A stretch of DNA of 64,000 nt. It comes from Brachyspira sp. G79. Its GTDB lineage: Bacteria > Spirochaetota > Brachyspiria > Brachyspirales > Brachyspiraceae. The notes under the pieces are model-generated. The model did no database searches and was not told the origin of the DNA. It saw only the letters and a list, made by a program, of their open reading frames with translations. The position numbers and the translations under genes were made by a program. The stretch covers positions 2,031,816 to 2,095,815 of the forward strand of contig NZ_JQIU01000008.1 of assembly GCF_002379365.1 (NCBI RefSeq), given 5' to 3'. This document shows positions 1 to 64,000 of this stretch, piece after piece. Every line of letters begins with the position of its first letter. Within the stretch, counting starts at the first letter, position 1.

Positions 1-2
1 AT

Positions 3-479
3 TTAAATATTACAAACTATACTAAAATAGTACCAATAGGAGGAAAGGATAATATTATAAATCATACTGAATTAAAAAAAGGAGATTTTATAATAATATT
101 CGATGCTGATGATAATTATAATAAATCAAAAATCAATATAGAAAATCAGATTAATAAATTAGGTATAAAAAATGATAAAATATTCCTATTTCCAAACAAC
201 AAAGATAATGGTAATTTGGAGACATTAATTGAAGAAATAGCAATACATAAAGAAGTGCTTCATTGTTATGATAATTATACAATCTGTATAGATTCTTTAA
301 TTAATAAAATACCAGATTTAAAACATCAGGCTAAAAAATCAAAGGTATTTGCCTATATGAGCGGATTTGGTTTAAAAAACAATATTAAAGCAGAAGAGTT
401 TGATTTAAGTCCTTATGTTGATTTTGATAATATTTATTTGAATGATTTAAAAGAATTTTTACTAAATACTTTTAAATGA
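3..479 (+). CDS. DUF3226-like (TOPRIM-fold) protein, 5' end outside window
   Basis: The reading frame is open from the first bases of the window to the TGA at 477-479, so the start lies upstream and about 158 residues are visible. A TTG at 216 could be taken for a start but has no ribosome binding site and lies inside the continuous frame. The visible part has a hydrophobic strand ending in an acidic cluster (IIIFDADDN), then FPNNKDNGNLETLIEEIA. That combination is typical of the DUF3226/TOPRIM-like family, in which the acidic cluster may bind metal. The function of the family is not established. Family assignment is from motif memory only and is moderately secure; the partial status is certain. 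Confidence 0.6.
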   Translation, partial: LNITNYTKIVPIGGKDNIINHTELKKGDFIIIFDADDNYNKSKINIENQINKLGIKNDKIFLFPNNKDNGNLETLIEEIAIHKEVLHCYDNYTICIDSLINKIPDLKHQAKKSKVFAYMSGFGLKNNIKAEEFDLSPYVDFDNIYLNDLKEFLLNTFK

Positions 480-535
480 ATAATAATTAAAATTTTCAAA
501 TTTATTTAAATCATAAAATAATAAAATAAAAAATA

Positions 536-2707
536 ATGGAAAACAACTTGAATATAAAAACTCAAAACAAAAAAATAGAATTACTCGCACCTGTTGGAGA
601 TGAAAGAGCTTTGAAGGCCGCTGTTAATGCTGGGGCTGATGCTGTGTATTTTGGCACTAAAAGTTTTAACGCTAGAGTTGGTGCTGCTGAAAACTTTGAT
701 GAAAAGAAACTTGAAGAGAATATAAGATTTGCTAAATTAAGAGATGTTAATGTTTATATAACCGTTAATACTTTAGTTTATAATGATGAAATTGATAAGG
801 TGCTTCCTCTTATAAAAAGTGTTTATGATATGGGAGCTGATGCTATTATAGTGCAAGACTTGGGTATTATTGATATAGTAAGAAATAATTTAAATATTGC
901 TATGCATGCTAGTACTCAGATGTCTTGCAATAATTTAGACAGTGTGAAACTTCTAAAAAATATTGGGCTTGACAGAGTGGTTTTAGCACGTGAAATGAGC
1001 TTGGATAATATAAAAATTATTAGAGATAATACTGATATAGAACTTGAAACTTTTGTGCATGGAGCTTTATGCGTGAGTTTTTCTGGGCAATGTGCTTATT
1101 CATATTTGCATGGCGGAAGAAGTGCCAACAGAGGGGCATGTGCACAGCCTTGCAGAATGGAATATAGAGGAGGTAAAACTAATTATCCTTTAAGTACAAA
1201 AGATTTGATGACTATTGATATAATTCCTAATCTTCTTGAAAGCGGTATAACATCTTTTAAAATAGAAGGGCGTGCTAAAAGAAGCGAATATGCAGCAATT
1301 ACAACTTCTATATACAGACATGCTATTGATTTAGCTTTAGAAAATAAGGATATACCAATTGAGAAGTACAGAGAAAGTTTAATGAAGATTTTTAATAGGG
1401 GCGGATTTTCTCAAGGTTATTATTATAATTCAAAGGATATTTTTGAAAATTATAAACCTAGCCATGACGGAGAATATATAGGAGAGGTTACAGCATATAA
1501 GAAAAATAAAATATATATACATGCGGAGAAAGAATTAAATGTTTATGATGGGCTTTCATTTGGAGAGAGCGGAACTGTTGGAATGCAGATTTCTGATTTG
1601 TATAAAGATAATGAGAGGGTAAAAAGAGATAAAGGAAATTTGAGTTTTTCTGCTGTTATAAAAAATGTGAATGTAGGTGATAAAGTATATAGAACAACTG
1701 ATAAACTTCAGATTGATGAGGCGAACAAAATAATTGAAAATGATAGTTTTAAACATCTTCTTGATTTGCAATGCATCATTGGATTTGATAATGACAAAAT
1801 AAAATTGGAAGTTCATAGCAAATATGATGAGAGATTAAACAATATAGAATACATAAGCGATTATACTCTTCAAGAGGCTAAAACAAAATCAACCACTAAA
1901 GAAGATATTTTTTACTCTCTTTCAAAGACTGGGGCAACTGTATTTGAATTTGAAAATATTATTATAGAAGAGAATTTTAATAATCCTTTTATACCAGTAA
2001 AAGTGTTAAATGAAGCTAGAAGAGCTTTAATAGAAAAATTGGAAAATATTTTAATGAATACTAAAAAAATAGAATATAACAAAAATATTTTTAATAATAT
2101 CAATTATCCTAATACTGATATAAAAGTTTTGATTGTAAACAGTGAAGAGAAATTAAAATTATATTCTGATATTTATTATGATAAAAGAATATTATTTCCA
2201 AGTGTTTATGATGAAAATATAATAACACTTTTTGAAAATAAAAAAATAGACGGTATAATACTTCCTCATGTAACATTCGATAAAGATATTGAAGTAATAA
2301 AAAGCATATTAGAAAAAACAGATGGAATGATAGTAATATGCAATAATTTAGGACATATTTGGGCATTAAAAGGAAAGGCTGTATTATGGTCTGGAATAGG
2401 ACTTAATGCTATTAATAATTACAGCGTGAACTTTTTATATAAGTTAGGAGTCAATACTGTAATATCGGCTATTGAAGCAGGTAAAAAATTAAAAAACACT
2501 ATAAGCATAAAAGAAGGTTTTATACCTGCTATGAACTTTGCATTCTGTCCTAAAAGCATGTCGGTGGGCTGCTCTAAATGCAAAGAAGAGGATATTATTG
2601 ACAATAGAGGAAATACTGTAATATTTGACTGCGTGAAGATGTATAATAAAACTAGCTTTATACTAGAGCAGATAAAAAATAAAAATGGAAATATTTATTG
2701 TTATTAG
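536..2707 (+). CDS. U32 family peptidase, RlhA-like (23S rRNA cytidine hydroxylase type)
   Basis: 723 residues. The N-terminal half is a U32 barrel: it opens with ELLAPVGDERALKAAVNAGA, continues through HASTQMSCNN and FVHGALCVSFSGQC, and has the Cys-rich stretch RGACAQPC near residues 200-206. These are the signature segments of the U32 group that includes E. coli RlhA (YdcP), which makes 5-hydroxycytidine at C2501 of 23S rRNA. The C-terminal half (about residues 380-720) fits the DUF3656-type extension and ends with a Cys pair CSKC near residue 690. It is slightly longer than E. coli RlhA. The ATG at 536 has no clear Shine-Dalgarno sequence. Family assignment is firm; the RlhA reaction is inferred from domain order. 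Confidence 0.8.
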   Translation: MENNLNIKTQNKKIELLAPVGDERALKAAVNAGADAVYFGTKSFNARVGAAENFDEKKLEENIRFAKLRDVNVYITVNTLVYNDEIDKVLPLIKSVYDMGADAIIVQDLGIIDIVRNNLNIAMHASTQMSCNNLDSVKLLKNIGLDRVVLAREMSLDNIKIIRDNTDIELETFVHGALCVSFSGQCAYSYLHGGRSANRGACAQPCRMEYRGGKTNYPLSTKDLMTIDIIPNLLESGITSFKIEGRAKRSEYAAITTSIYRHAIDLALENKDIPIEKYRESLMKIFNRGGFSQGYYYNSKDIFENYKPSHDGEYIGEVTAYKKNKIYIHAEKELNVYDGLSFGESGTVGMQISDLYKDNERVKRDKGNLSFSAVIKNVNVGDKVYRTTDKLQIDEANKIIENDSFKHLLDLQCIIGFDNDKIKLEVHSKYDERLNNIEYISDYTLQEAKTKSTTKEDIFYSLSKTGATVFEFENIIIEENFNNPFIPVKVLNEARRALIEKLENILMNTKKIEYNKNIFNNINYPNTDIKVLIVNSEEKLKLYSDIYYDKRILFPSVYDENIITLFENKKIDGIILPHVTFDKDIEVIKSILEKTDGMIVICNNLGHIWALKGKAVLWSGIGLNAINNYSVNFLYKLGVNTVISAIEAGKKLKNTISIKEGFIPAMNFAFCPKSMSVGCSKCKEEDIIDNRGNTVIFDCVKMYNKTSFILEQIKNKNGNIYCY

Positions 2708-2948
2708 AGAAAGTTTCAATCTCTTTATTATAGTTTTACTATTTCTTATATCATTTATAAAAAAAGCACTATCAGAGTATGCCAATAAATATACCTTACA
2801 AAATAGTCATTTAAAACATTAATATCTCTCATGAGATTATTATACTGAAATACTTTATAAATATCAAAGTATAATTCTTAATTTATTCTTATTTATTTTT
2901 CATATTTATTTTATCTAAAGTTTGTTTTGAAACAAGTATATTCACTAT

Positions 2949-3797
2949 TTACCTAGCGTACGGAGATCTTCCAGTAGTAGTTTTATCAATAGGCTTTGCT
3001 ATTTGAGAATCAAGTCCACTATATCTTGGAACATATTCTGAAGAATTGGCTGTCATATCATCAGCATATACTTGATATAGTATTATATTTTTGTTTTCAT
3101 CAATAAAGCCTATAGGGTCGTACTCATAAAATTTATATCCTAAATGATAACGCTCTATAGCCTCAAAGTCTGTAGGAAGAAGCTGCCCGTATATATCTGA
3201 ATATCTTGTGATTTTGGCATAAGCAAATATAAACTTACTGTAAGTATCTATTGCTATTAAATAATTATCAAGCTGAACTATTGCATTTCCCGCTGCTCTA
3301 ATGAAAAAAAATCTCTCTATTCTTTTTGATAAATTATAATCTCCATTATATTGTACCAAAGGATTTCTGCCGTATCTATATACAGTCATAGGCGATATTT
3401 TTATGGGGGTTGATATGATAGGGCTTTCAGTGGTGTTTCCGTCATCGCTTGCATCAAAAGTATATTCTTCATAGTAACTTTTAGGTGTTTTTTCCCATAC
3501 CCTGCCATCATCTGGTTTGAAAAAGCTATAAATAGGAACTGTATGAACATCAAAACTTATTTTCATAAGATATTCATACAGTTCATTACCATTGAATTTA
3601 TAATTAATATCGTTCCATTCTTCTTTACTATTGAAAGGGTCTGTTGTGTCATAAGGGCTATATGGAGGCATATCAACATCAGAATAATATTTATCTAGTT
3701 TATTCATATTGTAATACCTTTGTTTTGAAGAATTAAAAGGACTATTACAAGAGCATAATATTACGGTAAAGATTAAACTAAAGAATATGTTCTTCAT
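2949..3797 (-). CDS. Lipoprotein of unknown function, paralogue of the 5555-6331 gene
   Basis: 282 residues. The N terminus MKNIFFSLIFTVILCSC is a short lipoprotein signal peptide with a lipobox ending LCSC, so the product is probably anchored to a membrane through the Cys. No known domain is recognised. The C-terminal two thirds share clear landmarks with the protein at 5555-6331: a YRYGRNP/YRGVNP motif, QLDNYLIAIDT against QLDNFLIAVDT, and a YEYDPIG/WQYDPIG motif followed by an acidic turn and a strand. It lies 12 bases downstream of the 3810-4298 lipoprotein and is probably co-transcribed with it. A family C terminus (ACTTGTTTCAAAAC) follows the stop. Confidence 0.8.
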   Translation of the reverse strand: MKNIFFSLIFTVILCSCNSPFNSSKQRYYNMNKLDKYYSDVDMPPYSPYDTTDPFNSKEEWNDINYKFNGNELYEYLMKISFDVHTVPIYSFFKPDDGRVWEKTPKSYYEEYTFDASDDGNTTESPIISTPIKISPMTVYRYGRNPLVQYNGDYNLSKRIERFFFIRAAGNAIVQLDNYLIAIDTYSKFIFAYAKITRYSDIYGQLLPTDFEAIERYHLGYKFYEYDPIGFIDENKNIILYQVYADDMTANSSEYVPRYSGLDSQIAKPIDKTTTGRSPYAR

Positions 3798-3809
3798 ATA
3801 TGTTTAATA

Positions 3810-4298
3810 TTAATTAGCGGCAGGAGCAGCATAAGTTAACTCAACAGTAGGTGTTGCAGCATTATTTTCATCAAATTGTGATGGATCAGTTGCTCCAATC
3901 TGTACTTTAGCTGTTGCACCTTGTGAAGCATCATCTGCACTTTTAAAGTATATTTTAACAACTGCAGGGAAACTATTATTACCCATCTTTACATAAGCTA
4001 CAAATGGCTTAATAGTTGTTCCAGTATAAGTAGCACCTTCTTCTATTATAATAGGATTATTAGAATCTATACTTTCACTGCCATTAACTGTTATAGAAGT
4101 TACTTGTGCCTGATCATTTAATACTATTACCAATTTCATACCATTCATATCACCTGAATATGTACCTGCTCTTTGTGATAAAGGTATTCCGTTTTGAGTA
4201 CTATTTCCATCATTATTACCTGGAGATGTAGACTTGTTTGAGCAGGATAATACTAAAGCAAATAATACAGATATTAACAAAATACTAATTTTTTTCAT
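3810..4298 (-). CDS. Small lipoprotein, 'IPLSQRAGTY' family copy 1
   Basis: 162 residues. A lipoprotein signal peptide (MKKISILLISVLFALVLSC) is followed by a Ser/Asn/Gly-rich linker and a domain starting NGIPLSQRAGTYSG. The rest looks like an all-beta domain: repeated hydrophobic strands such as MKLVIVLNDQAQVTSI and a C-terminal VELTYAA. It is a tandem paralogue of the 4717-5286 gene, with the same IPLSQRAGTY start and the same VELTY ending. The ribosome binding site is AGGAG, about 10 bases ahead of the ATG. Function unknown; a surface or periplasmic binding role is only a guess. Confidence 0.8.
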   Translation of the reverse strand: MKKISILLISVLFALVLSCSNKSTSPGNNDGNSTQNGIPLSQRAGTYSGDMNGMKLVIVLNDQAQVTSITVNGSESIDSNNPIIIEEGATYTGTTIKPFVAYVKMGNNSFPAVVKIYFKSADDASQGATAKVQIGATDPSQFDENNAATPTVELTYAAPAAN

Positions 4299-4331
4299 TT
4301 CTTTTACTCCTCTTTTTTTATTTATTATTTT

Positions 4332-4500
4332 AATATATTAAAATAACATTTATAAAAACTCAATATAAAAAATATACAATTAACAAAAAATGTCTAATAT
4401 TTGTATGTAAAATATGTACAAAATCAAAAACATGTTTCAAATGTATTAAAAAATTATAGATAAAAAGACGTTTTATAAAAAATGTCGGATAAAAGATTAT
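4332..4500. repeat. Upstream-region duplication, copy 1
   Basis: This AT-rich stretch upstream of the 3810-4298 gene matches the stretch upstream of the 4717-5286 gene (5324-5505) nearly colinearly. Shared landmarks are ATATTAAAATAA, CAATATAAAAAA, GTAAAATATGTA and a CATAAAAAATGT-type segment. The lipoprotein gene and about 170 bp of its 5' flank were therefore duplicated together, and any promoter or leader was copied with them. Confidence 0.7.
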
Positions 4501-4542
4501 TATCAAAAAACTATTTTTATTAAATTTATATGTATAAATTAG

Positions 4543-4716
4543 TATATACTGGAACACTTTTATTTTGTCAATTGATGCACTTTATACATAATTATCAACT
4601 TTTTTGCCGCACATGCCACAGACGGACAGGCGTCATAAAAGAACTGTGGTGTGCCCCCCAATATCAAAAATTACAAAATTAATTTTTTGACAAACTATAG
4701 GTTGTTTAGGTATATA
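4543..4716 (+). repeat. Intergenic repeat family B, copy 1 (outward promoter-like ends)
   Basis: The left end carries, on the minus strand, TTGACA, a 17-base spacer and TATATA, and points at the 3810-4298 lipoprotein. The right end on the plus strand is TTGACA (4687-4692), an 18-base spacer and TATATA (4711-4716). It abuts the stop codon of the 4717-5286 gene and points antisense into it. The interior has a GC-rich island (CCGCACATGCCACAGACGG...) that is out of keeping with the AT-rich surroundings. It accounts for most of the gap between the two lipoprotein genes not explained by the duplicated leader. Confidence 0.65.
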
Positions 4717-5286
4717 TTAATTAGCAGTATAAGTTAGTTCAACAGTTTTAATTTTAGGGTTTTGCGGTATACCAGCAAGGTCTTTTTGTATTACTTGTGC
4801 TGTTGCACCTGCAGTTTTATCAGTTTCGCTTTTGAATTCTATGCTTATTGTTGAACCAACTGGCATAATACCAAATATTAAAGTTACATCAAATGGTGAA
4901 GTAGTTGTTCCTCTATAATCAGCACCATCTGTTATTTCAATAGGTTGACCATTCTTGAGACTTTCAATACCGCCAATTAATATTGAAGTTATTTGTGCCT
5001 TATCATTTAATACTATTACAAATGTCGGAGCCGTTTCTTCAATTACATAAGTTCCTGTGTAAGTACCTGCTCTTTGTGATAGAGGAATTCCGTTTTGAGT
5101 ATCATTTCCATTATTTTGTTCGCTGTCTCCTAGGTTTTCTTCATTATTTCCGCTGTTTTGATCATTGTCTGTGCTATTTTGTGTAGTATCTTCGTCGTTT
5201 TGTACATTATTATTCGGATTGGTTGTTGCGTTTGAGCATGACAGTGCAAAAACAAATAATATTAATAAAATACTAATTTTTCTCAT
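4717..5286 (-). CDS. Small lipoprotein, 'IPLSQRAGTY' family copy 2
   Basis: 189 residues. A lipoprotein signal peptide ends VFALSC. Next comes a low-complexity linker of about 45 residues, very rich in Asn, Gln, Asp, Glu and Ser, built from imperfect DxxQNS/GNxEN units. The domain then starts NGIPLSQRAGTYTG, as in the neighbouring 162-residue paralogue, and ends VELTYTAN. The long acidic linker is the main difference and would hold the domain away from the membrane anchor. The unit structure of the linker suggests length variation between strains. Function unknown. Confidence 0.8.
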   Translation of the reverse strand: MRKISILLILFVFALSCSNATTNPNNNVQNDEDTTQNSTDNDQNSGNNEENLGDSEQNNGNDTQNGIPLSQRAGTYTGTYVIEETAPTFVIVLNDKAQITSILIGGIESLKNGQPIEITDGADYRGTTTSPFDVTLIFGIMPVGSTISIEFKSETDKTAGATAQVIQKDLAGIPQNPKIKTVELTYTAN

Positions 5287-5323
5287 ACATTTTACCTCTT
5301 CTCATTATTTATATTCAAATTTT

Positions 5324-5505
5324 TAAATATATTAAAATAATATTAATAAAAATTCAATATAAAAAAATATACAATAAAAAAATGTATTTAATTTGCATGT
5401 AAAATATGTATAAATAAAAAATATGTATTAAATGTATAACAGCTTATATTTTAATAAAAAGACAATCCATAAAAAATGTTATTTTTGATAAATTAGTTAT
5501 TGTAA
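5324..5505. repeat. Upstream-region duplication, copy 2
   Basis: Counterpart of 4332-4500, between the divergent genes at 4717-5286 and 5555-6331. The sequence is colinear with copy 1 but has several indels. It probably holds the promoter of the leftward lipoprotein gene. A short ATGTCGG segment occurs both in copy 1 (near 4483) and just ahead of the rightward gene (near 5539). Confidence 0.6.
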
Positions 5506-5554
5506 TTATTTTTATAATAATCTACAATTTTCTAAAAATGTCGGAGTAGTAATT

Positions 5555-6331
5555 ATGATTAAAAAGATATTGATTTTGATTTTGTCTATGGTATTGGCTA
5601 TATCATGTACAAATAACCCAAATAATTCAAATAATCAAACAGGCGGAAATGAGCCAAATGTACCAAGTGAACCAAGTATACCAACAACATCCATTAATTT
5701 TGATGAAATGTTCCTAAAATTTGAAACTGATAATAAAACAGTCCCTCATTTTACATTTTTTAAAGATGATGGACAAGCATCTACTGGTGCTAGACAATGG
5801 GTACAGAACAATGATGGTACTAATACCTGCTATATTTATAATGCCCCAGATAATGAAAGCGGTAACCAAATGCCAGGAGATCAGGCTAGTGAACCATTAC
5901 CTATGAGTGAAATAAAAATATATGTATATAGAGGTGTTAATCCTTTTAAAACCCAAAATGACAATAATATAGAAAGCCAGTTTTATTTCTATAGATATAC
6001 TGGAAAGGTTTTTGGATTTATGCAATTAGATAATTTCTTAATAGCTGTTGATACAAAAACAGGATTAGTATTCCCTTATGCGGTACCTGAAAAATGGTCA
6101 GCTTTGGGGTCTCCTGATGGGTGGATATCTGCAGAATTAGGTAAAACAGGAAATCCAAATGGCGGTGCTGACATAACTTTTACACCTCATAAATTTTGGC
6201 AGTATGATCCTATAGGGCAAGTTAATGATGATGGATCTGTTACTTTAGAACAGTTCTATATTGATGCTCAGGGAAATAATAATTATAAACCTCAATATAC
6301 TGGAGCTTCACCTTATAAAGACATACAATAA
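5555..6331 (+). CDS. Lipoprotein of unknown function, paralogue of the 2949-3797 gene
   Basis: 258 residues. The signal peptide (MIKKILILILSMVLAISC) has a lipobox ending AISC, followed by an Asn/Pro/Ser-rich linker to about residue 45. The folded part shares PHFTFFK/PIYSFFK, YRGVNP, QLDNFLIAVDT and YDPIG landmarks with the lipoprotein at 2949-3797. The two genes lie on opposite strands on either side of the paired IPLSQRAGTY lipoproteins. A GGAG sits 9 bases ahead of the ATG. No known domain is recognised. Confidence 0.8.
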   Translation: MIKKILILILSMVLAISCTNNPNNSNNQTGGNEPNVPSEPSIPTTSINFDEMFLKFETDNKTVPHFTFFKDDGQASTGARQWVQNNDGTNTCYIYNAPDNESGNQMPGDQASEPLPMSEIKIYVYRGVNPFKTQNDNNIESQFYFYRYTGKVFGFMQLDNFLIAVDTKTGLVFPYAVPEKWSALGSPDGWISAELGKTGNPNGGADITFTPHKFWQYDPIGQVNDDGSVTLEQFYIDAQGNNNYKPQYTGASPYKDIQ

Positions 6332-6399
6332 AGTTCTTATAAAAGATATAAAAAAGATATTGTTTATTACAAGCAGCACTTTTTTGTTTATTAAAATTA

Positions 6400-6765
6400 G
6401 CAGCAGGCATTGAAAATTTAAATTATGCTTTGGGTGGGTGCTGCTTTTGTAGTGAATACTTAAAAGATTTAATTAAAACCTATTAAAAAACAAAGTCTTT
6501 AAAAATCTAAAAGGGCGGGCATTAAAATAAAGTTTTAAAATTTATTCTAATTCCCACCCTTTAAATTTTTTAATTCTATTTGTTATTTATAGCTTATTTT
6601 TCTATTTTTACTTTAACTGTTATTCTGGCTACCCACCCAAGATTTTTTTAAATTTACAATACTCTTTAACGCACGTTTAATCGATTATTATAAGCTACAA
6701 AAATTGTAATTATAAATTAAACCATATTTTTTAAATTCGTTCTGCGTGCGTAGAGTAAAATATAA
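6400..6765. repeat. Intergenic repeat family A, copy 1
   Basis: Within the 575-base convergent gap 6332-6906. The core is GGGCGGGC (6513-6520), an AT-rich centre containing TTTTAAAA, then TCCCACCC (6552-6559). A further block CTACCCACCCAAG lies near 6629, a GGGTGGGT block near 6432, and the paired AACGCACGTT (near 6668) and CTGCGTGCG (near 6742) blocks follow. The order of blocks matches the copies near 24200, 27300 and 35200. No reading frame is conserved. Beyond it, 6780-6900 holds GGTGGGAATA, a degenerate further piece. Confidence 0.65.
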
Positions 6766-6906
6766 ATTAAAATCAGACTTTGGGTGTTGTACCTTTCGAA
6801 GTTCAGTCTTGTCAATTTAATAAAAATTCTATAAAAAAATAAAAACATTTAAATCTTAAAGGTGGGAATACAGAATTATTTAAAATTATATTTTATAGAA
6901 AGCTAT

Positions 6907-7872
6907 TTAGAAAGCCTTTATTTTTAATATGTCATGTATATGAACTATACCAATAGGTTTATTATTTTCTTTATCCACTACAACAAGATTTGTAATTTTA
7001 CCTTCCATCATATGCAAAGCCTCTCCTATTAAAGTATCTTCATAAATAACTTTAGGAGAAGTGTTCATAATATCTTTTACTTCTTTAGAGAGAATATTTT
7101 GTATATCATCATTTTTTACAATAAGTCTCTTCAAATCACCGTCTACTATTATACCTCTCAATATATTATTATCATCAACGACAATAGCTATACCAAGTTT
7201 ACATTCTATTATTTTAAATAGAGCCTCTTGTAAAGTAGCATTAAGAGCTACAATAGGCAAATTTTCAGTATGCATAATAGATTTTACTTTAGCTAACTGT
7301 CTTCCTAAACTTCCTCCTGGATGAAAAACAGCAAAATCTTCTGCTCTAAATCCTCTAAGCTCCATTAAAGCAGTAGCAAGAGCATCAGATAATGCTAAAG
7401 AAGCAGTAGTACTTACAGTAGGGGCTAATTTTAAAGGACAAGCCTCTTCTTTAACATATGTAAGAAGAACAATTGCAGCATTTTTGGCAAGAGTAGAATT
7501 GATATCATTTGTGATTGCAATGTATGAAATATTCTGTCTTAAAAGCCAATTAACTAGCTCTATAATCTCACGCGATTCTCCGCCTTTAGAATAGAGTATG
7601 CAGTAATCATCTTTTGTAATCATACCAAAATCACCATGCATACATTCATTAGGGTCTACAAAGAAACTAGGAGTTCCAGTAGAGGCAAAAGTGGCGGCAG
7701 CCTTTCTTGCTATATGACCGCTTTTACCTACCCCTGATGTTATGACTCTTCCCCTGATTTGAAAAAGCTCTTTCACAGCATTTTCAAAATTACTATCAAG
7801 TTTATCAGATAAATCTCTCAGATTCTCGCTCTCTAATAAAAGAGTAGTCTTTCCTCGTTCTATTATATTCAT
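6907..7872 (-). CDS. kdsD: D-arabinose 5-phosphate isomerase (KdsD/KpsF/GutQ family)
   Basis: 321 residues, the usual length for the family. Residues about 35-170 form a sugar isomerase (SIS) domain with SGVGKSGHIARKAAATFAST and the conserved TPSFFVDPNECMHGDFG segment. Two CBS domains follow (about 205-320). The enzyme interconverts ribulose 5-phosphate and arabinose 5-phosphate, the first step to Kdo for lipooligosaccharide, in the cytoplasm. It is the last gene of a leftward operon, 26 bases after the small ORF at 7899-8027. The kdsD symbol is by family; a GutQ-type duplicate cannot be excluded. Confidence 0.88.
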   Translation of the reverse strand: MNIIERGKTTLLLESENLRDLSDKLDSNFENAVKELFQIRGRVITSGVGKSGHIARKAAATFASTGTPSFFVDPNECMHGDFGMITKDDYCILYSKGGESREIIELVNWLLRQNISYIAITNDINSTLAKNAAIVLLTYVKEEACPLKLAPTVSTTASLALSDALATALMELRGFRAEDFAVFHPGGSLGRQLAKVKSIMHTENLPIVALNATLQEALFKIIECKLGIAIVVDDNNILRGIIVDGDLKRLIVKNDDIQNILSKEVKDIMNTSPKVIYEDTLIGEALHMMEGKITNLVVVDKENNKPIGIVHIHDILKIKAF

Positions 7873-7898
7873 ACTAATCTATTACTGCCTTTATATTA

Positions 7899-8027
7899 TT
7901 AATCTATTACATAACTTATCAAGTTTCCTGCCAAACCTTCTATAGCTTTATCAATATACTTCTTATCTTTTAGCTTTTTCTTATATAGATCTATTTTTTC
8001 TGGATTAATTTTTACAGCTGTTTTCAT
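7899..8027 (-). CDS. Small ORF, 42 residues, between yraN and kdsD
   Basis: This reads MKTAVKINPEKIDLYKKKLK and continues to SYVID, stopping at 7899-7901. A strong AGGGGT ribosome binding site lies 6 bases ahead of the ATG. The gene sits 9 bases after yraN and 26 bases before kdsD, so it fills its operon slot exactly. The product is basic, has no membrane segment or signal peptide and is probably mostly helical. No family is recognised. Spacing and ribosome binding site are the support; function unknown. Confidence 0.6.
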   Translation of the reverse strand: MKTAVKINPEKIDLYKKKLKDKKYIDKAIEGLAGNLISYVID

Positions 8028-8036
8028 ACAATACCC

Positions 8037-8402
8037 CTAAATAAATATATCTTCAATAAAAGATATTTCACGTTTATAATGGGTATCGTCTATTAAAACT
8101 GCCCCAAAGGAACATTTTTGATTAAAACTTAATCCTTTTTCAATTAAGTATTCTTCAGCTGTTTCATATAGTTTTCTTTTCTTACGTTCAGATATTGAGT
8201 AAGCTGCATATCCAAAACTTCCTTGTCTTCGATATTTTACTTCTATAAACACAATAACAACTCCTTTTGTCATTACTAAGTCTATCTCTCCTCTTGTTTT
8301 CTTCCCTCTAAAGTTCCGCTCTAAAAGAGAAAAACCAAGTTCTTCGAGATATTTTAAGGCAATATCCTCTCCTAGATTGCCTATCGCTTTTTTGTTAGCC
8401 AT
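8037..8402 (-). CDS. yraN: YraN family protein (UPF0102), nuclease-fold
   Basis: 121 residues, typical of the family. The N terminus GNLGEDIALKYLEELGFSLL and the core RGEIDLV...VVIVFIEVKYRR carry the Glu, Asp and ExK pattern of a PD-(D/E)XK nuclease fold. Family members are small presumed endonucleases linked to DNA processing or recombination. It lies 11 bases downstream of the HD-GYP-like gene and 9 bases upstream of the small ORF, in the same leftward operon. The family call is firm; the biochemical role is unproven. Confidence 0.9.
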   Translation of the reverse strand: MANKKAIGNLGEDIALKYLEELGFSLLERNFRGKKTRGEIDLVMTKGVVIVFIEVKYRRQGSFGYAAYSISERKKRKLYETAEEYLIEKGLSFNQKCSFGAVLIDDTHYKREISFIEDIFI

Positions 8403-8413
8403 TTCTTATAATA

Positions 8414-9649
8414 TTACTTTTCTTCTTCTTTATCTAATATCTTTGCTTTTACCTCCTCCAAAAAATTATTATCTTTATCAACACCAGCTATAAATAGTTG
8501 ATTAGTTTCTAATAAATTAATAGTTTCTCCATCTTCAATAAACTCGCCGTTATCATTAGATACTATTTTTATAATCGGTCTTATTGGGAAATTTGGATTA
8601 GTTGCAAAAACAAATCCTTTTCTCTTATCATTAAGAAGAACTATACAGCCTATAGGATATACTGTAAATATACTTACAAATGTTTTGGATATATTAGGAT
8701 CATATTTGGTATTTGCCCCATGTATAATTTCCCTAACTGCATCTGAAAGAAAAATATCTTTTTTACTGCTTTCCATATTTTTTTCTAGCATAAGGTTAAA
8801 TGTAGATTTATGTTCATGAGTTTTAGATTTTGACACAGATATTCTTTTATGCTTAAGTATTTTTTCTACTGAATGTGCTATAGAAACTATTTTAGTGTAG
8901 AGATGTATTTGACTGCCTGTTAATCCTCTAGGATAGCCTTTACCGTTATAAAGTTCATGATGGGCTAATGATATAAGTGCTACTTCTTCCTCAAAACGAA
9001 AGCTATTTTTCATTATTTTATACCCATAAACTGTATGCTTTTTCATTTCATTGTACTCTTCAGTAGTAAAGCGTCCTAATTTATTTAATATTTTATCAGG
9101 TACTTTGGTTAGTCCTATATCATAAAGCATAGCACCGACACCTAATTTTTTTACTCTGTTCTCAGAGAATTTCATAGCTCTACCTATTATCATTGATATC
9201 ATTGATACATTCAATGATCTTATATAATATTCATCAGCTTTTGGAAGATTTGAAAGGTTAAAAAGCTGAAGTACGCTGTTTAAATTCCTTCCTACTATAT
9301 CCAAAATTTCATCTATAATCTCATTAAGTTCATTAATATTTACTATATTATTATTTTTATAATTACCTAAATTTGTTTTTACTTTCTTTATAATATTAAA
9401 ATATATTTTTTTAAATACTTTATACTCTCTTATAAACTTATCAAAATCGGCACTAACCTGCTGCATCTCTATAGAAGCTGCATCCTCAACAAATACTTCT
9501 TCTATATCCCATTTTTTAAGCCTCATTATATCATCTTCTTTAAGTTCTATATACCCAGTAGACGCTATGAAGTCATTATACAAGTATATGTCTTTTTTCT
9601 CTGCTTTAGTTTTAATATCCTGAACGTTTATTTTATTAAATTTTCCCAT
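8414..9649 (-). CDS. HD-GYP domain protein with altered HD motif
   Basis: 411 residues. About residues 130-290 form an HD-GYP region. LAHHELYNGKGYPRGL carries the HHE and GYP signatures, but the usual first metal-binding HD pair reads LYDIGLTKVP, so the His is Tyr. The N-terminal part resembles the DUF3391-type start (a short KINVQDIKTKAEKKDIYLYN segment), and the C terminus is a small extra domain. HD-GYP proteins usually hydrolyse cyclic di-GMP; the His replacement may have weakened or abolished this, leaving a binding role. It starts 4 bases after the FlhB-like gene. The flagellar neighbours fit motility control. Confidence 0.8.
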   Translation of the reverse strand: MGKFNKINVQDIKTKAEKKDIYLYNDFIASTGYIELKEDDIMRLKKWDIEEVFVEDAASIEMQQVSADFDKFIREYKVFKKIYFNIIKKVKTNLGNYKNNNIVNINELNEIIDEILDIVGRNLNSVLQLFNLSNLPKADEYYIRSLNVSMISMIIGRAMKFSENRVKKLGVGAMLYDIGLTKVPDKILNKLGRFTTEEYNEMKKHTVYGYKIMKNSFRFEEEVALISLAHHELYNGKGYPRGLTGSQIHLYTKIVSIAHSVEKILKHKRISVSKSKTHEHKSTFNLMLEKNMESSKKDIFLSDAVREIIHGANTKYDPNISKTFVSIFTVYPIGCIVLLNDKRKGFVFATNPNFPIRPIIKIVSNDNGEFIEDGETINLLETNQLFIAGVDKDNNFLEEVKAKILDKEEEK

Positions 9650-9653
9650 TGCT

Positions 9654-9917
9654 TTATTCTGCCTTTAATTTATATATATATTTTAATATTATACTTACTG
9701 CTTCATATAGTGAATATGGTATCTCCTCGCCTATTTCTAACTGCATCAAATGCTTGGCTGTTTCTTCATCAGAAATAACAGGCACTTTGTTTCTATGAGC
9801 TGTCTCTACCATCTTTTTTGCCAAATAATGCCTTCCTTTGGATATAACAACTGGGGCATTATGTACATCTCTATTATATAATAGGGCTGCTGCCTCTTCA
9901 ATATCTTTATTTTTCAT
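9654..9917 (-). CDS. Stand-alone FlhB C-terminal-like domain protein (FlhX type)
   Basis: 87 residues. It corresponds to the cytoplasmic domain of FlhB/YscU: EAAALLYNRDVHNAPVVIS, then GRHYLAKKMVETAHRNKVPV and a hydrophobic C-terminal helix. The membrane part is absent and the self-cleaving NPTH motif is not present; HNAPVV occupies the place. Such short FlhB homologues occur in several spirochaetes and other flagellates and may substitute for the cleaved fragment of FlhB in switching export specificity. The start overlaps the end of the 9907-10986 gene by 11 bases, which suggests translational coupling. Confidence 0.82.
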   Translation of the reverse strand: MKNKDIEEAAALLYNRDVHNAPVVISKGRHYLAKKMVETAHRNKVPVISDEETAKHLMQLEIGEEIPYSLYEAVSIILKYIYKLKAE

Positions 9918-10986
9918 TTCTTTTTCCTGCCAAATTTATTTCTATCTTTATATTATCAAAATCTTTTATAAGATTCATAAGTCCTTCTGCTTTAACCTTA
10001 TTATATAGCTTTTTATCGAATAATTGAATATCAAATAAATATTTATTATCATCATATTTGGATATTTTTATCTCGCATAATTCTTTATCATCATAAAAAA
10101 CAAAACTTAATTTATTTTTCTTTTCGCTTTCTTCTTTGTTTATATATAAGAGAAGTTCTTTTACCTCCTCATTTATTATAAATGGTATTGGAAGCATAAA
10201 AACAGTTTCTTTAAAATTCCTATTCTTCCTATTAGAAGAAAGTATTTTAAGAACAAGCATAAGCATATTAGAACTATCAGAAGATAATTCACCCTGAAGC
10301 ATATCAAAGAGCATAAACCATGCACTAAAATTAGCATTTGCATGTATATATTTATCTAAGTTTTCTGCTAGATTATTATTGCTGTTTAATGCAGCAGTAT
10401 TTAAAAGCATTAGTAATATTTCGGTTGTTTCGGTATTTTTGTTAGAGTTTTTTATGATGCTAAGAATGTCATTGAAATGTCTAAAAATATTTCCTAAAGA
10501 ATTTATTTCTTCTACCGTTAAATATACCCCGTTAGACATTGCATTTAATATAAACTTCTTTTTATTAGAATCCAAGTCTGGAAGGTATTTTAATATAGTC
10601 TCCAAATATCTGATATTTTCATGGCTTGGTTTTATTCCTTTTTCTAGTAATGTGTTAGAAATTTCGGAATTATCTCTAATTATGTTAACTAAAATATCTT
10701 TTTTTGTGCTGATATTTTTTAAATTTTCTCTAGCCTCTTTTAAGCTTGAAGCATCTTTTAATAATGTGAGTGTTATCTCTCCATTCTTTTTTCCTACTAA
10801 AGCAAAGCCTTTTTCTGTCATGCCATTTTTGAATAATGCTGTAACTTTATTACCCATTATATTTATTAAAGCTCTGTTAGAATCAAGTTTACGCATTACA
10901 GAATATCTTACTATATCCCCATCTTTTATATTACCAGAATTATTTTTATTTGTTATATTATTAAAATATTTACCTACATTAAGCAT
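9907..10986 (-). CDS. Hypothetical protein, possibly FliK-like, first gene of the operon
   Basis: 359 residues, soluble, with no signal peptide or membrane segment. The N terminus (about 1-75) looks like a small beta domain (GDIVRYSVMRKLDSNRALIN...VTALFKN), the middle is helical, and the C terminus (about 275-350) is a compact alpha/beta unit with FVFYDDKELCEIKIS. That arrangement, ahead of an FlhB-like gene, resembles hook-length or FliK-related proteins of spirochaetes, but no diagnostic motif was found. It heads the six-gene leftward operon. Treat the function as unknown. Confidence 0.6.
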   Translation of the reverse strand: MLNVGKYFNNITNKNNSGNIKDGDIVRYSVMRKLDSNRALINIMGNKVTALFKNGMTEKGFALVGKKNGEITLTLLKDASSLKEARENLKNISTKKDILVNIIRDNSEISNTLLEKGIKPSHENIRYLETILKYLPDLDSNKKKFILNAMSNGVYLTVEEINSLGNIFRHFNDILSIIKNSNKNTETTEILLMLLNTAALNSNNNLAENLDKYIHANANFSAWFMLFDMLQGELSSDSSNMLMLVLKILSSNRKNRNFKETVFMLPIPFIINEEVKELLLYINKEESEKKNKLSFVFYDDKELCEIKISKYDDNKYLFDIQLFDKKLYNKVKAEGLMNLIKDFDNIKIEINLAGKRNEK

Positions 10987-11109
10987 GTAATTATTATATG
11001 CTGTTTTATAAATTTGTTAATAGGTAATTTTAATGCTTCAAAATATTATATCATAAAAAATTGAATTTAATGTAAATATGGTTTTATGCTTTATTTAATA
11101 AGATTTGTA

Positions 11110-11315
11110 TATATAACTAAACAAATAAAGTTTGTCATAAAATTAGTTCTTTAAATTTGGATATTTGTAAAAGGCTTTGCCCAACTCTGCATGCTGACGA
11201 ACTACACATAGTGAAGCGTACTCGAATGATAAAAACTTTGGCAAAGCTGCATCAAAAAAATTGATAATTCTATATAAATTGCATCAGTTGACAAAATAAA
11301 ATTTGTATATATAAA
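11110..11315 (-). repeat. Intergenic repeat family B, copy 2 (reverse orientation)
   Basis: Fills most of the gap 10987-11377. Read on the minus strand it begins TTGTCAACTGATGCA, passes through a GC-rich interior with GGCAAAGCC, and ends ATGACA, 17 bases, TATATA (11110-11138). The opposite end on the plus strand is TTGACA (11288-11293), 16 bases, TATAAA (11310-11315), pointing at the arylsulfotransferase stop codon. It aligns block for block with the copy at 60311-60675. Confidence 0.6.
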
Positions 11316-11377
11316 ATGTTTGCAAAATTATTTAGCTTTGAAAGCTATAAAAATAATATATTTTAAAAAATTAAATA

Positions 11378-12958
11378 CTATCTTTCTTGCAAAAAAGAGC
11401 AGTCCTCATTAAATTTATACCCGTCAAAATAATAGAAAGGCATTTTATCTACTCTGTATATACCCCAAGTTTTTATACCGAATTTCAAATGATAATAAAC
11501 TTCCTTTGTATCTTTATTTACTTCCATTATCTGAGAATTATTTCCGAAATCAAGAAGCATATTTCCATTGCTTAAAAAATCTATATCGGATATATAGTGA
11601 GAATATAGTTTATTTTCTGTTTTATATTCATAAATTTTTTCAGCCTTCCAGTTTCCATGAGAGCCAGTAATTTTATATTCAACGTATCTTGAGCCGTTAG
11701 GATTAATATCTTCATCGCCTTGATTATCAAACATGGCTATTACATTAGTTGATATTAAAAACAAAGCATGCTGGCTTTTAGGTCCGTCTGTATTTCCATC
11801 GCCTAAAACTTTATAAGGGTCAAATGATTTTAAATCTTTTAAGTATCTTCCATATGGGTTGTATGATTCCATAGTATCTAATGTATCATCTGCCATATAC
11901 CAAATAAGCTCCCATTCACTGTAATCAACCGCCATAACTGCCAAACTTCTTACAGATAAATAAAGTATATCATTATTATCATCATAAACCAAAGAATTAC
12001 AATGTGCCCAGTCCATAGGAAAATCTCTTTTTCTCCCTATACTATAGTATTTATTATCTTCATCAAATATGAGCTTTTTTAAATACTCTTTCTCTGACTC
12101 ATCACCGTTTTTATTAACTATCTTTTTTATCAAATCGCCGACATACAAATCCCTAATCATATTTCCATTACTGTCTACTTCGCAAATCCTGTCTTCAACA
12201 CCCCAAGCAGAGTTGGCAAGCATTATATAATTACTGTCAGTTTTTTTTCTTATAGTGTCATGATGAACGCCTATATCAAGTTTTGTTATGTCCAATTTGG
12301 CATTTCCAAGCAAATCGCTAACCCCCATAGTATCATAAATAACTATATCATTATCTTCATCAATAACCTTTGCTATTTCATTGGTAAGATAAAAGTTAGA
12401 ATAATTAACATATCGCAGATTTCCGTTTCTGCTTACTCCCATTAAGAAAAGACCTTTCCAACTTTTGTTTATAACTGGGCTTGCAAAATATATCTCTTCA
12501 TTATTATCAGTTAAATTGCTTATTGAACTTTCATCATTAATACTAGTAAAATATATATTCTCTTCAGGCACTAAATTTTTTATAACTCTGTTAGTCGCTG
12601 GTATATATATTCCGTCAATATAAAGTTTATCTATTATTATATTGGTAGATATTCTATTAGTGCCATTAATAATATAAATAGTATTTGTATTTTCAGAATA
12701 CATGCCATGAATAGCAAAATTAGACCCGTAATTTTTAGGGTAAGTAAATATTATATCATTATCTCCAAGCATTCCCTTTGTTATCACTGTAACAGGATAA
12801 TTATTATTAGTTTCTGTTTTGTATACTAATGATAAAGGGGTTTGCCCGCTAGGATTTAGTACAAGCTCACCTATATTGTCATCTGGAAGAGGAGTTTCTT
12901 TTTTTGAACATGAAAATATTAAAATCAATATAAAAACATTAAATAAAAACTTTCTCAT
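11378..12958 (-). CDS. Arylsulfotransferase (ASST) family lipoprotein
   Basis: 526 residues. A lipoprotein signal peptide (LILIFSC) is followed by an Ig-like N-terminal region (about 30-150) and a beta-propeller. Diagnostic segments are GVHHDTIRKK, DWAHCNSLVYDD and ILYLSVRSLAVMAVD, which carry the His, Asn and Arg positions used by bacterial PAPS-independent aryl-sulfate sulfotransferases. These enzymes move sulfate between phenolic compounds in the periplasm or at the surface. The catalytic His of E. coli AssT may correspond to the SQHALF segment near residue 400. The gene stands alone, without the DsbA/DsbB-like partners seen in enterobacteria. The exact substrate is unknown. Confidence 0.8.
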   Translation of the reverse strand: MRKFLFNVFILILIFSCSKKETPLPDDNIGELVLNPSGQTPLSLVYKTETNNNYPVTVITKGMLGDNDIIFTYPKNYGSNFAIHGMYSENTNTIYIINGTNRISTNIIIDKLYIDGIYIPATNRVIKNLVPEENIYFTSINDESSISNLTDNNEEIYFASPVINKSWKGLFLMGVSRNGNLRYVNYSNFYLTNEIAKVIDEDNDIVIYDTMGVSDLLGNAKLDITKLDIGVHHDTIRKKTDSNYIMLANSAWGVEDRICEVDSNGNMIRDLYVGDLIKKIVNKNGDESEKEYLKKLIFDEDNKYYSIGRKRDFPMDWAHCNSLVYDDNNDILYLSVRSLAVMAVDYSEWELIWYMADDTLDTMESYNPYGRYLKDLKSFDPYKVLGDGNTDGPKSQHALFLISTNVIAMFDNQGDEDINPNGSRYVEYKITGSHGNWKAEKIYEYKTENKLYSHYISDIDFLSNGNMLLDFGNNSQIMEVNKDTKEVYYHLKFGIKTWGIYRVDKMPFYYFDGYKFNEDCSFLQER

Positions 12959-13062
12959 AAATAAAATACCAAATTAATTATATTATTAGTTATTCTAAAT
13001 AATAATCTCTTTTTATGCAACAAAAAAATTAAAATACATAGTATTATAATTGCTTTCATTAA

Positions 13063-13078
13063 CCCGCCCGCCCACCCC
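13063..13078 (-). other. Perfect G-quadruplex motif on the minus strand
   Basis: The plus strand reads CCCGCCCGCCCACCCC, so the minus strand has four runs of three to four G separated by single bases. Short loops of this kind predict a very stable quadruplex. It lies in the divergent gap between the arylsulfotransferase start (12958) and metN (13243), 105 bases upstream of the arylsulfotransferase gene and on its coding strand. Confidence 0.7.
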
Positions 13079-13242
13079 AGTATACAATAAAAAAGATACT
13101 AATAAATAAAATATAATTTGATATAAAATAATTACTATTGACAGATATATTTTAAAATTATATAATAGTTCAAAGTTTTTATATATAATAATTTTTTTAA
13201 TTGTATGCAAACTTAATCATTATAACTTAATTTAGGACATAT

Positions 13243-14295
13243 ATGATAGTTTTAGAAAATGTCAGTAAAATATTTAAAACTGAAAAAAATAAGCAGCTTA
13301 ATGCAGTAAATAATGTTTCTCTTAAAATAGAAAAAGGCGAAATATACGGAATAATAGGTTTCTCAGGTGCAGGAAAATCTACACTAGTTAGATGCATAAA
13401 CTTACTTGAAAGACCTACATCTGGAAAAGTATATATTGACGGCGAAGATATAACAGCATTAAACCCTAGAGAATTAAGACAGAAAAGAAAAAAAATTGGA
13501 ATGATATTTCAGCAATTTAATCTCTTTGCTTCAAGAACAGTATTCAAAAATGTAGCCTATCCTTTAAGATACAGAGGGCTTTCAAAAGAAGAGATAGAAA
13601 AAAAAGTAATGTCTTTACTTGAACTTGTAGATATAAAAGAAAAAGCATATGTTTATCCTTCTCAGTTAAGCGGTGGACAAAAACAAAGAGTAGCTATTGC
13701 AAGAGCTTTAGCCAATGACCCGAATATACTTTTATGCGATGAAGCGACCAGTGCATTAGACCCGCAGACAACTTCTTCTATATTAAAATTATTAAAAAAA
13801 TTAAATGAGAATTTGGGTATTACTATAGTAGTAATAACTCATGAAATGAATGTAGTTAAAGAATTATGCCATAGAGTAGCAGTTATGAATAAGGGTAATT
13901 TAATAGAAGAAGGCGATATATTTGAAGTATTTTCTCACCCTAAAAATAAAATTACTCAGGACTTTATAGATACTACTTCAAATCTTTCAAAAATATATAC
14001 ACTTGTAGAAGAAAAAGATAATATTACAAAAATTAAATCAGGCGAATGTATAGTAAGATTAAAATATAAAAAAGAAAGTGTAGGTGAGGCTTTAGTTTCT
14101 CATGTATCAAGAAAGTTTAATGTAGACCTTAATATAATATTCGGTAATGTTGAGCTTATAGACGACAGTCTTTTGGGAGGACTTGTTGTTATAATGCATG
14201 AAAAAGAAAAAGGCGGCATAACCAATACTATAAACTTTCTTAAAGAACAAAAAATAGATGTAGAGGTAATTAGCGATGCTAGATATGATGAATAA
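13243..14295 (+). CDS. metN: Methionine ABC transporter ATP-binding protein MetN
   Basis: 350 residues. It has Walker A (GFSGAGKST), the Q-loop (FQQFNLF), the signature LSGGQKQR and Walker B (ILLCDEATSALDP), in the order of an ABC ATPase. The C-terminal about 90 residues form the NIL domain that binds methionine and gives trans-inhibition in MetN proteins. It is the first gene of the methionine cluster and overlaps metI by 20 bases. The MetQ lipoproteins downstream support the substrate call. Confidence 0.93.
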   Translation: MIVLENVSKIFKTEKNKQLNAVNNVSLKIEKGEIYGIIGFSGAGKSTLVRCINLLERPTSGKVYIDGEDITALNPRELRQKRKKIGMIFQQFNLFASRTVFKNVAYPLRYRGLSKEEIEKKVMSLLELVDIKEKAYVYPSQLSGGQKQRVAIARALANDPNILLCDEATSALDPQTTSSILKLLKKLNENLGITIVVITHEMNVVKELCHRVAVMNKGNLIEEGDIFEVFSHPKNKITQDFIDTTSNLSKIYTLVEEKDNITKIKSGECIVRLKYKKESVGEALVSHVSRKFNVDLNIIFGNVELIDDSLLGGLVVIMHEKEKGGITNTINFLKEQKIDVEVISDARYDE

Positions 14296-14956
14296 TTTGA
14301 TGCCCAATGTTATGGCTGATTTGCCAAGACTTTATCAAAGCATAATACAAACATTTGTTATGCTTATTTATTCGGGTGTAATATCATTTTTTATAGGCGG
14401 TTTTTTGGGCGTATTATTAATAGTTACCAAAAAATTCGGCATTATGGAAAATATATTGGTGTATGAAGTATTAAGTAAGGTTATAAATTTTTTCAGAGCT
14501 ATTCCTTTTATTATACTTCTTGCCATGCTTGTACCTCTTACAAGATTTATAATGGGTACTGCCATTGGAGTAAAGGGAGCTATAATACCTTTAATATTTG
14601 GAACGGTTCCTTTTTTTGCAAGACAAATAGAGAGTGCATTATCAGAAGTTAATCCTGGTCTTGTAGAGGCAGCACAGTCTATGGGGTCATCGCCTGTAGC
14701 TATAATATTTAGAGTATATTTAAAAGAAAGTATTGCTCCTATAGCGAGGGGAACTACTATAACTGCTATAAGTTTAATAGGGCTTACTGCTATGGCTGGT
14801 GCTGTAGGTGCTGGAGGACTTGGTACTTATGCTATACAGTCTGGATATTATAGAAATAAACTTGATATTATATATGTATCTGTAATACTATTAGTTATAT
14901 TAGTAGGTATTATACAAGCTATAGGAAACTTTGTGGTAAAAAAAGCAACACATTAA
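14276..14956 (+). CDS. metI: Methionine ABC transporter permease MetI
   Basis: 226 residues with about five membrane helices. The BPD-type EAA loop is seen as VEAAQSMGSSPVAIIFRVYLKES, and the AGAVGAGGLG segment is typical of MetI. It imports methionine across the inner membrane together with MetN and the MetQ lipoproteins. The start overlaps the end of metN by 20 bases, so the two are probably translationally coupled. Confidence 0.92.
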   Translation: MLDMMNNLMPNVMADLPRLYQSIIQTFVMLIYSGVISFFIGGFLGVLLIVTKKFGIMENILVYEVLSKVINFFRAIPFIILLAMLVPLTRFIMGTAIGVKGAIIPLIFGTVPFFARQIESALSEVNPGLVEAAQSMGSSPVAIIFRVYLKESIAPIARGTTITAISLIGLTAMAGAVGAGGLGTYAIQSGYYRNKLDIIYVSVILLVILVGIIQAIGNFVVKKATH

Positions 14957-15011
14957 AAATTATTTAAATTTTATTAATAAAATAATTTAATTTATAAAAG
15001 GAAATTTATTT

Positions 15012-15980
15012 ATGAATAATACTATAAACAATTCTATCAAAAGAAGAAAATTTGTTTTAATAGGTGCAGGTCATGTAGGCTCGCATGCAGGATATGCATT
15101 AGCAGCACAGGGACTTGCAGAAGAGATAGTTTTTATTGATATAGACGAAAAAAAAGCATTTTCTCAGGCTTTAGATATATTTGATTCTACAGTATATCTT
15201 CCTCATAGAGTAGAAGTTAAAGCAGGAAATTATAGTGATATTGATGATGCTGACATAATGGTAGTATGTGCAGGACCATTGCCTAATATGAATCAAACTA
15301 GAATGGATACATTAGGTGCTACTATAGAAGTTATGAAAGATATAATAGAAAAAATAAAAAAGACTAATTTTAACGGCATAATAATAAATATATCAAACCC
15401 TGCTGATGTAATCACTCATTATCTTCAAAACAAATTAAATTATAACCCAAAAAGAATAATATCTACAAGCACAACATTAGACTCAGCAAGATTGAGAAGA
15501 GCAATATCTGAAGCTATTAATATAGATCAAAAATCAATATATGCGTATGCTTTGGGTGAGCATGGAGAAAGTCAAATGGTAGCTTGGTCTGCTGTAACTA
15601 TAGCTGGAAAACCTTTATTTGAACTAATGAAAGAAAAAGAAAAATATTCAAAATTAGATTTAAATGAATTAGCTAATAAAGGCAGAAGAGGCGGTTGGGA
15701 AGTTTTGGGAGGCAAAGGATCTACTGAGTTTGGAATAGGTACTTCCTTAGCCGAGGTTGCACGTGCTGTACTTTCTGATGAACATAGAGTTCTTCCAGTA
15801 TCAGTTTATTTAAATGGAGAATATGGACAAACAGACGTTTATGCTTCTGTACCTGCTGTACTTGGAAGAGATGGAGTTGAAGAGATAATAGAGCTTAACA
15901 TGAACGATGAAGAGAAAAAATTATTTAATGCTTCATGCGAAGTTATGAAAAAAAATTATGAATTAGCTTTAAAAATGTAA
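15012..15980 (+). CDS. LDH/MDH family 2-hydroxyacid dehydrogenase with altered specificity loop
   Basis: 322 residues. The NAD fold starts IGAGHVGSHAGYALAAQG with an acidic residue (FIDID) that selects NAD. Catalytic residues are kept: Arg of NQTRMD, Asp and Arg of LDSARLRR, His of GEHGES. The specificity loop reads AGPLPNMNQTR where typical LDHs read AGANQKPGETR-like sequences, so the Gln that selects pyruvate is not in place. The substrate is therefore probably another 2-oxoacid. It lies 55 bases after metI and 58 before metQ1, with a GGAAATTT-type ribosome binding site, within the methionine cluster. L-2-hydroxyisocaproate-like or methionine-derived oxoacids are possible. Confidence 0.8.
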   Translation: MNNTINNSIKRRKFVLIGAGHVGSHAGYALAAQGLAEEIVFIDIDEKKAFSQALDIFDSTVYLPHRVEVKAGNYSDIDDADIMVVCAGPLPNMNQTRMDTLGATIEVMKDIIEKIKKTNFNGIIINISNPADVITHYLQNKLNYNPKRIISTSTTLDSARLRRAISEAINIDQKSIYAYALGEHGESQMVAWSAVTIAGKPLFELMKEKEKYSKLDLNELANKGRRGGWEVLGGKGSTEFGIGTSLAEVARAVLSDEHRVLPVSVYLNGEYGQTDVYASVPAVLGRDGVEEIIELNMNDEEKKLFNASCEVMKKNYELALKM

Positions 15981-16038
15981 TAAAATAATATTTTAATAAG
16001 AAAACAGTTAATGAATTTATTTATGGAGAATCAAATAT

Positions 16039-16836
16039 ATGAAAAATATAATTATATTTTTGAGCATGATATTTTTCGTTTCATGCTCATCTGGTAATAA
16101 GAATGAAAATGTTGTTAAGGTTGGGTATATAGGAGAGTCTGACAGAGTTATTTGGGAAGAGGTTATGAGACAGGTTTCTAATGATAATATAAAAATAGAG
16201 CTTGTATCATTCGGTGATTATCTGCTTCCTAATCAGGCTTTAAATGACGGTGATATAGATATGAATAATTTTCAGCATTATGCTTTCTTTAACAATGAAG
16301 TAGAAACTAAAGGATATAAATTAACTGCTATAGCCGATACTTGTCTTGCTGCTATGAATATATATTCTGACAATATAACAAATGTTAATGAAGTAAAAGA
16401 AAATGATAAAATAGCAATACCTAATGACCCTTCAAACGGAGGAAGAGCTTTAAAAGTTTTAGAGGCTGCTGGTCTTATAAAATTAAGAGATAAGAATATA
16501 GCAAATCCAGTATTAAATGATATATCAGAAAATAAACTTAATTTGGATATAATAGAAGTTGATGCAGGAAGTATATACAGTCTTCTTCCAGATGTTGCAT
16601 GTGCTGTTATTAACTGTAATTTTGCTCTAAACTTCGGACTTAATCCAGACAAAGATTCTATATATAAAGATAATCCTACAAACTACGCTGATAAAAACTA
16701 TATAAACCTTATAGCTGTAAGAGAAGAAGATAAAGATAATGAAATATATAAAAAAATAGTGAATGCTTATCAGTCAGATGAGGTTAAAGAAATTTACAGT
16801 AATGACTTTAAGGGAGCTTATATAGCTGTTTGGTAA
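16039..16836 (+). CDS. metQ: Methionine-binding lipoprotein MetQ, copy 1
   Basis: 265 residues. The lipoprotein signal ends FFVSC. The NlpA/MetQ fold is marked by VGYIGESDRVIW, LNDGDIDMNNFQHYAFF, AIPNDPSNGGRALKVLEAAGLI and DVACAVINCNFAL. It captures methionine for MetNI at the outer face of the inner membrane. A GGAG lies 10 bases ahead of the ATG. It is the first of five tandem metQ copies and is intact. Confidence 0.92.
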   Translation: MKNIIIFLSMIFFVSCSSGNKNENVVKVGYIGESDRVIWEEVMRQVSNDNIKIELVSFGDYLLPNQALNDGDIDMNNFQHYAFFNNEVETKGYKLTAIADTCLAAMNIYSDNITNVNEVKENDKIAIPNDPSNGGRALKVLEAAGLIKLRDKNIANPVLNDISENKLNLDIIEVDAGSIYSLLPDVACAVINCNFALNFGLNPDKDSIYKDNPTNYADKNYINLIAVREEDKDNEIYKKIVNAYQSDEVKEIYSNDFKGAYIAVW

Positions 16837-16860
16837 TGTTTTTAATGAATATAGTTTTTT

Positions 16861-17656
16861 ATGATGAAGAAATTTTTTATATTTTTTTATTAATAATCAT
16901 ATCATATTCATGCAGCTCAAGCAATAAGGCAGAAATTATAAAGATAGGGCATATAGGTGAGTTTGATTCAGATATATGGGGTCAGATAAATAAAGAGATC
17001 GAACAGGATAATTGTAAATTAGATATTGTTTATTTTAATGATTATGAACTTCTAAACAAGGCTTTAAATGATGGTGATATTGATTTGAATGCTTTTCAGA
17101 ATTATATTTATTTTGTAAATGAAACGAATGAGCATAATTATAAACTTTCTATTTTGGAGAGAACTTTTGTAGCACCTATGCATATATATTCAAAGAATTT
17201 TACAAATATAAATCAAATACATTCAAATTCTAAAATAGCTATTCCTATTGATAGAGTAAATTTATCTAGGTCTTTGCAGATATTAGAAGAGGCAGGTTTA
17301 ATTAAATTAGAAAGACACAATAATAACTTTTATTCTTTAAGCAATATATCTGAAAATAATTTAAACTTGGAAATTATACCTATGGAAGCAAGTATAATAT
17401 ATTATAATCTGGATAAAATAGATGCAGCAATAGTTAATTATAGATTTATCACCGATTATCATAATTATAATATTATATATTATGATGATGTAACAAAATA
17501 TTCACCTCAGGGACAAAAGGCATATGTTAATTTAATTGTATGCCGTGAAAAAGATAAATCGTATAATATTTATAATTTTATAGCCGTAAGCTATAAACAA
17601 AAATTAAATCTAAAATAGAAGAAAATAAATTAAAAGGGCTTATCGTTATTGATTAA
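16861..17656 (+). pseudogene. MetQ copy 2, broken by two single-base frameshifts
   Basis: The open frame 16830-17618 encodes a MetQ-like protein, but its N terminus lacks a signal peptide (MNIVFYDEEIF...). Reading from the ATG at 16861 gives MMKKFFIFF, a normal lipoprotein start, until a stop after the T7 run at 16882-16888. One extra T would join it to LLIIISYSCSSS, a complete signal peptide and lipobox. At the other end the frame stops at 17618. One extra base near 17600 (an A5 run) would continue to KIEENKLKGLIVID, ending at 17656. With both corrections the length is 265 residues, equal to MetQ1. It also keeps IDLNAFQNY and DAAIVNYRF but lacks the AIPNDPSNGG consensus (AIPIDRVNLSR), so its ligand may differ. 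Confidence 0.75.
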
Positions 17657-17673
17657 TAATTGAGGAGCAAAAA

Positions 17674-18470
17674 ATGAATAATAAAATATTAAAAATAATA
17701 ATATTACTATTTCTGATTATTTCATGCACTAAAGAAAATAAAAAATATATTACTGTAAAGCTAGGATGCATAGGAGAGCTTGATACTTATGTATTAGAAT
17801 CATTAAAAGGAAAATTAGAAAAAGAAAATATAATTTTAGATTTGATAACTTTTTCAGATTACAGTGTATTAAATAAGGCTTTAGTAAGCAAGGCAATAGA
17901 CTTAAATCATTTTCAGCATTATGCTTATTTTGCAAATGAAACAAATAAAAACGACTACTACTTATCTATTATAGCAAAAACATTTATAGCTGATATGAAT
18001 ATGTATTCGGATAATCTTACCAATATAGGACAAATAGGATTAAAATCTAAAATAGCAGTGCCTGAAGATGATATAAATCTCTCAAGAGCACTTAAAATAT
18101 TGGATTCTATAGGTTTTATACGACTAAAAAAAACAATAATAAAAATTATAATTACACATTTGATGATGTAAGAGAAAACTATTTACTGCTTGAGTTTGTA
18201 CCTATAAAATCAAGCGATATGCATTCTATTATGTCAAAAGTTGATGCAGCTATTGTAAATTATCATTTCAATTTTGATTTTAGAAACAGCAATATTATAT
18301 ACAAAGATGATCCAAGTAAATATCAGTCTGACATGTATGTTAATGTGGTGGCAGCAAGGCTTGAAGATGAAAATAATATAACTTATAAAACTATAGCAAA
18401 TCTTTATAAGGAAAAAGTATTAGAGCTTATAAATTCAGGTAAAATAGAAAGCATTACGATGATTGATTAA
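17674..18470 (+). pseudogene. MetQ copy 3, frameshifted in a poly-A run
   Basis: The first part (17674-18171) starts with a good lipoprotein signal (LLFLIISC) after a GAGGAG ribosome binding site, and has VKLGCIGELDTYV and IDLNHFQHYAYF. At the A8 run 18126-18133 the frame is lost and stops at 18171. One extra A restores KKNNNKNYNYTFDDVRENYL, which runs into the downstream frame that contains DAAIVNYHF and ends at 18470. The repaired product would be 265 residues. Like copy 2 it has AVPEDDINLSR instead of the canonical NDPSNGGR loop, so copies 2 and 3 are sister paralogues. Confidence 0.75.
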
Positions 18471-18505
18471 TATGCATTAAAAGTATATACTGAAGATATT
18501 TCTTA

Positions 18506-18537
18506 GAAATAATTAATTTAAATATATTAATTATTTC
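18506..18537. other. Perfect 11 bp inverted repeat between metQ3 and metQ4
   Basis: GAAATAATTAA (18506-18516) is matched by TTAATTATTTC (18527-18537) around a 10-base centre. It lies 36 bases ahead of the metQ4 start and could act as a weak terminator, an operator or an mRNA hairpin. It is not followed by a T run, so intrinsic termination is doubtful. Confidence 0.4.
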
Positions 18538-18572
18538 AATTATAAACTATAAATTTATTTTAAGGAGAAAAA

Positions 18573-19373
18573 ATGAAAAAGATTTTATTATTGTTTATAA
18601 CATTCATAATACTATCATGCGGCACTAATAATCAAAAAGGTACTGTAGTAAAAATAGGACATGTAGGAGAATCTGACAGAATCACTTGGAAGCCTGTTAT
18701 TGAAAAGTTGTCCAAAGAGGGTATAACTGTAGAATTAGTATCATTTTCTGACTATACTTTGCCAAATCAGGCTTTAAATGACGGCGAAATAGATTTAAAT
18801 GCTTTTCAGCACTTTGCTTATTTTAATAATGAACTAGCATCAAGAAATTATGATCTTACGGCAATAGGAACTACATTTATATCATCTATGAATATATATT
18901 CAAAAAATATTACAAATGTAAGCGAGCTTAAAAATAATGATAAAATAGCAATACCTAATGATCCTGCAAACGGCGGAAGGGCTTTAAAAGTTTTGGAAGC
19001 AGCTGGTGTAATTAAAGTAAACCCAGAAGCAGGAGATTCTCCAAGCATTGATGATATAACAGAAAATCCTCTTAATATAGAATTAGTAGAAGTGGATGCA
19101 GGAAGTTTATACAGTCTTCTTCCAGATGTTGCTTGTGCTGTTATAAACGGAAACTATGCTATTGACTTCGGACTTAATCCAGGAAGTGATTATATATTTA
19201 AAGATGACCCTTCTATATATACTGGGAACTCTTTTTATAATTTGATAGCAGCTAGAACTAAAGATAAAGATAATGAAATATATAAAAAAATAGTAGAAGC
19301 ATATCAGTCTCCTGAAGTAGAGAAAGTATATGCAGAAGATTTTAAAGGGGCATACTTGCCTACTTGGAAATAA
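18573..19373 (+). CDS. metQ: Methionine-binding lipoprotein MetQ, copy 4
   Basis: 266 residues, intact. The signal peptide ends IILSC. It has VGESDRITW, LNDGEIDLNAFQHF, AIPNDPANGGRALKVLEAAGVI and DVACAVINGNYAIDFGLNPG, all canonical for the MetQ/NlpA family. AAGGAG lies 7 bases ahead of the ATG. It resembles copies 1 and 5 more than the frameshifted copies 2 and 3. A long hairpin follows, so it may have its own transcript end. Confidence 0.92.
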   Translation: MKKILLLFITFIILSCGTNNQKGTVVKIGHVGESDRITWKPVIEKLSKEGITVELVSFSDYTLPNQALNDGEIDLNAFQHFAYFNNELASRNYDLTAIGTTFISSMNIYSKNITNVSELKNNDKIAIPNDPANGGRALKVLEAAGVIKVNPEAGDSPSIDDITENPLNIELVEVDAGSLYSLLPDVACAVINGNYAIDFGLNPGSDYIFKDDPSIYTGNSFYNLIAARTKDKDNEIYKKIVEAYQSPEVEKVYAEDFKGAYLPTWK

Positions 19374-19402
19374 TTTTATTTTAATAATAATTTATTATGT
19401 AT

Positions 19403-19462
19403 TAGACTTACTGCAAAAATAACTATAAATTGATAAATATTTATAGTTTTGCAGCAAGTCTA
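19403..19462 (+). terminator. Long hairpin after metQ4
   Basis: TAGACTTACTGCAAAAATAA at the left pairs with TTTTGCAGCAAGTCTA at the right over more than 20 bases with few mismatches, including ACTATAAAT/ATTTATAGT. T-rich sequence follows (TTTATTTATTATT). It fits a terminator or processing hairpin that separates metQ4 from metQ5. Confidence 0.6.
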
Positions 19463-19540
19463 TTTATTTATTATTGAAATTATTATAAAAATAATATAAT
19501 CTAATGTGAAATTAATACATAATAAAAGGAGAAAATAAAT

Positions 19541-20350
19541 ATGAAAAAGATTTTATTATTAATATTGTCTATGACATTTATAATATTATCATGCCAAGGC
19601 TCAAAAACAGATGCAAACAAAACTGTAAAGGTTGGATTTGCAGGAGAATCTGATTATCAAATTTGGAATCCAATAGTAGAAAAATTGGCAGAAGAGGGTA
19701 TCACTGTAGAATTAGTATCATTTTCTGACTATACTATACCTAATCAGGCTTTAAATGATGGCGAAATAGACTTGAACGCTTTTCAGCATTATGCATACTT
19801 TAATGATGAAGTGTCAAATAAAAAATACAATATCACAGCTATAGCTGATACTTATATATCTGCTATGAATATTTATTCTACCAATATTACAGATGTAAGT
19901 CAAGTAAAAAACGGCGATAAAATAGCTATACCTAATGATCCTTCTAATGGAGGAAGAGCTTTAAAAGTTCTTCAGGCCGCAGGACTTATTAAAGTAAAAC
20001 CAGAAGCAGGAGATACTCCATCTGTAAGCGATATAATAGAAAATCCTCTTAATCTTCAAATAATAGAAATGGATGCTGGTGCTATTTACGGAGTACTTCC
20101 AGATGTTGCTTGTGCTGTTATAAATGGAAACTATGCTATTGACTTTGGGCTTAATCCGGGAAAAGACTATATATTTAAAGATGATCCTTCTATTTACAGT
20201 GGTAAATCTTTTGTAAACTTAATTGCTGCTAGAACTAAAGATAAAGACAATGAACTATACAAAAAAGTTGTAGAAACTTATCAATCTGATATAGTAGAGA
20301 AAGTTTATAATGAAAACTTCTTAGGTTCTTATCTTCCTACTTGGAAATAA
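19541..20350 (+). CDS. metQ: Methionine-binding lipoprotein MetQ, copy 5
   Basis: 269 residues, intact. The signal peptide ends IILSC. The canonical NlpA/MetQ segments are present: FAGESDYQIW, LNDGEIDLNAFQHY, AIPNDPSNGGRALKVLQAAGLI and DVACAVINGNYAIDFGLNPG. An AAAGGAG ribosome binding site precedes the ATG. It is closest to copy 4. It is the last gene of the methionine cluster and is followed by a strong intrinsic terminator. Confidence 0.92.
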   Translation: MKKILLLILSMTFIILSCQGSKTDANKTVKVGFAGESDYQIWNPIVEKLAEEGITVELVSFSDYTIPNQALNDGEIDLNAFQHYAYFNDEVSNKKYNITAIADTYISAMNIYSTNITDVSQVKNGDKIAIPNDPSNGGRALKVLQAAGLIKVKPEAGDTPSVSDIIENPLNLQIIEMDAGAIYGVLPDVACAVINGNYAIDFGLNPGKDYIFKDDPSIYSGKSFVNLIAARTKDKDNELYKKVVETYQSDIVEKVYNENFLGSYLPTWK

Positions 20351-20365
20351 TAATAAATAAATTAA

Positions 20366-20398
20366 GCCCTATATATTTTTTATATAGGGCTTTTTTTT
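20366..20398 (+). terminator. Intrinsic terminator of the metQ array
   Basis: GCCCTATATA (20366-20375) pairs perfectly with TATATAGGGC (20381-20390) around a five-T loop, and eight T follow (20391-20398). Confidence 0.9.
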
Positions 20399-20451
20399 AC
20401 TCTTATATAATTTATTCAATTAATTTTTTTAACTAATTAATAAACTTGTTT

Positions 20452-20755
20452 CAAAACTCAATTTATTAATATTTATAGTTTTTTAATTTAATATTTTTTT
20501 GATTATAGTTGGGGATTTGTCCCCGCTCTGCGTGCCTTCGGCAACCCCACTTCTTTTGGACGCTGTCCGCCTTTGGCGTGGCACAAAGAAGCAGGCACAG
20601 CCCGCAGTCACGAAGACTGCATATTTATATATTAAAATGATAAATCATACAACATGTAAAACATATGATTTATTTAATAATTAATATTATATAATATAGC
20701 ATAAAATAACAAACTCATAAAATTATTTGTCAAGTAGTTTTGAAACAAGTCTAAT
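20452..20755. repeat. Intergenic repeat family C copy with GC-rich interior
   Basis: Terminal inverted repeats are ACTTGTTTCAAAACT (from 20452) and AGTTTTGAAACAAGTCT (to about 20753), about 300 bases apart. The right end extends to TTGTCAAGTAGTTTTGAAAC. The interior holds a GC-rich island (near 20511-20620) with small hairpins such as GCAGTC/GACTGC and GGACGCTGTCC. It lies between the metQ terminator and the esterase stop codon; the right terminus sits directly beside that stop. Confidence 0.55.
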
Positions 20756-20757
20756 AA

Positions 20758-22383
20758 TTACTCCCATAAATTTCTATTATTATAATATTTATCCAAACTA
20801 TCGCTGAACCATCTGCCGTTCATTACATTTTTTATCATTTTATCTTTTAATTCTTCAGATAGTTCAGTATCATTATTCATTTCATTTATAATATCTTCGT
20901 ATGTTGTGCTGACACTTTTTGATTCACACACTGCTTTATCATCTTTGGCATCTAATACCATAGAAAGATGAGTTTCATTATTCCATCTCTCCCAAGTGTT
21001 TAAGTTATCAGAGTTAGGGTCCCCTGTATATAGAAAGTTTTTTAAATATTGATTAAATATATCAGAAACATCTTTATATGAGGCAGATGCAAATAAGTTA
21101 TCATCTATATTTTTATAATTATGTTCTTTAGCAAGCATAGGTATGAATATACCATGAAAAGCACCGAATGTTGGTATTTTATAATCGGAAGTATAATCTC
21201 CGTAGTTTATAGTACATAGGTATATAGGAGCATTATAATTATATTCGCTCATTTTTTCTGCTGAGGCTTCTGCATTAAAATATGCATACATTTTACTTCC
21301 GTATTTTATAGCGAAAGTTTTTGCTTTTTCTATATATTCTGCACTATAATTAGTCATCTCTTCTGAAGAGAAATATGAATCTCCATTTGCAAACATGCTG
21401 AACTCTGTATTTCCAGTAAGCATTATAATAGGTACTGCATTATAATCCTCTGTATCAAAACCTGATTTAGGCAATACTTCATCATCTCCGTAAAGATGAG
21501 GAAATACACTCATTCTTATTCCAGCATTTCCCATAAGAGGTATTAATCTTTCTGAAGATATGCTGTATAAATAGGCAGAAACATCAGCTCCTGAAGTTAA
21601 AAGCCAATTTACAGCTTCTTCTTCGCTTGCTGCTTTGCCGTCTTCTACTGCAAGAGGTGCTATTGCTTTTGCTATTTGTCTTCTGCTTAATGTTTCATCA
21701 GCTATGGTCATACCGCCGCTGAATGCTATAGCTTTTTGGAATTTACCTTTGAATATAGGACTTACCAATAATGCCATTACATCTCTTCCGCCTGCACTAA
21801 ATCCTGATATGGTAATATTTTCTGGGTCTCCTCCAAAAGATGCTATATTATTTTTTACCCAGTCTAAAGCTAATGCTATATCCAAAAGAGTGTAATTTCC
21901 TGTTGTATTAGTTTCATTAATGAGAGCAGGTAAGTTATTAAAACCTAATAATCCTAAACGGTAATTAACAGAAACAAATACTATATCATCTTTTACAACC
22001 ATATCTGTACCTATAAGTTCTTTTGTATTTCCAGTCTGATTATTTCCTCCATGCAAAAATACTAATACTGGTAAATCTTTAGCATTTTCTTTACTATAAA
22101 TATCCAAATTCAAACAATCCTCACTTCCAACTACTTCATTTCCGCTTAACTGCAAAGCTAGTCCTTTCCACTTTGAAGCATCATATTCATTACTCCAGCT
22201 GTCTGGATTTTGAGGAGCCTGCCAGCGTGAAGCCTTACCATAAGGAACACTGTACCATACTAAAGCACCATTTTCTTTTATACCTTTTACTTTTCCAAAT
22301 TGTGTTTCTCTTACTGTTTCGCTATTATTGCTGCAGCTTAAAATAATAAAAAGCGAAAAAAAGAGTAAGATATTCTTTTTCAT
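20758..22383 (-). CDS. Type B carboxylesterase (para-nitrobenzyl esterase-like) lipoprotein
   Basis: 541 residues. A lipoprotein signal (LFIILSC) is followed by an alpha/beta hydrolase of the carboxylesterase type B family. Landmarks are SEDCLNLDIYS, the oxyanion-hole HGGN, the nucleophile elbow GFSAGG near residue 195 and a C-terminal GAFHG that supplies the likely catalytic His. The usual GESAGG elbow is GFSAGG here. It probably hydrolyses ester substrates at the cell envelope; the substrate is unknown. The GGAGAAC ribosome binding site precedes the ATG. It is a single gene flanked by repeats. Confidence 0.87.
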   Translation of the reverse strand: MKKNILLFFSLFIILSCSNNSETVRETQFGKVKGIKENGALVWYSVPYGKASRWQAPQNPDSWSNEYDASKWKGLALQLSGNEVVGSEDCLNLDIYSKENAKDLPVLVFLHGGNNQTGNTKELIGTDMVVKDDIVFVSVNYRLGLLGFNNLPALINETNTTGNYTLLDIALALDWVKNNIASFGGDPENITISGFSAGGRDVMALLVSPIFKGKFQKAIAFSGGMTIADETLSRRQIAKAIAPLAVEDGKAASEEEAVNWLLTSGADVSAYLYSISSERLIPLMGNAGIRMSVFPHLYGDDEVLPKSGFDTEDYNAVPIIMLTGNTEFSMFANGDSYFSSEEMTNYSAEYIEKAKTFAIKYGSKMYAYFNAEASAEKMSEYNYNAPIYLCTINYGDYTSDYKIPTFGAFHGIFIPMLAKEHNYKNIDDNLFASASYKDVSDIFNQYLKNFLYTGDPNSDNLNTWERWNNETHLSMVLDAKDDKAVCESKSVSTTYEDIINEMNNDTELSEELKDKMIKNVMNGRWFSDSLDKYYNNRNLWE

Positions 22384-22588
22384 TTTTGTTCTCCTTAAAA
22401 TAAAATTATTCCTTTGAATGATATATATTATAATACTTTTGTTTTTTATTTTGTTAGTGAATAATATGTAATTTATATAAAATTTATATTTAAGTATATA
22501 AAATGGTTATATATTCTAACATATTATACATATAAATCAATACATGTAAAATATTATATATTAAAACTTAATAAATGGGATTATATAT

Positions 22589-22705
22589 ATGAATAATTTA
22601 TATCTTATTATTTCTATATTTTTGCTAAGTAATGCAGTTATTTTGAACGTACTAATAACAAAGCCGCTTTATAAAATAAAAACTAGATTTACTATAAATG
22701 AATAA
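22589..22705 (+). CDS. Possible small membrane peptide, 38 residues
   Basis: Reads MNNLYLIISIFLLSNAVILN and ends YKIKTRFTINE at 22705. It has one membrane-length hydrophobic stretch followed by a basic tail, a layout common in small membrane peptides. The ribosome binding site is weak (TGGGA). It lies in the 343-base gap 22384-22726 and is followed immediately by a family C terminus. Chance occurrence cannot be excluded. Confidence 0.3.
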   Translation: MNNLYLIISIFLLSNAVILNVLITKPLYKIKTRFTINE

Positions 22706-22708
22706 TAG

Positions 22709-22723
22709 TTTTGAAACAAGTAT
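22709..22723 (-). repeat. Family C terminus, single
   Basis: GTTTTGAAACAAGT lies just downstream of the MATE gene stop codon. No partner terminus was found nearby. The rest of the 22384-22588 gap is plain AT-rich sequence in which nothing was recognised. Confidence 0.45.
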
Positions 22724-22726
22724 ATA

Positions 22727-24112
22727 TTATATGCTCTTTTCTTCCTGCATCTTCTTTAATTTCTTTATCTCTCTGCTTACCAATATTACAGTTACTATCA
22801 AAGCAGCCCCATCAGCTACAGGTCCTGCATACATTACACCATCTATTCCTAATATTCTAGGAAGTATAATTATAAGCGGAAGTAAAAATATTATCTGCCT
22901 TGTCATAGATATAAAAGCTCCTTTAAACGCTTTGCCCAAAGAAGTAAAGAATGTTCCAGTTACTGGCTGAATACCATTTATAATCATTAATGCCATATAT
23001 ATACGCATATACTCTTCTGCAAAATGAAAATATAAATCGCTTCCGTCTCCAAATATTGCTACAATCTGTCTTGGAAATAATTGAAATAATAAAAATGCTG
23101 TAAAAGCCATAATTGTAGTAATTGTTATAGTAAGTTTATATGTTTTTATAACTCTGTCATAATTTCTTGCTCCGTAATTAAAACCTATTATAGGCTGGCT
23201 TCCTTGAGATGAACCTATTATAAAAGCCATTACAAGAGTATTAACCTTTGCAATAATACCTGCCACTGCCAAAGGTATATTGCCTCCGTATATAGAATTA
23301 GCTCCATAGTAACTAAGTACATTATTCATTGTAATTTGTACTATCATCATAGCTAATTGATTAAATCCGGGAGATGAGCCTAATGAATATATTTTTAAAA
23401 TATTTTTAGGGTCAATTAAAAAATTATCTTTTTCAAATTTTACATGTTTGAACATGAATAAATATCTTATAACCATAATAAATGAAACAAATTGTCCTAT
23501 TATAGTAGCAAGGGCTGCTCCAGACATACCCATATCAAATGTAAAGATAAAAATTGGGTCTAATATTGTATTTATAATAGCACCTGCAAGTACTGACGTC
23601 ATAGAATATTGAGGACTTCCATCTGCCCTTATTATATGGCTCATCATTGTAGAAAATATAAATGGTATAAATCCTAATGCTGTTATATTTGTATATTCTA
23701 CTGCATAAGGCAATACTTCGGGAGTAGAGCCAAACATCATCATTAATTTCTTATTAAATATTTTTACTATTACTGTGAATATAAATCCGAATATTAAAGC
23801 TAATACAATAGTATTTCCTATAATCTTGGCAGCCTTTTTATTATTTCCCTGACCTAATAATATACTATAAAATGAAGCACATCCAAATCCATGAAACAAT
23901 GCTATGGACATACAAATAATAGTAAGAGGAAATGCTATATTTGTAGCAGCATTACCATTAATACCTACTCCTCTTCCTATAAATATCTGGTCTACTATAT
24001 TATAGAGAGAGCCTACAAGCATAGAAATAATACTAGGTGTTGCGTATTTAAATAAAAGTTTATACGGTTTCTCATAATAAAGAGGATTGGAACTTACTGA
24101 ATTATTATCCAT
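22727..24112 (-). CDS. MATE family multidrug/sodium efflux protein
   Basis: 461 residues with about twelve membrane helices. The N terminus YKLLFKYATPSIISMLVGSLYNIVDQIFIGRGVG is broken here only for description; VDQIFIGRGVGINGNAA is the typical MATE helix 2 segment. GSSQGSQPIIGFNYGARN is the equivalent signature in the second half. It is probably an antiporter exporting drugs or metabolites. It is monocistronic, with repeats on both sides. Confidence 0.9.
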   Translation of the reverse strand: MDNNSVSSNPLYYEKPYKLLFKYATPSIISMLVGSLYNIVDQIFIGRGVGINGNAATNIAFPLTIICMSIALFHGFGCASFYSILLGQGNNKKAAKIIGNTIVLALIFGFIFTVIVKIFNKKLMMMFGSTPEVLPYAVEYTNITALGFIPFIFSTMMSHIIRADGSPQYSMTSVLAGAIINTILDPIFIFTFDMGMSGAALATIIGQFVSFIMVIRYLFMFKHVKFEKDNFLIDPKNILKIYSLGSSPGFNQLAMMIVQITMNNVLSYYGANSIYGGNIPLAVAGIIAKVNTLVMAFIIGSSQGSQPIIGFNYGARNYDRVIKTYKLTITITTIMAFTAFLLFQLFPRQIVAIFGDGSDLYFHFAEEYMRIYMALMIINGIQPVTGTFFTSLGKAFKGAFISMTRQIIFLLPLIIILPRILGIDGVMYAGPVADGAALIVTVILVSREIKKLKKMQEEKSI

Positions 24113-24199
24113 AAAATTATCCCTATATACAATATTAATCTTTTAAGTATAATTTTATTTTATTATTTTTTCAAGTTATACATTTCAAACAATAAATTT

Positions 24200-24566
24200 T
24201 ATTTTAACTCCCACCCTTTTAGATTTAAAAGTTTTATTTTTTATATGCACTTTAATTAAATTCATAAGTATATACTTTAAAAAGCACACCCGCCCAAAGT
24301 GTGATTTAAATTTGCAGTTTACTCTACGCACGGAGCATGGAACATTTATATATAATAAGAATTAGAATTAATAATAACTTTATATTTAATAATCGATTAA
24401 ACGTGCGTTGCAGAGCATTACAAAATTTAAATAACGCTTGGGTGGGTAGCCATAGTAACACTTAAAGCTAAAAAATTAAAAAGCATCTATAAATAACAGG
24501 CAGCATTCAAAAATTTAAAGGGTGGGAATTAGAATAAATTTTTAAACTTTAATCCGCACCCTTTAT
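24200..24566. repeat. Intergenic repeat family A, copy 2
   Basis: Fills most of the gap 24113-24580. In order: CTCCCACCC (near 24209), CACACCCGCCC, TACGCACGG (near 24325), then the mirror half with AAACGTGCG (near 24410), CTTGGGTGGGTAGCC and the core GGGTGGGA (24520-24527) facing TCCGCACCC (24553-24561). The order here is left arm then right arm, joined at the ACGCACG side. In copies 3 and 4 the arms are joined at the GGGTGGG side. Confidence 0.65.
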
Positions 24567-24580
24567 AGTTAAAATAATCT

Positions 24581-26242
24581 TTATTTATATAAAAATCTCT
24601 TTATTTTCTTAGTAGGATTTTTAATAAACTCCTCTTCTTGGATAGTAAGACCTGATATTCTTCCAAACTCTGGAAGCATTTTATTAACTTCTATTCTATT
24701 TTTTTCTATTAGATTATTAATATCTTCTGCAGTTAAATTCTCGGCTTTCACTCTTTCATTATCCAAATATATAAGAGCATGAAGTTTATTATCTCTTTGT
24801 ACTACTAAAGATTCCGCTATATAAGGCATAGTATTTAACTTGCTTTCAATTTCTTCAGGATAAATATTCTGTCCGCTTGCCCCAAGAAGCATGTTCTTAC
24901 TTCTTCCTCTTATAAATATTCTGTTATTTTCCCCAAGTACCCCCAAATCTCCAGTTCTAAGCCATCCATCTTTAGAAAGTACATCAGCAGTAGCCTTATA
25001 ATTTTTATAATAACCAAGCATAACGTTTTCACCTCTTACCATTATCTCTCCTACTTCACCTTCTTTTTCGGCATCAATTTTTACTTCAAGTGTGTCAATT
25101 ATGCAGCCGCAGCTTCTTGCAACATGCTTATTCCAAGGTCCGTAACTTATTAAAGGTCCGCATTCAGTCATTCCATAGCCTACTGTGAATTTAAAACCTA
25201 TATCCATAAGAAACTTTTCAACATCAGCATTCAAAGCACTTCCGCCTATAATAAGCTCATAAAAATTTCCTCCAAAAGCCTCAGTTAAATTATTTCTTAT
25301 TTTTGATTTTAATAAAGATGATACTATAGGAAGTTTTAAAAGTTTTGATATTAAAGGTTTTTCTATAGTAGGAAGTATTTTTTTTATATAGATTTTTTCT
25401 ATAATGAGAGGAACCATAAGTATAAGATTAGGTTTTACTTCGCTGAATGCTTTTAATAAAATATTAGGGCTAGGTATAGCATTAAGCATATATATGCAAG
25501 CTCCCTTAGAAAAAGGAAATAAAAAGTCAAATAAACAGCCAAATACATGGGCAAGAGGAAGAAAAGAAAGTATATGATCATTTGCTTTTACTGGCATATT
25601 GGCTATAGCAAATCTTATATTTGCAGCAAGTGAATTATGATTGAGCATAACACCCTTACTAAATCCAGTAGTGCCTGAAGTGTAAATTATAGTAGCTAAA
25701 GTATCATTTTCAAATATTGTAAGATTAAAAGTATCTTTACTTAAATCATTTATCTCTATATCATTAAAAATATTTTCTTTTTTATCATTTTTACTATCTT
25801 CATTTTTTTGATTATCTGTATTTGTTTGAATAAAAGTATCAAAGTTTTCTAAATAAAAAGCCTTGTTTAGTAAAGATAATGTATTACTGTCAATAGCTTC
25901 TATTATACGTTTATCTGCAAAAAGAAATTTAGAGCCTGAATCTTTTATAATTGAAGAAATATCCTCTTTTGAGAAGTCAACTAATATAGGTACAACAACT
26001 GCCCCATAACTTACTATTGAAATATATGTTAAAGCCCAATTAACAGAATTAGCTCCGCATAAAGCTATTTTCTCCCCTTTATGAATGTCTAGCTTTTTAA
26101 ATGCTGTATGTATTTTTAATATGTTTTTAGCAACATCAGAGTATTTTAATATATTATCTGTACCATAATCAGCTAATGCATTTATATCCCAATTTTCTTT
26201 AATAGTATTTAGAATATAATCGCTTAATCTTTCTTTAATCAT
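24581..26242 (-). CDS. AMP-dependent long-chain fatty acid CoA ligase family protein
   Basis: 553 residues. It contains the AMP-binding P-loop YTSGTTGFSKGV, the GYGMTECGP motif, the GWLRTGDLG motif and the C-terminal RSKNMLLGASGQNIYPEEIE segment. This is the ANL superfamily, nearest to long-chain acyl-CoA ligases of the FadD15 type. It activates fatty acids as acyl-AMP and then acyl-CoA in the cytoplasm. It is followed downstream by a family A repeat. Chain-length preference cannot be read from the sequence. Confidence 0.87.
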   Translation of the reverse strand: MIKERLSDYILNTIKENWDINALADYGTDNILKYSDVAKNILKIHTAFKKLDIHKGEKIALCGANSVNWALTYISIVSYGAVVVPILVDFSKEDISSIIKDSGSKFLFADKRIIEAIDSNTLSLLNKAFYLENFDTFIQTNTDNQKNEDSKNDKKENIFNDIEINDLSKDTFNLTIFENDTLATIIYTSGTTGFSKGVMLNHNSLAANIRFAIANMPVKANDHILSFLPLAHVFGCLFDFLFPFSKGACIYMLNAIPSPNILLKAFSEVKPNLILMVPLIIEKIYIKKILPTIEKPLISKLLKLPIVSSLLKSKIRNNLTEAFGGNFYELIIGGSALNADVEKFLMDIGFKFTVGYGMTECGPLISYGPWNKHVARSCGCIIDTLEVKIDAEKEGEVGEIMVRGENVMLGYYKNYKATADVLSKDGWLRTGDLGVLGENNRIFIRGRSKNMLLGASGQNIYPEEIESKLNTMPYIAESLVVQRDNKLHALIYLDNERVKAENLTAEDINNLIEKNRIEVNKMLPEFGRISGLTIQEEEFIKNPTKKIKRFLYK

Positions 26243-26295
26243 GTTTTTCTCCTAGTATTTATGATATATTCATCATAATATATATTATAGTAATT

Positions 26296-26967
26296 TTAGA
26301 ATATATTAGCAACATATCTGAACATAAAAACTGCATGGCATATATTCGATATTATAAGAAGCGAATAAAATAAAGGCAGAAATAAAGTATATCTTTTATT
26401 AGATTCATACATAGCGAGTCTGTAAAAAACCATCGCTACAGTAAGAAGAAGAAATCCAGTAAGATAAAGTATAGCCCCATACTCTCCTGCCGCAGATGAA
26501 ATCTTTGATATTGCTATAAGCCATACCCAATTTAATATAAGATAGTATATAGTCTCAGTAGCATCTCGCCATCTATATCCAAATACACTTCTTAAAGTTA
26601 TACCAAGCACACAAAGCCCTGTAATAATACCAAAGAAACTCCATCCCCAGCCATTTTTTAATAATATAAGACAAGGCGGTATATAAACTCCCCATATCAT
26701 CATAATAAAAAACGCATGCGAAAGTATATAAAAAACTTTTTTGGGCTTATTATTAAATGGGAAAAAATGATATATAGCGTTAATTATATAAAATATGATA
26801 AGAAAACTTGAATAAAGAGAAAAAGATGTTATTTCTCTTGCTGTATTGGAATTAATAATCAAAAGAACCAAAACTGCTACTGCAGAACTTGCACATATTA
26901 TACATATAATGGCACATATGGCAGACACAGATGTTCTTATCTTGTTATTTTTTTTTATACTATCCAT
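26296..26967 (-). CDS. Hemolysin III (HlyIII/PAQR) family membrane protein
   Basis: 223 residues with about seven membrane helices. Motifs are NAIYHFF, FYILSHAFFIMMIWGVYIPP, GWGWSFFGI and the C-terminal NICHAVFMFRYV, which match the PAQR/HlyIII pattern. The usual Asp-His (LDH) of the second motif reads LSH, so one proposed metal or catalytic ligand is changed. Family members are proposed to be membrane hydrolases; the hemolysin label is historical. It lies 53 bases upstream of the acyl-CoA ligase and in the same direction. Confidence 0.75.
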   Translation of the reverse strand: MDSIKKNNKIRTSVSAICAIICIICASSAVAVLVLLIINSNTAREITSFSLYSSFLIIFYIINAIYHFFPFNNKPKKVFYILSHAFFIMMIWGVYIPPCLILLKNGWGWSFFGIITGLCVLGITLRSVFGYRWRDATETIYYLILNWVWLIAISKISSAAGEYGAILYLTGFLLLTVAMVFYRLAMYESNKRYTLFLPLFYSLLIISNICHAVFMFRYVANIF

Positions 26968-27095
26968 AATGGAATATATATTAACTCTTATTTATAATAA
27001 AGTAAATGGTGATTTGTAACTATATAATGAAAATAATTAAAAATATATTAAAGTTCTTCATATAATAAGATTATTAAATATTCATTTTAAGTAAT

Positions 27096-27293
27096 ATGCT
27101 TGTTTCAAAACTACTTTACAAACGATTTTATGAGTTTGTATTTTATGTTAAACGCAGAGCAAGGTGTACCATATGCCATACTTAATAGTACTTCCTTCGG
27201 ACGCAGGCTGACAGACATTATAAAGGATGGCAAATCGTACAAATTTTAATTTAAAAAATTCATTTTAACAAATTACAGTTGTTTAGCTATATA
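27096..27293 (+). repeat. Mosaic repeat: family C left terminus and family B right end
   Basis: In the 832-base divergent gap 26968-27799. The left terminus GCTTGTTTCAAAACTACTTT is family C. The interior has a GC-rich island (ACTTCCTTCGGACGCAGGC). The right end is TTAACA (27265-27270), 17 bases, TATATA (27288-27293), as in family B. The next element, family A, starts directly after it. Confidence 0.5.
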
Positions 27294-27295
27294 TA

Positions 27296-27680
27296 TAAAA
27301 TCTATTAAACGTGTGACGAAGAATATTATAGATTTAAATAATGCTTGGGTGGGTAGCCAGAATAAAACAGTTAAAGTAAAAATATAGAAAAATAGTTAAA
27401 ATACCAATAAAATGTTTAAAAATTTAACGGGTGGGAGTGAAAATAGATTTTAAAATTTATTCTAATTCCCACCCTTTTAGATTTTAAGGCTTTATTTTTT
27501 AATAGATTTTAATTAAATATATAAGTCTATATTTTTACAAGTACGCCCTCCCAAAGTGTTATTTAAATTTAAGACTTTACTCAGCGCACGCAGAACGGAT
27601 TTTTACATATAAGATTAATTTGATAACTGTAATTTTTATTATCTATAAGAATTTCATTCTACGTGCGTTAATAAATATTA
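27296..27680. repeat. Intergenic repeat family A, copy 3
   Basis: CTTGGGTGGGTAGCC near 27343, core GGGTGGGA (27429-27436) and TCCCACCC (27467-27474) around TTTTAAAA, CGCCCTCCCAAAG near 27544, AGCGCACGCAGAAC near 27574 and CTACGTGCGTTA near 27659. With the element at 27096 it fills the divergent gap; the last about 110 bases before 27800 are AT-rich and probably hold the promoter of the DUF4234 gene. Confidence 0.65.
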
Positions 27681-27799
27681 TATAAATAACATTTATTATT
27701 ATTTATATAATATATGTATTAAAAAATTAAATATTATTTTATTGATTATTTTGTAAAGTTAAAGTATAATTATTTAAAAAATTTTAGGAGGTTTAAATA

Positions 27800-28195
27800 A
27801 TGGTAAAAGGTACTGTTAGAAGCATACCAATGCTTGTAATCTTAAATATTGTAACATGCGGTATTTATTATGCCTACTGGCTTTATAAGACTACAGATGA
27901 GATTAAGAATTTTATGGAAAGAGATGATATAAACCCTACACTAGAATTAGTATTATCTATTGTAACATGCGGACTTTATACTTTTTATTGGTATTATAAA
28001 TATGGTAAGATACTTTATTTAGAGATGACTAAAAAAGCTGGAATGGACACTACAGAAGATAACACTGTATTATTAATAGTATTAAATTTCCTTATGTATG
28101 TAATATCATGTGCTATATTTCAAGATAAATTAAATGCTATTTGGAACAGCATACCTGATTCAGGATTAATAGAATCTCATAATGATGATGAATAA
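27800..28195 (+). CDS. DUF4234 family membrane protein
   Basis: 131 residues. Two related segments, ILNIVTCGIYYAYWLYKTT and VLSIVTCGLYTFYWYYKYG, form an internal duplication typical of DUF4234, each giving a membrane helix. A third hydrophobic stretch (LLIVLNFLMYVISCAIF) lies near the C terminus. An AGGAGG ribosome binding site lies 9 bases ahead of the ATG. Function unknown. Confidence 0.8.
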   Translation: MVKGTVRSIPMLVILNIVTCGIYYAYWLYKTTDEIKNFMERDDINPTLELVLSIVTCGLYTFYWYYKYGKILYLEMTKKAGMDTTEDNTVLLIVLNFLMYVISCAIFQDKLNAIWNSIPDSGLIESHNDDE

Positions 28196-28220
28196 TTATT
28201 AATATAAAAAATTATGATTA

Positions 28221-28250
28221 AAAGACTTGCTAATATGCAGGTCTTTTTTT
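28221..28250 (+). terminator. Intrinsic terminator after the DUF4234 gene
   Basis: AAAGACTTGC (28221-28230) pairs with GCAGGTCTTT (28237-28246), with one G-U pair, around TAATAT, followed by a T run. Confidence 0.85.
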
Positions 28251-28328
28251 ATATTTTCTTTTATTTCTTTTTTATCTTTTTTTCCGATATTTATAAAACA
28301 TATTATAATTTATAAGGAGCAAGTAACT

Positions 28329-29501
28329 ATGAGAAAATATTTATTATTAATATTATTTATCATAAGCCATGCATTTATTTTGAATGCATATGAAAGCCTA
28401 AATGAAGTTCTCAAAACCCCAGTAAATTATAATATACATAAAGGAGAAAATACAGAAAAAGTTTTTAATGCTGTAAGATATATAAATAATAATTATTCTA
28501 AAGAAAGCCTAAAAGCAAAAAATATATACTCTACATCTAGGATAGATATATATTTGGAGAACGAACTTCAAGTAAACGATAGAGATTTGCATAGTATTAT
28601 ATTAGAAACTTCAAAAATATATGATATGGAAGAATATTTATACGGCAAATTAAAAGGTAAATTAATACTTTTAATAATGGATATTAATGGAGGTTTTACG
28701 GGTGATAAACCATATATGCAAGGGTATTCAATACTTGATGGTCTTGATGAGATAAAAAATGATACAGATAATATTATATTTTTGGATTATATAAATGGAT
28801 GGGAAAATATAGAATCTGTTGTAAATACTATAGCCCATGAACTTCATCATGTTATACATTACAGTTCTTTAGAAAATAAAAGTACTTCTTCATTTGATGT
28901 ATGGGTAGATGAGGCATTATCAGAGGCTGCCGTTATAGCATACAGAGGTAAAGTACCTAAAAACAGACTTGACTATTATAATACAGATTCAATGTATTTA
29001 ATAACCAAAGGTGATTATTTTGTAAACTGGAATCAGGGATATACGGTTCATAAATATGCTACTGTTTCTCTTTTTATGTATTGGCTTGGGATTCATTCAA
29101 AAAATGGTTTTGAGATATATAAAGATATAGCTAATGCCCCAGAAGAATATAAAGGAACTTATAAGGCTATACTTTATGCAGCAAATAAAAATATTAAAGA
29201 GTTTCAGGATTGGAGCGAGCTTTATGCTACTTGGCTAAAGTCTAATTACAAAAATGATTCAAAAGGTATTTACGGATACAAAGGACTTATTACTACAAAA
29301 CCAAAAATTATAACTACCCAGTATAATTGTCCTATGGCACCTGGTTCTGCTATTTATGTTAAGGGTGATTTTATGTCTGATGATAAACTTTTAAGATATG
29401 CCGAGCTTGGAGATGATACATATGTAGTTTATAACCCAGATGTAAATACCAAAGGAAAAGACAGATACTTGATAGTAAACTCATATTTTTATGGATACTA
29501 A
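28329..29501 (+). CDS. Secreted zinc metallopeptidase, M30 (hyicolysin)-like
   Basis: 390 residues from the ATG at 28329, chosen because AAGGAG lies 9 bases ahead and MRKYLLLILFIISHAFILNA is a clean signal peptide. The upstream open stretch to 28227 overlaps the preceding terminator and is not credible. The zinc site is AHELHHVIHY (HExxH), followed about 20 residues later by WVDEALSEAA, whose Glu is the likely third ligand. This is the pattern of gluzincins of the M30 type. It is probably exported to the periplasm or outside. It is a single gene with its own terminator. Confidence 0.8.
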   Translation: MRKYLLLILFIISHAFILNAYESLNEVLKTPVNYNIHKGENTEKVFNAVRYINNNYSKESLKAKNIYSTSRIDIYLENELQVNDRDLHSIILETSKIYDMEEYLYGKLKGKLILLIMDINGGFTGDKPYMQGYSILDGLDEIKNDTDNIIFLDYINGWENIESVVNTIAHELHHVIHYSSLENKSTSSFDVWVDEALSEAAVIAYRGKVPKNRLDYYNTDSMYLITKGDYFVNWNQGYTVHKYATVSLFMYWLGIHSKNGFEIYKDIANAPEEYKGTYKAILYAANKNIKEFQDWSELYATWLKSNYKNDSKGIYGYKGLITTKPKIITTQYNCPMAPGSAIYVKGDFMSDDKLLRYAELGDDTYVVYNPDVNTKGKDRYLIVNSYFYGY

Positions 29502-29561
29502 TAATTTAGAAAGAACTTTTCAGCTATTTTAATAACTCCTAAAAATGAGTATATGGGGATT

Positions 29562-29601
29562 TCTCATGCATGTCTTCTACTTGATATGCATGAGATTTTT
29601 T
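29562..29601 (+). terminator. Intrinsic terminator after the M30-like peptidase
   Basis: TCTCATGCAT (29562-29571) pairs perfectly with ATGCATGAGA (29586-29595), followed by TTTTTT. Confidence 0.85.
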
Positions 29602-29669
29602 ATAAGTATAATTTTAATAATTTATTCTTTAGAATATCAAGCAGTTTATTTATAAAGTTGAATAAAAAA

Positions 29670-29698
29670 TTGACAAACTGTATTTGTTTAGGTATATA
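29670..29698 (+). repeat. Family B right end, isolated, promoter-like
   Basis: TTGACA (29670-29675), 17 bases, TATATA (29693-29698). It ends 6 bases short of the CapD-like gene stop codon (29705) and points antisense into that gene. No left end is visible, since a terminator occupies the space. Confidence 0.55.
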
Positions 29699-29704
29699 TT
29701 ATTT

Positions 29705-31147
29705 TTATCCTGTATATTCTTCTATATATTTACGCATAAGCATTTTTATAGTTTCTTTATCTGCATCAAGAGAAGCTATATCAAATGCATCAATCATCAC
29801 TTTTCTCTCTTCAGGTGTTAGGCATTTAACTGAGTCTTTTGCTATAAATAATTTTTTATACTGAGAAGGTATTAATGTTTCATCGTCCATTAAAATCTCT
29901 TCATAAAGTTTTTCTCCTTCTCTAATCCCAGTAAAAATTATAGGTATATCTTTTTCAGTAAGTCCATACATTTTAAGCATATTTTTAGCCAAGTCCAAAA
30001 TCTTTACTGGCTTTCCCATATCTAAAGTAAATATTATACCGTCATTTAAAGTGCAGGCTTTAATTACAAGTCTTGCAGCTTCTCTTATAGACATAAAAAA
30101 TCTCACCATTTCAGGATGCGTAACAGTTAATGCTTTGCCCTCTCTTATTTGCTTTTCAAATACTGGTATAACGCTTCCGCTGCTTCCTAAAACATTTCCA
30201 AATCTTGTTATTTTAAATGCTGTATTATTTTGTTCATGAGACAATGACATTATCATTCTTTCACATATTCTTTTGCTTGCTCCCATTAATGAAGTGGGGC
30301 GTACTGCTTTATCTGTTGATATAAACACAAAGTTTTTTATATTATTTTTAATAGCAAGGGTGGCTATATTTTCTGTGGCTAGTATATTATTTTTAATAGC
30401 TTCTTCAGGGTAGCTTTCCATAAAAGGAAGATGTTTATGAGCTGCTGCATGAAAAATTATATCTGGTTTTTCTTCTTTTAAGATTTTATCAACTTTAACA
30501 TAGTCGCGTACATTTGATATTATATACATAAATTTGTGTTTATGTTTTTCATTGTTTCTATCATTTAAAGACATTATTAGATTATGAACAGCACTTTCAG
30601 AATTATCTAAAGCCATAACTTTTTTTACAGGAAGTGTAATTAACTGCCTTACAAGTTCACTTCCTATAGAGCCGCCGCCTCCTGTAACTAGTATAGTTTT
30701 ATCTTTATAGTATTCTGATATTTCTTTTTCATCAAAACCTATCTCCTCTCTGCCAAGCAAGTCTGAAGGTTCAAGATTTCTTATATCTTTTATAGAGGCA
30801 TTACCTTTTATTATTTCAAAGAATCCAGGGAGTATTTTATATCTTATTCCTGTAGGATATATTATATCAAGTATTTCAAGCAGTTCTTTTTGTTTAAGAG
30901 TAGGTATTGCGATAATAATTTCTTCTATATCGGTATTATTATCCTTGTAGTGTTTTATTATATGTTCTATGTCTTTTACTTTTCCCTTAACTTTTATAGA
31001 ATGATGATTAATATTTACTTCTCTTTTATTTATATCATCATCTAAAAAGCATAGTATATTATATTCATTATTATCATCGGAAGTTAGTATTTCAGATGCA
31101 AGAGTTTCTCCTGCATTTCCAGCCCCAATTATTAATATATTTTTCAT
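29705..31147 (-). CDS. CapD/WbpM-like nucleotide-sugar 4,6-dehydratase, soluble form
   Basis: 480 residues. An N-terminal Rossmann domain (IIGAGNAGETLASEIL) is followed by the SDR domain with GGGGSIGSELVRQ, HAAAHKHLPFMES and STDKAVRPTSLMGASKR. In the last motif Met replaces the usual Tyr, as in the large membrane-bound WbpM/FlaA1 class. The N-terminal membrane helices of that class are absent, so this copy should be cytosolic. It probably converts UDP-GlcNAc to a 4-keto-6-deoxy sugar for glycan or glycoprotein synthesis. No other glycan genes are adjacent. Confidence 0.85.
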   Translation of the reverse strand: MKNILIIGAGNAGETLASEILTSDDNNEYNILCFLDDDINKREVNINHHSIKVKGKVKDIEHIIKHYKDNNTDIEEIIIAIPTLKQKELLEILDIIYPTGIRYKILPGFFEIIKGNASIKDIRNLEPSDLLGREEIGFDEKEISEYYKDKTILVTGGGGSIGSELVRQLITLPVKKVMALDNSESAVHNLIMSLNDRNNEKHKHKFMYIISNVRDYVKVDKILKEEKPDIIFHAAAHKHLPFMESYPEEAIKNNILATENIATLAIKNNIKNFVFISTDKAVRPTSLMGASKRICERMIMSLSHEQNNTAFKITRFGNVLGSSGSVIPVFEKQIREGKALTVTHPEMVRFFMSIREAARLVIKACTLNDGIIFTLDMGKPVKILDLAKNMLKMYGLTEKDIPIIFTGIREGEKLYEEILMDDETLIPSQYKKLFIAKDSVKCLTPEERKVMIDAFDIASLDADKETIKMLMRKYIEEYTG

Positions 31148-31272
31148 TTATCAAAGTCCAAAAATAAATATATAATAAGGTTTATAGTATATATTTTTTT
31201 TATTTATTATACAAGGATTTTATTTTTTATATATCAATATTATAATCTGTATAATAATAATTTATTAACATC

Positions 31273-31437
31273 AGACTTGTTTCAAAAGTACTTGATAAGA
31301 TCATATAATGATGTTTTATATATTGTATAATTTTTTATTTTAAATATGCAGACTTTAGCCGTCCAGCTATATTGCATAAATAATCTGGGGGTATTTACGA
31401 CAATTAATAAATAAAATTAGTTTTGAAACAAGTCTAA
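31273..31437. repeat. Intergenic repeat family C, best complete copy
   Basis: Terminal inverted repeats GACTTGTTTCAAAAGTACTT (from 31273) and AGTTTTGAAACAAGTC (to about 31436), 165 bases overall. The interior is AT-rich with a short GC island (TAGCCGTCCAGC and CTGGGGG). The right terminus lies a few bases from the stop codon of the DUF4405 gene. No reading frame, so non-autonomous if mobile. Confidence 0.6.
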
Positions 31438-31440
31438 TAC

Positions 31441-32115
31441 CTAATTTTTAAGTTGTTTGTTTATCATATTAACCTTATTTAATTTACTACTTAATCTATG
31501 TAAATAGTAGGTAATAAATATAAAAAGTCCCATTATAGCTAAATGATCAATAATGAAAAATATAAAGGCTTCTTCATAAGATGGAACTTTTGTAACTGAA
31601 AATAGTCTAATATATATATCCCTTTTTATAAATGAAACTACTCCATATACGGCCACTAATAAACCTGTTATCATATATATTTGTTTTTTTATATTTATAA
31701 ATTTCTTACTCATATTTATAAACATACCCCAATGCATTCCTAAATGTACAGACATCAATATAAGTCCCCAATAACAGCATATTATATGCAGTCTTTTATT
31801 AAATACTTTAATACCTTCAAGATTAAAAAATTCAACTACATTTCTATTAAATAGTATCCCGCTTATAATTAATCCAAGCATACATATAAGAAGCATAGAA
31901 TTTATAAATGTGTTCAATATTCTATTTAAACTATATTTTCCTTTATTAAGATTTTTATACCAATGAAAGTTAAATATATGATGAAGTATAAAAAATATAA
32001 AAATTGAATACCCCAAATATTCATGTATAGTACGACCTGTAAAACGATATCCGATTAAAACAAAAAAAAGAATAGTCATTATTATATCTATAAGTATTTT
32101 AATTTTATTTTTCAT
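31441..32115 (-). CDS. DUF4405 family membrane protein (cytochrome b-like fold)
   Basis: 224 residues from the ATG at 32115, chosen because TAGGAG lies upstream; the longer frame to 32172 has no such site. It has about five membrane helices with several His in or near helices: GRTIHEYLG, FFILHHIFNFHWY, RLHIICCYWG and SVHLGMHWGM. These fit the haem-ligating pattern of DUF4405/cytochrome b561-like proteins. It may take part in electron transfer, but this is not proven. The neighbouring repeat provides a possible promoter. Confidence 0.75.
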   Translation of the reverse strand: MKNKIKILIDIIMTILFFVLIGYRFTGRTIHEYLGYSIFIFFILHHIFNFHWYKNLNKGKYSLNRILNTFINSMLLICMLGLIISGILFNRNVVEFFNLEGIKVFNKRLHIICCYWGLILMSVHLGMHWGMFINMSKKFINIKKQIYMITGLLVAVYGVVSFIKRDIYIRLFSVTKVPSYEEAFIFFIIDHLAIMGLFIFITYYLHRLSSKLNKVNMINKQLKN

Positions 32116-32221
32116 ATATAATTGAACTCCTATTATAAAATTATATAATTTTAAGTTGTTATAATATAGCATGCTATTTACTATATTAGACGATTTTTAT
32201 TATTAAAAGTTCCTTATAATT

Positions 32222-32521
32222 TATTTTTTAATAATTATTTTGTAAAAGAACTTATATCCTCGACAAGCTTGGATACGCTTCACGAAAGTGCAAGTGTTGA
32301 AATTATTATTAAATCGTACTAATTATATTTTATATGTAGGATAAATTACTAAATTTAGTATAAAATCTAGCCTTTCGCTGCCGAAGGCGTACTTCGTATG
32401 TGGCAATACCACAGGCACTTCCTACAGTCACAAAAGAAGTGTGGGCTGTGGGGCAAAGCCACGCAAATATTTTAAATTTAAAAAATTAATTTTTGACAAA
32501 TTATATTTGTTTAGGTATATA
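32222..32521 (+). repeat. Intergenic repeat family B, copy 3
   Basis: Shares with the copies near 39900 and 41430 a block of about 130 bases containing TATATCCTCGACAAGCT, GGATACGCTTC, GCAAGTGTTGAAATTATTAT and AAATCGTACTAATTAT. A GC-rich island with CACAAAAGAAGTGTGGGC follows. The right end is TTGACA (32493-32498), 17 bases, TATATA (32516-32521). The left end holds a weaker outward TTTACA motif facing the DUF4405 gene. It occupies most of the gap 32116-32643. Confidence 0.65.
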
Positions 32522-32562
32522 TCTTATGCTGTAATAATAATTATAAAATTTATTTTAAAAAC

Positions 32563-32606
32563 AGATCCATAGAAAGCAAAATATAAAATTAAGTTTCTAT
32601 GGATCT
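32563..32606 (-). terminator. Intrinsic terminator of copA
   Basis: AGATCCATAGAAA (32563-32575) pairs perfectly with TTTCTATGGATCT (32594-32606). On the minus strand it is followed by GTTTTTAAAAT, 37 bases after the copA stop. Confidence 0.8.
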
Positions 32607-32643
32607 TGGAGTAAGTATGAGCTTTTATAACTAAATTGTATTT

Positions 32644-34920
32644 CTATCTACTTGGTTTAAAAAAGTTAAGCCTTAAAGCATTAGTAACTACAGAAACAGA
32701 ACTCAAACTCATAGCAAGAGCTGCAAATATAGGGTTTAATAATAATTCTTTACCCATAATAGCAACTAAAAAATCTCCTATAGAAGAGGCTATTAATGGC
32801 TCTCTAAATACATGCAAAACTCCTGCCGCTATTGGTATACCTATAACATTGTAGCAAAAAGCCCAAAAAAGATTCTGTTTAATATCTCTCATAGTGGCTT
32901 TACTTAATTCTATTGCAGTTACCACATCATTGGTGTTTGACTTTACTAATACTATATCAGCACTCTCTATAGCAACATCAGTACCGCTTCCTATAGCAAT
33001 ACCAACATTAGCCTGAGTTAAAGCAGGAGCATCATTTATACCATCTCCAACCATAGCAACAATATTACCTTCGTCCTGAAGTTTTTTAACTTCTTTGGAT
33101 TTCTCTTCTGGGAGAACTTCAGCAAATACTATATCAATACCTGCTTCTTTGGCAACCGAATTGGCAGTATTTTTATTGTCTCCTGTTATCATAGCAGTTT
33201 TTATACCCAATTTATGGAGTCTTCTTATAGCATCAATACTTTCTTTTTTTAATTTATCCGCACAAGCTATAACACCTAAAAGTTTATTATCATAGGCAAC
33301 ATACATAGGGGTTTTTCCCTCTTTTGAAAGGCTTTCCATATATGAATGATAATTTTCTGTATTTATATTTTCTTTATTCATAAGTTTATCATTGCCCATT
33401 AAAACTTTTTTATTGTCAATGAATACCTCTATACCAAAACCAGCTATAGCTTTAAAATTTTCTATATCAAGGAGTTTAATATTTTTTTCTTTAGCCTCTC
33501 TTACTATAGCCTCTCCTAATGGGTGTTCGCTTCCGTTCTCAGCACTTGCCGCTATTAAAAGAAGTTTACCTTTATCATCAGAAATAATATCTGTAACATA
33601 AGGATTACCCTCTGTAAGAGTACCTGTTTTATCAAACATTACAGCATTTATTTTTTGGGATACTTCCAACGCCTCAGCATTTTTAAAAAGTATTCCAAGC
33701 TCAGCACCTTTTCCAGTACCAACCATTATAGCAGTAGGTGTAGCAAGCCCCAAAGCACAAGGACAAGCTATAACCAGTACTGACACAAATACTGTTAAAG
33801 CAAATACAAAATTATGCAAAGCTATAAACCAAATTATACCAGATATCAAAGCTATAGTAATAACAGCAGGTACAAAGTATGAAGATACAACATCAGCAAT
33901 ATGTGCTATAGGAGCTTTTGAACCTTGTGCATCTTCTACAAGTTTTATAATCTGAGCTAATGCAGTATCAGCACCTACTTTCTGAGCCTTAAACTTAAAA
34001 CTTCCAGTCTTATTAATTGAAGCACCAACCACCTTATCACCAACAGTTTTTTCAACTGGTATGCTCTCTCCAGTAAGCATTGATTCATCCACACTGCTGT
34101 ATCCTTCTATAATCTCTCCATCAACAGGTATCTTCTCCCCAGGGCGTACCAAAACTATATCATCAACTTTTACTTCTGAAATTTTTATCTCTTTCTCTTC
34201 GCCGTCTTTTATTATAACAGCTGTTTTTGGCTGAAGCCCCATAAGTTTTTTTATAGCCTCTCCAGTTTTTCCCTTGCTTCTTGCCTCTAAATATTTACCA
34301 AACTGTACCAAAGTAATTATAACAGCAGCTGATTCATAATATAAATTTTCACCATGCGGATTAAGCCCCATAAATGCCAAAACTGTAGAATATATACTAT
34401 AAACAAATGCCGCAGTTGTACCTATTGCTATAAGAGAGTCCATATTAGGTGAGCCTCTGAAAAGTGCAGGATAGCCTAATGTGTAAAACTTATAGCCTGA
34501 TATCATAACAGGTATACATAAAAGTATAGCTACTATAGAAAAAACCTGCGGGTTTATATGATGAACCAAAAAACTAGGTATAGGAAACTTCACTATACTC
34601 ACCATTGGTGCCATAGATATATAAAAAAGCGGTATAGAAAATATTGCTGATACTATGAGTCTTATTTTCTGCTCTTTTATCTCTTTAGCCTTTCTTTCTG
34701 AAGGATCTTCCTCTTTACCTACTACCTGATACCCAGCCTTTACCACTACGTTTACTATATCATTATATTTTAACTTTTTATCGTCAAAATTAAGAACAGC
34801 TTTTTCTGTAGCTATATTAACATTAGCTTCTTCTATGCCTTCTGTTTTTTTCAATGCTCTCTCTACTGCCCTAGAACAAGCAGCACAATGCATTCCGCCT
34901 ATTCTTAAAGTCATTTTCAT
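32644..34920 (-). CDS. copA: Copper-exporting P1B-type ATPase CopA
   Basis: 758 residues from the ATG at 34920, chosen because AAGGA lies 9 bases ahead; ten more codons upstream are open but lack a site. One HMA domain has the metal-binding [12 protein letters not shown]. The membrane CPC motif is [12 protein letters not shown], the phosphorylation site is [10 protein letters not shown], and the SEHPLGEAI and [12 protein letters not shown] motifs complete the P-type ATPase. CPC together with a CxxC HMA domain indicates Cu(I) export. Regulation: the promoter at 34998-35025 is followed by a 16-base dyad at 34976-34991. Confidence 0.92.
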
Positions 34921-34975
34921 AAAATTAAATCCTTTATTATAAAAAATCAATCATTCAATTATACATCATTTAAAT

Positions 34976-34991
34976 GTTAAAGCAATCTAAC
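34976..34991 (-). promoter_or_regulatory. Putative operator of copA, shared with the DUF438 gene
   Basis: The plus strand reads GTTAAAGCAATCTAAC, an imperfect dyad. It begins 6 bases downstream of the copA -10 box in the direction of transcription. Fourteen of 16 bases match GTTAGAACAATCTAAC at 63001-63016, which has the same position relative to its promoter. This position fits a repressor site. Confidence 0.55.
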
Positions 34992-34997
34992 AATAGT

Positions 34998-35025
34998 ATT
35001 ATATCATATATTATATATTTTTCAA
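34998..35025 (-). promoter_or_regulatory. copA promoter
   Basis: On the minus strand: TTGAAA (35025-35020), a 16-base spacer, then TATAAT (35003-34998). The shared dyad follows directly. Confidence 0.6.
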
Positions 35026-35189
35026 GTAGGGTGTATGGGTATATTAAAAAATATTAGTAAAAATTGGTAAAAAGTTAATTACATGTCTAATATGATAAAA
35101 TTAATAATTATATCATAATATTATTTTTAGAGCTTTTTTAAACACACTAGCAAGCAATCAGAGGCATATTAAATAAATACGTAAATTTA

Positions 35190-35525
35190 AACACTTCTTG
35201 GGTGGGCATACAGAATAAGAGTTAAAGCCAAAGAATAAAAAATCATTTGTAAATAAAAAATAATATTCAAAAATTTAGAGGGTGGGGATTAGAATATATT
35301 TTAAAATTTTACTTTAACCCCGCCCTTTTAGATTTAAAAGCTTTATTTTTTATATTGGCTTAATTAAATATAAAAATCTATACATCAAAAAGTGACCCCA
35401 CCCAAAAACATGATTTAAATTTAAGGCTTTCATAAACGCACGCAGAGTAGATTTTTTAATACAGATTGATTAACAAATCTAATTCATTTTATATATAAAA
35501 ATCGATTTAACGTGCGTTTAAGAAT
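35190..35525. repeat. Intergenic repeat family A, copy 4
   Basis: Lies in the divergent gap 34921-35666. Blocks in order: TTCTTGGGTGGGCAT near 35197, core GGGTGGGG (35280-35287) and CCCCGCCC (35318-35325) around TTTTAAAA, GACCCCACCC near 35394, AACGCACGCAGAG near 35434 and AACGTGCGTTTAAG near 35508. Block order matches copy 3. The rest of the gap is AT-rich and probably holds the promoters of copA and the methyltransferase. Confidence 0.65.
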
Positions 35526-35666
35526 ATTATAAAAATTTGTAAGAAATATTTTAACCCACTTTTTATTTATGTATTTCTATTATTTTTAATAGTTACAATA
35601 CTTGAAATTGCAATAAAAAATTATTAGCTGTAAAATAAATAAAAATTATATAAATAAATTAAGACT

Positions 35667-37277
35667 ATGAATGAACATAACTCTAAACAAAGATATCTTG
35701 GCGAATTTTATACACCGCTTAATTTTGCTAATAAGGCTATGCATTATATTTATGATGTAATAGATGAAAAAGAACTTAAAAGCGGTAAATACAGAATATG
35801 GGATATGGCATGCGGAAGAGGTAATTTAGAATATTATCTTGATAAAGAATGCTATAAGTATTTGTATATGTCTACAATAGATAATGATGATATAGATTAC
35901 TGCCGAACTCATTTTGAATGTTCATGTTTATTTCAGTATGATTATTTAAATGATGATATAGAAGATAATTCTTTTAATTATAAAAAACTTCCTCAAAAAC
36001 TTCAGAATGATTTAAATAATAAAAATATAAAATGGCTTATACTTATAAATCCGCCTTATGCTACAAGTCAAGTTGCAGGAGCTAATTCTAAAAGCAAAAA
36101 AAGTGTAAGTATAAGCAAAATAAGAAATATTATGCATAGAGAAAAATTGGGTACTGCTTCAAGAGAACTTTATGCACAGTTTTTGTTTAGAATACATAAA
36201 GAGTTAAAAAATAATGTTTATCTTGCTTTATTTTCAAAGACTAACTATATAAAGTATGATAACAATGAAAAGTTTAGAGATAAAGTATGCAGTTATAAGT
36301 TTAAAAAAGGATTTATATTTTCATCTTCAAATTTTGATAACACATCAAAAACAACTCCTTTTCCAGTAAGTTTTATAATATGGAAAATAGATAAAAAAGA
36401 AAATATAAAAACACAAAATATAATATTAGATGTATTAGATGATGACAGCAATTTCTTGTATAAAAAAAATTACAGTGTGGTAGACAGCAGTCAACTTCTT
36501 AATAAATGGATAAATAGGGTAAGAACTTCAAAAACCTTTGTGCCTTTATCATCGGCTATAAAAGTAAAAAATGATGGAAAAGATATAAGAGATAAAGTAT
36601 GCGATGGATTTATAGGATCCCTTATGAGCTGCGGAAGTGATTTGCAAAAACAAAATCTTACTGCGGTATTTTCTGCTCCTCAGGCTTCGGCAGGCTCTCT
36701 CTCCATTACAAAAGAAAATTTTGAAAAGGCTATGATTATACATGCTGTAAGAAGATGTGCAAAAGTAGATTGGCTTAATGGAAGCGATCAGTTCTCTATA
36801 CCTAAAAAAGAACTTCAAAAAACTTTTATACTAGACTGTGTGGTATGGACTTTATTTTCTACTTCAAATCAAAGCTCAGCTATGGATAATATTATTTATA
36901 AAGATAAATATTATCGAATAATTAATCATTTTTATCCTTTTGATTATAAAGAAGTATGTTCTAATTGCAGCATTTTCGAATACAATAATGAAAAAAGGTT
37001 TGCTTTTCTTTATCTTAAAGAAAATAAAAGATACGTTTCAGACGAGGCATTTGAACTTATCAATGCTTCTAAAGAACTTTATGAGTATTTTTATTCTAAT
37101 ATAAATAAAATAAACACTGATAAGTTTAAAATAAGTTTATGGGACAGCGGATTCTGGCAGATAAGAAAATCTCTCAAAGATGCAAAATTAGCTTCAGACA
37201 TTTTGAAAAATATAAAAAGTAAAAGAGAAGCCCTAAAGAAAAATATCTTAAAAGAGATAAATAATTTTATAAGCTAA
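35667..37277 (+). CDS. Solitary N6-adenine DNA methyltransferase-like protein
   Basis: 536 residues. It starts near GEFYTPLNFANKAM (motif X-like), followed by motif I DMACGRGNLEYYL (about 50-62) and motif IV NPPYAT (about 130), which mark an N6-adenine methyltransferase. Residues about 300-536 would hold target recognition but match nothing recognised. No restriction nuclease, specificity subunit or phage gene is adjacent. It could be an orphan regulatory methylase, a remnant of a restriction system, or part of one encoded elsewhere. It converges with ddl, leaving 18 bases between the stop codons. A family A repeat lies upstream. Confidence 0.75.
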   Translation: MNEHNSKQRYLGEFYTPLNFANKAMHYIYDVIDEKELKSGKYRIWDMACGRGNLEYYLDKECYKYLYMSTIDNDDIDYCRTHFECSCLFQYDYLNDDIEDNSFNYKKLPQKLQNDLNNKNIKWLILINPPYATSQVAGANSKSKKSVSISKIRNIMHREKLGTASRELYAQFLFRIHKELKNNVYLALFSKTNYIKYDNNEKFRDKVCSYKFKKGFIFSSSNFDNTSKTTPFPVSFIIWKIDKKENIKTQNIILDVLDDDSNFLYKKNYSVVDSSQLLNKWINRVRTSKTFVPLSSAIKVKNDGKDIRDKVCDGFIGSLMSCGSDLQKQNLTAVFSAPQASAGSLSITKENFEKAMIIHAVRRCAKVDWLNGSDQFSIPKKELQKTFILDCVVWTLFSTSNQSSAMDNIIYKDKYYRIINHFYPFDYKEVCSNCSIFEYNNEKRFAFLYLKENKRYVSDEAFELINASKELYEYFYSNINKINTDKFKISLWDSGFWQIRKSLKDAKLASDILKNIKSKREALKKNILKEINNFIS

Positions 37278-37295
37278 CCGTCCCATAATTTATCT

Positions 37296-38261
37296 TTATT
37301 TAAGAAGTCCTAAAATATATAAAGCAATATCCTCAAATTCAATACCGCAGCTTTTTGCCATAGCAGGTATATCAGAAGTATCAGTCATACCGCTTTGAGT
37401 ATTAACCTCCATCAAATAAACTTCATCATTAACAATAATAGCATCTATTCTTGAAAGACCGCCGCAGCCTAAAACTGTATATGCTCTCTTGCATGTTTCT
37501 ATAACTTTATTTTCAATCTCTTTTGAAATTTTCGCAGGAACTTCTAATTCTGTTTTACCAGGTGTGTATTTAGCATCATAATCGTATATTTCATTTTTTG
37601 AATTAATACCAAGTATAGGAAACACATAAATATCATCTTCTTCTTTTACCAAACCTACAGTTATTTCTTTACCTTTTATATAAGGTTCTAAAAAATAATT
37701 ATTAATATCCTCTATTTTTTTTAAAGTATTATCAAACTCTTCTTTAGTTTTTATTAAAGATACTCCTACACTAGAACCACTTGATATAGGCTTTATTATA
37801 ATAGGAAAGTTTAATCCTCCAGCAGAAGTGTTATTGACATCTTTTACATCTTTAAGAAGTACAAAATCAGCAGTAGATACATTTGAAGATTTCCATATTC
37901 TTTTTGTATAGACTTTATTCATACAAACGGCACTAACCAAAATATTTTCGCCTGTATATTTTATATTAAGGCTTTCCAAAAGTCCCTGTATAGTTCCGTC
38001 CTCTCCAGAAGTACCATGTAGTATATTATAGCAGTATTCTATATTATTTTCTTTAAGAGTTTTTACTAAATCATAAGTGTCCTGAACATCTATAAGTATG
38101 CAATTATCTTTAAGCTCTTCAAAACTCGTTAAAGCTTTATAAACATTCTTACCGCTTCTTAAAGAAACTTCTCTCTCTTCATTTTGTCCGCCATGAAGTA
38201 TTGCTATCTTTTTACTTTTAAATCTGTTTAATATATCTTTTCTTAATTTTTCATTTATCAT
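37296..38261 (-). CDS. ddl: D-alanine--D-alanine ligase
   Basis: 321 residues, the normal length. ATP-grasp fold with LHGGQNEEREVSLRSG at the N terminus, HGTSGEDGTIQGLLE, the KPISSGSSVGV loop and the C-terminal MEVNTQSGMTDTSDIP. The usual MEVNTLPGMT reads NTQSGMT here. It joins two D-Ala for the peptidoglycan precursor in the cytoplasm. A consensus-like promoter at 38349-38377 lies in the left end of a family B repeat. Confidence 0.9.
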   Translation of the reverse strand: MINEKLRKDILNRFKSKKIAILHGGQNEEREVSLRSGKNVYKALTSFEELKDNCILIDVQDTYDLVKTLKENNIEYCYNILHGTSGEDGTIQGLLESLNIKYTGENILVSAVCMNKVYTKRIWKSSNVSTADFVLLKDVKDVNNTSAGGLNFPIIIKPISSGSSVGVSLIKTKEEFDNTLKKIEDINNYFLEPYIKGKEITVGLVKEEDDIYVFPILGINSKNEIYDYDAKYTPGKTELEVPAKISKEIENKVIETCKRAYTVLGCGGLSRIDAIIVNDEVYLMEVNTQSGMTDTSDIPAMAKSCGIEFEDIALYILGLLK

Positions 38262-38348
38262 ATTATTTATCCATTAGTTTTATAGATTTATCGTATAATT
38301 CTGTAATTTTATAATTCAATTTTTTAGATAAAAATAAATAAATTTTAG

Positions 38349-38377
38349 TCTATACTGAAAATTTTTAATTTTGTCAA
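38349..38377 (-). promoter_or_regulatory. Promoter of ddl in a family B left end
   Basis: On the minus strand: TTGACA, spacer AAATTAAAAATTTTCAG (17 bases), TATAGA. The spacer is nearly identical to those ahead of both ankyrin genes and hisH. Confidence 0.65.
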
Positions 38378-38528
38378 TTTTTATGTTGTTCTTTTTCTCG
38401 CAGTACTTCCTTCGGTCGCAAAAGAACTGGGGTGTTACGAAGTACGCAGAGCGGCACGTCTGTGTGCCATCACAAATAATAAAATTTAAAAAACTAGAAT
38501 TGACAAAATATATTTGTTTAGGTATATA
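38349..38528 (+). repeat. Intergenic repeat family B, copy 4 (most compact)
   Basis: 180 bases with promoter-like motifs at both ends pointing outward: the ddl promoter on the left, and TTGACA (38500-38505), 17 bases, TATATA (38523-38528) on the right, next to the stop of the ankyrin gene. The interior is a GC-rich island with CTTCCTTCGGTCGC, CGAAGTACGCAGAGCGG and similar pieces. Confidence 0.7.
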
Positions 38529-38538
38529 TTAAAAAGTA

Positions 38539-39780
38539 TTAATTATATTCTTCAAGAAGCTTAACTATATCATTATTATATTTCTTATTATCTTTTGATT
38601 TTGCCATATCAAGTGCAGTCCTACCATCTTCATCAGTTATAGAAGTATCAGCATTATTTTCTAAAAGTATTTTTACTGCTTCAAATTGATTAGAATGTGC
38701 TGCATACATTGAATTTGCTGCATACATTAAAGCAGTCATTCCATAATCATTGGTATAATTAATATCAGCACCATTTTCTAATAACACATTTATTATATTA
38801 GTGTTTCCGTTATTAGCAGCATGCATTAAAGCAGTATCACCATCTTCATCAGTTATAGAAATATCAGCATTATTTTCTAAAAGTATTTTTGCTGCTTCAA
38901 ATTGATTAAACCTTGCTGCATACATTAAAGCAGTCATTCCATAATAATTGGTATAATTAATATCAACACCATTTTCTAATAACGTATTTATTATATTAGT
39001 GTTTCCTTTATAAGCAGCATAAATTAAAGGAGTCATTTCATCAGTGGTATAATTAATATCAGCACCATTTTCCAATAACATATTTATTATATTAGTGTTT
39101 CCGTTATAAACAGCATTCATTAAAGGAGTAGGCGATATATCATCAATATGTTCATTTTCTATTTCGCATACTGTATTGGCGTCAGCTCCATTTTCAAGTA
39201 AAAATTTTACCATCTCTTCATCATTTAAAGAAACCGCATAAACTAAAGCATTAATTCCGTCAACATTCCTTGCTTCAATGTCAGCACCTTTTTCAATTAA
39301 AAGCTCTGCTATAGCAATATTATGAAAGCTAGCCATAAGAGGAGTAAAGCCTGTAAGTTCTTCTTTTAAATTAATATCCGCATTATTTTCTAATAAATAA
39401 TTTATGATATCAGTTTGCTTATATTTTATAGCTTGTATTAAAGGGGTTGACTTAGAATATTTATCCCCTAAGTTATAATTAACATCTAAACTTTTTGATT
39501 CGATTAATTTTTTGATTGTTTCTAAATCTCCTGATTCTATAAAAGATATAATTTCTTTATCTGTGTATGAATAATATGCTGATTCTTCTGTTTCATTTGT
39601 ATTTATTGATGAATTATTTTCTTCATTATCTGTAGTTTTTAATTCTTTTGTTTTATTTATATTATTATCTGTACTATCATCTAAATTTATAGTTGCTTTA
39701 TCTGTGTTATTATTGTTTGATTCTTTGGTATTGCAAGAAAATATAATTATAGAAAGTAAAAAAATTAATAAATATTTCAT
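38539..39780 (-). CDS. Ankyrin-repeat lipoprotein 1
   Basis: 413 residues. A lipoprotein signal (LLSIIIFSC) is followed by an Asn/Thr/Asp/Glu-rich linker (about 17-75) and about ten ankyrin repeats. Well-formed units are TPLMNAVYNGNTNIINMLLE and TALMHAANNGNTNIINVLLE. The ninth repeat carries a short internal duplication (YAANSMYAAHSNQ). The first about 100 residues are almost identical to ankyrin lipoprotein 2, showing recent duplication. The ankyrin stack probably binds protein at the cell envelope; partner unknown. The promoter at 39818-39846 belongs to a family B end. Confidence 0.88.
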   Translation of the reverse strand: MKYLLIFLLSIIIFSCNTKESNNNNTDKATINLDDSTDNNINKTKELKTTDNEENNSSINTNETEESAYYSYTDKEIISFIESGDLETIKKLIESKSLDVNYNLGDKYSKSTPLIQAIKYKQTDIINYLLENNADINLKEELTGFTPLMASFHNIAIAELLIEKGADIEARNVDGINALVYAVSLNDEEMVKFLLENGADANTVCEIENEHIDDISPTPLMNAVYNGNTNIINMLLENGADINYTTDEMTPLIYAAYKGNTNIINTLLENGVDINYTNYYGMTALMYAARFNQFEAAKILLENNADISITDEDGDTALMHAANNGNTNIINVLLENGADINYTNDYGMTALMYAANSMYAAHSNQFEAVKILLENNADTSITDEDGRTALDMAKSKDNKKYNNDIVKLLEEYN

Positions 39781-39817
39781 AAAGAATATATCCTAATAGC
39801 ATATTTTTTATGAATAT

Positions 39818-39846
39818 ATAATACTGAAAATTTTTAAGTTTGTCAA
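39818..39846 (-). promoter_or_regulatory. Promoter of ankyrin lipoprotein 1
   Basis: On the minus strand: TTGACA, AACTTAAAAATTTTCAG (17 bases), TATTAT. The 5' part of a family B element. Confidence 0.65.
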
Positions 39847-40272
39847 TTTTTTGTTGTTCTTTTTCCTGCCTTCGCTCTGCGGGCTTAAGCAAAATAACCT
39901 TATATCCTCGACAAGCTCGGATACGCTTCGCTAAATTGCAAGTGTTGAAATTATTATTAAATCGTACTAATTATGTTTTATATTATAGAATAGATTATTA
40001 ATTTGGTCTGAAATATAGCCTGCTGTGCCTGCTTCTCTTCGCAGGAGTGGCACGCATAGCGAGGCGGATAGCGTTACAAAAGAACTGGCACACAGTATGG
40101 TGGTAAAGCCCCGCAAATATTTTAAATTTAAAAAATTGTATGCCTTAATACAAACTAATCTAGTATGTAAAACAATATACTTGTTTCAAAAGTCTTTCAA
40201 CGCCGCTGAGTACAGCAAAAAAGTACGGGTGATGCACAATTAATAAATAAAATTAGTTTTGAAACAAGTCTA
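39818..40272 (+). repeat. Mosaic of family B (left) and family C (right)
   Basis: Fills the gap 39781-40310. From the left: family B promoter end, the TATATCCTCGACAAGCT block, a GC-rich island with TTCTCTTCGCAGGAGTGG, and AAATTTAAAAAATT. There the family B right end is missing. A complete short family C copy follows, with termini at about 40173 (ACTTGTTTCAAAAG) and 40270 (GTTTTGAAACAAGTC), about 97 bases long. Confidence 0.55.
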
Positions 40273-40310
40273 ATATTTAATGTTTTATTTATAAAATATT
40301 AATTATATTT

Positions 40311-41315
40311 TTAATATTGTTCTAGAAGCTCAACTATATCCTTATAATCTTCTTCTTTTGCTAGATCAAGTGCAGTCTCCCCATATCCATTAGTTATAGA
40401 AGTATCTGCATTATTTTCTAAAAGTATTTTTGCAGCTTCAAATTGATTAAAACTAGCAGCCATCATCAAAGCAGTCATTCCATAATCAGTGGTATAATTA
40501 ATATCAGCACCATTTTCTAATAACATATTTATTATATTAGTATTCCCTCTATAAGCTGCATTCATTAAAGGAGTAGACGATATGTCAGTATGTTCATTTT
40601 CTATTTCGCATACTGTATTGGCGTCAGCTCCTTTCTCAAGTAAAAATTTTACCATCTCTTCATTATTATAAGTTGAGGCATAAACTAAAGCATTAATGCC
40701 GTCATTATCTTTTGCTTCAATGTCAGCACCTTTTTCAATTAAAAGCTCTGCTATAGTAATATTATGAAGACTAGCCATAAGAGGAGTAAATCCTGAAAGT
40801 TCTGCAGCTAAATTTACATCTGCTCCTAAATCTATAAGTTTATAAACAAGTTCTTCATCATACATAGCTTCTGTTAATGGACTAGAATACCCTAAAGTTA
40901 AATTAACATCTGCATTATTTTCTAATAAATAATTTATAATATTAGTTTGTTTATATTTTATAGCCTCTATTAAAGGTGTTGACTTGGAATATTCATCTAT
41001 TTCTAAATTATAATCAACATCTAAACTTTTTGATTCAATTAATTTTTTGATTGTTTCTAAATCTCCTGATTCTATAAAAGATATAATTTCTTTATCTGTG
41101 TATGAATAATATGCTGATTCTTCTGTTTCATTTGTATTTATTGATGAATTATTTTCTTCATTATCTGTAGTTTTTAATTCTCTTGTTTTATTTATATTAT
41201 TATCTGTACTATCATCTAAATTTATAGTTGCTTTATCTGTGTTATTATTGTTTGATTCTTTGGTATTGCAAGAAAATATAATTATAGAAAGTAAAAAAAT
41301 TAATAAATATTTCAT
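40311..41315 (-). CDS. Ankyrin-repeat lipoprotein 2
   Basis: 334 residues. The same lipoprotein signal and acidic linker as copy 1 are followed by about eight ankyrin repeats. It has one repeat absent from copy 1 (SSPLTEAMYDEELVYKLI) and lacks two or three central repeats that copy 1 has. The genes therefore differ by gain and loss of whole repeats, as expected from recombination between near-identical units. Function unknown; probably exposed at the envelope. The promoter at 41353-41381 is the same as that of copy 1. Confidence 0.88.
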   Translation of the reverse strand: MKYLLIFLLSIIIFSCNTKESNNNNTDKATINLDDSTDNNINKTRELKTTDNEENNSSINTNETEESAYYSYTDKEIISFIESGDLETIKKLIESKSLDVDYNLEIDEYSKSTPLIEAIKYKQTNIINYLLENNADVNLTLGYSSPLTEAMYDEELVYKLIDLGADVNLAAELSGFTPLMASLHNITIAELLIEKGADIEAKDNDGINALVYASTYNNEEMVKFLLEKGADANTVCEIENEHTDISSTPLMNAAYRGNTNIINMLLENGADINYTTDYGMTALMMAASFNQFEAAKILLENNADTSITNGYGETALDLAKEEDYKDIVELLEQY

Positions 41316-41352
41316 AAAGAATATATCCTAATAGCATATTTTTTATTAATAT

Positions 41353-41381
41353 ATAATACTGAAAATTTTTAAGTTTGTCAA
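41353..41381 (-). promoter_or_regulatory. Promoter of ankyrin lipoprotein 2
   Basis: On the minus strand: TTGACA, AACTTAAAAATTTTCAG (17 bases), TATTAT; identical to the promoter of ankyrin gene 1. Confidence 0.65.
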
Positions 41382-41640
41382 TTTTTTGTTGTTCTTTTTC
41401 CTGCATTCGCTCTGCGGGATTCGCCAAAATAACCTTATATCCTCGACAAGCTCGGATACGCTTCGCTAAATTGCAAGTGTTGAAATTATTATTAAATCGT
41501 ACTAATTATGTTTTATATTTAGAATAGATTATTAAATTTAGTATAAAATGCAGCTTTTTCGCTTCCTGCACAATACCTAACGCTACTTCTTTCGGTAGCA
41601 GGGACATATCTAGTAAAAAACACAATAGCTAGAATTTTAT
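41353..41640 (+). repeat. Intergenic repeat family B, copy 6, right end missing
   Basis: Near-identical over its first about 180 bases to 39818-40000, so it was copied together with the ankyrin gene. After the TAAATTTAGTATAAAATGCAG block and a GC-rich island (ACTTCTTTCGGTAGCAGGG) it runs into the Rpn-like remnant without a right end. Confidence 0.6.
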
Positions 41641-41649
41641 ATTTTAAAG

Positions 41650-41787
41650 ATAGAAATAGAAAAAGGAATTAAAAAAGGTATGGGACAAGAAAAAAATTCA
41701 TTGGCAAAATATAAAAAATAAAACATAGATATTAATATTATAAACAAAGTAACAGGTTTGAGTATAGAAGAAATAAAAAACTTGTGA
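41650..41787 (+). pseudogene. Remnant of an Rpn-family (transposase-like nuclease) C terminus
   Basis: Translated from 41650 the frame reads IEIEKGIKKGMGQEKNSLAK, then a stop, then NIDINIINKVTGLSIEEIKN and a stop at 41785-41787. The second part matches the typical C-terminal tail of Rpn/PD-(D/E)XK nuclease family transposases (DINIIxKxTGLSxEEI). No N-terminal part remains. A hairpin (TTCCTGACATTC/GAATGGCAGGAA, 41790-41817) follows directly and may be its old terminator. Confidence 0.6.
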
Positions 41788-41933
41788 GTTCCTGACATTC
41801 GTTAGAATGGCAGGAAATTATTAACGAATAAGTTTTTTATAAATGATAGAAAAATTATAAGAAAAACTTTTAATTCAGATATTTATTTTTTAATTATATA
41901 ATTTCTTATCAGAGATTCAATTATACAAATATA

Positions 41934-42557
41934 TTATATCAAATCTTTAAAACCTCTCAATATATTAAGACCAGTATTTCCGCTTTTCTCTGGGTGAAAC
42001 TGTATGCCGTAAACATTGTCATTTTTTACAACAGCGGGTATTCTCACATCATATTCGCTGTCAGCTATTATACTATCATCACAGTATTTGCCGTAATATG
42101 AATGCACAAAATATACATACTCCATATTATTAATATATTTAAATATTTTATCATCTTTTTTTATATTAAGATTATTCCAGCCCATATGAGGTACTTTCAA
42201 ATCTTTATTTTTCAAATCTTTATCTATAGGACAAATACTTCCATTAATAAGACTAAGACCATTATATTCGCCATATTCATAACTTTTATCAAAAAACATC
42301 TGCATACCTAAACATATGCCTAAAATTAATTTTCCTTTTTTAGCCTCTTCCATTATGGTATGCTTTAATATTCCGCCATTCTTTTTCTCAAGTTTATCTA
42401 TTGCATCTCTAAAAGCTCCTACTCCTGGAAGTATAATTGCATCCGCATTTTTTATTATATTTTCATCATCTGTAAGTTTATTATCTATATCTGTATAATT
42501 AAGAGATGACATAAGTGAAAATAAATTACCTACTCCATAATCTATTATAGCTACCAT
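41934..42557 (-). CDS. hisH: Imidazole glycerol phosphate synthase glutaminase subunit HisH
   Basis: 207 residues. A class I glutamine amidotransferase with GVGAFRDAI, the nucleophile elbow LGICLGMQM (Cys near residue 85), HSYYG and the C-terminal GIQFHPEKSG (catalytic His and Glu). It supplies ammonia to HisF in histidine synthesis. hisF is not in the window; hisC lies about 6 kb away. The promoter at 42595-42623 has the same sequence as that of the ankyrin genes. Confidence 0.92.
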   Translation of the reverse strand: MVAIIDYGVGNLFSLMSSLNYTDIDNKLTDDENIIKNADAIILPGVGAFRDAIDKLEKKNGGILKHTIMEEAKKGKLILGICLGMQMFFDKSYEYGEYNGLSLINGSICPIDKDLKNKDLKVPHMGWNNLNIKKDDKIFKYINNMEYVYFVHSYYGKYCDDSIIADSEYDVRIPAVVKNDNVYGIQFHPEKSGNTGLNILRGFKDLI

Positions 42558-42594
42558 AATATAAATATTATCCTAATTTTTAAAAATATTTTTT

Positions 42595-42623
42595 ATTATA
42601 CTGAAAATTTTTAAGTTTGTCAA
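42595..42623 (-). promoter_or_regulatory. Promoter of hisH
   Basis: On the minus strand: TTGACA, AACTTAAAAATTTTCAG (17 bases), TATAAT. This is a full sigma70 consensus and matches the ankyrin gene promoters base for base in the spacer. The rest of the gap (42624-42880) has only weak resemblance to family B (near 42700-42735). Confidence 0.75.
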
Positions 42624-42888
42624 TTTTTTATTCTTTTTCAGATTACAAAATAATCAAAAAATTGTTGGTAAGAAATAGACTAAATTATATAAATAAGTTA
42701 TCGAATTTACTATAATATATAGTATTTCAAAGAAGTCATGAAGTACATATAATTTTCGCAGATATGAATATGAGGTACTTTATAAACCGAAGATTTATTA
42801 TAAAAAGTGAAGAATTTAAAACTGAATAATAATGAAAAATTGTTTCAATATATAGATAACACATATAAGAAAATAATTATTATAATAA

Positions 42889-42922
42889 AAACGGTACAAA
42901 CTTTTTATGATTTGCACCGTTT
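42889..42922 (-). terminator. Terminator of the 42951-44074 lipoprotein pair
   Basis: AAACGGTACAAA (42889-42900) pairs with TTTGCACCGTTT (42911-42922), one mismatch. On the minus strand a TTTTTATTAT run follows. Confidence 0.75.
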
Positions 42923-42950
42923 ATTTATTATAGCTATTTATACATTTGCA

Positions 42951-43376
42951 TTATGATATCTTTTTGAAAGGCAGCTCTAACATCTCTTCGCTTGTTCCTG
43001 AAGATAAATATAATATACCTCCTGCCAATACATCTGTATAACTATTAAAATGTATCATAAATGTAGAACCTCTACTAGCAATAAAAGAAAATTCAAGTCC
43101 TGTAAAATTAGGAGAAGAAATATTAATTTTACTGCCTTCAGGAATGTATTGAAGACCATTAGAAAATATTAAACTAATAAGATTTCCTTGATTATCCAAT
43201 TCAAATTCTACTCTAATATCATAACTATTATTCATTGTAGCAATAGCTTCATATTTTCCAATTCTTTGAGAAATTGTTAGTTTATTACCTCCGCTTGGAT
43301 TAGTTGAATTGTTACTGCAGCTTAATAAAAGAAAAGAAGCAGTAATTAAAATCATAATTTTCTTATATTTGTTCAT
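42951..43376 (-). CDS. Small lipoprotein, distant relative of the 'SQRAGTY' family
   Basis: 141 residues from the ATG at 43376, chosen because GGAG lies 7 bases ahead; the ATG at 43388 lies within that ribosome binding site. The signal peptide ends LLLSC. The domain begins LTISQRIGKYEA and has strands such as VEFELDNQGNLISLIF, comparable to IPLSQRAGTY and VIVLNDQAQVTSI in the lipoproteins at 3810 and 4717. Function unknown. It starts 20 bases after the neighbouring lipoprotein gene and shares its transcript and terminator. Confidence 0.75.
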   Translation of the reverse strand: MNKYKKIMILITASFLLLSCSNNSTNPSGGNKLTISQRIGKYEAIATMNNSYDIRVEFELDNQGNLISLIFSNGLQYIPEGSKINISSPNFTGLEFSFIASRGSTFMIHFNSYTDVLAGGILYLSSGTSEEMLELPFKKIS

Positions 43377-43396
43377 TTTACTCTCCATAAATTAAT

Positions 43397-44074
43397 TTAT
43401 TGTTTATTAAATATTGTGCCAAGTCCTGTTTGGCTTACAAAGTATAATTGAGTTTTTCCTACTTTATCAAAAGATATAAAATTATAATCACCTAAAATAT
43501 CATACGTGTCAATTTCAGTATTTGATTTCTGAGTATTAAGTGTTACAAATGCAGGCTGTATTGTACTAACAGCATTATCAAATGTATATATAAGACCTCC
43601 TTCAGCGGTAACTTCTATACTATTATTTCCGTTTACATACTTACCAACATAGGCAGATATTCCGCTGTCTGTATTAATATATCCTTCCTTGCATAAAATT
43701 GCTTTGGTTGCAGTTGACCATGCATTCAAATGAAGAAAATTTCCATCAAATATCATAGTTATTAATCTATTTTCAAGTGTATCGGGATTAATATAATGAA
43801 AATTATAAATATCGGCAGAATTCTCTGTTATATCTACAGGCGATATATTAAGAGTTCTAACTCCCAATCCATCTCCATTATCATATACTATAGTTAGAGA
43901 ACTATCACTATTAATTGTTACAGTATTATAGTTCCCTTCTATATTTTGACTTATGTAATTTCCTGCAAATTGAGCAAGATCAGAAATTACAGGATTAGTT
44001 GTTGATGATCCATTATTACAGCTGACAGTGATAATACTTATTACAGACAGACAAATAATAAATATTTTTTTCAT
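43397..44074 (-). CDS. Lipoprotein of unknown function, operon partner
   Basis: 225 residues. The signal peptide (MKKIFIICLSVISIITVSC) has a lipobox ending TVSC. The rest is beta-rich with two similar halves: AQFAGNYISQNIEGNYNTVT near residue 38 and ISAYVGKYVNGNNSIEVTAE near residue 140. This suggests a duplicated domain of the type seen once in the next gene. AGCTCC/GGAGCT ribosome binding site ahead of the ATG. Function unknown. Confidence 0.75.
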   Translation of the reverse strand: MKKIFIICLSVISIITVSCNNGSSTTNPVISDLAQFAGNYISQNIEGNYNTVTINSDSSLTIVYDNGDGLGVRTLNISPVDITENSADIYNFHYINPDTLENRLITMIFDGNFLHLNAWSTATKAILCKEGYINTDSGISAYVGKYVNGNNSIEVTAEGGLIYTFDNAVSTIQPAFVTLNTQKSNTEIDTYDILGDYNFISFDKVGKTQLYFVSQTGLGTIFNKQ

Positions 44075-44135
44075 TTTAAGCTCCTTTTTTATTTTACTAG
44101 ATTATAATTTATCATTAAATATATTTTTGTCAACA

Positions 44136-44158
44136 TTATTTGATTAATAATCAAATAA
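44136..44158. promoter_or_regulatory. Perfect 10 bp dyad in a divergent promoter region
   Basis: TTATTTGATT and AATCAAATAA around AAT, 62 bases upstream of the 44074 lipoprotein start. It has the size of a dimeric regulator site. The rest of the 459-base gap 44075-44533 is AT-rich; a second small dyad, GTTAACTAATTAAC, lies near 44358. Nothing else was recognised. Confidence 0.35.
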
Positions 44159-44533
44159 TATGACCGCAAACTATATTTTTACAGTGCTAAATATTATATA
44201 TTATAGTAAAATACATTTTACATAATCAATTTTTTAAATTATACTTGAATTATTTGATTTTATTAATTTTTTTTAAATATAATTACTAAAAATTTATATG
44301 TTAAAATATAGTTAAAAATAGTAAAGTAACCAATAAAACCTTTTTAATTCTGAAGAGGTTAACTAATTAACAAGACTTCCTACATCTGTAAAATATCATG
44401 CAATGAGCCAAGCTATAATTTAAATCAATATTAACAATTATATTAAAATAGTTTTAAAAAAAGGCTAATATTAATTATTGCATTATACTGTTTTTATAGT
44501 AAAATATTTTTCATTGTTTGAGGATTATCAATA

Positions 44534-47032
44534 ATGAAAAAAACAAATACAAAAAATAGTGAAATAGATAATAACAATTTTGATGAATATTTTGAAGAAA
44601 GTATAAAAGATAATATAATATTCTTTCCTATAAGACACCATTCTCCAGCATGCTCATATCATTTAAAAAGGATTTTTGAAAGTTTTAAACCAGATGCGGT
44701 ACTTATAGAGGGACCAAGTGATTGTAATGATCTGATGAAGTATATGATTGAAGAAGATACTAAAGCACCATTTTGTATTTATTCAAGCTATATTGATAAA
44801 GACAATCAAAAGTACAGATGTTATTATCCTTTTTTGGACTATTCTCCAGAGTTTACCGCTATAAGAGAGGCTTTAAAAAATAATATACACTGCAGCTTTA
44901 TAGATATGCCTTACGCTTTTATGATTGAAAATTCAGAAGAAAATCCTAATTTAGAAAATGAAGATTCAAAAGATTTAGATGATGGAGAAATTGATACTGA
45001 TATAAAAAGAAAGAAATTAATATCCGTTTATGATAATGATGATAATAGATTTAATGTTAATGCATATACAGTAGAACTTACAAAAAAGGCAGGGCTTAGA
45101 AGTTTTGCAGAGCTTTGGGAGAGAGACTTCGAAATAAATGGTATATACAAAGAAAGCAGAGCCTTTATAAGAAGTGTTTATGCTTTGGGATATTATATGC
45201 GTCTTATAGAAGATGAAGACTTTGAAACTAGAAACAGAGAATATGTAATGGCTAAAAATGTTAAAGAGGCATTGGGTAAATATAAAAAAGTTTTGGTAGT
45301 TACTGGAAGTTTTCACACAAAAGGTATAATTGATAAATTAAAAGAAGATGAAAAAAATAATAAAAATCTGGATAAAGAATATAAACACTTAAATAAATAT
45401 ATAGTTTCAAACACAGCAAGCTATTTAATACCATATTCATTTGAAGATGCCGATTCCAGAAGAGGCTACAGAGCAGGTATAGAGTTTCCTGCATTTTATA
45501 ATTTTGTATATAAAGAACTTGAAAATTATAGCAGTAATAATAATATAGGCGATATATATTTAAATGTTGTAATATCATTCATAATAAAAGCAGCCAATAT
45601 AGACAGATACAATCATAATGTAACTATACCAGACTGTATCAATGCTTATTATATGGCGGTTAATCTAGCCAAATTAAGAGGCAAAGTATCAGCAGGGGTA
45701 TACGAACTTATAGACGCTGCTAAAAGTGCATTTGTAAAAGGAGATATATCTTTAGAAAATACAAGCAATCTTGATTTAATGATGAAACTTCTTTCTGGAA
45801 TATCTAATGGACAGGTATCTTCAAAAAGTATAGTTCCTCCTGTTATAATAGATTTTAGAAATAAATGCAGAGAATATAAAATAAAAATAGATAAAACTGA
45901 AGAGATAGAATCAACTCTTGATATTGTAAAAGATAAAAAACATTTTGAAAAAAGTAAATTCTTTCATAAGATGCAGTTTTTAGATGTAGGTTTCTGCAAA
46001 TTGATAAGAGGTCCAGACTATGTTAATAAAGTTAATAAGAACTTAGCACGAGAAATTTGGAAATATGAATATAAAACTATAGTTGAATCTTCTTTAATAG
46101 ACAAATCAGTATATGGTGTTACAATAGAAGAATTAGCTTCAAATTTAATAACCGAAAGACTTGATTCTAATATAGATGCTAAAGAAGTGTCAAAACTTTT
46201 AATAGAAGCCGATGTTATGGGAATATACAATTTCTTTACAGACAATTATCAGAAAATAGAAGGGGCTATACTAAGAGATAATAATTTCATAAATCTATGC
46301 GAATGTTTAAATAATTTGTCATACTTAGCAAACATAGAAGCCATTAATGATAATATATCAAAGGAGAGAGAATTATTATTTGATAACTATGATATAATAC
46401 CAATAATAGAAGATTTGGCAAAACAGGTATTTGTACTTGCTGTTTCTAATATGGACGAAATAAAAAAACTAAATGAAGAAGAGGCTTTAAAATGCTCTCT
46501 TTATATAAAGAATCTATATTCATTTATTTTAGAAAATACTAATTGGTGTGATATAGATTTATTTAATGATAAAATAGATTCTATGCTTGATAATACATTC
46601 GGAAGCTCACATATATATGCAGTATGTTTGGCTGTAAAATATAAATCTGGAAGACTTGAAGCATATGAGTTTTCAAATATAGTATCTAATTTTTTAGAAT
46701 ATTGCGAAAGCGAAACATCTGCCTATTTTTTAAATGGTATATTACTTGCTGCAAGAGATATTTTATTTATCAATGATAGTATTATAAAGAGTATAGACAA
46801 CACTATAAAAAATATAGATGAAGAAAAGTTCATTGAAATACTGCCTAATTTTAGGTATGCATTTACCAATTTAAGCCCAACAGAAATAGAACGGCTTTCA
46901 GATATTATTGCTGTCATGTATGGAGTAAAAAAAGAAGAAGTGTTAATTGATATTAATATAGATATATCAGAGATACAAAAAGCCATTGATATAGATAATA
47001 AAGTTTATAATTTATTAAAAGAGACTTTATAA
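44534..47032 (+). CDS. DUF5682 family protein
   Basis: 832 residues, soluble. The N terminus FFPIRHHSPACSYHLKR, then DAVLIEGPSDCNDLMKYM and later VVTGSFHTKGI, are the hallmarks of DUF5682. This family has a TraB/ChaN-like N-terminal fold and usually lies in clusters with a MoxR-type AAA+ ATPase, a VWA protein and SWIM-type genes. None of these is adjacent here; the neighbours are lipoproteins and an M16 protease. An acidic insertion (about 150-165, rich in Glu and Asp) interrupts the N-terminal domain. The biochemical function is unknown. A GAGG lies ahead of the ATG. Confidence 0.8.
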   Translation: MKKTNTKNSEIDNNNFDEYFEESIKDNIIFFPIRHHSPACSYHLKRIFESFKPDAVLIEGPSDCNDLMKYMIEEDTKAPFCIYSSYIDKDNQKYRCYYPFLDYSPEFTAIREALKNNIHCSFIDMPYAFMIENSEENPNLENEDSKDLDDGEIDTDIKRKKLISVYDNDDNRFNVNAYTVELTKKAGLRSFAELWERDFEINGIYKESRAFIRSVYALGYYMRLIEDEDFETRNREYVMAKNVKEALGKYKKVLVVTGSFHTKGIIDKLKEDEKNNKNLDKEYKHLNKYIVSNTASYLIPYSFEDADSRRGYRAGIEFPAFYNFVYKELENYSSNNNIGDIYLNVVISFIIKAANIDRYNHNVTIPDCINAYYMAVNLAKLRGKVSAGVYELIDAAKSAFVKGDISLENTSNLDLMMKLLSGISNGQVSSKSIVPPVIIDFRNKCREYKIKIDKTEEIESTLDIVKDKKHFEKSKFFHKMQFLDVGFCKLIRGPDYVNKVNKNLAREIWKYEYKTIVESSLIDKSVYGVTIEELASNLITERLDSNIDAKEVSKLLIEADVMGIYNFFTDNYQKIEGAILRDNNFINLCECLNNLSYLANIEAINDNISKERELLFDNYDIIPIIEDLAKQVFVLAVSNMDEIKKLNEEEALKCSLYIKNLYSFILENTNWCDIDLFNDKIDSMLDNTFGSSHIYAVCLAVKYKSGRLEAYEFSNIVSNFLEYCESETSAYFLNGILLAARDILFINDSIIKSIDNTIKNIDEEKFIEILPNFRYAFTNLSPTEIERLSDIIAVMYGVKKEEVLIDINIDISEIQKAIDIDNKVYNLLKETL

Positions 47033-47135
47033 TAAAAAATAAAATAATAAACAATATTTTATTTTATAAACGAACTACCGAAAATTATAAAATTAGTTAT
47101 AATAACAACGTATAAAAAATATTTATGGAAAAAAT

Positions 47136-48401
47136 ATGGTAAAAAGATTAACACTTGAAAATGGAATTAGAGTTGTACTTGAAAAAATGCCTATACTAGA
47201 TACTGTGTCAATAGGCTTCACCTTTTTAACAGGCAGTGCCAATGAAAAAAAAGATGAAAACGGATATACTCACTTTATAGAACATATGCTTTTTAAAGGT
47301 ACTGACACTATGACTTCTAAAGATATTATACGAGGTATAGAAGGGGTGGGCGGTATATTTAATGCATTTACTTCCAGACATCTCACTTCATTTTACATCA
47401 ATATAATATCTAAATACTTCAGCAGAGCAGTTGATACTTTAGAAAATGTTATACTTAATTCTGCATTCAAAGAAGATGATATTAACAGAGAAAAAAAAGT
47501 AGTGATAGAAGAATTAAAAATGTCTAATGATACTCCAGAGGAAATATCTGCTAATCAATTTTTTGCAGCCGCCTATAAAGGTACTTCTATGAGTTTTCCT
47601 ATAGGAGGAAGTATCAATAATATAAAAAAAATAAACAGAGATAAAATATATTCATACTTTAAAAATCATTTTCATTCTAATAATTTGATTGTTTCTGTGG
47701 CTGGTAATTTTGATATTGATTACGTTGTAGATAGACTTTCAAAAATAAAACTTCAAAAACGAAATAAAACTGAAAATGAGGAGCTTCCTTTTTACTATAA
47801 AACTATTACAAAAGAAAAGCAGGAACTTCATCAGGTATATTTTTCACTTATAACTCCTTCATATAGTGCTGTAGATAATAAAGAAAGATATGCCATGAAT
47901 ATAGTTAATGATATATTCGGCGGAAGTTCTTATTCTAGGCTATTTCAGGCTATAAGAGAAAATAAAGGTCTTTGCTACAATATATACAGCTATAATTCAA
48001 GTTTTATAAACGGCGGAACTTTTGAGATACATGGCTCTACCAGTTTAGATAGATATGAGGAAACTATAGAAAGCATATATTATGAAATAGAAAAACTTAT
48101 AAGTGAAAGAATATCGGAAGAAGAGCTTGAGGAAGCTAAAGAAAGTTATAAAAGCTCTATGGCGTTTAGCAAACTTAATGCCGAGTTTATTATGAATAAA
48201 AATACAAGACATGAAATATATTTATCTAAATATGTTTCATTTAAAGAACTCTACAGTATGATAGATAAAGTTAACTTAAAAATAGTTAATGAAGTTATAG
48301 ATGAAAAACTTTCAAATAAAAAATTCTTTCTAACTGCTGTAGGAGCTAAAGGAACTAAAGATATAAGCGATACATTAAGTAAAAAATTAAAACTCAATTA
48401 A
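47136..48401 (+). CDS. M16 family zinc peptidase (processing-peptidase type)
   Basis: 421 residues, one M16 unit pair as in M16B proteases. The inverted zinc motif HFIEHMLFKGT (HxxEH) lies near residues 46-56, with the downstream Glu in EKKVVIEELKM. The C-terminal half has GGSSYSRLFQAIRENKGLCY, the substrate-binding R/Y segment. It probably degrades peptides or processes proteins in the cytoplasm; no signal peptide. Its stop overlaps the convergent hisC stop by four bases. Confidence 0.9.
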   Translation: MVKRLTLENGIRVVLEKMPILDTVSIGFTFLTGSANEKKDENGYTHFIEHMLFKGTDTMTSKDIIRGIEGVGGIFNAFTSRHLTSFYINIISKYFSRAVDTLENVILNSAFKEDDINREKKVVIEELKMSNDTPEEISANQFFAAAYKGTSMSFPIGGSINNIKKINRDKIYSYFKNHFHSNNLIVSVAGNFDIDYVVDRLSKIKLQKRNKTENEELPFYYKTITKEKQELHQVYFSLITPSYSAVDNKERYAMNIVNDIFGGSSYSRLFQAIRENKGLCYNIYSYNSSFINGGTFEIHGSTSLDRYEETIESIYYEIEKLISERISEEELEEAKESYKSSMAFSKLNAEFIMNKNTRHEIYLSKYVSFKELYSMIDKVNLKIVNEVIDEKLSNKKFFLTAVGAKGTKDISDTLSKKLKLN

Positions 48402-49461
48402 TTTGATACTATTTGTTTTATATTTTCTATAAATGTACTCATCTCTTCATCAGTACCTATTGTTACTCTTATATAATTGTTAATAATGTCAGATTTAAAA
48501 TATCTTACTAATATTCCATTGTCTTTTAATTTCAAATAAATATCCTCAGCAAATACATTTTTATGCGATACAAATAAAAAGTTTGATTTTGAATCAAGTA
48601 CATTAAAGCCCAAAAGTTTAAGCTCTTTTTTTGTATTTTCTCTTGTTTTAATAATTTTTGAAACGGTATCTTTAAAATACTTTTCATCTTTTATAGCTTC
48701 TATACCTGCCAATATTGAAAGCCTGTTGATGGTATACGAATTAAAAGAATACTTTATATTTTTAAGTCCCTGAATAAGATTTTCATTTCCGAAAGCAAAG
48801 CCCAAACGCATGCCTGCCAAACATCTTGATTTTGAAAAAGTCTGCACTACAAGCAGATTATCGTATTTATCTATTAATGATGCTGCACTCTCATCAGAAG
48901 CAAAATCAATATAAGCCTCATCTATTATTACGATATTATCTTTATTACTTTTTACAATCTCTTCTATTTGAGGAAGTGTTAAATATATTCCAGTAGGAGC
49001 ATTAGGATTGGCTATAAATATTCCAGAATCCAAATTTTTATAATCATTAATATCTATAGTAAAATCATCTTTAAGCGGTATTTTTTTTCTTTCAAATCAA
49101 AAAGACTTGAATATACAGAATAGAAACTGTATGTGATATTAGGATAATAAATTTTATCTCCTCTATCAAAGAAAGCCATAAATGAAAAAGCAAGTATTTC
49201 ATCTGAGCCGTTTCCTATAAATATATTATCTTCTTTTATATTATATCTCTTTGCTATCTCTTTTTTTAATTCATAGACTTTAGGGTCTGGATAAAGTCTT
49301 AAATCATCAAAATTACTTCCAGATATAGCTTCTTTAACAAAAGGAGAAGGAGGGTATGGAGATTCATTCGTATTTAATTTTATATATTTTTTGTCTCTAG
49401 GCTGCTCTCCCGGAGTATAAGGTTCTATCGAATTAGCTTTGCTGCTTAAAAATTTATTCAT
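48398..49461 (-). pseudogene. hisC: Histidinol-phosphate aminotransferase HisC, frameshifted
   Basis: Two open parts make one protein. The first (49461 to 49054) has YTPGEQPRDKKYIKLNTNES and FIGNGSDEILAF. The second (49033 to 48398) has GIFIANPNAPTG, IIDEAYIDFA and the PLP lysine segment TFSKSRCLAGMRLGFA. They are separated by a frame change at the eight-base run 49081-49088. One extra A on the coding strand gives KEKKIPLKDDFTID, as expected for HisC, and a total of 354 residues, the usual length. All other functional motifs are present, so the break is either very recent, slippage or a sequencing error. Confidence 0.8.
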
Positions 49462-49564
49462 AAATTAAATCCTTTTATTCATTACAGTATTATTATATAC
49501 AATATTCTATTTATAACAATAATATTTTATTATTATTTTTTTTAGTATTAAATTTTTTTAATAA

Positions 49565-49593
49565 AAAAGGACAGAAATTCTTTCTGTCCTTTT
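49565..49593 (-). terminator. Terminator of the chemoreceptor gene
   Basis: AAAAGGACAGAAA (49565-49577) pairs perfectly with TTTCTGTCCTTTT (49581-49593). On the minus strand a T run follows, 30 bases after the stop. Confidence 0.85.
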
Positions 49594-49622
49594 ATTATAT
49601 TTTTATATGATAAAATTTTTAA

Positions 49623-52457
49623 TTACCATTTAAGTACAAACTCAGTATAAATCTCACCATCTTTAATGGATTTAGTTATCTCCATAGAAGATCTTATATG
49701 AGTAATAGATTCAAGTAAAAGTGTAGCCCAAGAAAGTACAGCAAGTTCAATAACTTCAGGGTCATCATTAAAATTAGTAAGATGTACTACAAGAAGTTTT
49801 CTTCTAGCTTTAATAATCTCTATCTGTGCAGGGTCAAACAAGTCAGGGAATATACGTTCAGCAGCATATGTTAAAGCTATATGTTTAGGTATAAAAAATA
49901 ATAAAGGTCTTATATGTTTAGGGATAATCTGATTAAAGTGATATTCTGAAATATCTTTAATACCAGTATTAGCTCCAGAATAGAAGAGATCGCATACCAA
50001 TTTATAAGGCTTATGGAAAGAAGTCATATACGGATACCATTCTTTGCTTGATATATCATTTTTAAATATTAGAGAAGATGAAGGCTCCATAGCAGTTACC
50101 CATTTTTGATATCCTTCTTCTCCGAATTTTGTTTTAACAAATTCTTTTAATATTATCAGAGTAATACCTCTAACTCTTTGAGTAGTAGTATCTTTTTTAG
50201 ATTTAATATCTTTAATTTTATATTTAGATATTTCCCCTTCAAGTTCTGATAGAAGTCTGTTATTATCAGAGGCAAATTTATTCATTGTGTTTGCAGAAGC
50301 AGAAAGATTATTAGAACTTTCAGAAATACTTTCAACACTGCCATGAATAGAATCAGATATATTTTTTAATTTATTCATAGTTTTTGAAGTAGCAAGAGAA
50401 ATATTATTAAGTGCTTCAAGATTAGTTTTTATCGTACTTAATTTATCTGCCATATCAATATACTGTGTTTTAATATGTTCACTGGATTCGGATATTTTAG
50501 TAATAGAAGTTACTATTTCATTAATAGCTTTTAACTGTTCAACAGAAGATGTATGAACTGTACCCATTATCTCAGTAACTTCCTGTACATCTCTAGTAAG
50601 AACATCAAACTGCTCTGTAGATTCTGTTAAATCATTAGTAGTTATTATTATTTTATCTTCTATATTTTGAAGTACTTTATTAGCATTATCAGCCTGTTCA
50701 TTTGAAACTTCTGACAGCTTACGTATCTCTTCAGCTACAACAGCAAAACCAGAACTATATTTACCTGCATGAGCTGCCTCAATTGCAGCATTCATAGCCA
50801 AAAGGTTAGTTTGATGGGCTATATTTCTAATAGAACTTACGAAATTAGAAATAAATCCTAAAGCATTTCTTAAATCCCCTGTAGCCATAGATGTAGCCTG
50901 CATCTTCTCTTTACTTTTTATAGAAGCAGCAGACAAATCTTTAGCTTTATTTGTAGCTTTGGAAATAATATTGTCTATACTTTCTATAGTTTTACTCATC
51001 TCTTCTACCGCAGCAGCTATTTGTTCTATATTTTCGCCTTCTTCAATAATTTTACTTTGAAGTTCTCTAGTATCTTTTTCTATTGAGTCAATATTATTTG
51101 TATTAGCAGATATATATTCCTGCATATTTTGGTTACTGGTTTCTACAATTTCTACCTGATTTAATTCATCATTAACATTATTTTTAATGGTTTCTATGTT
51201 ATTATTAATACCATATATTATTGATAAGTTATCACTAATTTTTTCAGACAAGGTATCACTTTGCTTTTTAGAAGTTAAAATAGTCTTTTTTACACTAGAA
51301 AGCACCGATTGAAGAGAGCTATTTAAAAGAACAACCCATTTTGTCATCTCTCCTATTTCATCTCCGCCTGATATTTTAGGAATATTTACTGTTAAATCTT
51401 TATTATCTACAGAATTACCTATAGCATCTGATATTTTAGTAATAGAGCTAAACAATACTTTAATAAAAAATATTATAGCTACTATTGCCATTAAGAATGC
51501 TATAATAATAGTATAGAATATAGAATTATTCATATCTTTAATCTGCAAGGTATAATATGAATTAGGTATTAACATTACTATATTCAAAAGTCCAGCTATA
51601 CTAGTAATATATGATTTATAAGGTTTACCCTCAAATTCTATATCATCTATTATAACATCTCCTGAAGCCAAATTGGAATTAAATATTTCATAATAAGCAG
51701 GGTATAGTATATCTACACGAGCATTAATCAAATCATTATTTTTAGAATTAACAATACTGGAATTTTTCTTATCTATGACAATCAAATCAGCACCTTCTAT
51801 ATCTAATATATCCTTAATATTTTGTGTTGAATAATTAAATAACACTCCGACATTTGCCAAACCAATAACTCTATCATTTTCTAAATCTGATATAGTAGAA
51901 GCCATATTTAATGTTATGCCAACTCCTGTACTTTCTTTCATCATATAAGGGTTTAATACATGTCTATATAATAATCCTTTGCCTTGAGAATTATAAACAT
52001 TGGTAAGATTATTCCACATAATTTCATTTGTAATATCTATTTTTGAAAATCTGTTATCAACAGTAGAATATCTATAAATAGTAAAAGGATCATTTCCATT
52101 GCCTATAACTGCAGGGTGAAACAAAATACTAATTATCCTGTTAAAATAAAGCTGAGATTCATTTACTGAATCTGATAAAAAATTCTGAAAATAACTATCT
52201 CTTTCTATTAAATCATAATCTTTTATATTATCATATCCTATAGAAAGAGTAGCAGCAATTTTAGACGCTTCTTCTCTTGCTGACATTATATTATATTCAA
52301 ATTCTTTTTCTATTAATCTAAATCTATTCTCTAGACTTCTTTCTGTAATAGCAGAAAAAGTTTCTGTATTTAAAGTATTACTTAAAAAGTTGGTGCTCAA
52401 TGCTACTAAGGCCATAACTCCAACTATTATCAAAATTATACGAATCTTTATACCCAT
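49623..52457 (-). CDS. Methyl-accepting chemotaxis protein with an extra C-terminal domain
   Basis: 944 residues from the ATG at 52457, chosen because CAGGAG lies 9 bases ahead. Order: TM1 (about 5-27), periplasmic sensor of about 300 residues, TM2 (about 320-345), HAMP-like region, signalling domain with the hairpin tip segment [20 protein letters not shown], then an extra domain of about 165 residues at the C terminus ([20 protein letters not shown] to the end). The opening of that domain resembles the start of H-NOX/DUF2378-type domains, but the haem His region and YxSxR were not seen. It probably senses a chemical cue outside and a second input inside. It is a single gene. Confidence 0.85.
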
Positions 52458-52657
52458 TGCAAAATGCTCCTGTGCAATTAATATCGGAATTAGCATTATA
52501 TCTTTTAAAGAATTATTACTATAATATATATTTAAAACAAATAACTGTAAAGCAATATTATAAAAAAAGTATATTAATTTTTCTATAATATTTATTATTT
52601 TTGCTTATAAACAGATTTAAAAATTTGTACGTTGTACTTTATTTTATGGCAAATAAA

Positions 52658-52689
52658 AAAGGCGGCTATCTTATCAAGACACCGCCTTT
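52658..52689 (-). terminator. Terminator of flgK
   Basis: AAAGGCGG (52658-52665) pairs with CCGCCTTT (52682-52689); inner bases also pair (TCTT/AAGA). On the minus strand it ends in a run of six T. Confidence 0.85.
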
Positions 52690-52707
52690 AATAATTTTAT
52701 ATATTAC

Positions 52708-54621
52708 TTACACACCCATTCTATTTATAACAACATCAAGAAGCTGATCCATAATACTAACTACTCTAGCTGAAGCATTATAACCATGCTGATACATAGC
52801 CATTTGAGCAACCTCTTCATCTAAGTTAACACCTGATACTGACTGTCTTAATCTTTCAAGATATTCCATAACAACAGTTTGTTTTTCTGTTTCGGCATTA
52901 GCTGTCTCTGTTCTTGAGGCAATTCTAGCAATACTTCCAGTATAAAAATCATTAAATGTGGATTTACTTTCAACCATTATCTCTTTATTTTTCAAATTAG
53001 CAATAGCCAATGCATTAGCTCCGTCTCCCAAACCATTCCATTTATCATTAAAGCCATTTCCTGTAGTATCTATACCTTTAGAAGCTGCAATGTAGTTTAC
53101 ATCATTTCTTATAATATCATTAACGGCAATAGCTGAAGCTGGATGTCTGTAAGGAGTAGTAGTAAAGTTTCTGAAATCACCTGCTAATTGGTTTACCTGA
53201 TCTGTAGCCTGCCAATTATATGCCCCATTAGCTCCAGACTGATTTAATACTCCTGTTATACCAACCAAGAAATCACCTGAATCTTCTATATGTTTAATGA
53301 AATATGAAGGCCTCATGTAATCATCAAAAGCTCTGGCTTTAAGTACAAGTCTGTTATTATCATCTAAATAAGCAGATACATTAGCCTCGCTTGAGTTAAT
53401 TTTATCTATTAAATCGCCTACTTTCATTTGTGCAGTATAATCTATGGCAACATCCGCACCTTCTCTTGATTTATTGCCGAATATTAAAGTTCCGCTGCTT
53501 CCTATACTGTCTGTAGGGTCTATAGAATTTATACCGCTTACTTTAAACATTATAGTAGAATCTTCCTGTCCGTCATTATTGGTATCAAAATTACCTATCA
53601 CTGAAGGAGTAGCTTTTGTCATAGTAAAGAAATCAATACCTGTTTCCTGATTAAGTCCGAAACCGCTTCTGTGAACTTCGTTTACACTGTCAGCCAAATT
53701 CATAGCAAATGTATCTATATCATTAATAGCATCTACTGTATCAACATCTCTTAATTCTAATAGAGCCTTTAATTCTCCGCCTTCAAACTGCACCTGAACA
53801 TGATCTTTCTTCCAATATATATCATACATTCCTTCATTATTAACATTTTTTTCAGCACTCAATTCGCTTACAACATTTCCCTGAATTAAAGCTCTGCCTC
53901 CTATATAAACAATAGTTTCATCAGGATCCATAGATTTTATATCAACATTAGCAATAGAAGAAAGTTCATCTATAAGTAAATCTCTTCTGTCAAGTAAATC
54001 ATTAGGGCTTTGTCCTAGTGCCTGCTGTTTAACTATCTCAACGTTCAAATCTTTAATGGAATTAGATATATCATTTATTCTATTAATTTTACTTTCAACA
54101 AGATTGTTCAAATTGTTACGCATATTATTCATTTGATTGAACATCTGATTAATAGAATTATTAACCCTATCGGCCCTTTCTACTAAAACCATTCTCGTGC
54201 CTCTTTCTGCAGGATTAGCAGCCATTTCCTGCCAAGAATCCCAGAAAGCATCTAAATCGCTTCTTAAATTGGCATTACCAGGTTCATTATATATAGCCTC
54301 TAACTGCTTTAAATAATCAGACTTTGTTTTCCAGTATCCGTCTGTACCTAGTTCCATCATTATTTTTGAATCTATAAACTGATCTCTTATTCTCTCTACT
54401 GTAGTAATTTCGGCACCCTGACCTATTTGACCAGCACGCTCTGCTCTATTAAGACTAGGAGCTTCTAAAGGCTTGTCAAAAGTACGCATTACAACTCTCT
54501 GTCTGCTGTATCCTTTTGTAGCAACATTATTTATATTATGACCTGTAACTTCTAATGCTGTTTTGAAGTTTTGAAGTGATCTTTTACCTAATTCTATACC
54601 GAAAAATGAGCTTGTTGACAT
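52708..54621 (-). CDS. flgK: Flagellar hook-associated protein 1, FlgK
   Basis: 637 residues. The N-terminal rod motif SLQNFKTALEVTGHNINNVA and the following TKGYSRQRVVM are diagnostic of FlgK, as is the C-terminal helix with LDEEVAQMAMYQHGYNASAR. It forms the first hook-filament junction in the periplasmic flagellum of spirochaetes. The flgL/csrA/fliW partners often found beside it are not in the window. A GGAG ribosome binding site precedes the ATG. It has its own terminator. Confidence 0.93.
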   Translation of the reverse strand: MSTSSFFGIELGKRSLQNFKTALEVTGHNINNVATKGYSRQRVVMRTFDKPLEAPSLNRAERAGQIGQGAEITTVERIRDQFIDSKIMMELGTDGYWKTKSDYLKQLEAIYNEPGNANLRSDLDAFWDSWQEMAANPAERGTRMVLVERADRVNNSINQMFNQMNNMRNNLNNLVESKINRINDISNSIKDLNVEIVKQQALGQSPNDLLDRRDLLIDELSSIANVDIKSMDPDETIVYIGGRALIQGNVVSELSAEKNVNNEGMYDIYWKKDHVQVQFEGGELKALLELRDVDTVDAINDIDTFAMNLADSVNEVHRSGFGLNQETGIDFFTMTKATPSVIGNFDTNNDGQEDSTIMFKVSGINSIDPTDSIGSSGTLIFGNKSREGADVAIDYTAQMKVGDLIDKINSSEANVSAYLDDNNRLVLKARAFDDYMRPSYFIKHIEDSGDFLVGITGVLNQSGANGAYNWQATDQVNQLAGDFRNFTTTPYRHPASAIAVNDIIRNDVNYIAASKGIDTTGNGFNDKWNGLGDGANALAIANLKNKEIMVESKSTFNDFYTGSIARIASRTETANAETEKQTVVMEYLERLRQSVSGVNLDEEVAQMAMYQHGYNASARVVSIMDQLLDVVINRMGV

Positions 54622-54838
54622 TATTATGCTCCTTAAATAAAAATAATTTACTTATCACTAATTACTAGAATTATCGTATTTATAAAAAAATTTATTACAT
54701 TTTTTTTATTATTCTTGTAGCAAAAGGTAACATAATCAAATAAAAATAAAGGCTTTAGAACTGAATATATAAATACATAATAAAGATTTATGATTTAAAT
54801 TATGATAGTTTATAATATTCGAATTATATAAAAAATAT

Positions 54839-54867
54839 GCGGGCAAAAACATATAGTTTCCGCCCGC
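54839..54867 (-). terminator. Terminator of the 54882-55433 lipoprotein
   Basis: GCGGGC (54839-54844) pairs with GCCCGC (54862-54867). On the minus strand ATATTTTTTATAT follows. Confidence 0.75.
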
Positions 54868-54881
54868 TTTAGAAATTAATT

Positions 54882-55433
54882 TTATTTATTTACAAAATCA
54901 TTCTTGTCATATTCATCATCTGTAATCTTATATAGATAATCATCTTTAGTATATTCTCTATCTTCAAATCCTAAATCTGATATCTCCATTTTAGGATAAT
55001 TGTCCCAATTAGCACCTTCTCTTCTCCACTTAGAAATTTCAGAGGAATAATCAAATGATTCAAGATAGATTCTAATAAGCGTTTTATCTTCAGATAAAGT
55101 TATAGCTGTATATGCATCTGCATATTCATTTTCAGTCTCCTGTCTTTTTCTTGAATATATAGCATAGTTATTGGACATACCTATAAAAATTAAATCACCT
55201 TGTAGAGTAGGATGATGATAACGGCTTGCTATATCTCCATTATCTTTAAAATACCCGACAGGAAATCCTCTTGAAGATCTTAAAGGTACAATAGCTTTTC
55301 CTTTAACTGCCTCCAAAAACTCAGCAGCTTCTTTACTATTTTTATCAACTCCGGGTACTGAAACTTGCCCTGCTTCATTTCTGCCGCATGCTGCTATAAA
55401 AATAAAAGAAAAAATAATTAAAAGTTTTTTCAT
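54882..55433 (-). CDS. Lipoprotein of unknown function
   Basis: 183 residues. The signal peptide (MKKLLIIFSFIFIAAC) has a lipobox ending IAAC. The mature part begins with a helix (NSKEAAEFLEAVKGKAIVPL) and contains several Tyr/Asp-rich strands and an acidic C terminus. No family is recognised. A GGAGG ribosome binding site precedes the ATG. It is a single gene between flgK and the pst operon. Confidence 0.8.
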   Translation of the reverse strand: MKKLLIIFSFIFIAACGRNEAGQVSVPGVDKNSKEAAEFLEAVKGKAIVPLRSSRGFPVGYFKDNGDIASRYHHPTLQGDLIFIGMSNNYAIYSRKRQETENEYADAYTAITLSEDKTLIRIYLESFDYSSEISKWRREGANWDNYPKMEISDLGFEDREYTKDDYLYKITDDEYDKNDFVNK

Positions 55434-55499
55434 TTTTACCTCCTAATTTTTTTTAATAAAAAACTTTTTTAATATACAATATAATATATAACTTGTCAA

Positions 55500-55632
55500 A
55501 TGATTTTGAAACAAGGCTGTATTCCAGTCTAAATTTAATAATTTATATATCATGTAAAATGTTATTTTTATAGTTTATAAATTATTAAATTTACGTATAA
55601 TTTTTTCAAGTACTTTTGAAATAAGTCTATTC
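55500..55632. repeat. Intergenic repeat family C, diverged copy
   Basis: Left terminus near 55495-55520 (ACTTGTCAAATGATTTTGAA, then ACAAGG) and right terminus near 55605-55630 (TTCAAGTACTTTTGAAATAA, then GTC). Here both termini read in the same direction, so the pair is direct, not inverted; the AT-rich interior has no GC island. The right terminus abuts the pstB stop codon. Confidence 0.4.
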
Positions 55633-55636
55633 TATA

Positions 55637-56386
55637 TTAACTCTCCATAAGTTTTATATAGTTTTTTATTATATTGTTTTCATTATTATTAAAAATATCA
55701 TCAATTTTACCGCTTTCCAAAACCTTACCTTCATACATAAATACTGAATTATCCGATATTCTTCTAGCCTGTGCTATATTATGAGTAACTATTATAATTG
55801 TATATTTATCTTTAAGACTTAATAATGTATCTTCTATTTTGTTAGAGTTTATAATATCCAAAGAAGAACAAGGCTCATCAAGAAGAAGTATATTAGGTTC
55901 TATACTCAAACTTCTTGCTATACAAAGTCTTTGTTTTTGTCCGCCGCTTAATTTTAAAGCTGAAGTATTTAATTTATCTTTTACTTCATCATAAAGATTA
56001 GTCATTTTTAAAATAGAAGTTATTTTTTCTGATATATCTTTTTTATTAAATCCGTAATATTTCAAAGCATAACTAATATTTTTATAAATTGTCATAGGAA
56101 AAGGAGTAGGCGTTTGAAATACCATTCCTATATTTTTTCTTAATATTTCTATTGGTATATCATTAGTATTTTTATTGTCAAAATAAATATTGCCTTTTAT
56201 AATGGCATTATCTTCTTCCAGTATTATTTTATTTATAGTTTTTAAAAGAGTACTTTTACCGCATCCGCTTGGACCTATTATAGAAGTGATTTTATTTTTT
56301 TCAAAATCTATATTTATATTATTGAGTATATTTTTTTCTCCGTAATATACGTATATATTTTCTAGTTTTAAAATAGCATTATTCAT
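55637..56386 (-). CDS. pstB: Phosphate ABC transporter ATP-binding protein PstB
   Basis: 249 residues. Walker A GPSGCGKST, Q-loop VFQTPTPFPMTIY, signature LSGGQKQR and Walker B ILLLDEPCSSLD. FQTPTPFPM is typical of PstB. It powers phosphate import with PstC and PstA. Its start overlaps the pstA stop by four bases. It is the last gene of the operon; no phoU follows. Confidence 0.92.
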   Translation of the reverse strand: MNNAILKLENIYVYYGEKNILNNINIDFEKNKITSIIGPSGCGKSTLLKTINKIILEEDNAIIKGNIYFDNKNTNDIPIEILRKNIGMVFQTPTPFPMTIYKNISYALKYYGFNKKDISEKITSILKMTNLYDEVKDKLNTSALKLSGGQKQRLCIARSLSIEPNILLLDEPCSSLDIINSNKIEDTLLSLKDKYTIIIVTHNIAQARRISDNSVFMYEGKVLESGKIDDIFNNNENNIIKNYIKLMES

Positions 56387-57222
56387 ATTTTATACCTATT
56401 TTTTAATATCATAATTCTTAAAAATCTTAAAAATACAGCAAAAAAGTTTAATAATAAAACTATAGAAAGAAGTACAAAAGCAGCTGCATAAGCATTTTGC
56501 TGTGATATTCCCTGAGTAAGAAGTATATACAAATGATAAGGCAGCACCATAGAAGGTTTGAATATTGAAGAAGCAGTAGGGGCATTTATAACAGCACCAG
56601 TAAACATCAAAGGAGCAGCTGCCCCTATTGCAAAAGCATTTGCAAGCATTATTACGGATAAAGCCTTTACTCCTATCTCTTTTGATACTATATGTATAAT
56701 AGTGTACGATTTACTTATTCCCAAAGCATAAGAGCTATTTATTATATCTTTGTCTAATTCTTTTAATATCTTTTTCATTCTTATTGCTATAAATGGCAGA
56801 ATCATAATAGACTGAGTTATCGACATTGATAATATAGATTTCCCAAGCCCCAAATATAATACCAGCATCGCATATCCGAATAATCCCAAAACAACAGATG
56901 GTATTCCAGCTATACATTGAAAAACTATATCAAAACATGAATTAATATACTTGTTTTTATTATAAAATACTAAATATATAGCCGATGATACTGCAAATAC
57001 TGATGATATAATAGAAGATATTAAGCAGGTATATAAACTTCCTACTATAGCTGGAAATATACCGCCCTCTTTACCTAAGATAATTCCTTCAGGCTTACCT
57101 AGCAAAAAGTCCAAACTTAGAGCATTTCTTCCTTTGTATAATATAAAAATAAATATAAATATGGCCGCAAATATAATTACAGCAAAACTTATTACAGCCC
57201 ATATCTTTATTAAAGTTTTCAT
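56383..57222 (-). CDS. pstA: Phosphate ABC transporter permease PstA
   Basis: 279 residues with six membrane helices. GGIFPAIVGSLYTCLISSI and the BPD loop INSSYALGISKSYTIIHIV are as in PstA. It forms the channel with PstC. It overlaps pstB and pstC by four bases each, a tight translationally coupled arrangement. Confidence 0.9.
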   Translation of the reverse strand: MKTLIKIWAVISFAVIIFAAIFIFIFILYKGRNALSLDFLLGKPEGIILGKEGGIFPAIVGSLYTCLISSIISSVFAVSSAIYLVFYNKNKYINSCFDIVFQCIAGIPSVVLGLFGYAMLVLYLGLGKSILSMSITQSIMILPFIAIRMKKILKELDKDIINSSYALGISKSYTIIHIVSKEIGVKALSVIMLANAFAIGAAAPLMFTGAVINAPTASSIFKPSMVLPYHLYILLTQGISQQNAYAAAFVLLSIVLLLNFFAVFLRFLRIMILKNRYKI

Positions 57223-58130
57223 AATTCCAATTTAAGTAAATATTTTTTCAAAAAATGTACAAATATATTTATGATAGATAATGTTATCATAAGTACAGCA
57301 CCGCTTGCAAATAAAGCACTATAATGCATACTTTTAACTTCTGCCATTCCTATTTCTAATGCAATTAAGGAAGCTATAGTTTCAGCCTTTCCTAATAGTC
57401 TTGGAAAAACCAAAGAATTACCTATGACCATCATAACAGCCATAGTTTCTCCTAAAGCTCTTGACACAGCAAGTATAAATCCAACTAAAATAGCATTTTT
57501 TGAATTTGGAAGAATGAGCTTTAATACCATATACCATTTATCTACACCAAGTGAAATAGAAACATTATTATATGATTTTTTTAATACAATCATACTTTCT
57601 GTAACAGTTGAAATTATAAAAGGAAGTATCATAAAAGAAAGCAGTATACTAGCAGCCAAAACAGATTCTCCAGCCGACATATTAAGTACCCGCTCGAAAA
57701 ATTTTACTATTATAACTAAACCTATAAAACCATATATAACAGAAGGCACAGCAACTATTAAATCCATTAAAGAAAGCGAAAAGGAACGTACAAAATCATT
57801 AGCAATAAATACTAAAAATATACTAAATCCTATCCCTATAAATAAACTTATCAATGTTGAAAGCATAGCAGTATATATTGTAGCAAGTATAATGTAGAAT
57901 ATACCATAACTTTCAGAAACTCCAAATGCCAAAGGACGCCATACTTTTCCAAATACAAAATTATATATTCCTATATGTTTTAATATTGGAATACTTTCTT
58001 TTACTATAAAAAATATAATAAAAGCCAAAACAATAATACATAAAAAAGATACTATTGTTATAAATAAAGAAAAAATAGCTTCTTTAATATAAGCATTGTT
58101 ATTTTTTATAGTATTAAAGTATTCCAACAT
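57219..58130 (-). CDS. pstC: Phosphate ABC transporter permease PstC
   Basis: 303 residues with six membrane helices. It has the extended N terminus usual in PstC, FGKVWRPLAFGVSESYGIF and the loop ALGETMAVMMVIGNS, both diagnostic. It pairs with PstA. It starts 28 bases after the pstS stop. Confidence 0.9.
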   Translation of the reverse strand: MLEYFNTIKNNNAYIKEAIFSLFITIVSFLCIIVLAFIIFFIVKESIPILKHIGIYNFVFGKVWRPLAFGVSESYGIFYIILATIYTAMLSTLISLFIGIGFSIFLVFIANDFVRSFSLSLMDLIVAVPSVIYGFIGLVIIVKFFERVLNMSAGESVLAASILLSFMILPFIISTVTESMIVLKKSYNNVSISLGVDKWYMVLKLILPNSKNAILVGFILAVSRALGETMAVMMVIGNSLVFPRLLGKAETIASLIALEIGMAEVKSMHYSALFASGAVLMITLSIINIFVHFLKKYLLKLEL

Positions 58131-58157
58131 AAGATATATATATATTGCTATTTTAAT

Positions 58158-59060
58158 TTATTCTACAGGTATATATCCGTTTTCTTCTACTACTTGTTTT
58201 CCTATATCACTAAATACATAATTAACAAATGCATTTTCACTTTCAGAAAGTTCTGAATTTTTAATAAACATTAATGGTCTTTGTATTTTATACTGTCCGT
58301 TTAATATATTTTCTTTAGTAGGTTCTACTCCATCAACTTTGAAAGCAAATAGATTATCTTTATTTTGATTATAAACGCCATAAGAAGCATAACCTATAGC
58401 ATTTTCATTTTCTACTATTTTTGTTCCTAATGCTCCCATAGAAGGCGATTGTATAGCATTAGGAGATATTTGAGTTTCTCCCATTATAGATTCTTGGAAA
58501 ACTTCATAAGCACCGCCGCTTAAATCTCTGATTATTACTACTATTTCTTTCTGAGGCAAAGAAGCATCTACATCACTCCAGTATTTATATTCTCCTGAAA
58601 ATATTTTTCTAATAGTGTCTGAATCCAAATTATCTTTAATCTGTACTATAGGGTTTTTAGCATTAACTGATACAGTAAGAGCATCGGAAGCTACTAAAAA
58701 CTCTTTATAATTTGTCATTTGAGTTTTTTCGCTATCTCTTATTTTTCTTGCAAGCATACCAAAACTTGCTGTATTATCTAATATACTTTTTACTCCAGCT
58801 CCAGAACCTGCTGATGATACATATATAGATATTTTTTCATTAGGCAAATTAGAAGATACTTTATCCCAAGTAACATATTCTTCCATAAACTTTGTTCCTA
58901 TAGAAGCCATTACTGGAGCTAAAGAAGATGAACCGTCAAAAGATATTTCTGCTTTAAAATTGGTATTAGATGATGCTGTTTTTGAGGTATTATCTGTTTT
59001 GTTGGAATTGCAGCTAAAAATTAAAGCTACAATAGATAAAAAAAGTATAATCTTTTTCAT
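58158..59060 (-). CDS. pstS: Phosphate-binding lipoprotein PstS
   Basis: 300 residues. A lipoprotein signal (VALIFSC) precedes a PstS-type binding fold: ISFDGSSSLAPVM near residue 40 and VSSAGSGAGVKSI near residue 95 provide the phosphate-binding Ser/Thr turns, and GAYEVFQESIMG follows. It delivers phosphate to PstCAB. It is the first gene of the leftward operon pstSCAB. No clear Pho-box dyad was found upstream. Confidence 0.9.
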   Translation of the reverse strand: MKKIILFLSIVALIFSCNSNKTDNTSKTASSNTNFKAEISFDGSSSLAPVMASIGTKFMEEYVTWDKVSSNLPNEKISIYVSSAGSGAGVKSILDNTASFGMLARKIRDSEKTQMTNYKEFLVASDALTVSVNAKNPIVQIKDNLDSDTIRKIFSGEYKYWSDVDASLPQKEIVVIIRDLSGGAYEVFQESIMGETQISPNAIQSPSMGALGTKIVENENAIGYASYGVYNQNKDNLFAFKVDGVEPTKENILNGQYKIQRPLMFIKNSELSESENAFVNYVFSDIGKQVVEENGYIPVE

Positions 59061-59161
59061 TTTTAGAATCCTTTAATATTTGTAATAATAAAATATAATT
59101 TAACATTAAAAAAGATAAAGTCAATAAATTAAACATTATAAAAACTTAAAATAATAAAAAA

Positions 59162-59182
59162 GGATAGCATTAAAAGCTATCC
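59162..59182 (-). terminator. Terminator of fabH
   Basis: GGATAGC (59162-59168) pairs with GCTATCC (59176-59182). On the minus strand TTTTTTATTATTTT follows. Confidence 0.8.
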
Positions 59183-59216
59183 CAACGATAATTTTATTCA
59201 AAAATATATAGATGTT

Positions 59217-60182
59217 TTACCAAATCATTAAAGTAGAACCCCAAGTAAAACCGCCACCAAATCCTGTAAGAAGAACCAAATCATTATCTTTAATTTTATT
59301 ATTTTCCAAAGCATCAGTTAAAGCTAATCCTATACTTGCAGAAGAGCAGTTTCCAAATTTATTTAATACAACACTTACTTTCTCCATAGGAAGACCTATT
59401 CTTTTGGCAACAGCCTGCATAATTCTTAAATTGGCTTGGTGCGGAACAAAGAAACTTACATCAGATAATTGTTTTCCAGTGCTTTCCAAGACTTTATCTA
59501 TACTGTTAGAAAACTCTGTTACAGCTCTTTTAAAAGTTTCAGAACCAGCCATATATATTTTAAACTCTGGAGCATCTACATCCTCTCTTATAGGGCATAC
59601 ACTTCCTCCGTTTAACACTATGCTCATATCAGGTTCACTTTGCATATGCATTCCAAGAATACCTCTTCCATCATCTCTTGTTGTTATTAATGAAGCAGTA
59701 GCAGCATCACCGAATAATATGGCAGTACCTCTGTCCTTCCAATTAATATCTTTAGTTAATTTTTCAGAAGAAACTATAAGAACATTTTTGCATTGACCGC
59801 TTTCTATTAAAGCAACTGCAGTATTTAATGAATATATATATCCAGAACATGCAGCTGATAAATCTAAAGCAAAGCAATGTTTAAGACCTAAAGCATTTTG
59901 AAGCTGACCTGCCATAGAAGGAAATATATAATCTTTTGTTACAGTAGGAACTAAAATTGCATCAACTTTGTTTAAATCTACACCTTTTTTTTCTAAGTTT
60001 TTAACTGCATTGAAGCCCATTTCAAATATGGTTTCATCAGCTCTTGCCATATGTCTTGTTTCTATACCAGTACGTGTTATTATCCATTCATTATTGGTAT
60101 CTAATATACTTTCAAAATATTTATTATCTAATATTCTTTCAGGCACATAATATGCTATATTCTTTATATATGCTCTTTTCAT
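59217..60182 (-). CDS. fabH: 3-oxoacyl-ACP synthase III, FabH
   Basis: 321 residues from the ATG at 60182, chosen because GGAG lies 6 bases ahead; the ATG at 60194 overlaps this site. The catalytic Cys is in DLSAACSGYIYSL, the His in FVPHQANLRI and the Asn in FGNCSSASIGLAL, with the C-terminal GFGGGFTWGS. It starts fatty acid synthesis by condensing acetyl-CoA with malonyl-ACP. It stands apart from other fab genes in this window. A family B repeat lies upstream. Confidence 0.92.
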   Translation of the reverse strand: MKRAYIKNIAYYVPERILDNKYFESILDTNNEWIITRTGIETRHMARADETIFEMGFNAVKNLEKKGVDLNKVDAILVPTVTKDYIFPSMAGQLQNALGLKHCFALDLSAACSGYIYSLNTAVALIESGQCKNVLIVSSEKLTKDINWKDRGTAILFGDAATASLITTRDDGRGILGMHMQSEPDMSIVLNGGSVCPIREDVDAPEFKIYMAGSETFKRAVTEFSNSIDKVLESTGKQLSDVSFFVPHQANLRIMQAVAKRIGLPMEKVSVVLNKFGNCSSASIGLALTDALENNKIKDNDLVLLTGFGGGFTWGSTLMIW

Positions 60183-60310
60183 TTGACGCTCCATTAAATA
60201 TAGTTAAAGATGGAATTTTTATTTTATCATTTTAGTATAAAATATCAAAAAAACTATAGTTAATAGTAACTATTTTGTTTAAAATGATGAATTATAATGA
60301 CCTATAATAG

Positions 60311-60675
60311 TGAATTTTAATATATATTATTTCTGTCAACTGATTCACTTTATATAGAATGATCAATTTTTTACTGTAGCTTTACCAAAGTTTTTATTCT
60401 TTGGATACGCTTAACAAAAAACTCAATTACTGCTACTTTATATGCTAACAATTTGTATTAAAAGTATTGTAATATTTAAAATTTAGCACAAAAATGCAGT
60501 TTTTAACCTGCATACAGCCACAGAGAGGTGTAGCTACCAAAGGCGTACATATGCGGCATACAACGCTACTTCATTAGTTTGTAAAAAAACTGTGGTTTAG
60601 CAAGACTGTGAAACTACACAAATATACAAATTAAAAAAGTAATTTTTTGAAAAACTGTATTTATTTGGCTATAAA
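60311..60675 (+). repeat. Intergenic repeat family B, copy 7 (longest, diverged)
   Basis: Fills the gap between fabH and the next gene. The left end has TTGTCAACTGATTCACTTTA, as in the copies at 4566 and 11288, with a weak outward -10. In the interior are TTTGGATACGCTT, AAAGGCGTACATATGCGGC and AAAAACTGTGG. The right end is TTGAAA (60647-60652), 17 bases, TATAAA (60670-60675), facing the membrane protein stop codon. Confidence 0.6.
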
Positions 60676-60688
60676 CAATATAAATTAA

Positions 60689-61484
60689 TTATTCCTCATC
60701 TGTTATATTATCTTCATCTTCTACATCTGATTGGGTACTGCTTATATAATCTCTGTTTAGGAAAAATAATGATATTATTATTTTGAAATAAATGTCAAAT
60801 ATATAAAGCACTATCATAGCAATAAAATATGAAAGAAGATTCTCTCTACTGTTTATAGGCGATGAGAGAAAAGTTATTGAAAAAACATTTTGAAAGAAAA
60901 ATATAAATAGTAATATAAATAATGTTTTAAAAAATTTAGGTTTTACAAGATAATATGAATATCTCAAAGCATTTATTCCCCAAGTATGCCTTAAAGCACA
61001 AATATTTTTTATAAATACAAAAAATACAATTAAAGCTATACCTGGTACTACAAAAAATGTAAGACCTAAAAATACTAATACAAAATATATAAACGATGTA
61101 AATAAAGCAGGAAATATAAATCTAAAACTTTTAACTATAGACCAAGCAGCAGTTTTTACTCTTTTATAAATTAATCTCTCTACCAATAAAGATACTGATA
61201 TCACAGAAAGTACATCTAAAAACCAAGAGAGAAAAATATTTACATAAAATCCTATGCTTACTTCAGTTTTAAATAGATAAATTAAATCTTCAAATGTTTT
61301 TACCTCTGATGCTTGAAAAATTTTTTACAGGAAAGTATATGCTTGTTAATATTATAGGAAGAGAGCATATTAAAGATATTATAAAAAAATTTTTAAAGTT
61401 GGCAGTAAATAGAGAAAAAGAAACAGTAAATAAATCTAAAGTTTCAAACTCTCTTTCTTCCAGTCGTTTTCTTAATGATGCCAT
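60689..61484 (-). pseudogene. Integral membrane protein, frameshifted into two parts
   Basis: The first part (61484-61290) reads MASLRKRLEEREFETLDLFT and ends soon after SIYFPVKN. The second part is the open frame ending at 60689, rich in membrane helices. Between them, removing one base from the A6T5 run near 61316-61326 gives PVKIFQASEVKTFEDLIYLF, which continues in frame through ISVSLLVERL. The repaired protein is 264 residues with about six membrane helices and an acidic C terminus (DVEDEDNITDEE). No family is recognised. The indel is of the kind also seen in metQ2, metQ3 and hisC, but here it is an extra base. Confidence 0.65.
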
Positions 61485-61617
61485 AAAATTCCTTATTTAT
61501 TATAATCGTATATAATTAGTTATTATTTGAGATGTGTAAGTTTTTCATGTTGTATTTTAACCTATAGCAGTTAAAATTACAAATTTTAATATAATTTTAT
61601 TAATAATACTAAATAAA

Positions 61618-61649
61618 AAGACTAGACCTTTAATTAAAAGCCTAGCCTT
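61618..61649 (-). terminator. Terminator of the AGE-family epimerase gene
   Basis: AAGACTAGACCTTT pairs with AAAAGCCTAGCCTT through a stem with several G-U pairs (61618-61649). On the minus strand TTTTTATTTAG follows. Confidence 0.65.
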
Positions 61650-61670
61650 GAATTAACTATATTTTAAATA

Positions 61671-62852
61671 TTATCTTGCATTAATAGCATCTATTATTTC
61701 AGCACATTTCATGTACATTCTAGGTATATGGAAAGGTCCTTTATACATATTTCCTTTTAAGTCTGTAGATATTCTTCCATCTCTATGAAGATATCCGAAC
61801 CATTCACCATATTCTGTATCTATAAATTTTTTAGTGTATTCTTTTACCATATCATGTTTTTCTAAATACTTGTCATCTTTAGTAAAGTAATAACAATATA
61901 AAGCAGCAATAGCAGCTTCAGTCTGAGGCCACCAGAATTTCATGTCATGATGATATTCGCTTTTAGGCTTTCCAAGTACGTCCATATATTGAATAATACC
62001 GCCGTACTCTTTATCCCAGCCCCATTCCCACATCCAGTCAAATATTTTTAGTCCTAGGGCTTTTAATTTTTCATCATGTCCTCTTTCTATAGATTCTCTT
62101 AATATAAACCAAGATGATTCTATAGCATGTCCAGGGTTTAGTAGTCTTCCTTCAAAGTGATCTTGCAAAGTGCCGTCTGGATTGCATTGTTCTAATACCG
62201 CCTTTTTCTCTTCATATAAAAATAATTGTATATTAGATAAAAGATTATCTATATATTTGTTATAATAATCTTTATTTTCAGAATCGGCTTTTCTTAATTC
62301 CTGAACAGTGGCAAGCATTATCATAGGAGGTCCGAAAGCTATAGTAGGTCTGTTTACAGGGTTTACTTTAGGTATTAATAGACCTTCTTTTTGGTACCTG
62401 TCTATATTATCAAGTATTTCTCTAGCCTTTTTAGCATAGCTCTTATCACCGCTTGCTCTTGAATATGCTGCCATAGCTATAAGACAAAATGTTTCTGAAT
62501 AGTAGTATCTTAATCTTTTTATGATAGGTTTACCATCTTCAGTTACTCTAAAAAACATTCTTCCGTCGCCTTCTTTATCAAAACAGTATTTTTCCAAAAA
62601 GTCTATTCCTAGTTTTGCCGCTTCTAAATATTCATCTTTCTTTTCAAAATCAGCATAAAGAGTAGATAATACCCAAGCAAATCTTCCCTGAAACCATACA
62701 GATTTATCACTTTCTATAAGGTTTCCTTTTCTGTCTAAAGCAGTATAGTATCCTCCATGCTTTTTATCAAGACCGTTTTTAAGCCAAAATGGTATAACAT
62801 TTTCTTTAAGCATATGAAGATACTCGTTTTTTACTTCGTTTAAATTGCTCAT
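61671..62852 (-). CDS. AGE family sugar epimerase (N-acylglucosamine 2-epimerase type)
   Basis: 393 residues, the normal length of the AGE family. An alpha/alpha barrel is indicated by KHGGYYTALDRKG, KSVWFQGRFAWVLSTLY, NPGHAIESSWFIL and HDMKFWWPQTEAAIAALYCY. The His in GHAIE and HDMKFWWP are at the catalytic positions of renin-binding-protein-like epimerases. The substrate may be an N-acyl sugar or a free or linked glucose; the sequence does not decide. It is a single gene with its own terminator. Confidence 0.85.
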   Translation of the reverse strand: MSNLNEVKNEYLHMLKENVIPFWLKNGLDKKHGGYYTALDRKGNLIESDKSVWFQGRFAWVLSTLYADFEKKDEYLEAAKLGIDFLEKYCFDKEGDGRMFFRVTEDGKPIIKRLRYYYSETFCLIAMAAYSRASGDKSYAKKAREILDNIDRYQKEGLLIPKVNPVNRPTIAFGPPMIMLATVQELRKADSENKDYYNKYIDNLLSNIQLFLYEEKKAVLEQCNPDGTLQDHFEGRLLNPGHAIESSWFILRESIERGHDEKLKALGLKIFDWMWEWGWDKEYGGIIQYMDVLGKPKSEYHHDMKFWWPQTEAAIAALYCYYFTKDDKYLEKHDMVKEYTKKFIDTEYGEWFGYLHRDGRISTDLKGNMYKGPFHIPRMYMKCAEIIDAINAR

Positions 62853-62970
62853 AAAAATTCCTTAAAATCAAAATAAGATTTTATTAATAAATGATATGTT
62901 AATATTAACAGATTGATATTATAAAAGCAATAATAAAAATAAATTTTTATTTATATATTGTGAAGTATTA

Positions 62971-62998
62971 TTGACATTTTTTTATAATAGCATAAAAT
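62971..62998 (+). promoter_or_regulatory. Promoter of the DUF438/hemerythrin-like gene
   Basis: TTGACA (62971-62976), 16 bases, TAAAAT (62993-62998). The dyad at 63001 begins 2 bases later. Confidence 0.6.
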
Positions 62999-63000
62999 AA

Positions 63001-63016
63001 GTTAGAACAATCTAAC
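63001..63016 (+). promoter_or_regulatory. Putative operator, shared with copA
   Basis: GTTAGAACAATCTAAC: perfect six-base arms around ACAA, overlapping the expected transcription start. It matches the copA site at 34976-34991 at 14 of 16 positions. Confidence 0.6.
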
Positions 63017-63035
63017 AATGTATAGAGAGGACATA

Positions 63036-63908
63036 ATGATAACTTTAGAATATATTAATACAAATGAAACTATATATAATTTATGCACTAAATATCCAAA
63101 ATTAAAAGATGCTTTGTATGATTTAGGATTTGATAAGATAAAAAATCCAATAATGTTTAATACAGTATCAAAGGTTATGACTATGAAGAATGCTTTAAAA
63201 ATGAAAGATATTAATATTGAAGATATTAAAGATAAACTTAATGAATACGGATTTGCTATTGATTTAAATACTGATGAAAAAAATATAGGTGAAAGAAATG
63301 AAGTATTAAAATCTCTTATAGTAAGACTTCATAATGGTGAAAATATAGAAAATATAAAAAAAGAGTTTGAGGATAAATTATTGAAAGTGTCAGCTGAAGA
63401 GGTGTATAATGCTATGCATGAGCTTGTAAACAATGGCATGAGTATAGATGAAGCTAAACGCTTTTTTTATATACGTACTTTGCTTTTGAAAGATGCTATG
63501 GATAATTCTAATATTACAAATAATTATAATATCATAAATATATTTAAAAGAGAAAATAGATATATAGAAAAATTATTAAATGATATTAGCAGTATTAATA
63601 TTTTATATAAAGAGTTAAGCTGTCATTACCATAAAAAAGAAAGTATATTATTTGCAGCTTTAAAATCATATGGTAATGATGAGCCTTCAAAGGTAATGAC
63701 AAGAGTGGACAAAGATATACTTGAGAGCTTAAAATCTATTATAGACAGCGATTTAAATAATGATGATTTAAAAGAAAAATATGAAGAGATAAATGCTAGT
63801 ATTTTGGACATGATATTTAAAGAAGAGAATATACTTATACCACTTTGTCTAGACACTTTATCTAAAGAAGATTTTGAAAATATGGCAAGTAATCATAATA
63901 AATCATAA
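63036..63908 (+). CDS. DUF1858-DUF438 protein with hemerythrin-like C terminus
   Basis: 290 residues from the ATG at 63036, chosen because AGAGG lies 5 bases ahead; the ATG at 63018 has no site and lies beside the operator. Residues about 1-60 are a DUF1858-type unit (NETIYNLCTKYPKLKDALYD). About 85-155 match DUF438 (IVRLHNGENIENIKKEFEDK). The C terminus (about 190-290) is the short hemerythrin-like part usual in this family: LSCHYHKKESILFAALKSYG, PSKVMTRVDKDI and FKEENILIPLCLD. Some His and Glu ligands are present, so an iron-bound redox or NO/O2-sensing role is possible. Confidence 0.8.
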   Translation: MITLEYINTNETIYNLCTKYPKLKDALYDLGFDKIKNPIMFNTVSKVMTMKNALKMKDINIEDIKDKLNEYGFAIDLNTDEKNIGERNEVLKSLIVRLHNGENIENIKKEFEDKLLKVSAEEVYNAMHELVNNGMSIDEAKRFFYIRTLLLKDAMDNSNITNNYNIINIFKRENRYIEKLLNDISSINILYKELSCHYHKKESILFAALKSYGNDEPSKVMTRVDKDILESLKSIIDSDLNNDDLKEKYEEINASILDMIFKEENILIPLCLDTLSKEDFENMASNHNKS

Positions 63909-63951
63909 ATAATGTGGAATTGTTTTAAATACTATTCAATAATTAATTTTA

Positions 63952-63981
63952 TGTATACCTAAAAAAATTATATTTTGTTAA
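63952..63981 (-). repeat. Family B end (reverse), 3' of the DUF438 gene
   Basis: On the minus strand: TTAACA, 18 bases, TATACA, a weak family B right end facing the stop codon of the DUF438 gene, 43 bases away. The rest of the copy would lie beyond the window. Confidence 0.4.
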
Positions 63982-64000
63982 AAATAAATTTGTTTATGGA

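Follow-up and report, generated by a model that had tools for sequence, protein, structure and literature searches.

The Ter macrodomain of E. coli is served by the matS/MatP system, in which matS is a single short palindrome found around the terminus, and parS, the site of the parS/ParB system, follows a consensus that is a 16-bp palindrome near TGTTTCACGTGAAACA. The repeat arrays described here, from the genus Brachyspira, resemble matS in forming many dispersed, intergenic-tolerant copies limited to one chromosomal domain, but differ in comprising two to five modules (up to 346 bp per unit) with heterotypic half-sites and in lying around the origin; rather than being confined to the terminus, they centre on the origin/parS side. 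With parS/ParB they share origin clustering and palindromic half-sites, yet parS is one 16-bp palindrome present two to five times per genome, whereas the arrays, which lack parS, extend across about 1 Mb and are limited to the genus, and their block motifs and spacing differ from the parS palindrome. A REP is a single hairpin of much smaller size, associated with Y1 (RAYT) transposases, and, to our knowledge, neither block order nor 75–78-bp modules nor origin bias is a feature of BIMEs. REP/BIME elements (PMC2817692) are like the arrays in forming mosaics of palindromic units that lie scattered between genes and alternate in orientation; the arrays do consist of dispersed units in alternating orientation at regular spacing. 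A REP/RAYT identity was rejected on the grounds that PF01797 occurs in none of 26 Brachyspira genomes (control rings, 5 of 14). The family was previously unnamed, and we found no published description of it in the literature searched, including the available parts of the Brachyspira genome papers (PMC3532143, PMC2897892, PMC3163572, PMC2650404 and PMC3035287).

The window (that is, the whole 64,000-nucleotide stretch of Brachyspira sp. G79 analysed here) lies within contig C8 (2,625,243 bp), one of the 14 contigs into which the 3.29-Mb genome is assembled. An earlier note, made from the letters of this stretch, had listed four copies of a repeat of about 350 bp; the blocks are present at all four places, although the family is far larger than four, one copy used as a query giving 46 BLAST matches in its own genome and 185 arm matches being found in one relative. 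In the window, GGGYGGG occurs 19 times counting either strand (0.83 expected) and ACGCACG seven times (0.21 expected), numbers that were reached in none of 100 shuffles in either case. The blocks pair into modules, defined by the start-to-start distance of their two blocks: A consists of GGGYGGG-78-GGGYGGG, its inverted form A' of CCCRCCC-78-CCCRCCC, and B of ACGCACG-75-CGTGCGT. In window coordinates, the four arrays read as follows.

6432 to 6519, plus strand: copy 1, module A; GGGTGGG at 6432, GGGCGGG at 6513
6553 to 6638, minus strand: copy 1, module A'; CCCACCC at 6553 and 6632, opposite module A over the TTTTAAAA centre
6669 to 6751, unstranded: copy 1, module B; ACGCACG at 6669, CGTGCGT at 6745
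6779 to 6870, plus strand: copy 1, degenerate further module A; TTTGGGTGTT ... AGGTGGGAAT, in register, read from the sequence
24210 to 24295, minus strand: copy 2, module A'; CCCACCC at 24210, CCCGCCC at 24289
24326 to 24408, unstranded: copy 2, module B; ACGCACG at 24326, CGTGCGT at 24402
24440 to 24526, plus strand: copy 2, module A; GGGTGGG at 24440 and 24520, then a degenerate facing block CCGCACCC at about 24553
27347 to 27435, plus strand: copy 3, module A; GGGTGGG at 27347 and 27429, preceded by a degenerate module B end, CGTGTGA, at about 27309
27468 to 27552, minus strand: copy 3, module A'; CCCACCC at 27468, degenerate CCCTCCC at 27546
27584 to 27668, unstranded: copy 3, module B; GCGCACG at 27584, CGTGCGT at 27662
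35200 to 35286, plus strand: copy 4, module A; GGGTGGG at 35200 and 35280
35319 to 35403, minus strand: copy 4, module A'; CCCGCCC at 35319, CCCACCC at 35397
35436 to 35517, unstranded: copy 4, module B; ACGCACG at 35436, CGTGCGT at 35511

The core postulated earlier, in which GGGYGGG and CCCRCCC face each other across TTTTAAAA, holds for copies 1, 3 and 4, but copy 2 (24200–24566) is in another phase: its order is CCC-CCC, ACGCACG-CGTGCGT, GGG-GGG (that is, an A'-B-A array), and its right end has no more than a degenerate core. Copy 1 extends to about 6870 through its degenerate additional module, and copy 3 has one base changed in ACGCACG (GCGCACG) as well as the outer CCCTCCC. The outer G/C blocks and the ACGCACG/CGTGCGT blocks are present as noted before, not as loose extras but as the edges of three ordered 80-bp modules. 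All 98 sampled arrays are intergenic, and the absence of a conserved reading frame was borne out, none of the 98 being overlapped by more than 60 bp by an open reading frame of at least 100 amino acids.

Several other features of the window were observed alongside the arrays. A promoter-like stretch, TTGACAAA...TATTTGTTTAGGTATATAT, is repeated upstream of several genes (29661–29699, 32484–32522, 38491–38529 and 60638–60676) and may be a shared regulated promoter. Another dispersed motif, an inverted repeat that contains TGTCAA and GATGCACTTTATA-like elements, lies at 4558–4611, 11248–11301 and 60331–60372 (87–90% complementary between sites); a lone CCCGCCCGCCCACCC run at 13063–13077 sits between open reading frames, outside any array; and tandem paralogous genes occupy 16039–20350, with 300-nt stretches that are 60–80% identical.

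The modules are strung in the order A, A', B, A and so on, with neighbouring block starts 42.5, 36.4 and 36.5 bp apart and a period of about 346 bp. In 101 chains from sampled stretches of G004, G009 and G007 and from the window, the linkers of which are diverged, the standard deviation was 0.8–1.2 bp for five spacings (75–78 bp and 36 bp) and 2.0 bp for the central one (60–105 instances each). Because chaining presupposed the module order, all 16 ordered block pairs were tested. Writing G for GGGYGGG, g for CCCRCCC, B for ACGCACG and b for CGTGCGT, the frequent pairs were GG (88), gg (74) and Bb (89) at 72–83 bp and bG (61), gB (59) and Gg (39) at 33–46 bp; the sole additional pair in either range was Bb at 33–46 bp (4). 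An array usually holds two to five modules and its starting module varies, with ggBbGG (18), GGggBb (13) and BbGGgg (6) among the 101 chains. In relatives, tandem units lie 344–347 bp apart, and tandem runs with a two-module period of about 232–233 bp, an exception to the three-module order, were seen at G011:C1:2494147-2495518, G014:C3:280612-280930 and G016:C2:803775-804281. A CRISPR array was rejected as an identity, given that the conserved units are 7-bp blocks in both orientations and the linkers are homologous between copies, not unique.

The linkers carry a rhythm of their own. In loci of G004, G007, G009, G000 and G010, A and T recur in B-module linkers with a period of about 5.9 bp in four genome sets (P 0.000–0.013 by permutation of 5-bp blocks, 300 permutations per set); the rhythm of A-module linkers is weaker or shifted, at 6.1–6.2 bp in two sets and 6.4–6.5 bp in G000 and G010. 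Ordinary intergenic windows (n = 1,615) show no A/T peak near 6 bp. Phased A-tracts were considered and set aside, as the linkers hold no 10.5-bp signal and the 6-bp rhythm is seen instead.

Orthologous copies allow the constraint on these parts to be compared. Between G004 and G005 (about 4% coding divergence), 1 of 273 core block bases had changed in eight orthologous arrays, as against 155 of 2,109 linker bases (p = 1e-7); the corresponding changes were 132 of 1,653 in flanking intergenic DNA and 709 of 16,924 in coding DNA. These eight were drawn from 11 aligned loci (20 fetched); two others had no aligned module and one, with a linker divergence of 0.22 and core changes at 2 of 36 bases, was excluded. 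The variable Y of GGGYGGG is transition-prone, having changed in 8 of 32 blocks, and was kept heterotypic across the dyad. Linkers had fewer indel events than the intergenic flanks (13 per 2,109 vs 25 per 1,653; p = 0.008). The direction was the same for G009/G007 (core changes 0 of 48 vs linkers 46 of 357, in one alignment) and for G010/G000 (3 of 78 vs 98 of 617, in two alignments that share one query locus). A linker divergence of at least 0.18 led to the dropping of six of eight G010/G000 pairs and one of two G009/G007 pairs, and as several of the dropped distant pairs had block changes (up to six in one), the distant-pair test is weak. As judged by these sequence comparisons, the blocks and spacing of individual array copies are constrained and most linker bases are free.

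The two halves of the core are not alike. In 113 of 117 cores, the facing blocks of the central dyad have T at one Y position and C at the other; four cores are TT and none is CC, although 27 CC cores would be expected if the halves were independent. The cores come from G002 (9), G004 (40), G007 (27) and G009 (41), 71 of them having been processed by script; outside this count, 26 listed cores of G005 were, by eye, 23 CT, three TT and no CC, and 11 cores of the source genome were seven CT, three TT and one other. In B modules (n = 122), CA-type ends stand opposite GT in 49 cases and opposite CA in none, with about nine expected. An aim of pairing would favour CC and TT (giving C-G and U-A pairs), both of which are avoided, and this speaks against base pairing. 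Two distinct protein contacts, or a single asymmetric complex, would suit the half-site data better.

The earlier note had proposed either a folded RNA or a protein-binding array. For the first, the energies are suggestive in that, for either strand of all 14 tested units, the folding energy is below the mean of the shuffles (z −0.8 to −7.0), and the central GGGUGGG/CCCGCCC would form a G-U wobble on one strand; the low energy is unspecific, however, as inverted GC-rich blocks alone would produce it. RNAalifold on 38 diverged copies placed 15 pairs, nearly all within the GC blocks, with a covariation term of −0.19, and the compensatory changes that the note had suggested seeking were found at none of the 15. 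The linkers are unpaired, the variable position avoids Watson–Crick combinations instead of tolerating them, and Rfam 15 at the gathering threshold gave no match anywhere in the window. A structured non-coding RNA or 3' UTR element is therefore very unlikely in our view, whereas the protein-binding half of the proposal gains indirect support from block selection, rigid spacing and heterotypic half-sites. Lower still we place a hairpin or cruciform site acting as single-stranded DNA, in which the fixed T-G or C-A mismatch would set the choice of strand for a recombinase or nuclease: the T and C half-sites of the 113 cores and the dyad symmetry fit such a site, but two proteins reading two half-sites account for the same data, the stems are poorly paired outside the blocks, and an enzyme of the IS200/IS605 type was not found among the 26 genomes (PF01797).

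The family is widespread in the genus. A strict pattern for the core matched in 23 of 26 Brachyspira genomes (its reversed control had no match), and a strict pattern for the B-to-A junction matched in the same 23 and, outside the genus, in 1 of 366 Spirochaetota genomes with a single match; the control for the junction pattern had three matches in three genomes. Neither pattern, from which decayed copies would escape, matched in G001, G003 and G019, so the arrays are not essential to Brachyspira. Copy number differs greatly between species. One 361-bp query had no match in phage and plasmid records, and a prophage or plasmid origin was rejected: the 95 block-pair matches in viral contigs are of chance kind, the contigs being richer in G+C (lowest GC 0.377), and the one viral contig with two block pairs at 72–83 bp has a GC of 0.64; none of the 95 holds an A+T-rich array.

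In four genomes of 3.0–3.3 Mb the arrays are centred on the origin. Their circular mean lies −50 kb from parS in G009 (41 cores; Rayleigh p = 1e-8), −13 kb in G007 (27 cores; p = 8e-8), +12 kb in G004 (84 collapsed plus-strand arms; p = 7e-14) and +69 kb in G010 (38 arrays; p = 8e-9). Density in the nearest quarter exceeds that in the far half 10-fold, 21-fold, 8-fold and 26-fold, respectively, and the two eighths most distant from parS hold 2 of 41, 0 of 27, 2 of 84 and 1 of 38 arrays. One genome paper (PMC3163572) gives the Brachyspira origin as defined by skew, without linkage to dnaA. GC3 skew, corrected for gene strand, changes sign from minus to plus close to position 0 in both G009 and G007 and at 1.5–1.7 Mb in G004, and the parS-like sites (14.7–16 kb in G009, 3.038 Mb in G007, 1.676 Mb in G004 and 1.593 Mb in G010) agree with the skew origins; G009, G007 and G004 have further, weaker parS matches with two mismatches elsewhere. 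In the draft genome that holds the window, 26 of the 27 arrays on C8 lie within 610 kb of parS (2.254 Mb), and a few more are on the separate contigs C7 and C9. The centring does not stem from a surplus of intergenic DNA, as there are 5.1 arrays per 10 kb of intergenic DNA near parS and 0.8 far from it (24 arrays in 15 stretches near, 7 in 30 far; Fisher p = 7e-5). We found no consistent T-first or C-first bias by replichore in the core list as read by eye.

Some candidates could be discarded at this point. A terminus element, suggested by the density in G004, was rejected because skew and parS place the peak at the origin, and tmRNA was dropped as an origin marker because it is far from the skew switch. 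parS occurs as separate sites in all six genomes searched (two to five per genome), and ParB is present in all eight genomes tested, including three array-free ones; ParB was rejected as the array binder, being there with or without arrays. The ParB gene itself lies 0.8–0.9 Mb from parS and the skew origin (G004 C1:844961, G007 C1:2230938 and G009 C2:2416972).

Placement relative to genes suggests a different role, that of a local regulatory or insulating element that separates transcription units at gene ends. Gaps between convergent genes hold more than their share of arrays (36 of 90, compared with 62 of 289 among all gaps of at least 300 bp, a set that includes gaps lengthened by the arrays themselves), and many are only tens of bp away from a stop codon. 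Against this, 16 of 90 arrays, among them two of the window's four, stand between divergent genes, avoidance of promoters would give an equal bias, and the centring on the origin is left unexplained, so that we consider insulation doubtful.

A mobile or selfish repeat of MITE- or satellite-like kind, the movement of which favours the origin (for example, through extra template or a tethered recombinase) and the blocks of which are sites for its machinery, is a possibility of somewhat greater weight, though still an unlikely one. Bacterial MITEs and satellite repeats are likewise short, dispersed, sometimes tandem and non-coding, and the dispersed copies, the tandem repeats of 344–347 bp, the variable start phases and the large differences in copy number between species would all fit. 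So would the patchy presence at single sites and the coincidence of array borders with breaks in synteny. With the protein of the neighbouring AMP-binding gene as a query, we obtained 14 loci (13 from Brachyspira, the closest from B. innocens at 96%, and a distant one from Bacteroidales). Of the 13 from Brachyspira, five (B. innocens, B. hampsonii and three others) have an A'-B-A array at the 3' end of this gene; it is absent from the remaining eight, among them both B. pilosicoli loci. The gene past the array varies among species, which places the arrays at synteny breaks; it also differs between filled and unfilled sites, leaving no clean empty site for a comparison of target duplications. 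Several observations weigh the other way. Arrays start at differing modules and so lack fixed ends; in place of fixed terminal inverted repeats around one defined unit, at least three start phases were found, and, in a further departure from MITEs and satellites, phases are permuted and the 7-bp blocks are under purifying selection in individual copies. Retention of block bases in orthologous copies while linkers drift is not predicted by selection on mobility alone, Y1 transposases of the REP/RAYT type are absent from all 26 genomes, and the 8–26-fold density near parS is steeper than gene dosage would lead one to expect.

On sequence grounds, what characterizes the family is its ordered two-block modules, the selection on blocks and spacings, the differing half-sites and the density around parS and the origin in high-copy genomes. 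We tentatively suggest, with slightly less than even confidence, that the arrays are putative binding sites for a sequence-specific protein that organizes or marks the origin-proximal domain. A role in organizing or marking the domain explains the data most economically, and we place it before an origin-preferring mobile repeat, even if we hold it provisionally. Both the function of the arrays and their protein are inferred. An array would be a cis-acting DNA site for a candidate DNA-binding protein, or protein pair, of Brachyspira, which would touch the paired blocks of one module, bend or loop the A+T-rich DNA between them and bridge neighbouring modules and arrays. Dozens of arrays within the origin-proximal 0.8–1.2 Mb could in this way mark or compact the domain, comparable to matS at the E. 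coli terminus, although at the opposite end of the chromosome's replication and with a site of far greater size. Speaking against such a role, the clustering in the low-copy genome G011 is not significant (33 arrays; p = 0.24; bins of 8, 6, 2, 3, 5, 3, 3 and 3; mean −25 kb from parS), arrays are patchily retained at one site, and the canonical ParB and parS, an existing origin-marking system, occur as well.

A more specific form of the domain-organizing proposal, which we regard as plausible at best and less secure than the general one, is that these are genus-specific, origin-centred modular nucleoprotein arrays served by two proteins or an asymmetric complex, a counterpart of the terminus-organizing matS system in which the linkers have their own 6-bp A/T rhythm. 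Few sequence families that mark one chromosomal domain are well defined, and a genus-restricted, parS-centred family offers a tractable route to the organization of the origin region in spirochaetes. It is unusual for bacterial DNA sites to have heterotypic half-sites, a fixed order and a 6-bp rhythm, and these features point to a DNA-binding complex that is uncharacterized. X-shaped rearrangements of Brachyspira genomes are known, and arrays that lie at synteny breaks may help to shape them.

Follow-up and report, generated by a model that had tools for sequence, protein, structure and literature searches.

The interval 38349-38528 of the window, by which we mean the whole 64,000-nucleotide stretch of Brachyspira DNA analysed, carries one member of a real, abundant and mobile repeat family, whose elements are MITEs by their size, inverted ends, copy number and signs of transposition with target duplication. 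With a probability of roughly 0.87, we read them as non-autonomous MITEs derived from an IS630-family IS, which insert at TA and are mostly neutral, with a minority acting as promoters.

Shared ends and copies in the window

The host genome comprises 3.29 Mb in 14 contigs and the window has a GC content of 27.6% (72% AT), with genes for D-alanine ligase, tandem ankyrin-repeat proteins and hisH in the vicinity of 38349-38528. Two end types were derived as a position matrix and a logo from 30 own-genome loci together with the window, of which the R-type reads outward TTGACAAAYTATATTTGTTTAGG-TATA and the L-type TTGACAAACTTAAAAATTTTYAG-TATA. They correspond to the imperfect terminal repeats of the family (TTGACAAA...TTTYAGTA or ...GTTTAGGTA) and, being inverted relative to each other, are terminal inverted repeats like those of MITEs. 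The matrix found 11 ends in the window at a score of at least 15, against 0.0 in first-order shuffles, and in 350 kb of own-genome sequence TTGACA and TATAWA at element ends were separated by 17 bases in 79 cases, by 16 in one and by 18 in none, so the common ends described in the first-pass annotation are real. The spacer is fixed at 17 bases in both end types, with different spacer sequences. Within the genome BLAST gave 67 matches to the copy (best besides the self-match, 3e-17), a model search at least 150 scored matches, and the 350 kb around matches at least 193 ends at a score of 17 or more, 7 of them within ORFs. Paired elements mostly measure 150-420 bp; the window copies are placed between long ORFs and have no coding capacity, as is typical of MITEs, and an Rfam search of the window gave no match. 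The ends and copies located in the window are listed below, means other than the matrix being named in brackets; strand is given for single ends.

4543-4716: MITE copy with both ends, L2 subtype (CTGGAAC...), R-end spacer of 18 bases
11110-11315: MITE copy in reversed orientation, both ends
27265-27293 (27291), plus strand: decayed R-end, extra copy
29670-29698 (29696), plus strand: R-end, extra copy
32222-32521: MITE copy, sole intact end R
38353-38524: MITE copy of 172 bp (also logo and TA boundary model)
38349-38377, minus strand: L-type end, outward TTGACA-N17-TATAGA, promoter-like
38500-38528, plus strand: R-type end, outward TTGACA-N17-TATATA, promoter-like
39818-40130: MITE copy, sole intact end L
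41353-41640: MITE copy, sole intact end L
42595-42623 (42597), minus strand: L-end TTGACA-N17-TATAAT, extra copy (also start-distance analysis)
60311-60675: degenerate MITE copy, R-end TTGAAA-17-TATAAA
63948-64000 (~63950), minus strand: R-end, extra copy, the element continuing beyond the window

All seven intervals named at first pass hold as copies, and the extra ends at 27291(+), 29696(+), 42597(-) and ~63950(-) had been missed. Contrary to the first-pass description, not every copy is complete: both ends are recognisable in three of the seven and a single end in another three, and the last copy is degenerate on either side. The copy 38353-38524, with TA on either side, is laid out as TACTGAAA... 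with the inner TTGTCAA of the L-end, a variable GC-richer core and TTGACAAA...GTTTAGGTA, and its R-end at 38500-38528(+) is directed at the 3' terminus of ankyrin gene 38539-39780(-), in which ankyrin domains were found. The reversed copy 11110-11315 has an R-type end on its left (ATGACA-17-TATATA) and an L2-type end on its right (TTGACA-16-TATAAA), while the degenerate copy 60311-60675 has no left -10 at 17 bases. The L-ends of 39818-40130 and 41353-41640 both read TTGACA-17-TATTAT and both are situated 39 bp upstream of the start of an ankyrin gene, 38539-39780(-) and 40311-41315(-), respectively. Throughout 38349-41640 the MITE copies alternate with tandem ankyrin-repeat genes, as a gene-plus-element unit that is seemingly duplicated. 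Element interiors, such as 39870-40100, contain GC-rich modules (e.g. CCTCGACAAGCTCGGATACGCTTCGC) that differ between copies and may represent a separate nested repeat family.

Distribution and mobility

Matching ends are present in 22 of 24 sampled members of the genus; of 16 further genomes in the phylum only 3 gave matches, all of them weak. Among the matches listed for the exact L-end pattern in a public genome set, all named ones are Brachyspira, and the same pattern had no match in viral contigs. The copy 38349-38528 is also found beside orthologous ankyrin genes in six relatives (G004, G009, G013, G014, G016 and G017) and is hence old; a 68-base interior block of it is present in some orthologues and missing from others. 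Other copies of the family are recent. A presence/absence comparison of orthologous gaps, as proposed at first pass, covered 38 paired elements of G004, G009, G013 and G017, of which 23 have a candidate empty site in a different species, some alignments being poor; for single ends it gave 53 clusters with an end-free orthologous flank, TATA being kept at the junction in 29 of the 53. The G017 gap orthologous to 32222-32521 is far shorter and lacks the repeat core. At the clearest site, the empty form in G009 reads TTGACAAATTGATTTATTTTTGTA-TA-ATCT and the filled form in G004 reads ...TTTTTGTA-TA-[TACTGAAA...TTTTCAGTA]-TA-ATCT.

Target duplication was scored as 0, 2, 4 or 6 bases for each filled/empty comparison, and duplication of TA was favoured in 7 of 12 decidable comparisons, exactly so at the site shared by G004 and L217, a locus of another Brachyspira. 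The remaining decidable comparisons favour 0 or 6 duplicated bases, possibly because TA repeats slipped or the flank changed. The left flank in G004 and the scoring of alternatives speak against a duplication of the four bases TATA and lead to TA. In 15 places of the own-genome stretches two ends abut with TATATA in common, as insertion of a new copy into the TATATA of a resident end would produce. At L241:559-2787 a chain of several elements is inserted in one another's ends, with back-to-back junctions that have TATATA in common. The same intergenic site in G004 (C1:~148753) and G013 (C2:~2977959) holds an element in opposite orientations, due either to independent insertions or to inversion in place. 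The earlier proposal that the elements are non-coding and mobile is supported by empty sites with TA duplication, by an IS630 relic with the same ends and by multicopy spread across the genus.

A probable IS630-family parent

The sole DDE_3 (IS630) match in 25 genomes sampled occurs in the own genome at C8:1638566 (E 4.8e-10), and two relics were delimited there.

L121:701-1756, equivalent to C8:1637823-1638878: degenerate IS630-family relic of 1,056 bp, bounded by an L-end and an R-end
C8:1626774-1627467: second IS630-family relic, 90% identical over 694 bp

The first relic retains a decayed HTH region and a DDE_3 remnant with many stops. The stop codon of the transposase, TGA, falls within TTGACA at the R-end, and on the simplest reading TTGACAAA would form the inner portion of the site recognised by the transposase. 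Numerous contigs of G014 and G011 (e.g. L362, L364, L366-L369) terminate in the IS, within its first or last 70-96 bp. Contigs breaking at an IS are the usual sign of a multicopy IS in short-read assembly, and the contig ends in these two genomes imply a multicopy, near-identical IS630 that is absent from the assemblies. In G021 a contig begins inside an open transposase N-terminus (MDFNLTDEEIKFLKAF...) adjoining a perfect L-end. No complete autonomous copy could be followed from end to end in the sampled genomes, as draft contigs stop inside the IS; the existence of an autonomous IS630 partner is very probable, since the relic has the same two ends and the drafts of relatives break there.

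In common with the IS630 family, the elements show TA duplication, and HTH and DDE_3 transposase remnants lie within the same terminal repeats; unlike it, the MITEs have no transposase, and intact parent copies are seen only as contig ends. Both marks of IS630 derivation were thus found, namely terminal repeats in common with an IS630-family relic and duplication of a TA target. A DDE_Tnp_1 (IS4/IS5) parent was rejected, as the own genome gave no match and just 3 relatives did, and a search of long terminal-repeat pairs in relatives for a transposase found none.

Promoter quality of the ends and alternative readings

Each element supplies TTGACA, a 17-base spacer and its last TA, and the duplicated TA plus two host bases finish the -10, which is why most ends read TATATA. 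The sigma70-like look of the ends hence follows from the terminal repeat combined with the TA target. The claim of outward sigma70-like promoters at both ends stands as a matter of sequence likeness and is unconvincing as a general statement of promoter quality, given the prevalence of TATATA and the orientation toward gene 3' ends.

A true mobile-promoter family, in which most copies would have a working sigma70 promoter at each end, selected to drive flanking genes, is an unlikely reading, although it draws on the strict 17-base spacing of both end types despite their differing spacers and on the more frequent retention of TTGACA near starts in a first sample, described below. In 1.52 Mb of relatives, outside elements, TTGACA-TATAAT peaks at a spacing of 16-17 bases with 34 and 14 matches (48, against about 3 for each other spacer), whereas neither TATAWA nor the TATATA that most element ends carry shows such an excess there. 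A smaller own-genome sample gave 17 TATAWA matches at 17 bases outside recognised ends, which may include decayed ends. T at -7 occurs in only about 15-20% of ends. The ends are not mainly turned toward gene starts, as mobile promoters would be, with 198 end clusters facing gene 3' ends and 136 facing starts; many ends are less than 30 bp from stop codons, and conservation is lower over TTGAC than over the adjoining AAA where an end does not face a start. Because of TATATA without a spacing peak, the rarity of T at -7 and the orientation toward 3' ends, most ends are unconvincing as promoters, while a minority look like real ones. The impression of complete promoters applies to a subset near start codons and not to most ends, which have no T at -7.

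For a test of promoter selection, ends were picked by spacer sequence alone, several cut-offs were tried, and 80 loci fetched with an exact TTGACA-bearing pattern were analysed apart because that pattern biases the test for TTGACA. In the first sample, ends 15-60 bp upstream of starts had TTGACA in 20 of 23 clusters compared with 119 of 187 elsewhere (p=0.018), and both TTGACA and T at -7 in 8 of 23 compared with 16 of 187 (p=0.0014). A second, differently sampled set gave 2 of 15 and 12 of 122 (p=0.47) and did not replicate the result, the pooled p being 0.004. The pattern therefore does no more than hint at co-option of a minority of ends as promoters, given the several cut-offs and a second sample that did not reproduce the result.

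Less probable again is a role as structural RNA, in which paired arms would let the copies stabilise 3' UTRs, be cut by RNase III or terminate transcription. Arms do pair in predicted folds (-42.4 kcal/mol for the window copy), the proximity of many ends to stop codons would suit such a role, and Correia elements are RNase III substrates (PMC2649163), but interiors vary widely among copies and inverted-repeat pairing is expected in any MITE. Chance promoter-hexamer matches without any repeat family, near matches being common at 72% AT, are refuted by the 11 ends against 0.0 expected in the window, the 67 own-genome BLAST matches (best after self 3e-17) and the empty sites in relatives.

Promoter sequences at hisH and at a second site

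Returning to the preferred reading of IS630-derived MITEs, two direct cases concern an element end located in a promoter. hisH (41934-42557(-)) has the L-end TTGACA-N17-TATAAT (42597) 39 bp upstream. In 15 relatives a native TTGACT-N17-TATAAT precedes hisH, and in the window the same conserved TATAAT is preceded instead by the TTGACA-N17 of the element, so that the -35 is exchanged. Homology upstream of hisH ends at the element, which also marks a synteny break with loss of the far flank; because of this loss, recombination at the common TTTYAGTATAAT is a possible alternative to insertion. In G004 and at L217, with both flanks intact, the element lies at the TA within a resident TTGACA-N17-TATAAT, where it supplies TTGACA anew with unchanged spacing; as their far ends differ, the two elements may be independent insertions.

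Promoter-preserving landing is thus seen at one site (G004, L217) and probably at hisH. From such sequences it is conceivable, though we hold the idea only tentatively, that the terminal repeat of the IS630 type is organised so that insertions preserve promoters, whereby landing in the TA of a -10 would swap the -35 and restore the promoter; if so, promoters would be tolerated landing sites and genes could be rewired without being silenced. Preferential targeting of -10 boxes was discarded, as most empty sites have no upstream -35: by a rough estimate -10 boxes make up about 1-3% of intergenic TATA sites, compared with 2 of 53 empty sites, and therefore no excess of such landings is apparent.

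Relation to known elements

The closest description concerns the Correia elements (CREE) of Neisseria, likewise short intergenic MITEs with terminal repeats and a TA target in about 120-250 copies, with an outward -35 in the repeat and a -10 completed by the insertion site (PMC2649163). Here the element itself contains the -35 and part of the -10, the remainder of which is provided at some sites ('Black promoter') (PMC2649163). The repeat is unrelated, however (TATAGYGGATTAAC... against TACTGAAAATTTTTAAGTTTGTCAA), the phylum is another and the Brachyspira core is longer and more variable; the logo of ends, set against the CREE consensus (PMC2649163), does not contain the Correia terminal repeat TATAGYGGATTAA.... 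According to a review (PMC10969869), MITEAba12, BrickBuilt, QMITE1 and SonMITE_1 are MITEs with sigma70-like promoters. They resemble the Brachyspira elements in being non-autonomous and in carrying such promoters, and differ in parents and hosts, the comparison following the review's description (PMC10969869). The family had been put forward as not known in this form. Judged by these comparisons its kind is already known, from Correia and other promoter-bearing MITEs, while the Brachyspira repeats and their IS630-type parent are distinct; no earlier description of the Brachyspira family was found in the open-access literature searched.

Proposed mode of spread and significance

The parent would be an IS630-family (Tc1/mariner superfamily) IS of Brachyspira, whose transposase presumably acts in trans on the common terminal repeats. 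Insertion would take place at TA in AT-rich intergenic DNA, preferably in TATATA, including the TATATA at resident ends. With TTGACA located 17 bases inside the terminal TA, insertion would yield TTGACA-17-TA/TA+NN, and the next two host bases would determine whether the -10 is usable. Most copies would be neutral passengers that promote transcription weakly if at all, and a minority would act as promoters, either where the host provides a good -10 some 20-60 bp in front of a gene or upon landing in a resident -10.

For Brachyspira this means an abundant mobile element with an identifiable parent, whose insertions can be ordered by comparison between species. An insertion can preserve the promoter of the adjacent gene or give rise to one, although most insertions probably do neither. 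Cases of the hisH type, with the -35 exchanged for a transposon end and the -10 kept, offer natural experiments in which promoter replacement can be compared between species.
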